Assembly: GCA_001804705.1 (NCBI GenBank)
Contig: MHAY01000068.1
Location: 1-32,592 of the forward strand
Direction: 5' to 3'
DNA from: Ignavibacteria bacterium RIFOXYC2_FULL_35_21
GTDB taxonomy: Bacteria > Bacteroidota > Ignavibacteria > Kapaibacteriales > UBA2268
DNA: 32,592 bases
Every line of letters starts with the position of its first letter. The first letter of the stretch is position 1. This document shows positions 1 to 32,592 of this stretch, one piece after another. The translations under genes and the position numbers were made by a program. Below the pieces are notes generated by a model, which saw nothing but the letters and a program-made list of their open reading frames with translations, ran no database searches and was not told where the DNA came from.

Positions 1-223
1 TAAAGATAAAAGTTGAAGTAACTAAGAGACTAAATGTATAATGATTTTGAAAGAGGATCTAAATTTTCAACTAATTTTTGGAAATGACCCTTTTCATAAA
101 CAACCTTCCATAATAATGATAAAAATAATTTAAATATATTACGCTCATCAAGAATTAATATTATATAACTCAATGGTAATTATTAATTTGTAATTCGTAA
201 TTCGTAATTCGTAATTGATTATG
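1..223. other. Gene-free left edge
   Basis: No open frame on either strand looks like a protein; all six frames are broken by frequent stops. The stretch is AT-rich, and its last 45 bases form the heptamer array listed separately, which abuts the 3' end of the tRNA gene. I see no recognisable RNA or mobile element. Confidence 0.6.
178..222 (+). repeat. 7-bp tandem array (TCGTAAT/ATTCGTA)
   Basis: Phased heptamers TATTAAT, TTGTAAT, then three exact TCGTAAT units and a decayed TGATTAT. The array ends one base before the discriminator base of the minus-strand tRNA-Ser, so it sits at the 3' end of that gene. On the plus strand it reads ATTCGTA, the orientation seen downstream of the minus-strand genes in this window. 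Confidence 0.85.
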
Positions 224-308
224 CGGAAAGGGTGGGATTCGAACCCACGGTACCTTTCGATACACACGCTTTCCAGGCGTGCCAGTTAAGCCGCTCCTGC
301 ACCTTTCC
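224..308 (-). tRNA. tRNA-Ser (GGA anticodon)
   Basis: The minus strand folds as a class II tRNA of 85 nt. The acceptor stem is GGAAAGG with CCTTTCC, and the discriminator base is G. The anticodon stem is CACGC/GCGTG with loop CTGGAAA, giving anticodon GGA (plus-strand positions 272-274). There is a long variable arm, and the T arm contains GGTTCGAATCC. GGA reads the serine codons UCC and UCU, and a long variable arm with a G discriminator is normal for tRNA-Ser. The 3' CCA is not encoded: the discriminator is followed by CAT, so CCA must be added by nucleotidyltransferase. It is a lone tRNA with no neighbouring tRNA, divergent from the LD-carboxypeptidase gene. Confidence 0.95.
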
Positions 309-358
309 AATTGTTCAAAATTAGCTAATTCCGAGGTCATTGCCAATAAATAGCCTCT

Positions 359-407
359 TTCCGACTATTGACTTCCGACTTCCGACTGTTGACTTCCGAC
401 TTCTGTG
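359..407 (+). repeat. 7-bp tandem array (TTCCGAC)
   Basis: Units in register: TTCCGAC, TATTGAC, TTCCGAC, TTCCGAC, TGTTGAC, TTCCGAC, TTCTGTG. The unit differs from the ATTCGTA type but has the same 7-bp period. The array lies between the 5' end of the tRNA-Ser gene and the LD-carboxypeptidase gene. Confidence 0.85.
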
Positions 408-466
408 TATTTTTGGCTTGTTGTTTGCTCTATTATTTAGTTTGATATATTTAAAATAGAAACGTT

Positions 467-1567
467 ATGAAAAGAAGAAATTTTATTGGAATAGCTGCTG
501 CATCGGCTGTTTTAGCTCCATTATTATCGAAAGGGAATGGTACTTCCTTTATTAATGATTCTCTATTCAAAGAAGATACATCAGACATAAATTATGTTCA
601 AATACCTCAGGATTTGGAATTAATATGCCCTGCTCCAATGAAGAAAGGCTCTGTTGTTGCTGTTACTGCTCCTGCCAGTCCCACGAACCTTTGGGAAATT
701 CATAACGGTATAAATTTTTTCAAAAAAATGGGATGTAAAATTATTTCCGGTAAATCGGTAAACGAAAGACAGTATAAATATAAATATTTTTCTGCTTCGG
801 ATGAAGAACGTGCTAAAGAGTTTATGGGATTCATTCAGGATAAATCTGTTGACTGTATTCTTTGTGCCAGGGGAGGCTACGGTTCAATGAGAATACTCCC
901 TTTACTCGATTATGAAGTTATCAGGCAAAATCCGAAAATTATTATTGGTTTCAGCGATATTACAATACTTATTAATTCGATTCTGAAAAAAAGCGGAGTT
1001 GTAACATTCCATGGTGCAGTTGCATCAACATACTTTCAACAACAGTCTGTGGAAATAATTAAAAAATTGATTTTCAATAACCAAAAATTCACTCCGGTTA
1101 AAATTACTTTCCCAACCGTACAAACTCTTGCAAGCGGTGTAGCTGAAGGACAATTGGTTGGCGGGAATTTGACCATGCTTATTTCATCTCTCGGCACACC
1201 TTATGAAATTGATACACAAGGAAAAATATTATTGATTGAAGAAGTTCAGGAGGAGCCTTATAAGATTGATAAAATGCTTAGTCATCTCTGGCTCGCAGGA
1301 AAGCTTCAGGAAGCAGCAGGAATTGTTGTCGGGTACATTAAAAATATTGATTCAAAAAGAAATTTTTTCCCGGATTATTCTTTTACGATTCGAGAGGTTT
1401 TTGAATCGAGAATCAAACCTCTACAGATTCCTGCAATAATTGGATTGCCTTTCGGGCATTTTGATAATAAACTTCTGTTACCTCTCGGAGTAAAAGCTGA
1501 ACTTAATGCTTCTTTGAAAACATTGACTTTGCTTCAACCTGGAACCAAATCAATTACTAATTATTAG
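467..1567 (+). CDS. LD-carboxypeptidase (peptidase S66 family), probably exported
   Basis: The family cleaves the L,D bond that releases the terminal D-Ala from murein tetrapeptides, as LdcA does in peptidoglycan recycling. S66 motifs are in order: GGYGS near residues 136-140, GFSDIT with the expected nucleophile Ser163, the acidic EEVQEEPYKID block at 258-268 (candidate catalytic Glu258/259), and GLPFGHFDN with His331. This spacing fits the Ser-Glu-His triad known for LdcA. Unlike cytoplasmic LdcA, it starts with MKRRNFIG and a hydrophobic stretch to about residue 20, resembling a twin-arginine signal, followed by a linker of about 30 residues. At 366 aa it is longer than the roughly 300-aa cytoplasmic enzymes by about that leader. 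There is no clear Shine-Dalgarno site. The last codons (SITNY) lie inside a heptamer repeat. Confidence 0.88.
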   Translation: MKRRNFIGIAAASAVLAPLLSKGNGTSFINDSLFKEDTSDINYVQIPQDLELICPAPMKKGSVVAVTAPASPTNLWEIHNGINFFKKMGCKIISGKSVNERQYKYKYFSASDEERAKEFMGFIQDKSVDCILCARGGYGSMRILPLLDYEVIRQNPKIIIGFSDITILINSILKKSGVVTFHGAVASTYFQQQSVEIIKKLIFNNQKFTPVKITFPTVQTLASGVAEGQLVGGNLTMLISSLGTPYEIDTQGKILLIEEVQEEPYKIDKMLSHLWLAGKLQEAAGIVVGYIKNIDSKRNFFPDYSFTIREVFESRIKPLQIPAIIGLPFGHFDNKLLLPLGVKAELNASLKTLTLLQPGTKSITNY

Positions 1568-1586
1568 TTACCAATTACGAATGATG
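1552..1586 (+). repeat. 7-bp array overlapping the 3' end of the LD-carboxypeptidase gene
   Basis: Phased units AATTACT, AATTATT, AGTTACC, AATTACG, AATGATG. The first 16 bases belong to the coding region (stop TAG at 1565-1567), so the protein's C-terminal ITNY is encoded by repeat units. The orientation is the inverse of the arrays that follow minus-strand genes. Confidence 0.7.
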
Positions 1587-1605
1587 GTTGTATATAAAAT
1601 TGTAG

Positions 1606-1625
1606 GGGTTGAATATTTTCAACCC
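1606..1625 (+). terminator. Framed palindrome, possible terminator after the LD-carboxypeptidase gene
   Basis: Stem GGGTTGAA / TTCAACCC with loop TATT, preceded by TGTAG and followed by TTAGTTAATTAATTT. It has the same TGTAGGGG outer frame as the GGGGCAGAA palindromes elsewhere in the window but a different core. The tail is T-rich but not a clean T-run, so termination is plausible rather than certain. Confidence 0.45.
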
Positions 1626-1643
1626 TTAGTTAATTAATTTTGG

Positions 1644-1651
1644 TAATTTTG
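1644..1651 (+). promoter_or_regulatory. Candidate Bacteroidota-type -7 box before nadD
   Basis: TAATTTTG matches the TAnnTTTG consensus known for Bacteroidota primary promoters and lies 35 bases before the nadD start. No well-placed -33 TTTG box is visible, so this is a weak call. Confidence 0.25.
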
Positions 1652-1686
1652 AAAAGTTATAGAATTCTTAATATTTAAAATCAAAA

Positions 1687-2310
1687 ATGAAGAATCTTAA
1701 TAGAATCGGGATATTCGGAGGTACATTTAATCCGATTGATAATGCTCATATTGCAATTGCAAAACAATTCATTCAAGAATTAAATATTTACAAATGCTAT
1801 ATAATACCCGCAAATGTTTCCCCATTTAAAACAAGCAATAATGATACATTCCAAATATCATCAGAATTTAGGATACAAATGTTAAAACTCGCTTTTGCGG
1901 ATGAGCAAAAATTTATAATAGATACTTATGAGATTGATAAAGGCGGGATTTCCTATTCTTATGATACAATCCGATACATACAATTGAAACACCCGAATGC
2001 AGAAATTTTCATTTTAATTGGTAGTGACCAGGCAGTCAGCTTTAAAGAATGGAAAGAATGGGAATGGATTTTAAAAAATACGCGAATTTGCGTTGCTATG
2101 AGACTTGGTTTTTCTACAAGAGAGGAAATTACTGAACTATTGAAAATTGATAATAAAGTACCTCACATTCTGAAATCCCCAATAATAAAAATATCAGCCA
2201 CAGAAATAAGACAAAAACTTCTCAAGGGTGATTCAATAAATGAGTATATTCCACGGGATGTCGAGGATTATATTAGAACAAATAAATTGTATTTGCCAAA
2301 AATATCCTAA
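1687..2310 (+). CDS. nadD: Nicotinate-nucleotide adenylyltransferase, NadD-like, with altered active-site motif
   Basis: NadD adenylates nicotinate mononucleotide with ATP to make deamido-NAD in NAD synthesis. Length (207 aa) and layout fit: GIFGGTFNP at residues 8-16, IPANVSPFK at 40-48 (family PPHK region), LIGSDQAVSFKEW at 110-122, and the C-terminal nucleotidyltransferase signature ISATEIR at 169-175. The N-terminal motif, normally HxGH (as in FDPIHNGH), reads DNAH at residues 18-21: the first His is Asp and the Gly is Ala, while the second His is kept. The codons are plainly GAT AAT GCT CAT, so this is not a translation slip. Everything else is well preserved, so I call it NadD; altered specificity or reduced activity is possible. 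It follows the LD-carboxypeptidase gene after 119 bp and converges on hpt. Confidence 0.85.
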   Translation: MKNLNRIGIFGGTFNPIDNAHIAIAKQFIQELNIYKCYIIPANVSPFKTSNNDTFQISSEFRIQMLKLAFADEQKFIIDTYEIDKGGISYSYDTIRYIQLKHPNAEIFILIGSDQAVSFKEWKEWEWILKNTRICVAMRLGFSTREEITELLKIDNKVPHILKSPIIKISATEIRQKLLKGDSINEYIPRDVEDYIRTNKLYLPKIS

Positions 2311-2324
2311 TAGACTTTAGACTG
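2311..2324 (+). repeat. Two-unit heptamer TAGACTT/TAGACTG
   Basis: Two adjacent 7-base units immediately after the nadD stop codon. Alone this is too short to be significant; it is listed because it has the same period as the other arrays in this window. Confidence 0.4.
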
Positions 2325-2341
2325 ACAGGCTAAGCATTGTT

Positions 2342-2369
2342 AATTATTAATTGTGAATTTTTAATTGTT
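2342..2369 (+). repeat. 7-bp array in the nadD/hpt convergent spacer
   Basis: Units AATTATT, AATTGTG, AATTTTT, AATTGTT in register, ending 7 bases before the end of the minus-strand hpt gene. No intrinsic terminator with a T-run is evident in this convergent spacer. Confidence 0.6.
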
Positions 2370-2376
2370 TCTGTCT

Positions 2377-2943
2377 CTACTCTTCCTCATGTGAATAAAT
2401 GGCAGGCAGATTCCTTCCCGACTCACCAAAGTCGAGTCCGTATCCTATAACAAAAAATGGTGGTATCTCTAATCCTAAGTACTTCAAATCTATATTAATC
2501 TTTCTCATAGCAGGTTTAGACAATAATGCTGCTACTTCAATAGAAGCCGGATTTAGAAATTTGAGTTTGTCTATCAGTTTATTCAAAGTATATCCGGTGT
2601 CAACAATATCTTCTATGATAATTATATCTTTTCCGGTTACATCCAACTTGCTTATCATCAAATTTACTTCACCCGTACTTTTCATATAGTTTCCATAGCT
2701 CTTGGCTGATACTGTGTCAATTTCACACTCAAGTTCAATTTTTCTCAGAAGGTCGGATGCAAAGAACATTGAACCTTTAAGTACAATTAAAAATAGTGGC
2801 TTTTTCCCGCGGTAATCCTCGTTAATTCTTTCGGCTATATTAGAAACCAATTGCTCGATTTCAGATTCTCTTATTAAAACCTTGAACTTCTTTTGATTGA
2901 TGAATACAGTATTTGAATGACTTTGCATAGTACCTTTGTTCAT
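2377..2943 (-). CDS. hpt: Hypoxanthine phosphoribosyltransferase
   Basis: This cytoplasmic purine-salvage enzyme joins hypoxanthine or guanine to PRPP to make IMP or GMP. The PRPP loop is DIIIIEDIVDTGYTL at residues 106-120, with the EDxxDTG core of the family. VLKGSMFFASDL at 54-65 is the first PRPP/Mg segment (KGSxxFxxDL), SKPAMRK is near 142-148, and the C-terminal base/Mg region is VIGYGLDFGESGRNLP. The 188-aa length is typical. A second possible start (Met6, position 2928) has AAAGG only four bases upstream, while Met1 has a weak GAGAAG; I kept Met1. The gene follows tilS on the same strand after 91 bp. tilS and hpt adjoin in many bacteria, so co-transcription is likely despite the palindrome between them. 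Confidence 0.95.
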   Translation of the reverse strand: MNKGTMQSHSNTVFINQKKFKVLIRESEIEQLVSNIAERINEDYRGKKPLFLIVLKGSMFFASDLLRKIELECEIDTVSAKSYGNYMKSTGEVNLMISKLDVTGKDIIIIEDIVDTGYTLNKLIDKLKFLNPASIEVAALLSKPAMRKINIDLKYLGLEIPPFFVIGYGLDFGESGRNLPAIYSHEEE

Positions 2944-2982
2944 ATTTTACACTTCTCATTATTCATAATCCTACACTTAAAA

Positions 2983-3010
2983 GTACAGACGCATTGCAAT
3001 GCGTCTCTAC
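2983..3010. repeat. 28-bp palindrome, GTAGAGAC frame
   Basis: A near-perfect inverted repeat: GTACAGACGCATTG followed by CAATGCGTCTCTAC, with a single mismatch between the arms. It lies between tilS and hpt. It belongs to the GTAGAGAC...GTCTCTAC type; a related copy occurs near 18020-18042. No T-run follows on either strand, so it need not terminate transcription. Confidence 0.85.
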
Positions 3011-3034
3011 ACCCAACACTCATCACCTTTGAAC

Positions 3035-4525
3035 TCATTTACATTTAATTAATTCTGCTCTCAAATACCTTGTTGTTTTAACTGTTATTTTAAATCTATC
3101 GTCAATTCTAAGTCCACATACCCATATAATATCCTTACCCGTTGTCAATAATAAAATATCCTGTTTATCAATCAATGAAATTTTATTATTAATAAGAAAA
3201 TCACTTATTTTCATTTTACCTTTCATACCCAGAGGAATGAAAGTGTCTCCCTTTTGCCATCTCCTGATTATTAACCGGGATGGGAGCAAATCAAAATCAA
3301 GAAATTCTATACTTCCCGATTCAACCAATCTCACACTTTTCTTTTTAACTTCGCTAAGAATGATTTTGTTTCCTTCAATCTCATACTCACCATGTGCACC
3401 CACAACTGTGGGTGCATCCACAACTGTGGGCTTCTCAATCTCAATCATGTTAACAAGGTTTTTCTTTCTTTTTCCTATTATCAGGCTGTTTCTATCCCTT
3501 AAAGCATACAAATCTTTGCTAATATCAACAATCGTACCAATGTTGGAGTCAGCCATATTCTTGATTCTGTCAATTAAGTTCATTGGCAAAGCGGGTTGAT
3601 GGTATTTAGTTGTAATTAAATGCTGAAGAAGCTCTCCCTGTATAAATTCATCCAGGTTATTAAACATGCTCAATTTAATTGAAAATCCTTCGGTAGTCTT
3701 GTTGAAGGTGATTTTATCAACAAATGAATCAATATATTCGCTGACGAACCTATCTGCTCCGGTTAATAATTTTGTTGTTCTGTATATTTTATCATTAATC
3801 GAAGGCTCGAATTCATTTTTAATAAAAGGCAATAGTTTTCCTCTTATTTTATTTCGTGTAAAATTCATCAGTAAGTTGGTTTCATCTTCTCTCCACTTTA
3901 TCCCTCTTTGTCCTGCATAAGTTTTTAAATCATATTTTGATATATTAATTAGGGGCCGTATCAAACAAATTTTTTTTGTGAGATATCTCTTCTTTGGAAT
4001 ACCGCATAATCCTGTAAGTCCTGTTCCTCTTAATAAATTGAGAAAGAAAGTTTCTGTCATGTCATCTAAAGTATGTGCTGTAGCAACCATTGAACAATTG
4101 AAATGTTGTGCTGCTCTTTCGAGAAAATTATAACGAAGAATCCGTGCCGAATGTTCGATACTTAACGAATTCTTACTTGCATATTGCCTAACATCACCTG
4201 TACCTGAAAAAAATTCTAATCTATATGAAGTCGAAATTTTTTTCGTAAACTTTTCATCTTCATCAGATTGTTTACCTCTCAATTTATGATTGAAATGTAC
4301 GGGAAAAATTTTAAAGTTATGAAACTTAGAAAGCCGATACATTATATCGAGCAATGTAACGGAATCTACTCCACCACTCACTGCAATGAGTATTCTATCA
4401 CCATCTTCAATATATAATTCATTGAATAGAAAATTCTCAACCCTTTTTATCAGAATATCTGTAAATTGAGAATCTTCTTTTTTATCCGGCTTCTCTATAT
4501 CAACTTTTTGAAGCTTATTCTTCAT
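3035..4525 (-). CDS. tilS: tRNA(Ile)-lysidine synthase
   Basis: TilS adds lysine to C34 of the CAU-anticodon tRNA-Ile so that it reads AUA. The ATP PP-loop is VSGGVDS at residues 49-55. It is followed by PVHFNHKLRG, the segment MVATAHTLDDMTETFFLNLL, and RGTGLTGLCGIP, all standard for TilS. A central linker domain precedes the C-terminal domain (about 410-490), recognisable by RRWQKGDTFIPLGM and KISDFLINNKI. At 496 aa it is somewhat longer than usual (about 430-450). Part of the excess is a 12-residue in-frame direct duplication, PTVVDA-PTVVGA at 366-377, encoded by two 18-bp palindromic units in the linker before the C-terminal domain. The gene is first in a tilS-hpt unit and starts just downstream of the neighbouring gene's terminator. 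Confidence 0.95.
   Translation of the reverse strand: MKNKLQKVDIEKPDKKEDSQFTDILIKRVENFLFNELYIEDGDRILIAVSGGVDSVTLLDIMYRLSKFHNFKIFPVHFNHKLRGKQSDEDEKFTKKISTSYRLEFFSGTGDVRQYASKNSLSIEHSARILRYNFLERAAQHFNCSMVATAHTLDDMTETFFLNLLRGTGLTGLCGIPKKRYLTKKICLIRPLINISKYDLKTYAGQRGIKWREDETNLLMNFTRNKIRGKLLPFIKNEFEPSINDKIYRTTKLLTGADRFVSEYIDSFVDKITFNKTTEGFSIKLSMFNNLDEFIQGELLQHLITTKYHQPALPMNLIDRIKNMADSNIGTIVDISKDLYALRDRNSLIIGKRKKNLVNMIEIEKPTVVDAPTVVGAHGEYEIEGNKIILSEVKKKSVRLVESGSIEFLDFDLLPSRLIIRRWQKGDTFIPLGMKGKMKISDFLINNKISLIDKQDILLLTTGKDIIWVCGLRIDDRFKITVKTTRYLRAELIKCK
3395..3430. repeat. Two 18-bp palindromic units inside tilS
   Basis: Units TGCACCCACAACTGTGGG and TGCATCCACAACTGTGGG are adjacent and differ at one base. 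Together with the next TGC, the first unit forms a 9-bp inverted repeat (GCACCCACA / TGTGGGTGC) around AC. Each unit is a multiple of three and adds six residues without breaking the frame. Confidence 0.9.
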
Positions 4526-4578
4526 AATAATTTGAACAATTTGTTAACTGTCTTTTATCAATATTAATACAAAATTTC

Positions 4579-4612
4579 AAAAAAAAAGCGGTAAACTTAT
4601 GCTCACCGCTTT
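4579..4612 (-). terminator. Intrinsic terminator of the T9SS sialidase-like gene
   Basis: Read on the minus strand, AAAGCGGT pairs with ACCGCTTT across a 12-base loop and is followed by a nine-T run. It begins about 20 bases past the stop codon of the secreted protein gene and lies before tilS, so the large gene is a separate transcription unit. Confidence 0.85.
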
Positions 4613-4631
4613 ATTCATCTATTTAAATCTA

Positions 4632-7556
4632 TCATTTATTAACAACAATCGGGATTGTCCTGCTTGTTTTTCCAACATTCGCCCTGCAATAATACACCCC
4701 ATCATTAAGAGTGCTAATATTAATATCAAAATCACAACTGCCCGAATTTAGACGTCCCTTATAAATTTGTAAAACCTCATTACCAATAATGTCATAAAGT
4801 GAAATTCTGGCTTCATCTCCAAATGGCAAGAACATACTGAACTTTGTAGTATTTGACACTGGATTTGGTGATGCTTCAAGTGTTAATCCGGAATAAAGAT
4901 ATTGCAATTCATCTACGAGGGCTGGTGAATCGTCAATCCTAAGGTCATCAATATACCATCCGTCACGGTTGTTGAAATTGTTTGAATATAATTCAAAGGC
5001 AATCATCACGGTATCACCTATATAATCTGCTAATCCGATCCTTTCACTATACCATGAACTTGTAGCTATATCATCGGTAAATCCTGCTGACCTGTCAGAA
5101 TTAACAGATAAAACACCTTTCCATGTAACACCGAAATCAGATGATACATAAACTATTCCATAATCACCATTTTTATGAATGATTGCAATATGTTCAAAGC
5201 TTAAGGTTGTTTTTTCCTGAGAAATTATTACCGGTGGAAAATAAACATAATTAAATGCATTATTCTGATACTTTCCCTCAGGAGAATCAGTAAGAGAATT
5301 GGGTGCGGAAATACTCTTAACTGTCGTTGTTCCCCATCCTTCGGTTGTATATTTCGCGATAGGGTCCGGGGTAGTATCAAAATTATCAGTCAATTCACTT
5401 AAAACATCTCCGGCATATGCAATAAATTTATCTGAAAAGTCGCTCTCAGTCTCAATTTGTCCTCTTTTAGCTATTGCTTTTAATTTAATCAAATGAAATT
5501 GATTGGGTGAAATGTTAAGTGCGATGCTTGAATTTTGGCCTGCCTGAATACTCCCTGAAAAAGTTTGATTCATAGCATCATCAACATATATATCAACTTT
5601 AATAACATCATGACAATAAGTACTGTCTGTATGGTACATAGGATTTTCCCATGAAAGTAATACCCCATTGCTTGTGGGTTTGGTTGATATTTTAGAAGGA
5701 GGAAAAGGTTTTAAACCACCTCCTGCTACAACAGATTGATAAATCAAAGCGCTTTCCAAATCCTCACTTGTATGAGTCTTTATGCTGTATGTATATTGCT
5801 GGCCATCAACAACACTGCCGTCAACATAAGTTTGTATTCCTTTATTCACACGAGCTATTTCGACATCATTACGATAAACAATTATTACAAAATCTCCGAG
5901 CGGGTCAGAAAGTTGATTGACTGACGGGTCAATCCAATTTAAAGTAACACTGTTCGGAGACTGATAATCGCTTATTGTAGCAAGAGCAGTAGGAGCTTTC
6001 GGATTTGTTGAGAGCAAGGCAACATATACATCATTCGTATAAAATGAAGTATTATATCCGCTTGGCATCCACCAGCATGGATATATTTTTCCGTTATAAG
6101 CTGTAATTGATGTATAGTCTCCCCAGTAATAATTACCATTATCACCAATAATATCATCGGGACTGTTGAGATAAATCATTTGTGGAGTAATCCTCATATT
6201 CCTGAAGTTCGCACCATCATTTGATACTGCAAGATAAACATCAAAACCATTATTATCAGGGTCATTTTGCGAACTATAATACACAACGGCAACAATACCG
6301 GTTTTAGGGTCAACGCAAACATTCGGAAACCACATATCGTTTCCATACTGATTATCATCTATACGGATTTTACTTGCCCAGTCTGCTCCCCCATTCGTTG
6401 ACTTTGCAAAATATAGCCTCGTTAAACCGTTTTCATCCTTTCCCGTTTGAACAATATAAATATATCCTCTTCTTGGACCATTTGAGTGGTCAACAGCCAT
6501 ATAGGGCAATGATGACACTCTCATATTGCCTTTGTTTACGAGGACATCCCGATGGCTGATTGAATTTACCATTCCAATAGGTACGACAGATTGAACTTTT
6601 TTTGGCCCTCCAAGCCAGGTAGTACCTCCATCAATTGATTTTTGGAACAATACATCATCGTTATTATTATTTGGATTTCTCCAAACAACATAAATTTCAC
6701 CATTTGTGCCAACAACTGGTATAGCCGATTGAGATTCGTAAGTATTACCACCTGGGATAAGGTATGGTTGTGACCAACTCTCACCGGCATCAGATGACTT
6801 AGAAAAGCAAATACCTGCACTTTGACCAAACCTTTTCCATGTAATATATATATTATCTTTGAATGGAGAACTAATATTAGCATCGGCAGTAATACTATAC
6901 CTGTCATGAAAAACCTGGTTTAGGGAACCCTGGATTGATAATGCAATCGGGACCTGTTCTTCCCATGTCTTGCCGCCATCTTTTGACCTGCAGACAAATA
7001 ATCCATTATCATAATTTCTATCCTGATTATCAATTTGAGCTACTCCATAAGAATAATAGCACCAACCACGAGAATCGAAGGTCAAACCCGGGTCAAAAAC
7101 CAGCATATTAAAACCTGGAGGTATTTCAATTGGTTGTCCATTGTTATCGGGAGTAGAGGAATGAGACCATGTTTTAAAACCGTCAAATGTTGCATAAGCA
7201 CTCATTCGATAACCTGTTTGGGCGTTTAGGTAATAATAATCATTCGCCCCGGCTACAATGTTATCCGGATTTGTCGGATTATATGTAATCCACGTTTCCG
7301 ATTGGTTATTGTTCCCGCCGGACAGATTTTTAATTTCAAAACCGTCAGCCATTATCCTATCTGAGCCGGTATATTTACTCATTGCTTCAGGTGGAAAATT
7401 TTTATAAAATACCTTCCTGGCTCTGCTTTCGGCTCTATCTCTATTTGTCCAGTTTATATCGAGGTATTCCGGCAGTTGCCTTGCATCATATTGAGACAAA
7501 AGTTCAATGCATGAAGCTAAAATTACAACTATAAAAAGAGGTAAATATTTTTTCAT
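4632..7556 (-). CDS. Secreted sialidase-fold/FN3 protein with T9SS sorting tail
   Basis: The start was placed at the ATG at 7556 (MKKYLPLF...), 16 codons into the longest frame, because AAGGA lies eight bases upstream and a classical signal peptide begins there; this gives 974 aa. After the signal peptide, residues to about 520 carry repeated Asp-box (BNR) motifs such as SKDGGKTW, SSDAGESW, SIDGGTTW and STNGGADW, typical of the sialidase-type beta-propeller. Two fibronectin-III-like domains follow (from APTALATISDY and PFPPSKIST). Next is a jelly-roll-like region ending GWYIDDLRIDD, then a type A T9SS tail beginning LEASPNPVSN and ending TIPIVVNK. The propeller suggests carbohydrate or protein binding at the cell surface, but no full set of sialidase catalytic residues could be assigned, so enzymatic activity is not claimed. 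It is flanked by its own terminator. Confidence 0.85.
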   Translation of the reverse strand: MKKYLPLFIVVILASCIELLSQYDARQLPEYLDINWTNRDRAESRARKVFYKNFPPEAMSKYTGSDRIMADGFEIKNLSGGNNNQSETWITYNPTNPDNIVAGANDYYYLNAQTGYRMSAYATFDGFKTWSHSSTPDNNGQPIEIPPGFNMLVFDPGLTFDSRGWCYYSYGVAQIDNQDRNYDNGLFVCRSKDGGKTWEEQVPIALSIQGSLNQVFHDRYSITADANISSPFKDNIYITWKRFGQSAGICFSKSSDAGESWSQPYLIPGGNTYESQSAIPVVGTNGEIYVVWRNPNNNNDDVLFQKSIDGGTTWLGGPKKVQSVVPIGMVNSISHRDVLVNKGNMRVSSLPYMAVDHSNGPRRGYIYIVQTGKDENGLTRLYFAKSTNGGADWASKIRIDDNQYGNDMWFPNVCVDPKTGIVAVVYYSSQNDPDNNGFDVYLAVSNDGANFRNMRITPQMIYLNSPDDIIGDNGNYYWGDYTSITAYNGKIYPCWWMPSGYNTSFYTNDVYVALLSTNPKAPTALATISDYQSPNSVTLNWIDPSVNQLSDPLGDFVIIVYRNDVEIARVNKGIQTYVDGSVVDGQQYTYSIKTHTSEDLESALIYQSVVAGGGLKPFPPSKISTKPTSNGVLLSWENPMYHTDSTYCHDVIKVDIYVDDAMNQTFSGSIQAGQNSSIALNISPNQFHLIKLKAIAKRGQIETESDFSDKFIAYAGDVLSELTDNFDTTPDPIAKYTTEGWGTTTVKSISAPNSLTDSPEGKYQNNAFNYVYFPPVIISQEKTTLSFEHIAIIHKNGDYGIVYVSSDFGVTWKGVLSVNSDRSAGFTDDIATSSWYSERIGLADYIGDTVMIAFELYSNNFNNRDGWYIDDLRIDDSPALVDELQYLYSGLTLEASPNPVSNTTKFSMFLPFGDEARISLYDIIGNEVLQIYKGRLNSGSCDFDINISTLNDGVYYCRANVGKTSRTIPIVVNK

Positions 7557-7681
7557 TTTAACATCCTTAATTGTTTTCTTAAATATAATCGAATACATCA
7601 ACAAATTATTGATTTCAAAAATGTAACTTAAGAAAAAAAGTGAAAATAATAAAATGAGTAGATGCTGTCTAACAAATGAAG

Positions 7682-7701
7682 GGGCAGAAAATCTTCTGCC
7701 C
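7682..7701. repeat. Framed palindrome (GGGCAGAA core)
   Basis: Inverted repeat GGGCAGAA / TTCTGCCC around AATC. It is the first of two copies, 62 bp apart, in the spacer between the rluA-like gene and the large secreted protein gene. Confidence 0.85.
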
Positions 7702-7743
7702 TCGTGGTTGTCAATTATTTATTAAGATAATCAATTTTTGTAG

Positions 7744-7772
7744 GGGCAGAAAATCTTCTGCCCTTTTTTTTT
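7744..7772 (+). repeat. Framed palindrome with a T-run, touching the rluA-like stop codon
   Basis: GGGCAGAA / TTCTGCCC around AATC, preceded by TGTAG and followed on the plus strand by nine T. The hairpin plus T-run has terminator form for plus-strand transcription, yet both flanking genes are on the minus strand. On that strand the hairpin is followed by CTACAAAAATTG. The T-run overlaps the complement of the rluA-like stop codon (7771-7773). Confidence 0.8.
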
Positions 7773-8496
7773 AGTATTTTTTTAAAACTTCCAGAAGAGC
7801 TATAAAGTCCTTTGGTTCATCAGCTTCATAAATCATTTCTTTGCCGGAATCAGGATGTATGAATGTAATTTTTTTGGAGTGCATAGTTACTCTTGAAATT
7901 ATTGGTTTTTCTTCATCGCCCTTTTTCATTTTATAATTTCTTTTCAGAGATGATACTTTAAAATCAGAGGCTTTACCATATAAATCATCAACAAGCAAAG
8001 GATAGCCAATTGCCGCACAATGAACTCTAATCTGATGGTGTCTTCCGGTTACAAGATTCAATTCGACTAATGATGAATTTCTGTATCTTTCAAGGACTTT
8101 CAAAACCGTTAACGATTCTTTCCCTCTTGCTGAAGGTTTCATCTTTCCTTTGTTTTGTAAATCTTCAATAATTGGTATATCAATGACAATTTCATCTTGA
8201 CTGACGATTCCCCAAAGTACAGCATGATAGATTTTTGTAACTTTTAAATCCTGAAATTGTTGATTTAAATTCTTATGAGATTCTGCGTCCTTTGCAAAAA
8301 CAATAACTCCGCTTGTGTCTTTATCGAGACGGTGAACAGTAAATATTTTTGAATATCTTTCAGTCAACAGGCCATATAGATTAATTGCTGACTTATCATA
8401 CCTGTCGGGAATAGTCAGGCATCCCGCAGGTTTATTCAATACAAGGATATAATTATCTTCATATATAATATCAATTGGATTCTTTGTTTTAGCCAT
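7771..8496 (-). CDS. RluA-family RNA pseudouridine synthase
   Basis: This family converts specific uridines in rRNA or tRNA to pseudouridine. The signature HRLDKDTSG at residues 55-63 includes the catalytic Asp58, and VTGRHHQIRVH with YPLLVDDLYG marks the second conserved block. The 241-aa protein begins directly with the catalytic fold (IIYEDNYILVLNKPAG) and has no N-terminal S4 RNA-binding domain, so it resembles the short RluA/RluC-like forms rather than RluD; the exact target cannot be told. It starts 12 bp after the folD stop codon, so the two are probably co-transcribed. Its stop codon abuts a repeat palindrome. Confidence 0.9.
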   Translation of the reverse strand: MAKTKNPIDIIYEDNYILVLNKPAGCLTIPDRYDKSAINLYGLLTERYSKIFTVHRLDKDTSGVIVFAKDAESHKNLNQQFQDLKVTKIYHAVLWGIVSQDEIVIDIPIIEDLQNKGKMKPSARGKESLTVLKVLERYRNSSLVELNLVTGRHHQIRVHCAAIGYPLLVDDLYGKASDFKVSSLKRNYKMKKGDEEKPIISRVTMHSKKITFIHPDSGKEMIYEADEPKDFIALLEVLKKY

Positions 8497-8508
8497 AAAT
8501 TAAATCGT

Positions 8509-9396
8509 TTATAAGACTTCACCTGCGGCAGATTTGTATGTATTTTGCATAAGCATGGCAACGGTCATCAAACCAACTCCACCAGGAACAGGTGTAATCG
8601 CCGATGCTTTTTCTTTTACAGAATCAAAATCAACATCGCCGACGATTCTGTATCCTTTTTCTATTGAACTGTCTTCTACCCTATTGATACCTACATCAAT
8701 CACAACGGCACCATCCTTGACATCATCAGCTTTGATTATTCGAGGCACTCCTACAGCAGCAATTAATATATCTGCTTGTTTTGTGTAATATCTTAAATCC
8801 GGTGCGGCAGTGTGGCAAATAGTAACAATTGAATTTGCATCGGGATTTTTTTGATACATTAGATTAGCTATCGGCTTACCTACAATATTGCTTCTGCCTA
8901 TGACAACAACATGTTTGCCCTTTGTAGGAATTTTATAACGTTTAATAAGTTCAACAATACCTGCTGGCGTACAAGGAACAAATCCGGGAAGCCCTATTAC
9001 AAGCCTTCCGAAACTTTCGGGATGAAAGCCGTCAACATCTTTTTTCGGTGATATTGATTGAATAACCTTAGCTTCATTGATATGCTTCGGCAGTGGTAAC
9101 TGAACAAGAATACCATGAATCGTTGGGTCATTGTTCCATTTATTGACAAACTCAAGAACAATATCTTCATTTGTATCATCAGGAAGTCTTTCGACAATGG
9201 ATTTGAATCCAAGTTCGGCACAGGATTTTTCCTTTGAGCCGACATAGGATTTCGATGCAGGATTATCCCCCACTAATAAAAGTGCTAAGCCGGGAATTAT
9301 TCCTTTTTCATTAAATAAATTTTTTGTTTTTTCTTTTAATTCTTCCTTAATCTGAGCTGAAATCAGCTTACCATCAATTATTTGAGCCATGTTCAT
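8509..9396 (-). CDS. folD: Methylenetetrahydrofolate dehydrogenase/cyclohydrolase
   Basis: FolD interconverts 5,10-methylene-, methenyl- and 10-formyl-tetrahydrofolate with NADP, supplying one-carbon units for purines and formyl-Met. The catalytic Tyr51 and Lys55 sit in SKSYVGSKEKSC. Other family blocks are GILVQLPLP, PKKDVDGFHP, PCTPAGIVELI, the nucleotide-binding VVVIGRSNIVGKPIANL and the C-terminal PVPGGVGLMTVAML. The 295-aa length is normal. Met1 and Met3 are both possible starts. Met1 overlaps the first unit of the upstream heptamer array and neither has a Shine-Dalgarno site, so Met3 (9390) may be the true start. It is the first gene of a folD-rluA pair. Confidence 0.96.
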   Translation of the reverse strand: MNMAQIIDGKLISAQIKEELKEKTKNLFNEKGIIPGLALLLVGDNPASKSYVGSKEKSCAELGFKSIVERLPDDTNEDIVLEFVNKWNNDPTIHGILVQLPLPKHINEAKVIQSISPKKDVDGFHPESFGRLVIGLPGFVPCTPAGIVELIKRYKIPTKGKHVVVIGRSNIVGKPIANLMYQKNPDANSIVTICHTAAPDLRYYTKQADILIAAVGVPRIIKADDVKDGAVVIDVGINRVEDSSIEKGYRIVGDVDFDSVKEKASAITPVPGGVGLMTVAMLMQNTYKSAAGEVL

Positions 9397-9435
9397 TAAT
9401 AATTTTAAATTATAAATTTTGAATTTTAAATGTAA
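9394..9435. repeat. 7-bp array at the folD start
   Basis: Six phased units on the plus strand: CATTAAT, AATTTTA, AATTATA, AATTTTG, AATTTTA, AATGTAA. The complement of the first folD ATG is the CAT of the first unit. Read on folD's own strand the array gives CATTNNN/AATTNNN units upstream of the gene. Confidence 0.65.
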
Positions 9436-9473
9436 GATTTAAAAGAATTTGTATTATACCAAAATTAAATTAC

Positions 9474-10748
9474 TTAAAATCTAACCTCAATTCCACCGGT
9501 GAAAATATTAAACTTGCTTATATTATAATCCAAAAATATTGCAACAGGGCCAATTTGATATACCAAACCAAAAACAAATTTAATATTAGTATTTGTTATT
9601 CTCAAGTTAGAAGTTTGTGGCAAGGTATCACCTGGGAAATCAGGGGTTGGATCATATAATACAAATACACTATCTTCACTACCGTTTGGATGTGTCCATT
9701 CACCATATCTTAATCCTAATTTCAACTGGGTTTCAATAGGAATAAAATATGTGAAATTTGAATTAATATTGAATAATTCATAGGAGAGGCCGGCATAAAT
9801 ATTCAATTGGTCATCCAAAAAAGCCTTTGAAGCATGTATATTAAAATCCCAAAAAGTGCCATCAGCCCTAAGGTCACTGTTTGTTACACCGACTTTGTTT
9901 TTTAGATTTGTTCCCTGATAAACTACCTGAACTGCCAAATCAAAATATCTTTCTTCAAAATATTGAGAAACACTGTGTTTCAAACCTATTCCCCAAAAGG
10001 CAAAATCTCCGATATTTTCTCCCATATTTACAGGTGGTATAAATCTTAATAGCATTTCTGTTCCGAATAATGCCCCAATTTCAAACTGGGGTACTGCGGC
10101 AAAAATAGTATTCATATCAGCTCCGGGCGGCAGAGTAAATGTTTCAGGGAATCTCCAAATTGTATTAATTAAAGAATCCTGAAAGTCTTTTGGTAATTTT
10201 GGAAATATTTCTATTCCTCCGACAGACATTGTTCTAACGAGTGAGTCCAATATCTTATGAGGTAAATCAAAAACTGCATCTTGCCGTCCCAATATTGTTG
10301 CGGATGTTTTCGGTACATTTATCATTCCTTTTTGAATACCATCGTATAAAATCGTTTTAAGAGCATAATACATTAATCCTGCTGTGTCTTTAATTGTGTA
10401 ATTAAAAATATCAAAATATTGTGAAAGCTTGCCGAGATCCAAAGGTTCTGCAGGCATTGCCGGATTATAGGTTTTCATATCATTCCTGACAAAACCAAGC
10501 ATCGCATGAGCGCCAATTCTGAAATAAGGCTCGTCAACTTTCTGTGGAACATAAGCCTGGTTGAAGAATCTCGAATTTGATGTCGCATTGAGTGTTTCAA
10601 CCAATGGCTGAAGATATGGAACACCATTCAATTCAAAAATATCACGCCCAAAAGCACGTGCAAGATTTACTGTGTTCGGGTCAGCTTCCGCTTTTAAATA
10701 TACAACACCGAATAAAACTAATATAAAATGTATAATATATTTTCTCAT
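9474..10748 (-). CDS. Probable outer-membrane beta-barrel protein (DUF6588-like)
   Basis: The 424-aa protein has an N-terminal signal peptide (MRKYIIHFILVLFGVVYLKAEA). Its second half is rich in alternating aromatic and polar strands, such as FDLAVQVVYQG, LNIYAGLSYELFNI and VAIFLDYNISKFNIFTGG, and the chain ends in ...GIEVRF. A terminal Phe after a last amphipathic strand is typical of outer-membrane barrels. The N-terminal part (GVPYLQPLVETLNATSNSRFFNQA) resembles the conserved start of Bacteroidota proteins grouped as DUF6588; I recognise this only by pattern. Function is unknown; transport or surface anchoring are guesses. The small two-helix membrane protein gene ends 24 bp upstream, probably in the same transcript. 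Confidence 0.7.
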   Translation of the reverse strand: MRKYIIHFILVLFGVVYLKAEADPNTVNLARAFGRDIFELNGVPYLQPLVETLNATSNSRFFNQAYVPQKVDEPYFRIGAHAMLGFVRNDMKTYNPAMPAEPLDLGKLSQYFDIFNYTIKDTAGLMYYALKTILYDGIQKGMINVPKTSATILGRQDAVFDLPHKILDSLVRTMSVGGIEIFPKLPKDFQDSLINTIWRFPETFTLPPGADMNTIFAAVPQFEIGALFGTEMLLRFIPPVNMGENIGDFAFWGIGLKHSVSQYFEERYFDLAVQVVYQGTNLKNKVGVTNSDLRADGTFWDFNIHASKAFLDDQLNIYAGLSYELFNINSNFTYFIPIETQLKLGLRYGEWTHPNGSEDSVFVLYDPTPDFPGDTLPQTSNLRITNTNIKFVFGLVYQIGPVAIFLDYNISKFNIFTGGIEVRF

Positions 10749-10772
10749 TTTATTCCATAATAATTATTAATT

Positions 10773-10961
10773 CTATTTAATGAACCTTTTTGAAATAATC
10801 ATATAAATCGGTAATGCAATAATAAAAATACAAATAGCTGCAATAATTATGAAACTTAATTCAAATATTATTTTTGCTATACCAAAAACAAGCTGTAATA
10901 AAAGAAAAAAAACAATTAATGCTGCCCCAACAGCTATAATCCAAGAAATAACTTTTTTCAT
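10773..10961 (-). CDS. Small two-helix membrane protein, unknown function
   Basis: This 62-aa protein is almost entirely two hydrophobic segments (about residues 5-31 and 34-56), separated by a short polar turn, with Lys/Arg at both ends (MKKVI..., ...SKRFIK). The ATG follows a weak AGGG eight bases upstream. I do not recognise a family. Its real-gene status rests on the clean two-segment pattern and on the 24-bp spacing to the outer-membrane protein gene, with which it may be co-transcribed. Confidence 0.6.
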   Translation of the reverse strand: MKKVISWIIAVGAALIVFFLLLQLVFGIAKIIFELSFIIIAAICIFIIALPIYMIISKRFIK

Positions 10962-11085
10962 TATTATACCCTAAATAAAATTTGACTAATTTTCTAAATT
11001 ACGAATAAATTTAATAATTTAGCATGTAATAATATTCTCAATTATTAATACATTTTTAAGCAGTCTTTAATTTTTAAATCTATTT

Positions 11086-12423
11086 ATGAAATCATTTCAT
11101 CTTCAAAATGAAAAAATTATTCTTATAATCATAATCACGATTGCTTTATTCCTAAGGTTAACCGGAATAATTGTTTTAGGCAATTTTGAAAATCCCGAAA
11201 TGTATGAACATGGAATGATTGCAAGAAATATGCTTCAAGGCCATGGGTTTTCCATGCATTGGCCTTATCCTCCAATCAGTGAAGAAAAAATCGAAATACA
11301 GAAATCACCGCCAAAATTCGAGGGTGCCTTTATTCCGCCGGTAAATCCTTACATAATTTATTATACATTCCGAATCTTTGGTGACAATAGTACGTCTTAT
11401 GCCATTCTAATGTTATTAAATTCTTTGTTAAGTACACTTGGTGTTTTATTAGTATATTTTATAATTAAAGAAATCGGAAATATTAAAGCTGCTAAAATCG
11501 GTGCTGTTTTTAGTGCGTTTTTTCTTCCAAATGTTTTTGGCATAACTACCTTCAGTGGTTCTGCACTTTACCAAACTTTAGCTTTAGCTTTTATTTATTT
11601 TACTATAATATGTTATCAAAAACAAAAAACAATTTTTTATATTTTATGTGGATTTATTGGAGGATTACTGTCGCTTGTTAGAAGTGAATTCTTAATTATA
11701 GGCCCAATAATATTTTTATCATCTTTCATATATTATATAATAATTAGAAAATACTCAAAATTTTCAATTAAAAATCTCTACATTTTAGCTGTTTTTATAT
11801 TATCATTTTATATAGTTGTGTCCCCATGGATTTATAGAAATACAAATATGTTTGGTAAATTTACTACTATTGTTAGTCATCCATGGCATGAATTCTGGAG
11901 AGGCAATAATCCCTTAGCTTCGGGGGGAGATAATAATATATTCGGAGAAAAAAAATGGTTAAGTAAAGAAAGGTATCCAAATGTCATTTTAAGAATAGAT
12001 TCATTACCATATAATCAGAATTTTGAAATTGCCGTCGATAGCATACTAAAAGATGAAGCTATAACATATATCAAAAATCATCCTTTCCAAACTTTATATA
12101 CTATGGCTAAGCGTTTGTTATTCACATGGACTATTGACATTTATACACCAAGAACGAGACATCCGATAAATGTCATATTTGTTTTTATTACTGTTATTCC
12201 TGCTCTTATAGGTTTAATATTTTTATACAAATCAGGCAGATTTAAAAGGGATTATAATGTGTTTATTATTTTTCTTTCTTTTTTGGTTTTATATACATTG
12301 CTATTCACAGTAGTCAATCTTATAGGAAGATATCAGATATATCTTCTTAACTTATGTCACCCCCTTGCAGGATTAGGAATTTACGAACTATCACAGAAAT
12401 TATTCAAAAAGAAAACTGATTAA
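11086..12423 (+). CDS. GT-C family glycosyltransferase (GT39/PMT_2 type), integral membrane
   Basis: The 445-aa polytopic protein has about ten hydrophobic segments. It begins with a helix at 10-30 and then a periplasmic loop with acidic residues, NFENPEMYEHGMIARNML at 33-50, matching the position where GT-C enzymes carry their catalytic acid. A run of helices and a long C-terminal soluble part around 260-350 follow. The family transfers sugars from polyprenyl-phosphate carriers to proteins, lipid A or other lipids on the outer face of the cytoplasmic membrane. The acceptor and sugar cannot be told. It stands alone between a divergent membrane protein gene and a convergent lipoprotein gene. 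Confidence 0.75.
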   Translation: MKSFHLQNEKIILIIIITIALFLRLTGIIVLGNFENPEMYEHGMIARNMLQGHGFSMHWPYPPISEEKIEIQKSPPKFEGAFIPPVNPYIIYYTFRIFGDNSTSYAILMLLNSLLSTLGVLLVYFIIKEIGNIKAAKIGAVFSAFFLPNVFGITTFSGSALYQTLALAFIYFTIICYQKQKTIFYILCGFIGGLLSLVRSEFLIIGPIIFLSSFIYYIIIRKYSKFSIKNLYILAVFILSFYIVVSPWIYRNTNMFGKFTTIVSHPWHEFWRGNNPLASGGDNNIFGEKKWLSKERYPNVILRIDSLPYNQNFEIAVDSILKDEAITYIKNHPFQTLYTMAKRLLFTWTIDIYTPRTRHPINVIFVFITVIPALIGLIFLYKSGRFKRDYNVFIIFLSFLVLYTLLFTVVNLIGRYQIYLLNLCHPLAGLGIYELSQKLFKKKTD

Positions 12424-12491
12424 TTTTTAATAATTTCTATTAATCGTTTTGAAAGATTTTGATATGATAAGAATTTAATTCAATTATATTA

Positions 12492-12917
12492 TTATTCATC
12501 AATTTGAATATAATCTATTCCTGAATAGTTTGCTAGATCTTCAAGCATATCAAGAGGTATTTGTACGGCCCAGGATTTATCGGCTTTTGTTACTGTTTTG
12601 ACACCCACAGCCTCAATTACCGTAGAATCATACTTTTCATTAAATTTTAAGATGGCTCCTACAAAATAAAAATTATCAATCTGAATTATGTTGAATTCAT
12701 TAACCAGCTTATGTGTTGGTATATATTTTTGATTTTTTTGCAGATTTTTCTTTTCCTTTCTGATTTCGTTAATTAGTGATTTTGTTAATGGGGATAAAAT
12801 GGCTGATTTTGTATAAGAATCATAAGATGGGCTCTCTTCAGAACTTTTTGTTAATTCTTTTGTGCCGGAACATGATATTATAAATATTGATAGCAAAATA
12901 AATAAAATTGTTTTCAT
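12492..12917 (-). CDS. Small lipoprotein with a propeptide-like C-terminal module
   Basis: A classical lipoprotein leader, MKTILFILLSIFIISCSG, has its lipobox Cys at residue 16, followed by a Ser/Lys/Glu-rich linker. A strong GGAGG lies five bases before the ATG, one of the best ribosome sites in the window. The C-terminal part (about 80-141) has the pattern VGAILKF, then GVKTVTKADKSWAVQIPLDM, LEDLANYSGI and DYIQIDE. This resembles the small alpha-beta module found ahead of subtilisin-like protease domains in many secreted bacterial proteases, but no protease domain follows. I infer a free-standing inhibitor- or chaperone-like module; function is unknown. It is the last gene of a four-gene operon, 15 bp after the acetyltransferase gene. 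Confidence 0.75.
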   Translation of the reverse strand: MKTILFILLSIFIISCSGTKELTKSSEESPSYDSYTKSAILSPLTKSLINEIRKEKKNLQKNQKYIPTHKLVNEFNIIQIDNFYFVGAILKFNEKYDSTVIEAVGVKTVTKADKSWAVQIPLDMLEDLANYSGIDYIQIDE

Positions 12918-12932
12918 TGAACCTCCAAAAAA

Positions 12933-13412
12933 TTATAAAACCAATTCCATAAAAACTGCATCACTAAAAGGATTATGTCTATATTTCCGGATTTCATAAA
13001 ATCCAAGTTTTCTATAAATTCCAATAGCTTCTTTCATATACGAAATTGTATCGAGTCTCATTTTATCATATCCGATTTTTTTTGCTTCATAAATTACAGC
13101 TTCTGATAACTTAATCCCTATACCTTTTCCTCGAAATTCCGGTTTAATATAAAGACGTTTCATTTCGCAAATATCTTGTTCAAATCTACACAAACCGACA
13201 CAGCCTGCAATTGAGTCATAATAGTATGCTAATAAGAGCAAACCATCGGGAGCAGAATATTTACCCGGTAATTGTTCTAATTCCTTATTAAAATCCTGAA
13301 AATCAAGTTCAAAACCAAGTTCTTCGGAATACTCAATAAATAGTGAACGGACTATATTTACCTGTTCTACAGATTCAACTTGGATAATATTAGTTGGGAA
13401 GTTGTTTAACAT
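12933..13412 (-). CDS. GNAT-family N-acetyltransferase
   Basis: The protein has 159 aa with a standard GNAT fold. The acetyl-CoA pyrophosphate loop (R/Q)xxGxG appears as RGKGIG at residues 94-99, after the beta-4 strand CEMKRLYIKPEF. The C-terminal AIGIYRKLGFYEI is the usual beta-6/helix block. The substrate is unknown: GNAT enzymes acetylate amino acids, antibiotics, peptides or polyamines. It starts 3 bp after the EamA permease gene, which suggests translational coupling; the two could handle one small amine or amino acid, but that is inference. Confidence 0.88.
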   Translation of the reverse strand: MLNNFPTNIIQVESVEQVNIVRSLFIEYSEELGFELDFQDFNKELEQLPGKYSAPDGLLLLAYYYDSIAGCVGLCRFEQDICEMKRLYIKPEFRGKGIGIKLSEAVIYEAKKIGYDKMRLDTISYMKEAIGIYRKLGFYEIRKYRHNPFSDAVFMELVL

Positions 13413-13415
13413 TAT

Positions 13416-14312
13416 TTAATTCCATTTTAACTTTTTTACTTTAGCAAATTGCTGAATAATTATTCCAACGACTATGAAAGTAAGTCCAATAAGTGATGAA
13501 AGAAGAATTTTTTCACCCAAAATGAAATTGATGAAAACAAGAGAAAGAAATGGGGACAAATAAATGATATTGCTAACCTGTGAAGTTGTTTCGGAAAATT
13601 TCATGGCTTTGAGCCAGAAAACGAATGTGATTCCCATTTCAAATATTCCAACATAAATGGAAGCTATAACACCTTTCATTGGTGGAATTTTTATTTCGGA
13701 AAACACCATTAGATAAATTACAATAAAAATTAATCCGAAGAGAAAATTGTAAAAAAGCTTGATAATTTCATCCCTGTCATCTTTCATATTGAATAACCAA
13801 TACAATGACCATATAAGTGAACTACCGACAGCCAGAGCCACTCCTAAAGGCTCACTGAATTTTAACCTGAAAATATCTCCTTTAGTCGATATTACTATAA
13901 CTCCAATGAAACTTACCAATAGTGCAATTATATTAACTACTCTGATTCTCTGTTTTAGAATAGGTATTGATAACAAAACGACAACAATTCCCCAAGTATA
14001 GTTCAAAGGTTGAGCCATTTGTGCCGGAAGTAAAGAATATGCTTTGAACAGGACAAGGTAATAAAGAAAAGGATTGAGAATACCGAGAAATAGTGAATAT
14101 AAAATATTTTTTCCTGATTGCCTGCCTATAAGTTTGAGCTTACCCTGAAAGGTTAAAATTAGAAATAGTATAATTACGGATGTGAAGGAGGAGATTAACA
14201 GGAGATGAATATAATCCTGATATTTTAGAGCAATCTTGAAAGCTGTAGCTACAGTTGACCAACACAGGACAGAAAGAATTGCAAAAATATATGCTTTAGA
14301 TTGACTTTCCAT
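13416..14312 (-). CDS. EamA-type drug/metabolite transporter (DMT superfamily)
   Basis: The 298-aa membrane protein has ten predicted helices in two EamA repeats. The first begins SKAYIFAILSVLCWSTVATAF, where the Trp-Ser pair is typical, and contains AYSLLPAQMAQPLNYTW. The second begins PLGVALAVGSSLIWSLYWLFN and ends in IGLTFIVVGIIIQQF. The family exports or imports amino acids, nucleosides and other small metabolites, and the substrate cannot be read from sequence. Its ATG immediately follows the methyltransferase TAA with no gap, so translation is probably coupled. The next gene, a GNAT acetyltransferase, is 3 bp away. Confidence 0.9.
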   Translation of the reverse strand: MESQSKAYIFAILSVLCWSTVATAFKIALKYQDYIHLLLISSFTSVIILFLILTFQGKLKLIGRQSGKNILYSLFLGILNPFLYYLVLFKAYSLLPAQMAQPLNYTWGIVVVLLSIPILKQRIRVVNIIALLVSFIGVIVISTKGDIFRLKFSEPLGVALAVGSSLIWSLYWLFNMKDDRDEIIKLFYNFLFGLIFIVIYLMVFSEIKIPPMKGVIASIYVGIFEMGITFVFWLKAMKFSETTSQVSNIIYLSPFLSLVFINFILGEKILLSSLIGLTFIVVGIIIQQFAKVKKLKWN

Positions 14313-15032
14313 TTACTGCTTAGTGCAAAAGTTGATAATTTCTTCCCTATCCAATCCAAATCTTATAATTTCAGAATCATTGAACTTGTTAATAAAATCA
14401 TCTTCATTAACAACGAAACCTGTGGATTCAATACGCTTTATAAAATCTCTTCCATAAATACGAACATGGTCATCCTGTCCATAAATTTTTTTTCTATCTA
14501 CAGGAGTGATAACATCATTTTGTTCCAAACTCTGCTCTGATGTTTTATCAAAAGGTGACTGAATTATAGCCCATCCGTCTTTTTTTAGAATACGATACAT
14601 TTCGGATAAGGCTTTTATATCATCCTCGATATGTTCAAGAACATGATAACATAAGATACAGTCAAATGTTTCATCTTGAAATGGTAATTCTGTCAAATCA
14701 GCCTTTAATGTAACATAAGGAAATTCCAAATCAATACTTGTGTATCTGATATTTTTCATTTTGCTAAATAATTTATGAAAAGTTTTGAGGGGTGCAATAT
14801 CCAGGACAGATAAATTATCTGAAAAAATATTTGTCTTTTCCTCCAGAAAATACATCATAAGCCTGTGACGTTCAAATGAACCACACCCCGGGCATCTGGC
14901 ATTAGCCCTCCGGTTTTCACCTGCAGAAAAAAATTTTCTATAATGCCTGTCACAAATATTGCAATAAAATTTATTTCCCGAAAATAGATATTTATTAATA
15001 TTATATAATAAACTTCTAATTTGATTTTTCAT
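14313..15032 (-). CDS. SAM-dependent methyltransferase with N-terminal zinc ribbon
   Basis: The 239-aa cytoplasmic protein begins with a probable zinc ribbon: Cys24-x2-Cys27 and Cys47-x2-Cys50 (FYCNICDRH, RCPGCGSFERH). A class I methyltransferase domain of the Methyltransf_11 type follows, with motif I as LSVLDIAPLKTF near 75-84, FDCILCYHVLEHIEDD as motif II, and ILKKDGWAIIQSPF as motif III. This ribbon-plus-methyltransferase form is common near surface glycan genes in many bacteria, but the acceptor is unknown. It is the first gene of the methyltransferase, EamA, GNAT and lipoprotein operon, and is divergent from the hybrid kinase across a 280-bp spacer. Confidence 0.85.
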   Translation of the reverse strand: MKNQIRSLLYNINKYLFSGNKFYCNICDRHYRKFFSAGENRRANARCPGCGSFERHRLMMYFLEEKTNIFSDNLSVLDIAPLKTFHKLFSKMKNIRYTSIDLEFPYVTLKADLTELPFQDETFDCILCYHVLEHIEDDIKALSEMYRILKKDGWAIIQSPFDKTSEQSLEQNDVITPVDRKKIYGQDDHVRIYGRDFIKRIESTGFVVNEDDFINKFNDSEIIRFGLDREEIINFCTKQ

Positions 15033-15312
15033 ATATATCTAATTTATTTAAACAAAAAGTTTTAATAAAAACAATTTACGTGAATTATTTTATTTAGAAT
15101 GAAATCGCTTTGAAAAAAAATAAAAAAGAAAAAAAAGAATAAGAAGAAAGAAACTTAATTGAAAAGGAAATACTGCCGTGGCAGATGTACAGGTAAGTGT
15201 AATATTGTCCAAAAATAATATACAATGCAAGCGAAAATATAAATTTTATTTTTTTTTCTATGAGCATTTACTTATTTTATGATTTATTAGTTGATGAAAT
15301 GCAGCACGTATA
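15033..15312. other. 280-bp divergent spacer before the hybrid kinase
   Basis: It is AT-rich with A- and T-runs. It must hold the promoters of the methyltransferase operon (minus) and of the kinase (plus), but I cannot place convincing boxes. One small inverted repeat, CTGCC-GT-GGCAG, lies at 15173-15184 and could be an operator; this is a weak inference. No gene is visible. Confidence 0.5.
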
Positions 15313-17841
15313 ATGGAAAAGCAACCCAAAGAGAAAAATAGTATTAAGCCTTTTAACGCTGTCAATACCGAAATAAAGGATATTGATGAGCGAGATTACC
15401 TTGAAATAGCTAATGAAATTCTTGCAGAAAATAATTATTCACAGGTAATTCGTAAAACTCTTAACATACTAAGCGGTTATAATGTTGCCGATAAAATTTA
15501 TTTTATTATCGGAGACGGAAATCAATCCAACACAAGGATAGAGTATGGTTATAACTGTGATAAAAATGATATAATTAATTTCAAATCGTTATTAATTAAA
15601 GACTGCAAAATTATTCCAGACTCTTTACTTTTTGAATCGTTAAAGTCGGGAAAAATTATTTCTGATGTATTTCCTTTCAAAAATGTTCCAATCGGAAATA
15701 ATAATTATATAGTTTCAAATAATATTCAATGGGTTGTAGTAAATCCTATCTCTTATCAAAAAGTTGTGATTGGATTATTATATGCAGAAAGTGAATCTCA
15801 AGAATCTTTCTCAAAAAACTTTGTCGAATTAATCAGGCTTCTATCAAATTCAATTGGAATAGCAATTAATAAAGCAATCAATCTAAAGACAATAAAAAAA
15901 TCATTGGAGCAGGAGCGAATATCACGTCAGGCTCAGGAGAATTATTTCGAACTCAAGAATGAATTATTATCTAATATATCTTTAGAATTAAACACGAGAC
16001 TAAATGGCATTATCGGTATCACGGAATCTTTAATGAAAGGAAATATCGGCCAACTGCCGGGAGATGTCGAGTATAATTTATCATTAATATCTTCAGCCGG
16101 AAAACAACTTTCATTTATTGCAAATGATATTCTTGATTTTTCAGTACTCGATACAAACGAAATTGTTGTTAGAAAAAAGCCGGTTGATTTGGGAAAAATA
16201 TCGCATTACGTTGCAGGCTTATCCAAAATTTTGATAGGCGAGAAAAAAATTAAATTTAAAAATACAATCGATAAAAATCTACCTTTTGTTTTTGGTGATG
16301 AAAATAAACTCCAGTTTGTTTTATATGATTTGGTCAGTAATGCAGTCAAATACACACAATCAGGTGAAATTTCAACTTCTGCAATAGTTGATAACGGGAT
16401 GGTTATTGTGTCTGTTACTGATACGGGTATAGGTATTCCGTCAGAAAATTTAGATACACTTTTTAAAAATATATCCGATATTAAAGAGGCGGTAAAGAAA
16501 GAAGGCCTGACCGGTTTCAGTCTGGCTATTGATAAATATTTAGTTGAATTGCACAAAGGGAAAATCTGGGCTGAATCCGAAGAAAACAAAGGCAGTCGTT
16601 TTTCTTTCTCAATACCGGTTTTTAACGAGGAGTTATTTAATAAAAAGTACCAGGACCTAAAACCGTTTGAAACACCACTCGACACAAGTTCGGAATCAGA
16701 GGAAATTGATACTAAAATAATTCAACAGGGTATTAAGATTTTGGTTGTCGATGACGAACCGATAATGGCTCAACTAATAAAAAATTATTTCAATCTTTAT
16801 AATTACAATATCGTAGTCTGCCATGATGGATTGACCGCACTACAAACCATAATTAATAATCCTGATTTTGACCTGATAGTCCTCGACGTTATGATGCCTA
16901 AGATGAGCGGCCTTGATGTTGCACGTCAGATTAGACAAAATTATTCTTTATTTGAATTGCCGATACTAATACTAACTGCAAGAAACCAAATTGCCGACCT
17001 TGTTGAAGGTTTTGAGGCTGGGGCGAATGATTATTTATTGAAACCATTTGACCCTAATGAACTGATTGCAAGAGGCAAGACCCTAATAAAACTTAGACGG
17101 TTGACCAAAGTAAATTTAATTTTGCAGCAAGCAATCGAGCTTAAAAATCAGTTCATAAACATGACGGTACATGATTTAAAAAATCCTTTAAATGTTATTC
17201 AGGGTATATCTGTTATGCTTAAAGATTTGCCAATAACAGATACTACAGAAGCTGAAATGATTGACTTGATTCACGAATCATCAACTTTAATGTCAAATTT
17301 AATCAATGAATTACTTGAAAATGCAAGCCTCGAAAGCGGTAAAATCACTATTGACAGAAAGATTATTGATTTAAATGAAGTCGCTGAGGATATTATCACA
17401 GGTAATCAAACACGTGCAGATAACAAAAAGCAAAAACTTATTCTCAAGGCCGGTCCAAAGGATAAATGCCATATTAATGCTGATAATATTAGGATTTATG
17501 AAATCCTGGATAACCTTGTTAATAATGCTATTAAATATTCACCCAAAGGAAAAAATATTCAAATATCAATTAGTCATGTTAAAGAAAAGAAAATTCGTTT
17601 TGTCAGATGTGAAGTGAAAGATGAAGGGCCCGGACTGACACAAGAAGATATGAAAAGACTTTTTGGTAAATTCCAGCGATTATCTGCTCAGCCTACCGGA
17701 GGTGAATCCTCTACCGGACTTGGATTATCGATTGTTAAGCAATTGGTTGAACTGCATGACGGTAGAATCTGGGCTGAAAGCGAATATGGTAAGGGTACGT
17801 CATTCATTGTTGAGTTTCCCGCTAAAGAAAAAGAAACATAG
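15313..17841 (+). CDS. Hybrid sensor histidine kinase, GAF-(degenerate HK)-REC-HK
   Basis: The 842-aa protein has no membrane segment and is probably cytoplasmic. About 30-190 is a GAF-like sensor with short amphipathic strands such as VVVNPISYQKVVIGLLYAES. The first kinase module begins near 205. Its H-box reads NISLELNTRLNGIIG, with Leu224 where the phospho-accepting His belongs, followed by an ATPase domain with N-box DLVSNAVKYT and DTGIGIP but a poor G2 box (GLTGFSLAI). A receiver domain spans about 474-595: acidic Asp480/481, phospho-acceptor Asp525 in LDVMMP, Thr555, Lys577. The second kinase module is complete: His620 in TVHDLKNPL, N-box DNLVNNAIKYS, DEGPGL, and STGLGLSIVKQLVELH. I infer that the second module is the active kinase and that the first may be a pseudokinase that senses or regulates. 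No output regulator gene is adjacent. Confidence 0.92.
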   Translation: MEKQPKEKNSIKPFNAVNTEIKDIDERDYLEIANEILAENNYSQVIRKTLNILSGYNVADKIYFIIGDGNQSNTRIEYGYNCDKNDIINFKSLLIKDCKIIPDSLLFESLKSGKIISDVFPFKNVPIGNNNYIVSNNIQWVVVNPISYQKVVIGLLYAESESQESFSKNFVELIRLLSNSIGIAINKAINLKTIKKSLEQERISRQAQENYFELKNELLSNISLELNTRLNGIIGITESLMKGNIGQLPGDVEYNLSLISSAGKQLSFIANDILDFSVLDTNEIVVRKKPVDLGKISHYVAGLSKILIGEKKIKFKNTIDKNLPFVFGDENKLQFVLYDLVSNAVKYTQSGEISTSAIVDNGMVIVSVTDTGIGIPSENLDTLFKNISDIKEAVKKEGLTGFSLAIDKYLVELHKGKIWAESEENKGSRFSFSIPVFNEELFNKKYQDLKPFETPLDTSSESEEIDTKIIQQGIKILVVDDEPIMAQLIKNYFNLYNYNIVVCHDGLTALQTIINNPDFDLIVLDVMMPKMSGLDVARQIRQNYSLFELPILILTARNQIADLVEGFEAGANDYLLKPFDPNELIARGKTLIKLRRLTKVNLILQQAIELKNQFINMTVHDLKNPLNVIQGISVMLKDLPITDTTEAEMIDLIHESSTLMSNLINELLENASLESGKITIDRKIIDLNEVAEDIITGNQTRADNKKQKLILKAGPKDKCHINADNIRIYEILDNLVNNAIKYSPKGKNIQISISHVKEKKIRFVRCEVKDEGPGLTQEDMKRLFGKFQRLSAQPTGGESSTGLGLSIVKQLVELHDGRIWAESEYGKGTSFIVEFPAKEKET

Positions 17842-17861
17842 GTAATCCCTAATTTTTTAAA

Positions 17862-18020
17862 AATTGTAGGGGCAGAAAAATTTCTGCCCTTAATAACAGA
17901 GCATTGTTTTGCCCATTTCCGGTTTAAATTGCAGGGGCAGAAAAATTTCTGCCCTAAATAACAGAGCATTGTTTTGCCCATTTCCGGTTTAAATTGTAGT
18001 GGCAGAAAAATTTCTGCCCT
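17862..18020. repeat. 65-bp tandem repeat, about 2.4 copies
   Basis: The unit begins GGCAGAAAAATTTCTGCCCT at 17871, 17936 and 18001, exactly 65 bp apart. It contains one perfect palindrome (GGGCAGAAA/TTTCTGCCC) and a decayed second one (ACAGAGCATTGTTTTG). The copies differ at only a few positions, so the duplication looks recent. It lies between the hybrid kinase and the GYD-domain gene, with no gene inside. Confidence 0.92.
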
Positions 18021-18042
18021 AAACATCTCAGATGTGTCTCTA
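18020..18042. repeat. Palindrome, GTCTCTAC half-frame
   Basis: ACATCT-C-AGATGT (18023-18035) is followed by GTCTCTACATCTTTT. The right half of the GTAGAGAC...GTCTCTAC frame is present and the left outer frame is missing, as if truncated where it meets the 65-bp repeat. Confidence 0.65.
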
Positions 18043-18069
18043 CATCTTTTATTTATTAATTATTTTTAT

Positions 18070-18077
18070 TATCTTTG
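18070..18077 (+). promoter_or_regulatory. Candidate Bacteroidota-type -7 box before the GYD gene
   Basis: TATCTTTG matches TAnnTTTG, 31 bases before the chosen start and 19 before the Shine-Dalgarno site. No clear -33 TTTG box is found at the expected spacing. Confidence 0.3.
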
Positions 18078-18107
18078 AATTGTGTTTTGCAATCTAAGGA
18101 GATGACT

Positions 18108-18404
18108 ATGAAAACTTTTATATTAATGACAAAACTTGCTCCCGAAGTTACTAAAAGAATGAAGGAACGTGGAAAGATTGGCAGGGAATGGCTCGAGCAT
18201 GTTAAGGAAAAATGTCCAAATGTGAAATTTCTCGCTCATTATGCATTACTCGGCCAGTTTGACTTTCTCGACATTTACGAAGCACCCGATGATGAAACTG
18301 CTGCTAAGGTATCATTAATCAGCAGGGAATTTGGAGCGACAGAAGCCCAGAGCCTTACGGCTTTACCTTACAAACAATTTCTTGAGTTGATTGAGGAATT
18401 GTAA
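18108..18404 (+). CDS. GYD domain-containing protein
   Basis: The start at 18108 was chosen because AAGGAG lies six bases upstream; earlier in-frame starts would place the Shine-Dalgarno site inside the gene. The resulting 98-aa protein begins MKTFILMTKLAPE and matches the GYD family: LLGQFDFLDIYEAPDDETA is the characteristic central strand, and the end is ...TEAQSLTALPYKQFLELIEEL. These are small ferredoxin-like alpha-beta proteins, thought to form dimers or trimers; their function is not established. It follows the hybrid kinase after a repeat-filled spacer and converges on an ICMT-like gene. Confidence 0.85.
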   Translation: MKTFILMTKLAPEVTKRMKERGKIGREWLEHVKEKCPNVKFLAHYALLGQFDFLDIYEAPDDETAAKVSLISREFGATEAQSLTALPYKQFLELIEEL

Positions 18405-18416
18405 AATAATAATATT

Positions 18417-18439
18417 GGGATAGAACATTGTTCTGTCCC
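18417..18439. terminator. Palindrome between convergent genes, likely bidirectional terminator
   Basis: GGGATAGAACA pairs with TGTTCTGTCCC around a single T, with one G-T wobble. It lies 12 bases after the GYD gene and reaches the last base of the ICMT-like gene's stop codon. It is followed by CTACA on the plus strand, the right frame of the GTAGGGG palindromes. No long T-run follows, so termination is inferred from its position. Confidence 0.5.
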
Positions 18440-18987
18440 TACATAATATATGGAATAAACATCTTACTTCGTGTCATATATTCTCTATATGATTGACCAA
18501 AGTACACGATACATTCTTTTTCGTCAAACTTAGCTGTAATGAATAGAAGCACTGATGAAATTATTGAAACAATCAGTAATTCAATATTTACATTCTTAAA
18601 AAATAATCCCCATGTTAGAAATATTAGTGAACCATAAATCGGATGCCGAATATATTTATAAATACACTTATCAACAATCTTTGTTGTTTTTTCAATTTTA
18701 TACAAGACTTTATCAACCCTGCTTTCGTGAGGTTTACCAATTTTAATAAGCAGAATTGTTCCGGGAACAAAAAGCATTAATGAATAACATAAAAGTAACC
18801 AGGATAAAATCTGTTTTAAACTGAATGGATTGTTAAACCAAAATTTATAATTATTTATTGCAAGCCATAATATACATTCCCATGCCAAAAACCTGTAAAA
18901 ACCATGTGCTTTTACATTAAAAAGAATTCGCCTGGAAACAATTACATTAGGTATAGTCAATATTCCAAATACAATAAATTTTTCCAT
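18439..18987 (-). CDS. ICMT/PEMT-like membrane methyltransferase
   Basis: The 182-aa membrane protein has about five hydrophobic segments. Its C-terminal signature, YIRHPIYGSLIFLTWGLFF followed by FDEKECIVYFGQSYREYMTRSKMFIPYIM, is the RHPxY...E..E...FG..Y..Y.....P pattern of the isoprenylcysteine/phospholipid methyltransferase family. Members use SAM to methylate small membrane-associated substrates, and bacterial members are mostly uncharacterised; the substrate is unknown here. There is no Shine-Dalgarno site. It lies downstream of panC on the same strand after 56 bp, with a palindrome between, so co-transcription is uncertain. Confidence 0.8.
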   Translation of the reverse strand: MEKFIVFGILTIPNVIVSRRILFNVKAHGFYRFLAWECILWLAINNYKFWFNNPFSLKQILSWLLLCYSLMLFVPGTILLIKIGKPHESRVDKVLYKIEKTTKIVDKCIYKYIRHPIYGSLIFLTWGLFFKNVNIELLIVSIISSVLLFITAKFDEKECIVYFGQSYREYMTRSKMFIPYIM

Positions 18988-19017
18988 GTTTTCTTATTTT
19001 TTTTGTTATACATAGGG

Positions 19018-19036
19018 GGCAGATTTAGAATCTGCC
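19018..19036. repeat. Framed palindrome between panC and the ICMT-like gene
   Basis: GGCAGATT-TAG-AATCTGCC, with GGG outside on the left and ATTACA on the right: a diverged member of the GGGGCAGA family. It is placed just after the panC stop codon. Confidence 0.75.
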
Positions 19037-19043
19037 ATTACAA

Positions 19044-19931
19044 CTATACAAAATAATGCTTTTTTACCTGAGGGTCTTGTGGTATTGTTACAAGAGCATT
19101 GTCAATTAGCCTCGTTATGCCGTTGAATACAGCAATCATAAGAATAACATGTTCGCCGGGAAGGAACACATCAGGTTCTTCAAGTGTGTCGGCATCAGCA
19201 GCACAAGCATAATCAATTTTAATTTCAGGAATACTTCTGATGGCATTATGAAGAATCGCATTTAATATTTTACGCCTGTTTTCACCCTTTTGAATTGCAA
19301 TTTCGGCTTCATCAAGAGCTTTAAATAGAATAACAGCCTTTGTTCTTTCATCAGGTGATAAATAAACATTCCTGGAACTTAAGGCTAATCCATCTGATTC
19401 CCTAACAGTTGGTGCAACCACAACAGATAAATCAAAAAAGAAATCCCTCACCAATTGCTTAATCACAAGTGTTTGTTGATAATCTTTTTGACCGAAAATA
19501 GCATAATGTGGTTTAGTAATGTTGAATATCTTTGCTACAATTGTAGCTACTCCGTCAAAGTGTCCCTGCCTTGATGCACCCTCAAACTTATCAGTAATAC
19601 CGCTTATACTAATGAGAGTATTATAGCCATCCTGATAAATATCTTCTGTTACAGGATTAAAAAGAAAATCAGTACCTGCTTCTTCTGCAAGCTGGAAATC
19701 TCTTGCAAAATCTCTTGGATATTTTTCAAAATCCTCATTTGGCCCAAATTGAGTGGGATTTACAAAAAGGGTTGTTATAACAATATCCGCAAGCTCCCTT
19801 CCTTTTCTAATCAGGCTTGTGTGTCCCTCATGTAAATATCCCATGGTTGGTATAACGGCAATTTTTTTCCCTTCGTTTCTTAAGGATTCGACGTTTGTCT
19901 GCATTTCATTTGGTTTACTGATTACCCTCAT
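19044..19931 (-). CDS. panC: Pantothenate synthetase
   Basis: PanC joins pantoate and beta-alanine with ATP to make pantothenate, the precursor of CoA. The nucleotidyltransferase motif HEGH is at residues 34-37 within IPTMGYLHEGHTSL, followed by TTLFVNPTQFGPNEDFEKYP. Later blocks are RQGHFDGVATIVAKIFNI, FGQKDYQQ and ALSSRNVYLSP (the KMSKS-like loop). The length of 295 aa is a little above the common 280. The start is supported by GAGGT six bases upstream. No other pan gene is adjacent, so it sits outside a pan operon. Confidence 0.96.
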   Translation of the reverse strand: MRVISKPNEMQTNVESLRNEGKKIAVIPTMGYLHEGHTSLIRKGRELADIVITTLFVNPTQFGPNEDFEKYPRDFARDFQLAEEAGTDFLFNPVTEDIYQDGYNTLISISGITDKFEGASRQGHFDGVATIVAKIFNITKPHYAIFGQKDYQQTLVIKQLVRDFFFDLSVVVAPTVRESDGLALSSRNVYLSPDERTKAVILFKALDEAEIAIQKGENRRKILNAILHNAIRSIPEIKIDYACAADADTLEEPDVFLPGEHVILMIAVFNGITRLIDNALVTIPQDPQVKKHYFV

Positions 19932-19977
19932 CTTACCTCAAAATTTCATATCAATTATTTTTAACGTTTTTTATAAA

Positions 19978-19993
19978 GCAGAAATTTTTCTGC
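19978..19993. repeat. Partly decayed framed palindrome upstream of panC
   Basis: GCAGAAA-TT-TTTCTGC followed by CCCTACA. The right outer frame is intact while the left GGGG is replaced by TAAA, suggesting decay of one arm of the same palindrome family. Confidence 0.7.
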
Positions 19994-20060
19994 CCCTACA
20001 ATTTTTAAAAAATTATTATTTATTAAATCCAATAAATCCTATAATCTTTATATCCTATTC

Positions 20061-20095
20061 AATTTTTCATTATTCATTTTACATTATACATTAAT
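20061..20095 (+). repeat. 7-bp array overlapping the 3' end of yigZ
   Basis: Units AATTTTT, CATTATT, CATTTTA, CATTATA, CATTAAT in register. The minus-strand yigZ stop codon is at 20084-20086, so the last 12 coding bases (part of ...VINV and the stop) are repeat units. Confidence 0.7.
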
Positions 20096-20710
20096 GACGT
20101 TCGCTCCTGCCCTGCCGCGTGTTGATGAAATTATATGTTCAGTGAATAATTCTGTCTTTGTAGTTGGGACATGTGCAACAATCTCAACAGCATCCTGGTA
20201 TTTTTCTTCCATTGACACGGCATTTTCTTTTATTATTTTCTTTATTATATCAAGGTCTTCATAAGTACAAATAATTTTTACAGGGGTTGTAATGTGTATT
20301 TTTTTAGGTTCACACTTTTTCAATACCTCGTCTGCCGCCTGGGAATATGCCCTTGCAAGACCACCGACGCCAAGTTTTTTACCACCGAAATACCGTGTAA
20401 CGACAACTATCACATCGCTCAGTTTGTGTTTATTGATTGAAAATAGAATTGGTTTCCCTGCCGAGCCTGATGGTTCACCATCGTCAACAGCACGAAACTC
20501 GAGGCCGTCTTTCCCTATTTTATAAGCGAAACAATTATGAGTGGCATCATGGTACTGTGATTTTATATTATTTAAAAAATCAATCGCAATGTCCTTTGAA
20601 GAAGCATTATTTGCATGGGCAATAAACCTCGAGCCGAGAATCTTGATTTCGGCAGACTCTCCTTTTTCAATAGTATAATAAATATCAATTTCTTTCGACA
20701 ATGTTTCCAT
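20084..20710 (-). CDS. YigZ/IMPACT family protein (UPF0029)
   Basis: The 208-aa cytoplasmic protein has the UPF0029 domain in the first 130 residues: SRFIAHANNASSKD, SQYHDATHNCFAYKIG, then DDGEPSGSAGKPILFSI and VVTRYFGGKKLGVGGLARAYSQAA, all hallmarks of YigZ. A C-terminal ferredoxin-like domain follows. The biochemical role in bacteria is not settled; eukaryotic IMPACT acts in translation control. The start has a weak AGGG. It is divergent from bshA across only 23 bp, and its last codons lie in a repeat array. Confidence 0.92.
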   Translation of the reverse strand: METLSKEIDIYYTIEKGESAEIKILGSRFIAHANNASSKDIAIDFLNNIKSQYHDATHNCFAYKIGKDGLEFRAVDDGEPSGSAGKPILFSINKHKLSDVIVVVTRYFGGKKLGVGGLARAYSQAADEVLKKCEPKKIHITTPVKIICTYEDLDIIKKIIKENAVSMEEKYQDAVEIVAHVPTTKTELFTEHIISSTRGRAGANVINV

Positions 20711-20733
20711 TATTAAACCCTGATTGAGGAACT

Positions 20734-21858
20734 ATGAAAATCGGAATGGTATGCTATCCAACCTACGGAGGCAGTGGAATTGTCGCTACTGAACTGGGAA
20801 TCGAGCTTGCAAGAACGGGACATGAAGTCCATTTCATCAGCTATGCCCTCCCGACAAGGTTGAACAATTTTCAGGACAATGTTTTTTTTCATGACGTTGA
20901 AATACCTAACTATCCGCTTTTCGAATTTCATTTATATACACTTGCCTTAGTCGGCAAAATCATTGACGTTGTAAAATACGAAAAAATTGATATACTTCAC
21001 GTGCATTACGCAATTCCTCATGCTGTCAGCGGTTACCTCGCAAGGCAAATTTTGCTCAAAGATTATAATTTAAAATTAGTTACAACACTACATGGTACTG
21101 ATATTACCTTAATTGGTTTAGAACCAAGCTTTCATCCGATTATAAAATTTTCACTTGAACATTCGGATAGAATAACTGCAGTTTCAAGTTATCTCCGGGA
21201 AAAAACAATTCAACATTTTAATACAGGCAGGGAGATTGATGTTATTCCAAATTTTGTTGATACATCAATTTATAAAAGACAGGAATACCCCGGCCTGAAA
21301 AAACTGGTAGCGCCGAATGACGAGAAGATTCTGATTCATATTTCAAATTTCAGAACTGTAAAAAGAGTATGTGATGTTGTGAAAATCTTTAATGAAGTGC
21401 TGAAGAAAATTCCGTCTAAGTTATTATTAGTAGGTGACGGGCCCGATAGAATTGCGGCTGAGAATCTTGCTCGCGAGCTCGGAATTCAAAAACACATTAA
21501 ATTTTTAGGTAAACAGACTTCTCTCGTTGAACTTCTTTCGATTTCTCACGTCTTTATACTACCCAGCCAGTCCGAAAGTTTTGGCTTGTCTGCTCTTGAA
21601 GCTATGAGCTGTGGCGTCCCTGTTGTCGCATCGAATATTGGAGGAATTCCGGAAGTTGTTGGCCATAATGAGACTGGTTTCGTTGCCGAACTCGGTGATG
21701 TAAGCAGAATGGCAAGATATACTATCGAACTACTTGAAAAGCCAAAGAAATGGGAAAGCTTTTCTATTAATGCAAGAAAGCGTGCTATTGAGTTATTTGA
21801 TATAAAATTAATCGTGCCAAAATATGAAAATATATATAGGGAATTGTTTGAGCCTTAA
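20734..21858 (+). CDS. bshA: N-acetyl-alpha-D-glucosaminyl L-malate synthase (bacillithiol pathway)
   Basis: BshA is a GT4 glycosyltransferase that transfers GlcNAc from UDP-GlcNAc to L-malate, the first step of bacillithiol synthesis. The start [20 protein letters not shown] is the hallmark of BshA. Also present are [12 protein letters not shown] at 89-100, [11 protein letters not shown] at 118-128, and the GT4 E-x7-E motif as Glu281 and Glu289 in [16 protein letters not shown]. The length of 374 aa is normal. TGAGGA lies close to the ATG. The partner genes bshB and bshC are not in this window. It is divergent from yigZ (23 bp), so its promoter probably lies inside yigZ. At the other end it shares the 4-bp palindrome TTAA with the M14 carboxypeptidase gene as overlapping stop codons. 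Confidence 0.93.
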
Positions 21859-24272
21859 CGTACTGAGATTATTTTATAAAAATAATTTTCCGAACCATTT
21901 TCAATTCTTATAAAATAGAACCCAGGGATAAGGTAAATTGTTGGTATTTCAAATTTATAAATATTATTTTCATTTGGTTCGATATTTGAAAAATAAACTT
22001 CTTCTCCAAGAGAATTATAAAGAACTACCCTGGCGTTTCCTGAAATATTTTGTTTATTATTATTAAATTTTATAATCAATGGTTCCCCAATTTTTATTGG
22101 TGATGGATAACAAATTATAGCAGGATTATTTTTATCATAATCATCATGAATTTCAATTGAATCTACATAAAACCGAATTTTTATATCATCAAGAAAAATT
22201 CCATCAAAATTTAATGCTTTATCGCTTAATAGCCCGAATCTAAAAATTATGTACTTATTCAAAAACATTGACAAATCACATTCTTGTCGAATATAATCAG
22301 GATAGTAACCGTCAAATCCGAATTTTCCGGAATCCTGCCGGCTGTATTTTAATCCAATCCCCATTCGCATTTTCGCACTTCTCAGATTAGTCCATGTTTT
22401 TCCGGAATCGGAAGATACCTCTACATAAACAACATCATATTTAGGCTCTATGTTCCAGCGGGTATTAAATTCGAGAGTGGCATTTTCTCCTAATACTTGA
22501 ATTGGATTATCATAAATTAAGTAATTGTTATCTAAATCCGAATAATTGCCACCAGGGCTTTCGGTTATTACTTTCCTCCCTATTGATTTATCATCAATAA
22601 CATTCCAATTATCATTCACCCATTCTTTTCCTAATGAACCGTTATAAAAGATACTGTATATTGAATATCTAAATAGTTGAAGATTAATTGTATCAGTCCT
22701 TAGAACACTATCCTGCACAATTTTACAAACAAATGTTCCAAAACTGCCGTTACTGAAACCATAAGGATATGGAATAATAAATCTCTCTGTTTGAGTTTCA
22801 GTTGTTTTAAGTGGTAATATTATCCTTTCAGGCGATAGGATTTTGACAGAGTCATTCAATGTTTCAAGTAACAGGTGTGATGAGGAATTTAAATCTTCAA
22901 TACCAACGTTTTGAACAGTTAAAGTAATTACACCTTCTTTATTTACTGAATCGTAATCATAAACTGATCTAACATATCTGAGATTAGCAGCAGAAGACCA
23001 TAAAAAATTGTAATTCATATAAAGATTATCCTGTGCAATTGGAATGTATCTGTTAATCAGGGGCCAAAATCCGTCCTTATCATTCCCGACTTCGGGTGTC
23101 ATTGCAAATATTTTTGGTTTCTCCGAAATTGCTAAATACATCCAGTCATCTGAGTCTCCGGACACTTCATATCCAACGGTTTGGATGCCTCTTCCAAAAG
23201 AATAATTGTTGTAATCGGTAACTTCTTTCGTGAATGAACGGAACCAAAGTGAATCCGGAGTTTCCTCATTTTTGGCACCCCAGGGGAATATAATAAGCTC
23301 ACCGTAAGAATGAAAATTACAGGCTAATCTGAATTTATGATTAATACAGAAATCTCTCATCGCTTGAGTTTCAAATTCAGAGAAAGGCGATTCACCGCGA
23401 TAAGTTTCAAATTCGGGTTTAGTAGCAGAACCATTATTATCTGCTTCCCAAAATTGTTGTGGGCCATAATTTCTGTTCAAGTCCACACCATAAGTCGAAT
23501 CATTTATCTTCTTTCTGTTCTTTCGCCACATACCACCGCCATTGGGTGCTCTTTCTTCATTGAAAGCTACTCCATCAGGATTAACTACAGGGACAACATA
23601 AATAGTTCTGTTTTTCAGTAGGAACTCCGATTCGGGATTTCCAATATCAATTCCTTCCAATAAATTCCACAAAAAATAAACAAGAGTTGTTAAACCTGAC
23701 CCTTCCCTTGCATGGTGAAGAGCGGTAAATAAGACTTCTTTTTTGTTTGTTGGATTTTTAATGCCGAAGCAATATGCCATTATAGGCCTGTCTTCATAAG
23801 TATAGCCTATAACTTCAGGATTAGCTACATAGTCGGGATATTTTTGGCGCATCTCATCGAAGACTTCATATACTTCTTCGAGCTTGTAAGAACCACCCAT
23901 TGTACCCAGCCTGAAATTTCCTTCGGTTGCTAATTGCGGAAGATTTTTTTTTGATGTTTCAATTTTGTTTTCGATATATTTTTCATAATCATCAACGAGA
24001 ACTTCATATTTGATTTTTTGAGTTGTTAATAATTGCAGTTCTTGGTTATTTAAAATTAGCTCAGCAGAAGATTTATTAACATCAGCACCTTCCAAATCAA
24101 ATCCTGATTTTAATAAATCATTATAAGTAAATTTATCATCAAAATAAATTTTTATTAAATGATATGAGAAATTTTCTTGTGAGATATGGATAGGCTTACT
24201 TTCTACAATCTGAAATATAATGAAAAGCAGGGTAATGAACCCAAAATAATATTTAAATTTATAATTCAACAT
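21855..24272 (-). CDS. Secreted M14 zinc carboxypeptidase with T9SS sorting tail
   Basis: The 805-aa protein has a signal-type N-terminus (hydrophobic about 8-23) and a propeptide-like region to about 115. An M14 catalytic domain follows at about 125-430. Zinc ligands are His187 and Glu190 in HHARE and His321 in NFHSYGE; the catalytic Glu394 is in MTPEVGND; VDLNRNYG at 263-270 is the substrate-binding NR segment. The downstream beta-rich part includes a jelly-roll-like domain with DSGKTW and FDGIFLDDIKIRF. The C-terminus (YPSPIKIGEPL ... LIPGFYFIRIENG) is a T9SS type A tail. It should be exported and cleave C-terminal amino acids from peptides outside the cell. Its ATG directly follows the alpha/beta hydrolase stop codon, so the two form an operon, and its stop overlaps bshA's. 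Confidence 0.92.
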   Translation of the reverse strand: MLNYKFKYYFGFITLLFIIFQIVESKPIHISQENFSYHLIKIYFDDKFTYNDLLKSGFDLEGADVNKSSAELILNNQELQLLTTQKIKYEVLVDDYEKYIENKIETSKKNLPQLATEGNFRLGTMGGSYKLEEVYEVFDEMRQKYPDYVANPEVIGYTYEDRPIMAYCFGIKNPTNKKEVLFTALHHAREGSGLTTLVYFLWNLLEGIDIGNPESEFLLKNRTIYVVPVVNPDGVAFNEERAPNGGGMWRKNRKKINDSTYGVDLNRNYGPQQFWEADNNGSATKPEFETYRGESPFSEFETQAMRDFCINHKFRLACNFHSYGELIIFPWGAKNEETPDSLWFRSFTKEVTDYNNYSFGRGIQTVGYEVSGDSDDWMYLAISEKPKIFAMTPEVGNDKDGFWPLINRYIPIAQDNLYMNYNFLWSSAANLRYVRSVYDYDSVNKEGVITLTVQNVGIEDLNSSSHLLLETLNDSVKILSPERIILPLKTTETQTERFIIPYPYGFSNGSFGTFVCKIVQDSVLRTDTINLQLFRYSIYSIFYNGSLGKEWVNDNWNVIDDKSIGRKVITESPGGNYSDLDNNYLIYDNPIQVLGENATLEFNTRWNIEPKYDVVYVEVSSDSGKTWTNLRSAKMRMGIGLKYSRQDSGKFGFDGYYPDYIRQECDLSMFLNKYIIFRFGLLSDKALNFDGIFLDDIKIRFYVDSIEIHDDYDKNNPAIICYPSPIKIGEPLIIKFNNNKQNISGNARVVLYNSLGEEVYFSNIEPNENNIYKFEIPTIYLIPGFYFIRIENGSENYFYKIISVR

Positions 24273-25619
24273 TTATTTCTGTTTGTGTATCCATCCGGAA
24301 ATTGCTTTAATAACTAATTCCGAAACATGCCCTTCATTATTATATTCATTCGGATTAGACATTCCCTCGCCTTCCATGAACAGATGATTAAGTTTAGGAT
24401 AACTCTTCATTTCGACATCTTTCCTACTGCCGAGAGCTTTTTGCCAAAGCTTAAAATCATCATAAGTAACCTGGTAATCTCTATGTCCCTGAAGTATCAA
24501 CATTGGCTTATTCAATTTCTTAGCAAGTTCATGGGGCTTGTAATTCCTCAGGTCGAGCCAGTAAAGAGGATTTATATTCATAGGTAAATCCGATGCAGGT
24601 GTTTTAATTGAAAGTTTTTTACTCTTCACAGCTTTTACCTGCTTCTCTATTTTCTTTAACTCCTCTTTTTCCTCCTTTGAAATAATGCTGTCAAGGCTGA
24701 GTATATATTTGACCTGACTATAATATATGTCTTCGAAAGGCCTTGTTGAACCTGCCATGACAATTAATCCTTTAATTGCAGTATCACCCTTTGCTATTCT
24801 CGGAAGAAGCATACCACCTAAACTGTGGCCAAGAACGAATATTTTATTTTTATCAATCTCAGGAATTGATTTTAAGGTATCCACAGCTTTGATTGCATCT
24901 TCTACCGTTTCAAGAAATGGTGTTATAGAATCGGTCATTTGCTGGAATTTATTTCGATGAGTAAGCGTTCTTTTATCATACCTGAACACAGCAATTTTCC
25001 TCGAAGCCAAACCCCATGCAATATCCCTGAAAGGCTTGTTGGGACCTAATGTCTCATCCCTATCGTTTGGACCCGAACCATGAACAAGAACAACAACAGG
25101 AAATGGCCCCTCTCCTTTTGGTATTGTGAGAACACAAGGCAATCTCCATCCCTCGACACCAAATTCAAACTTACGCTCCGAAAATGATGCAGTATCAACA
25201 TATTCAGGATTCTTATAAAAATCCTTATCCGTTTTTGATATTACCCAAAATCCTGCAATCCTTATAAGACTATCGAAAACAAACCTATAACCGAGAACTG
25301 CCCTGTCATAATCACATTTTATTTCGAGCATATCATAATTTTGATAGAGCTTGTACTTATATTCATCAATGCTGTTGAATTTTCCATATTGAAATAAAAG
25401 CTGAGTGCTGATTAATTCAAGCTGGTAATTGTTTAATTGAAATGCAGCCGCCGAATCCAGCATTGGAGGTATTTTCGAAAAATCCTCCTTGCTTAAATAA
25501 TTCATGAACTGCTCAACAAACGGCTTATACTCGGCAATTTTCTTTTCCTCAACTGTCTGGGCAAAAGTGGTAATTGTAACCGCTAAAATAATTATAAAAT
25601 AAAAAAAAGATTTTTTCAT
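24273..25619 (-). CDS. Exported alpha/beta hydrolase with DUF3887-like N-terminal domain
   Basis: The start was set at ATG 25619 (MKKSFF...), four codons inside a longer frame that would need GTG; a signal peptide ending near TTFAQ starts there. The resulting 448-aa protein has a small helical N-terminal domain (about 25-130) resembling DUF3887, then an alpha/beta hydrolase fold. Features are LVHGSGPNDRDETLGPNKPF for the oxyanion region, GHSLGG with nucleophile Ser266, LQGHRDYQV with Asp381, and LNHLFMEGEG with His412, giving a full triad. The family is serine esterases or peptidases of the dienelactone-hydrolase type. It is co-transcribed with the secreted M14 carboxypeptidase (TAA-ATG junction), so a joint role in peptide or ester breakdown is likely but inferred. 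No Shine-Dalgarno site is visible. Confidence 0.88.
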   Translation of the reverse strand: MKKSFFYFIIILAVTITTFAQTVEEKKIAEYKPFVEQFMNYLSKEDFSKIPPMLDSAAAFQLNNYQLELISTQLLFQYGKFNSIDEYKYKLYQNYDMLEIKCDYDRAVLGYRFVFDSLIRIAGFWVISKTDKDFYKNPEYVDTASFSERKFEFGVEGWRLPCVLTIPKGEGPFPVVVLVHGSGPNDRDETLGPNKPFRDIAWGLASRKIAVFRYDKRTLTHRNKFQQMTDSITPFLETVEDAIKAVDTLKSIPEIDKNKIFVLGHSLGGMLLPRIAKGDTAIKGLIVMAGSTRPFEDIYYSQVKYILSLDSIISKEEKEELKKIEKQVKAVKSKKLSIKTPASDLPMNINPLYWLDLRNYKPHELAKKLNKPMLILQGHRDYQVTYDDFKLWQKALGSRKDVEMKSYPKLNHLFMEGEGMSNPNEYNNEGHVSELVIKAISGWIHKQK

Positions 25620-25632
25620 TTTTAATACCACA

Positions 25633-25662
25633 ATTCATAATTCGTAATTCGTAATTCGTAAT
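25633..25662 (+). repeat. 7-bp array after gyrB (ATTCATA + 3 x ATTCGTA)
   Basis: One ATTCATA and three exact ATTCGTA units, then a partial AT. It fills the 48-bp spacer between the gyrB stop codon and the hydrolase start. Confidence 0.85.
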
Positions 25663-25667
25663 TGATT

Positions 25668-27758
25668 TTAAACATCCAGATTTTTTACATATTGTGCATT
25701 TTGTTCGATGAAAAGCCTTCTTGGCTCAACCTTATCCCCCATTAAAGTTTCAAACAGCTTTGTAGCTTCTGTTGCATTTTCGATTGTTACCTGAAGTAAA
25801 GTTCTCTTATCAGGATTCATCGTAGTTTCCCAGAGTTGTTCGGGATTCATTTCACCAAGGCCTTTGAAACGGGAAATCACAATACCATCCTGGGTAGCAT
25901 TTTCAGGCAATTCTTCGTCAGGCATGGATGTCCCCTTTTTTGCTGCTATATCCCTTCTGATTCTCTGGATAATATTTTCCCGCTCACTTTCATTATAAGC
26001 ATAAAATTCGCTTTTGCCTTTTTTTACTTTATATAAGGGAGGTTGTGCGATATAGAGTTTCCCTTTAATTATTATATCCTGCATGAACTGATAAAACAAT
26101 GTCAAAAGCAAAGTTCTTATGTGTGAACCGTCAACGTCAGCATCAGCCATCAAAATCACTTTTCCATATCTTGTTTTCTCAACATCAAAATCAGTTGCAA
26201 ATCCTGCGCCTAATGCTGTTATTATTGCCCTGATTTCTTCATTCTCCAAAATTTTCGCTTCACGTGCTTTATGTACATTTAATATCTTTCCTTTCAAGGG
26301 TAGTATTGCCTGTGAACGCCTGTCCCTTCCCTGCTTTGCCGAACCGCCTGCAGAATCACCTTCGACTATGAATATCTCGCAATCCTCTGGTGTTTGCAGT
26401 GAACAATCTGCAAGCTTACCTGGTAAAGTTGAAGTTTCAAGTGCGCTCTTTCTACGAACAAGTTCCCTCGATTTTTTCGCGGCAAGTCTTGCTTCGGCCG
26501 CTAAAACCGCTTTCTCAATTATCTTCTTTGCATCTGATGGATTGCTGTCAAGAAACTGGCTCAGTTTATCATTTAATATTGTTCTTACTATTCCTTCCAC
26601 TTCACCATTGCCAAGCTTTGTTTTCGTCTGCCCTTCGAATTGTGGTTCAGGTACTTTGATTGATATTACTGCCGTCAATCCCTCACGAAAATCATCGCCG
26701 CTTAACTGAATTTTGGATTTGTTATTTGCCGCCGCATAAACATTCAAAGTCCTTGTCAATGCAGACCTGAATCCTGTTACATGTGTGCCACCCTCGATTG
26801 TATTAATATTATTCACATAGGACAATACATTCTCAGTATAACCTGTGTTGTAACGGAAACAGATTTCAACCTGAGTTTCAACATCTGTTTCTCCTTTTTC
26901 GGCACCCGTAATGTATATAGGCTTGCATACATGTGTAGCTCCATTGTCAATATACTTTACAAAATCAACCAAGCCCCCTTTATAATGAAATTTCTCTTCC
27001 CTCCCGTCACGTTCATCTTTTAACTCAATCACTACTTCCGGATTCAGAAATGCAAGCTCCCTCAACCGCTCTGCCACTTTGCTGAATCTGAAAGATGTCG
27101 TCTTGAATATTTTTTCATCAGCCTTAAATTTTATTATCGTTCCCGTTTTCTTGGTTTCTCCTCTTTCTTCCACCTGCGTTGTTGGAATACCCTCAGAATA
27201 ACTCTGCTCGAAAATTTTACCATCCCTGTGAATTGTCGCAGTCAGTTCAGATGACAATGCATTTACACATGAAACACCAACTCCATGCAAGCCTCCCGAT
27301 ACCTTATAGGAAGACTTATCAAACTTTCCTCCGGCATGAAGAGTACACATCACAACTTCTAAGGTTGATATCTGTTTCACCGGGTGCGGTCCCGTCGGAA
27401 TACCTCTTCCGTCATCCTCAACCGAACATGAGCCGTCCTTATGAAGCTTAATCCATATATTCTTGCAATATCCAACCAACGCCTCATCTATCGAATTGTC
27501 AACAACCTCATGAACAAGATGGTGCAATCCCCTCTCTCCTATGTCACCTATGTACATTGCAGGCCTGCGGCGAACTGCCTCCAGGCCTTCCAAAACCTTA
27601 ATGCTTTCTTCACTATACTCAGCATTCTCATCATAATCAATCGAGGACATTAATTCGTACGTCTCTTCATCCTCATTCGTATCATTTGCAGAGATAGCAC
27701 TGATTGCTTTCTCGACAGAATCATTATCATCATTCTCCATTTTTTCCTTGTCTGTCAT
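25668..27758 (-). CDS. gyrB: DNA gyrase subunit B
   Basis: GyrB provides the ATPase and TOPRIM parts of gyrase, which introduces negative supercoils. The GHKL ATPase region holds HEVVDNSIDEA (Glu84, Asn88), DGRGIP, SGGLHGVG (154-161) and the QTKTKLGN loop. The TOPRIM domain has EGDSAGG at 466-472 and DADVDG at 539-544. QPPLYKVKKGK and RFKGLGEMNPEQLW complete the family marks. The length of 696 aa is the short GyrB form without the proteobacterial insertion. The conserved start SIKVLEGLEAVRRRPAMYIGD is reached only at residue 52, after an acidic, low-complexity leader; Met37 (27650) is a reasonable alternative start. It is the last gene of dnaN-recF-dciA-gyrB, 124 bp after dciA with a palindrome in the gap. 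Confidence 0.98.
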   Translation of the reverse strand: MTDKEKMENDDNDSVEKAISAISANDTNEDEETYELMSSIDYDENAEYSEESIKVLEGLEAVRRRPAMYIGDIGERGLHHLVHEVVDNSIDEALVGYCKNIWIKLHKDGSCSVEDDGRGIPTGPHPVKQISTLEVVMCTLHAGGKFDKSSYKVSGGLHGVGVSCVNALSSELTATIHRDGKIFEQSYSEGIPTTQVEERGETKKTGTIIKFKADEKIFKTTSFRFSKVAERLRELAFLNPEVVIELKDERDGREEKFHYKGGLVDFVKYIDNGATHVCKPIYITGAEKGETDVETQVEICFRYNTGYTENVLSYVNNINTIEGGTHVTGFRSALTRTLNVYAAANNKSKIQLSGDDFREGLTAVISIKVPEPQFEGQTKTKLGNGEVEGIVRTILNDKLSQFLDSNPSDAKKIIEKAVLAAEARLAAKKSRELVRRKSALETSTLPGKLADCSLQTPEDCEIFIVEGDSAGGSAKQGRDRRSQAILPLKGKILNVHKAREAKILENEEIRAIITALGAGFATDFDVEKTRYGKVILMADADVDGSHIRTLLLTLFYQFMQDIIIKGKLYIAQPPLYKVKKGKSEFYAYNESERENIIQRIRRDIAAKKGTSMPDEELPENATQDGIVISRFKGLGEMNPEQLWETTMNPDKRTLLQVTIENATEATKLFETLMGDKVEPRRLFIEQNAQYVKNLDV

Positions 27759-27806
27759 AATTCTCTTTATTAAAATTTATTTGAAAATTTCTTTTACAAT
27801 CTTTTG

Positions 27807-27828
27807 GGGACAGAAAATTTTCTGCCCC
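27807..27828. repeat. Framed palindrome between dciA and gyrB
   Basis: GGGACAGAAAA pairs with TTTTCTGCCCC with one mismatch and is followed by TACA. It lies inside the putative replication operon, so if it acted as a terminator it would separate gyrB from the upstream genes. Confidence 0.8.
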
Positions 27829-27830
27829 TA

Positions 27831-27872
27831 CATTTTTAATTATACATTTTGCATTTTTAATTTTACATTCTC
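27831..27872 (+). repeat. 7-bp array after dciA
   Basis: Units CATTTTT, AATTATA, CATTTTG, CATTTTT, AATTTTA, CATTCTC in register. The first unit is continuous with the TACA end of the neighbouring palindrome, so the two repeat classes form one composite element. Confidence 0.7.
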
Positions 27873-27882
27873 TTAATCATAT

Positions 27883-28182
27883 TTATCTAATGACGATTTC
27901 GTCAACAATTTTGCTCCCGTATCTCTTATTTATTTCGTTTTTAAATGACTCTTTTCTCAAGAACAATTCAGAACGCCAAACAGATGAATCCACCCTGATA
28001 AATAGTATCCCGTTTTCAAATCTCACATACCCGGCTTTTTCAGCTATCCTGTCCCCTACTATCTCTTTCCATAGCTCCGGTACTCTTTCTTGTTTAACAA
28101 GCTCCTCCCAACCCAATCCCGATATAAGGTTATTGAAGACCTCCTTCAATGGTTGTGGCGATTTATATGAACCGGAAACCAT
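27883..28182 (-). CDS. DUF721 protein, DciA-like helicase-loading factor
   Basis: The 99-aa basic protein matches DUF721: GWEELVKQERVPELWKEIVGDRIAEKA is the conserved helical first half, and YVRFENGILFIRVDSSVWRSEL ... INKRYG the strand-rich second half. DUF721 members of the DciA type interact with the replicative helicase DnaB and are considered the ancestral loaders in bacteria that lack DnaC or DnaI. The position between recF and gyrB, in the dnaN cluster, agrees with a replication role. It is short, with only the core domain and no long C-terminal extension. It lies 90 bp after recF. Confidence 0.85.
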   Translation of the reverse strand: MVSGSYKSPQPLKEVFNNLISGLGWEELVKQERVPELWKEIVGDRIAEKAGYVRFENGILFIRVDSSVWRSELFLRKESFKNEINKRYGSKIVDEIVIR

Positions 28183-28187
28183 GTCTT

Positions 28188-28267
28188 AATTATTAATTAC
28201 CAATGACTAATGAAAATATTCAAAGAAAATTCTTTTTCAAATTCAGAATTTATAATTCAGCATTTTG
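28188..28267. repeat. Two opposed 7-bp arrays in the recF/dciA spacer
   Basis: At 28188-28215 the units are AATTATT, AATTACC, AATGACT, AATGAAA; at 28240-28267 they are AATTCAG, AATTTAT, AATTCAG, CATTTTG. By their unit types the two are in opposite orientation. Between them is a small palindrome, AAAGAA-AA-TTCTTT. The first abuts the dciA start and the second the recF end. Confidence 0.6.
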
Positions 28268-28272
28268 AATAA

Positions 28273-29409
28273 CTATTCTTTATAAATTAAGCCATTATCA
28301 ACTTTATAAAATCTACAATCAGCCTTATGAGGCATAATTTTTTTCATGGTTTCGCCATCAGTTACAGTAATCAATGTCTGAGCGGAATTTGACGTAACCA
28401 TCTCCAACACTTTCTCAGCTCTTTCAATGTCCAATTCGGAAAATATATCATCGAGCAAAACCACAGGAGTTTCTCTTTTCTTTTCTTTCAAATAATGAAA
28501 CTCCGAAAATTTGAGGCTGATTAACAACGATTTATGCTGCCCCTGGGAAGCATATTCCTTAGCCACACCCGAATTAATTAATATTTTTAATTCGTCCTTT
28601 TGGGGGCCATATAAGGTTGTACCACGCCTCAATTCTTCTTTTTCAGCTTTTTCAAAAGCCAGCTTTAAACTCTCTTTAATTTCATCTTTATTTGTTTTCC
28701 CATCAATTTCCTTTACTCCACTGGGAACATATTCAAGCCAAACTTCTTCCTTCCCTTTCGATACATCTTTGTATCTTTCCCGGAAAGTATTAACAAACTC
28801 GACTTCAAACTCTTTCCTTCTCTTAATTATTCCTGCTCCGGTTTTAATCAGAACTTCTGTCCAGGGTTCAATAACCTGAGGATTATAGTGCCTTTCGGTT
28901 TTTGCCCTGATTAAAAGATTGTTCCTTTGTTTTAAGGCTTTTTTATATTTAATAATATCCTCGACATAAATCTTGCTCGATTGAGCTAAAATCTTATCAA
29001 TGAACTCCCTCCTGTCAGCAGGTGAACCGGATGTTATGTTCTTATAATCAGGTGATAATATTACAAGAGGTAGTTCACCTATCACATCCTTCGGAAGTAA
29101 ATTGTCTCCGAAAGTAGATGAAATCTGCTTCTTTCCACTACCATTGAACCTGATATTTACTTTATAAGGTATATCAAAATCATTCCTTGAGTTCAGGGAC
29201 ACATGCCAAAAAGCTTCTTCTTTATTCATCAGGGAACTGTCGTTGACGTGCATAAAGCTTTTTGAAAAACCGCATAAGGAAATTGCTTCAAGAATGGTCG
29301 TCTTCCCTGAGCCGTTCAAGCCAAACAAAACGTTCAATCCTTTGCCGAAATCCAATTCCGAATGAACATGATTCCGCAGATTGTTAATTAAAATCTCGCT
29401 TACGTACAT
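28273..29409 (-). CDS. recF: DNA replication and repair protein RecF
   Basis: RecF is an SMC-like ATPase that helps load RecA at gaps and repair stalled forks. The start MYVSEILINNLRNH is typical. Walker A is GLNGSGKT at residues 30-37. The middle SPDYKNITSGSPADRREFIDKIL is the RecF-specific block. The ABC signature is ASQGQHKSLLISLKF, and Walker B is VVLLDDIFSELD, where the aspartate cluster and SELD D-loop are clear. The 378-aa length is normal. It lies 82 bp downstream of dnaN and 90 bp upstream of dciA on the same strand, the common dnaN-recF order. Confidence 0.97.
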   Translation of the reverse strand: MYVSEILINNLRNHVHSELDFGKGLNVLFGLNGSGKTTILEAISLCGFSKSFMHVNDSSLMNKEEAFWHVSLNSRNDFDIPYKVNIRFNGSGKKQISSTFGDNLLPKDVIGELPLVILSPDYKNITSGSPADRREFIDKILAQSSKIYVEDIIKYKKALKQRNNLLIRAKTERHYNPQVIEPWTEVLIKTGAGIIKRRKEFEVEFVNTFRERYKDVSKGKEEVWLEYVPSGVKEIDGKTNKDEIKESLKLAFEKAEKEELRRGTTLYGPQKDELKILINSGVAKEYASQGQHKSLLISLKFSEFHYLKEKKRETPVVLLDDIFSELDIERAEKVLEMVTSNSAQTLITVTDGETMKKIMPHKADCRFYKVDNGLIYKE

Positions 29410-29465
29410 CTTAACTCTATGCTGCTAATTTTTTATTTATAGTCAAAACTATGTTTTGCCATTAC

Positions 29466-29493
29466 ATTTATAATTCATAATTCGTAATTGATT
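29466..29493 (+). repeat. 7-bp array at the dnaN 3' end
   Basis: Units ATTTATA, ATTCATA, ATTCGTA, ATTGATT in register. The last unit touches the stop codon of dnaN, which ends MPVRLT rather than the more usual MPMRL, so the terminal Thr may come from the repeat. Confidence 0.65.
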
Positions 29494-30673
29494 ACGTTAA
29501 TCGAACAGGCATTATCAGCATCAATAAATCCAATTCTTCCTTGCCGGGCTTTATCAATACCGGCCTTGTAGGCTCCGAGAAAGTCATTAGTACTGCCTGT
29601 TTTTCATCATCCGTATCAATGTTTGAAATTGCATCATACAGATATTTATAATTAAATCCTATTGTAACCTTATTCCCGCTGAAATCGCATGTTATAACCT
29701 CATCGCCTTCACTGCCGCTATCCTCATCCTGGCCCGAAATTGAAATGTTGTTCTTTTCTATAACCATCTTAATCTGGTGATTCAATTCACTTGTGCATTG
29801 TGCTACACGGTTAATGGCATTAATAACATCCTTTTGATTAACGGTAGCGCTCAATTCATTATTTTGAGGAATAACAGACTCATAAGGCGGAAACTTCTCA
29901 TCAATCAATCTTGTGATAAACACAGTATCCCCGACATCAAACCTTGCATGTGTAATTCTGTTCCGCGTTTCAATCACACTCATAACTACTTCATTATCAA
30001 CCTTTCTTAAAAGCTCGATAGCACGTGCAGGAATAATCAGGTCCAGTTCGTTCGGATAAGAACCCTTGTCAGCATGAACAACTGCCTTCACCAATCTGTA
30101 ACTGTCAGTCGAGACGGCTGTAATGAAATTCTCCCTGAATTGGAATAGCACACCATTCATTGCAGGGCGGAACTCGTCGGTTGATACGGCATAATGAGTC
30201 TTATCAGCCAGCCAGCTTATATTGTCTTTACTAAAATACATTGCCGGTGCCTTACCGGACTTTTCGCTTATTTTCACCTTTTCCAAATCAGGTTTTTCGG
30301 ATTCGAAAAGTTCTGGTATATCCAGATATTCACTTGTGCTCAAGCCTCGCAAGGTATATTTCCCGGTTGATGTTTTCAATTTAATTTCATTTGTGGATTC
30401 GTTAGCAGAAAAATCAAGCTGGCCCTCTGACAATGTCTTAACAAGGTCGCCGATTTTCCTTCCGGGAACTAAAATTGAGCCGTCTTCTGCTCCACTAACA
30501 TTCAGATGAGACATAATAGTTATATCCTGGTCTGTTGATACAACTCTTAATTCATTACCCGAAAGGGAAAAATGTAAATGCTCCAACACAGGCAATGTTG
30601 ACTTTCTTGGTATAGCAGGCAAATTCTTTTGTAATGCCTTTTGAAACTCCGGAAGTGCAACTGAAAACTTCAT
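29492..30673 (-). CDS. dnaN: DNA polymerase III beta subunit (sliding clamp)
   Basis: The clamp encircles DNA and tethers the polymerase. The start MKFSVALPEFQKALQKNLPAIPRKSTLPVLEHLHF and the blocks SILVPGRKIGDLVKTL, AVSTDSYRLV and FPPYESVIPQNN are those of the three-domain beta clamp, and the end LLMLIMPVRLT is the conserved C-terminal strand that forms the protein-binding pocket. At 393 aa it is about 20 longer than the E. coli protein. The excess lies in an acidic loop (SGQDEDSGSEGDEVITCD) and in a segment around residues 125-150. AGGA lies seven bases before the ATG. It is the first gene of the leftward replication cluster. dnaA is not upstream of it; psd is instead. Confidence 0.97.
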   Translation of the reverse strand: MKFSVALPEFQKALQKNLPAIPRKSTLPVLEHLHFSLSGNELRVVSTDQDITIMSHLNVSGAEDGSILVPGRKIGDLVKTLSEGQLDFSANESTNEIKLKTSTGKYTLRGLSTSEYLDIPELFESEKPDLEKVKISEKSGKAPAMYFSKDNISWLADKTHYAVSTDEFRPAMNGVLFQFRENFITAVSTDSYRLVKAVVHADKGSYPNELDLIIPARAIELLRKVDNEVVMSVIETRNRITHARFDVGDTVFITRLIDEKFPPYESVIPQNNELSATVNQKDVINAINRVAQCTSELNHQIKMVIEKNNISISGQDEDSGSEGDEVITCDFSGNKVTIGFNYKYLYDAISNIDTDDEKQAVLMTFSEPTRPVLIKPGKEELDLLMLIMPVRLT

Positions 30674-30795
30674 GTATCCATCCTTTTTTTAAAATGGTTA
30701 TATAAATAATCTATTCTTTTATTTTTCTGATTTTATGACTTGGCAATTTACAAAAAAACCTTCTTAATTACTACACAATTTATCCTCTTTATTCG

Positions 30796-30803
30796 TATTT
30801 TTG
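30796..30803 (+). promoter_or_regulatory. Candidate -7 box before psd
   Basis: TATTTTTG fits TAnnTTTG and lies 87 bases before the psd start, beyond the heptamer array. No matching -33 box is evident. Confidence 0.25.
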
Positions 30804-30848
30804 TAATGAAATTTAATGATGTTTCCAAAAGCAAAAACCATGGTGCTT

Positions 30849-30883
30849 CATTATTAATTATTCATTAGCAATTAGTAATTATT
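30849..30883 (+). repeat. 7-bp array before psd
   Basis: Units CATTATT, AATTATT, CATTAGC, AATTAGT, AATTATT in register, ending seven bases before the psd ATG, in the place where a Shine-Dalgarno site would normally be. Confidence 0.65.
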
Positions 30884-30889
30884 TTTTTT

Positions 30890-31564
30890 ATGATAAGATT
30901 AACAAAATACGGTCTTGATAACATCATTATTTTATTGTTTATTAGTGTTGTTTTAATTATCTCATCTTCTTTTATATCAAAAATTTGGGTATCTTCCATT
31001 TTTATTTGCTCTGGTATCATATTAATTGCTATTACTCTATGGTTTTTCAGAGACCCTGACAGAAAGATTCCTGAAAATGCTTTGAAAGATGAATCTCTGG
31101 TACTTGCACCCGCCGATGGCAAAGTTATTCAAATAAAACAAGTCAATGAAGATATATTTCTAAAGCAAAATGCTGTTCAGATTAGCATTTTTTTATCCCC
31201 ACTTGACGTGCATGTTAATCGTATCCCAATTAGTGGTATTGTAAAATATTTCACTTATAATCCTGGGAACTATATTATTGCAACACACCCAAAATCTTCC
31301 GAATTAAATGAGCAGACACATATCGGTATGGAAAATTCAATCGGAAAGATTTTCTTTAAACAGATTGTTGGTGTTCTTGCCCGCCGTCTTGTCTGGGACA
31401 TATGTGTTGGTGACACATTGAAAGCAGGACAACGTTTCGGAATGATGAAATTCGGTTCCCGCATGGATGTCATTCTACCTGAATCATCTGAAATTTTCAT
31501 TCAAGAAGGACAGAGCGTTGTTGCAGTAGAAACAATCATTGCGAAAATGAATAATGTAAAATGA
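30890..31564 (+). CDS. psd: Phosphatidylserine decarboxylase (short, PSD-A type)
   Basis: Psd converts phosphatidylserine to phosphatidylethanolamine. Two N-terminal hydrophobic segments (about 10-29 and 32-52) are followed by RDPDRKIP, APADGKVI (73-80), and SPLDVHVNRIPISG with the family His108. The processing site is FGSRMDV: cleavage between Gly189 and Ser190 makes the pyruvoyl cofactor on the alpha chain. The FGSR form and the 224-aa length fit the archaeal-type/PSD-A group seen in Bacteroidota. No Shine-Dalgarno site is visible; a heptamer array and a T-run precede the ATG. The last codons (NNVK) are part of a heptamer array. pssA, which supplies the substrate, follows after 106 bp. Confidence 0.95.
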   Translation: MIRLTKYGLDNIIILLFISVVLIISSSFISKIWVSSIFICSGIILIAITLWFFRDPDRKIPENALKDESLVLAPADGKVIQIKQVNEDIFLKQNAVQISIFLSPLDVHVNRIPISGIVKYFTYNPGNYIIATHPKSSELNEQTHIGMENSIGKIFFKQIVGVLARRLVWDICVGDTLKAGQRFGMMKFGSRMDVILPESSEIFIQEGQSVVAVETIIAKMNNVK

Positions 31565-31587
31565 ATAATGCAAAATTTTAAGTGTAC
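31546..31587 (+). repeat. 7-bp array overlapping the 3' end of psd
   Basis: Units AATGAAT, AATGTAA, AATGAAT, AATGCAA, AATTTTA, AGTGTAC in register. The psd stop codon (31562-31564) is inside the third unit, so about 19 coding bases are repeat. The orientation is the inverse of the array at 20061-20095, which follows a minus-strand gene. Confidence 0.75.
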
Positions 31588-31613
31588 AAAATTATTCCTT
31601 ATTAATTCTTTAA

Positions 31614-31665
31614 ATTCGTAATTCGTAATTCGTAATTCGTAATTCGTAATTCGTAATTCGTAATT
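31614..31665 (+). repeat. 7-bp array of seven exact ATTCGTA units before pssA
   Basis: Seven perfect ATTCGTA units (31614-31662) plus ATT, the longest exact array in the window. It ends five bases before the GTG start of pssA and therefore occupies the whole ribosome-binding region. Confidence 0.95.
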
Positions 31666-31670
31666 AAATT

Positions 31671-32444
31671 GTGCGTATAACCCGCTCCATAGTACCAAGC
31701 TTATTTACTCTGTTGAATCTATTCAACGGATTTGCAGCAATTGTGTTTATATCCCAGGATGAGTTTTACAAAGCATCAATCTTTATATTATTCGCTGCAA
31801 TCTTTGATATGCTGGATGGAGTAATGGCGAGGCTTATCCATTCTACAAGCGAATTTGGCGCCGAACTCGACTCTCTCTCAGATGTCGTATCATTCGGTGC
31901 CGCACCTGCATATATGTTGTTTAAAGCACATTTCTTTCAATTGCAGGAAACAGGAATCCTTATAGCGGCATTACCTGCACTTGCAGGTGCTATAAGGCTT
32001 GCTCGGTTCAATGTCAAGCTCTCGAGCCATGTTGACAAACTCTATTTTACAGGATTACCTATTCCATCAGCAGCACTGACTATAGTTTCTTATGTTCTGT
32101 TTTATCATTTATCCCCGGATTATTCAGCACATATCAAGGCAATAGCAAGTATTGTAGTCGTTGCATTGACATCACTTGCGATGGTTTCGACAATTAAGTT
32201 CGACAATCTCCCTAGACTCACTAAGCGTTCTATTAAGCAAAGGCCAATTGTAACTATCCTCTTTGCTATTGGTATAATAACATCAATCATAACTAAAGGA
32301 AAGCTTATATTTCCTCTTATGATGTTTTATATTATTGCAAGTGCATTACGACAAGTTGTTTTCTGGTTGCGTGAACTACGAGAGCCCACAGATGAAATTG
32401 ATGAATCCGAAGCACCCGAACCCGAGTTGTACGAACAGCACTGA
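31671..32444 (+). CDS. pssA: CDP-diacylglycerol-serine O-phosphatidyltransferase
   Basis: PssA makes phosphatidylserine from CDP-diacylglycerol and serine. The CDP-alcohol phosphatidyltransferase motif is complete: Asp46, Asp49-Gly50, Ala53-Arg54, Gly63, Asp67 and Asp71 (MLDGVMARL ... GAELDSLSD). About six to eight membrane helices are present in 257 aa, and an acidic C-terminal tail (DEIDESEAPEPELYEQH) extends beyond the last helix. The start is GTG at 31671: RITRSIVPSLFTLLNLFNGF aligns with family N-termini, and no upstream in-frame ATG exists. There is no Shine-Dalgarno site; the heptamer array lies there instead. With psd it forms the phosphatidylethanolamine pathway. Confidence 0.95.
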   Translation: MRITRSIVPSLFTLLNLFNGFAAIVFISQDEFYKASIFILFAAIFDMLDGVMARLIHSTSEFGAELDSLSDVVSFGAAPAYMLFKAHFFQLQETGILIAALPALAGAIRLARFNVKLSSHVDKLYFTGLPIPSAALTIVSYVLFYHLSPDYSAHIKAIASIVVVALTSLAMVSTIKFDNLPRLTKRSIKQRPIVTILFAIGIITSIITKGKLIFPLMMFYIIASALRQVVFWLRELREPTDEIDESEAPEPELYEQH

Positions 32445-32461
32445 TTCGGTGAATAACTATT

Positions 32462-32592
32462 TTATTTAAATACAACGAATGGAATTGATTTCACCTCATT
32501 ACCAATACTAATAATTGCATAATCCCAGATTTTTCAATTAACGAAAATTCTAATGAAATGCAATAGAAAAATACAATTACAAACTTATGGAA
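32462..32592 (-). pseudogene. Broken 3' end of a T9SS-cargo gene (partial, runs off the window)
   Basis: On the minus strand the frame ending with the TAA at 32464-32462 reads YAIISIGNEVKSIPFVVFK. This is close in pattern to the last residues of the secreted sialidase-like protein here (VGKTSRTIPIVVNK). Upstream, the matching part (ISLEFSLIEKSGI) is in a different frame, and the join falls near 32520-32522, where one base (or four, to restore SGIYYAII) seems to be missing. Each frame alone meets a stop soon. I infer a type A T9SS tail damaged by a frameshift. A sequencing error is the main alternative. The rest of the gene lies outside the window. Confidence 0.5.

Follow-up and report, generated by a model that had tools for sequence, protein, structure and literature searches.

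A kinase gene with four modules

The window, i.e., the whole stretch of 32,592 nucleotides that was analysed, carries an open reading frame on the forward strand (15313-17841, stop codon included) that encodes 842 amino acids and is also found as a full-length open frame in four other genomes. The modules of the protein are arranged in the order GAF, first histidine kinase module (HK1), receiver (REC) and second histidine kinase module (HK2). The GAF domain covers about residues 25-190 (15385-15882). HK1 is made of a pseudo-dimerization/His domain, DHp1 (residues 200-290, 15910-16182), recognized by its HisKA match, and CA1 (residues 291-440, 16183-16632). REC follows (residues 473-590, 16729-17082), and then a signalling helix with DHp2 (residues 591-680, 17083-17352) and CA2 (residues 681-840, 17353-17832). 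In Pfam searches the protein matches HisKA twice, HATPase_c twice and a receiver once; an Orthopox A49R match, under its cut-off, was taken as chance. The original prediction placed the hybrid kinase at 15973-17200, an interval that runs from the H box of HK1 to that of HK2; the gene itself is longer.

The predicted order of GAF, pseudokinase, receiver and full kinase was recovered, with the reservation that the GAF label is weak for the single protein and is backed by its family. Pfam GAF cannot be claimed as a clean match for the 842-residue protein alone, as no match was detected at E≤0.01, and residues 19-198 scanned separately gave GAF_2 at 7e-4, below the cut-off. When the equivalent segments of the five family members described below were scanned, all five matched GAF_2 at E≤1 (best 2.1e-5) and three matched Pfam GAF (best 4e-7). 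With a profile of these segments, PDB chains that bear the name sensor histidine kinase were reached at E 2e-4, and chains labelled GAF at E 1.1-2.6 only. The top chains are presumably phytochrome GAF domains.

The next gene on the same strand encodes a GYD-domain protein (PF08734, 18075-18404) and is present in all five loci of the family. Inspection by eye indicated that an EamA gene upstream of the kinase and a PEMT/ICMT-like gene downstream are likewise common to the five loci. Downstream genes panC, YigZ and a glycosyltransferase are found in four of them, and locus L038 has a DNA-methyltransferase-like ORF instead.

The first kinase module lacks the acceptor histidine

HK1 is recognized by HisKA (PF00512) with 37.5 bits, over the curated cut-off of 26.9. 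Its H box, SNISLELNTRLNGIIG, presents Leu224 where the phospho-accepting histidine is expected; the codon is TTA (15982-15984, within NISLELNTRLNGIIG), and the degenerate box as a whole (residues 220-240, 15970-16032) reads SNISLELNTRLNGIIGITESL in all five members. For comparison, the five members were aligned with 27 His-bearing HK1 rows, which represent 26 distinct genes because L025 and L053 are the same gene (alignment A6). A previous 58-row alignment (A4) was dropped because the HK1 of HK-REC proteins had apparently been placed on HK2; A6 was used in its stead, together with alignment A5 of the C-terminal half. The acceptor His, R+3 and P+5 are H, R and P in 27/27 His-bearing rows, and are replaced by L, N and R in 5/5 members. 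Hence, the claim that TTA stands for the His codon and that the usual Arg and Pro are absent was confirmed. Counted by gene, the acceptor is found in 26 of the 26 distinct homologues compared. Within the genome itself, 31 HisKA matches were listed at E≤0.01 and 30 were read (three of them under the Pfam cut-off): 29 have the histidine, and the sole exception is HK1. No substitute histidine was found when DHp1 was scanned, and His414, in CA1, is the only histidine within residues 195-470 that is kept in 5/5 members.

The ATP site has also changed. In the F box, every His-bearing row of A6 has Phe at the second Phe position, where all five members have Ile387. In the G2 box, positions 399 and 403 are Gly in every His-bearing row, and the members have Leu or Phe at the former and Ser at the latter; position 402, Leu in 26 His-bearing rows, is Phe in 5/5 members. 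Except for position 399, each replacement of a motif residue is fixed across the family. The poor G2 box noted initially is thus real, with G401 kept; however, only part of the ATP site has been lost, because the N box and G1 are intact. N343, K346, D370, G372, G374 and G401 are common to the five members and all A6 rows, as are E225 (E+1) and T228 (T+4) of the H box. HK1 has thus been deprived of its acceptor and of a portion of the ATP lid, and retains the core of the nucleotide pocket. Because DHp1 has no His, HK1 cannot start His-Asp transfer by known chemistry, and its autophosphorylation on a DHp histidine is excluded.

A small family conserves the histidine-less module

Five members, including the window protein, were found among the 123 genomes of the order that were searched, and they are the only matches of an HK1-region profile at E≤1e-45. 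Three of the full-length orthologues come from further species of the genus, at 76-87% identity, and the fourth from a species of another genus in the family (58%). Leu224 is present in all five, encoded by TTA, TTA, CTT, CTT and CTC; agreement of five genomes rules out a sequence or assembly error. Residues 220-240 form a 21-residue invariant run around Leu224 in which 19 of 21 codons vary silently. This H box is the longest invariant run of HK1, surpassed in the protein by runs in REC (26) and CA2 (23) and followed by the H box of HK2 (20).

Conservation was also measured by domain. Among the five sequences, invariant columns amount to 12% in GAF (residues 30-190), 74% in DHp1, 56% in CA1, 73% in REC, 77% in DHp2 and 51% in CA2; GAF is fast-evolving by this measure. 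In the closest pair, the only one in which dS is unsaturated in every domain (the others are saturated in at least one), NG86 dN/dS values were 0.024 for DHp1, 0.037 for REC, 0.040 for DHp2, 0.068 for CA1, 0.086 for CA2 and 0.20 for GAF. When the window protein was compared with the distant L012, at dS values of 2-3, the ratios were 0.079 for DHp1, 0.054 for REC, 0.133 for CA1 and 0.081 for CA2, so that CA1 appears looser than CA2 in this comparison, unlike in the closest pair. The dead HK1 is thus under about the same constraint as the live module. Such strictness, close to that of the working parts, means that HK1 probably controls the modules beside it rather than transferring phosphate.

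No His-bearing twin of HK1 was seen in the family. Outside the family, 44 loci were read, with few candidates scored per genome (six in one search); one of them, L055, stops short of the H box, and the remaining 43 have the histidine. The closest of these is L066, with 44% identity. None of the 155 viral-contig stretches that matched a pattern is a relative.

Probable origin from a kinase related to cyclase-linked kinases

An HK1 tree was built without the H-box columns and with the F and G2 columns included; the gene of L025 and L053 was entered twice. The five members form one clade (100/100) with a stem of 1.26 changes per site and short inner branches, and the clade joins L091 and L092 at 100/99. 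The acceptor-His state changes once on this tree. A long stem followed by short branches may be read as one burst of change and subsequent stasis, although the stem is sparsely sampled and the pattern may be overdrawn for this reason. According to Pfam, L091 and L092 encode propeller-HisKA-HATPase-REC-cyclase proteins, and their H boxes have the normal sequence SHELRTPL. In L066, which lies outside the HK1 tree, these parts are divided between two open frames: in L066:1-3132, the HK ORF and the REC-cyclase ORF share the frame and are separated by a single stop codon, whereas L091 and L092 are unbroken.

A protein of the same, LvrA-like architecture was also found in the order, L123 (genome G044): its Pfam order is PAS_4-HisKA-HATPase-REC-HisKA-HATPase, both H boxes are intact (the first reads SHELCTPL), and it scores 694 bits with the LvrA profile, under the curated cut-off. 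Because L123 keeps the first histidine, its loss in HK1 does not come with the architecture as such. Homologues with a normal first His, which would count against the initial claim, were found among non-orthologues only (L123 and the HK-REC-cyclase kinases), and 5/5 members lack it.

The receiver and the second kinase look intact

The active-site set of REC is complete (D480, D481, D525, T555 and K577, with Tyr574 as the switch residue and the Asp525 codon at 16885-16887), and REC is therefore predicted to be phosphorylatable. In HK2, His620 (codon 17170-17172), N734, N738, D770, G772, G774 and G802 are the same in all 20 rows of A5, in agreement with the prediction that the later module keeps His620 and all ATP-binding boxes. 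HK2 and REC thus look intact by their residues, and the C-terminal half has the layout of a REC-controlled kinase, with REC ahead of a DHp-CA pair that carries the His and the ATP boxes.

The nearest sequence relatives of this half are orphan REC-HK proteins laid out like LvrB, with L013 at 52% identity. In L013, L014, L015, L016 and L018 neither a fused input kinase nor an HK gene in the short flanks was found. The distance between the REC lysine and the HK2 histidine is 43 residues in these five and in the window protein, 47 in L020, L026, L029 and L033, and 42 in L005 (the same gene as L107). In LvrB, where the lysine was placed by inference, the spacing is about 55, and its excess of 12 over 43 is not a multiple of 7. 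In a REC tree, the receiver of the window protein falls among those of orphan REC-HK genes from the same family (98/84), and these adjoin the cyclase receivers at 99/93, with a bootstrap that is not fully settled. HK1 thus adjoins the kind of receiver that its live-looking relatives also adjoin.

Comparison with known systems

In its layout the protein follows LvrA and TodS, its C-terminal half corresponds to a REC-controlled kinase, and the dead module is DivL-like. LvrA of Leptospira is a PAS-HK1-REC-HK2 protein of 832 amino acids with H218, D524 and H616 (PMC5863495), and its first His is the working donor. The window protein resembles LvrA in module order and size (842 amino acids; L224, D525 and H620) and differs in having GAF instead of PAS and Leu224 in place of a working histidine. 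The LvrA profile (NF047465) covers residues 212-836 with 260 bits, far from the cut-off of 1200. TodS and TmoS are also transmitter-receiver-transmitter chains lacking transmembrane regions (PMC4321377). The HK-REC-HK order of the TodS/LvrA type is present in the window protein, and the acceptor His of both transmitters is not: Leu224 occupies the first site and His620 the second. TodS differs, besides its PAS domains, in a His-Asp-His-Asp relay begun by the first kinase, a start that is impossible here.

For the C-terminal half, the closest parallel is LvrB, a REC-DHp-CA protein that has no fused input kinase. Phosphorylation of the LvrB receiver frees the catalytic domains so that autokinase activity starts (PMC13269768), and LvrA phosphorylates this receiver in trans, raising LvrB autokinase (PMC5863495). 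The inverse Y-T residues of LvrB, T86 and Y87, correspond by position to R557 and N558; the switch is absent from the window protein, which has T555-A-R557-N558 in 5/5 members.

For the dead module, the parallel is DivL of Caulobacter, which binds DivK~P and has neither kinase nor phosphatase activity (PMC4211667). As in DivL, the HK fold is retained and the acceptor His has a conserved replacement (here Leu, 5/5). In DivL, however, the replacement is Tyr, PAS domains are present, neither a REC nor a second kinase is fused, and the target is the separate kinase CckA. A DivL variant with the His restored, Y550H, has been made. RetS of Pseudomonas aeruginosa is likewise a kinase-dead transmitter with a degenerate ATPase in a REC-bearing hybrid; it differs in having retained transmitter phosphatase activity, which acts on the GacS receiver (PMC5992135). 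Transmitter phosphatases of the HisKA kind have Thr or Asn at H+4, the His and Pro at H+5; T228 is retained in HK1, and the His and Pro are lost. P222A and T221A abolish the phosphatase of VicK and P222G does not (PMC3582566), and H260A diminishes that of HK853 (PMC5727384). A laboratory-evolved ChrS variant, a pseudokinase, acts with HrrS. RocA and plant phytochromes are also named in the literature as kinase-dead relatives. Among the open-licence PMC matches listed, none described a fused dead-plus-live histidine kinase by title or start of abstract, which is a weak negative.

Structure models

AlphaFold models had mean pLDDT values of 71.0 (full length) and 75.6 (HK1-REC). For DHp1, pLDDT was mostly below 50 in the full-length model and about 60-66 in HK1-REC, with a pTM of 0.50; usable DHp1 geometry was not obtained from these models, which were monomers made with small alignments. 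With the full-length model, Foldseek ranked LvrB (8vc9) first, although the two structures superpose poorly as a whole (TM 0.19/0.41, rmsd about 22). With HK1-REC, ShkA came first, followed by the live kinases WalK, ZraS, HK853 and GacS; DivL (4q20) was rank 25 and RetS (6dk7) rank 28 among the 50 matches listed. The models and the Foldseek searches support the folds, and not the mechanism.

A possible role for a non-transmitting transmitter

The residue pattern, its conservation, the single change on the tree and the intact motifs of REC and HK2 are direct observations; dimerization, docking, gating, an outside donor and a partner regulator are what we infer around them. The missing DHp1 histidine and the conservation of the module agree with the original prediction that HK1 regulates and does not start phosphotransfer; its target, REC or the active kinase, is a conjecture. 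The reading that we tentatively favour, at slightly less than an even chance, is that HK1 is a DivL-like pseudo-transmitter fused in cis, which relays the GAF signal by docking onto REC and gating it, and thereby HK2. HK1 would have arisen once from a kinase related to the HK-REC-adenylate cyclase proteins and would have been fixed by selection; derived from a kinase that stood beside the same receiver type, it would now precede a REC-controlled kinase. A signal perceived by GAF might pass down the helix to DHp1, which would still dimerize and offer a face for receiver docking. With no His and a damaged ATP lid, HK1 could not donate phosphate, and with His and Pro gone it probably could not hydrolyse Asp-phosphate either, as the VicK and HK853 mutants suggest. 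If HK1 has neither kinase nor, probably, phosphatase activity, its most likely task is to read or hold a receiver, for which DivL and DivK~P are the example. Taken together, the REC switch of LvrB, its feeding by LvrA and the DivL precedent lead to the proposal that a GAF-controlled HK1 docks REC. By alternately binding REC within the chain and letting it go, HK1 might gate phosphorylation of Asp525 from outside, an outside phosphodonor being favoured, by analogy only, over the transfer from His620 considered originally, and its hold might also gate whether REC switches HK2 on. HK2 would then autophosphorylate on His620 and pass the phosphate to a separate response regulator. Two observations argue against parts of this proposal: E225 and T228 are kept and are not obviously needed by a pure scaffold, and Foldseek puts ShkA and live kinases above DivL and RetS.

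Because Thr+4 is kept, the first alternative is that HK1 has lost the kinase half only and is a dedicated phosphatase that dephosphorylates Asp525 under GAF control, in the manner of RetS. Invariance of E+1 and T+4 in 5/5 members and the precedent of RetS fit this idea, which we nonetheless consider unlikely: RetS, which we take to retain its acceptor His and to have no second HK module in cis, differs from HK1 in the former respect, and both the His and the H+5 Pro (Arg in HK1) matter in the mutants mentioned above. An equally doubtful alternative is a dimerization and signal-conducting rod that transmits GAF and DHp1 geometry mechanically to HK2, with REC as an independent input phosphorylated in trans. 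DHp1 is indeed among the best-conserved parts and the models give HK1 an HK fold, yet no invariant run within HK1 is longer than the H box, and CA1, with its N and G1 residues and a dN/dS of 0.068 in the closest pair, would be needless for a rod.

HK1 could also act on another kinase instead of its own REC, as a heterodimer partner or decoy. Such action in trans has precedents in DivL with CckA and in the ChrS variant with HrrS, and 31 HisKA matches in the genome offer candidates; it seems, however, quite improbable, as no other HK or receiver match was found on the contig and the fused REC-HK2 already provides a partner. Finally, degeneration of the H, F and G2 boxes might suggest a decaying, functionless relic. 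This explanation is hardly credible: neutral decay is ruled out by the low dN/dS of the closest pair (0.024 in DHp1 and 0.068 in CA1) and by the invariant run of 21 residues, 19 of whose codons vary silently, and identical replacements are found in five species of two genera.

A bolder version of the docking proposal is that the protein is a bacterial His-Asp counterpart of a eukaryotic pseudokinase-kinase tandem: a nucleotide-binding dead transmitter would read whether the receiver next to it is phosphorylated and would set the activity of the live kinase, with a GAF ligand and perhaps ATP/ADP as additional inputs. JAK and Gcn2 are tandems of this kind. This reading is speculative and rather doubtful; if true, the start of a relay would have been turned into a logic gate, with the live kinase two modules away. 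The dead transmitters DivL, RetS and the evolved ChrS variant act on a separate kinase or receiver, and here all the components are in one chain. With relatives that bear normal H boxes at hand, this arrangement makes the role of a non-transmitting transmitter approachable in vitro. A practical corollary is that HK-REC-HK proteins cannot be presumed to run a His-Asp-His relay.

Other features of the window

Three tandem copies of a 65-bp sequence (100, 97 and 68%) are found at 17861-18055, between the kinase and GYD genes. Each copy contains a near-palindrome, which reads GGGCAGAAAAATTTCTGCCC in the first two; apart from these two, the genome has no copy of this exact 20-mer. On the opposite strand, 4632-7604 and 21855-24272 each encode a large protein that ends in a type IX secretion sorting tail (TIGR04183).
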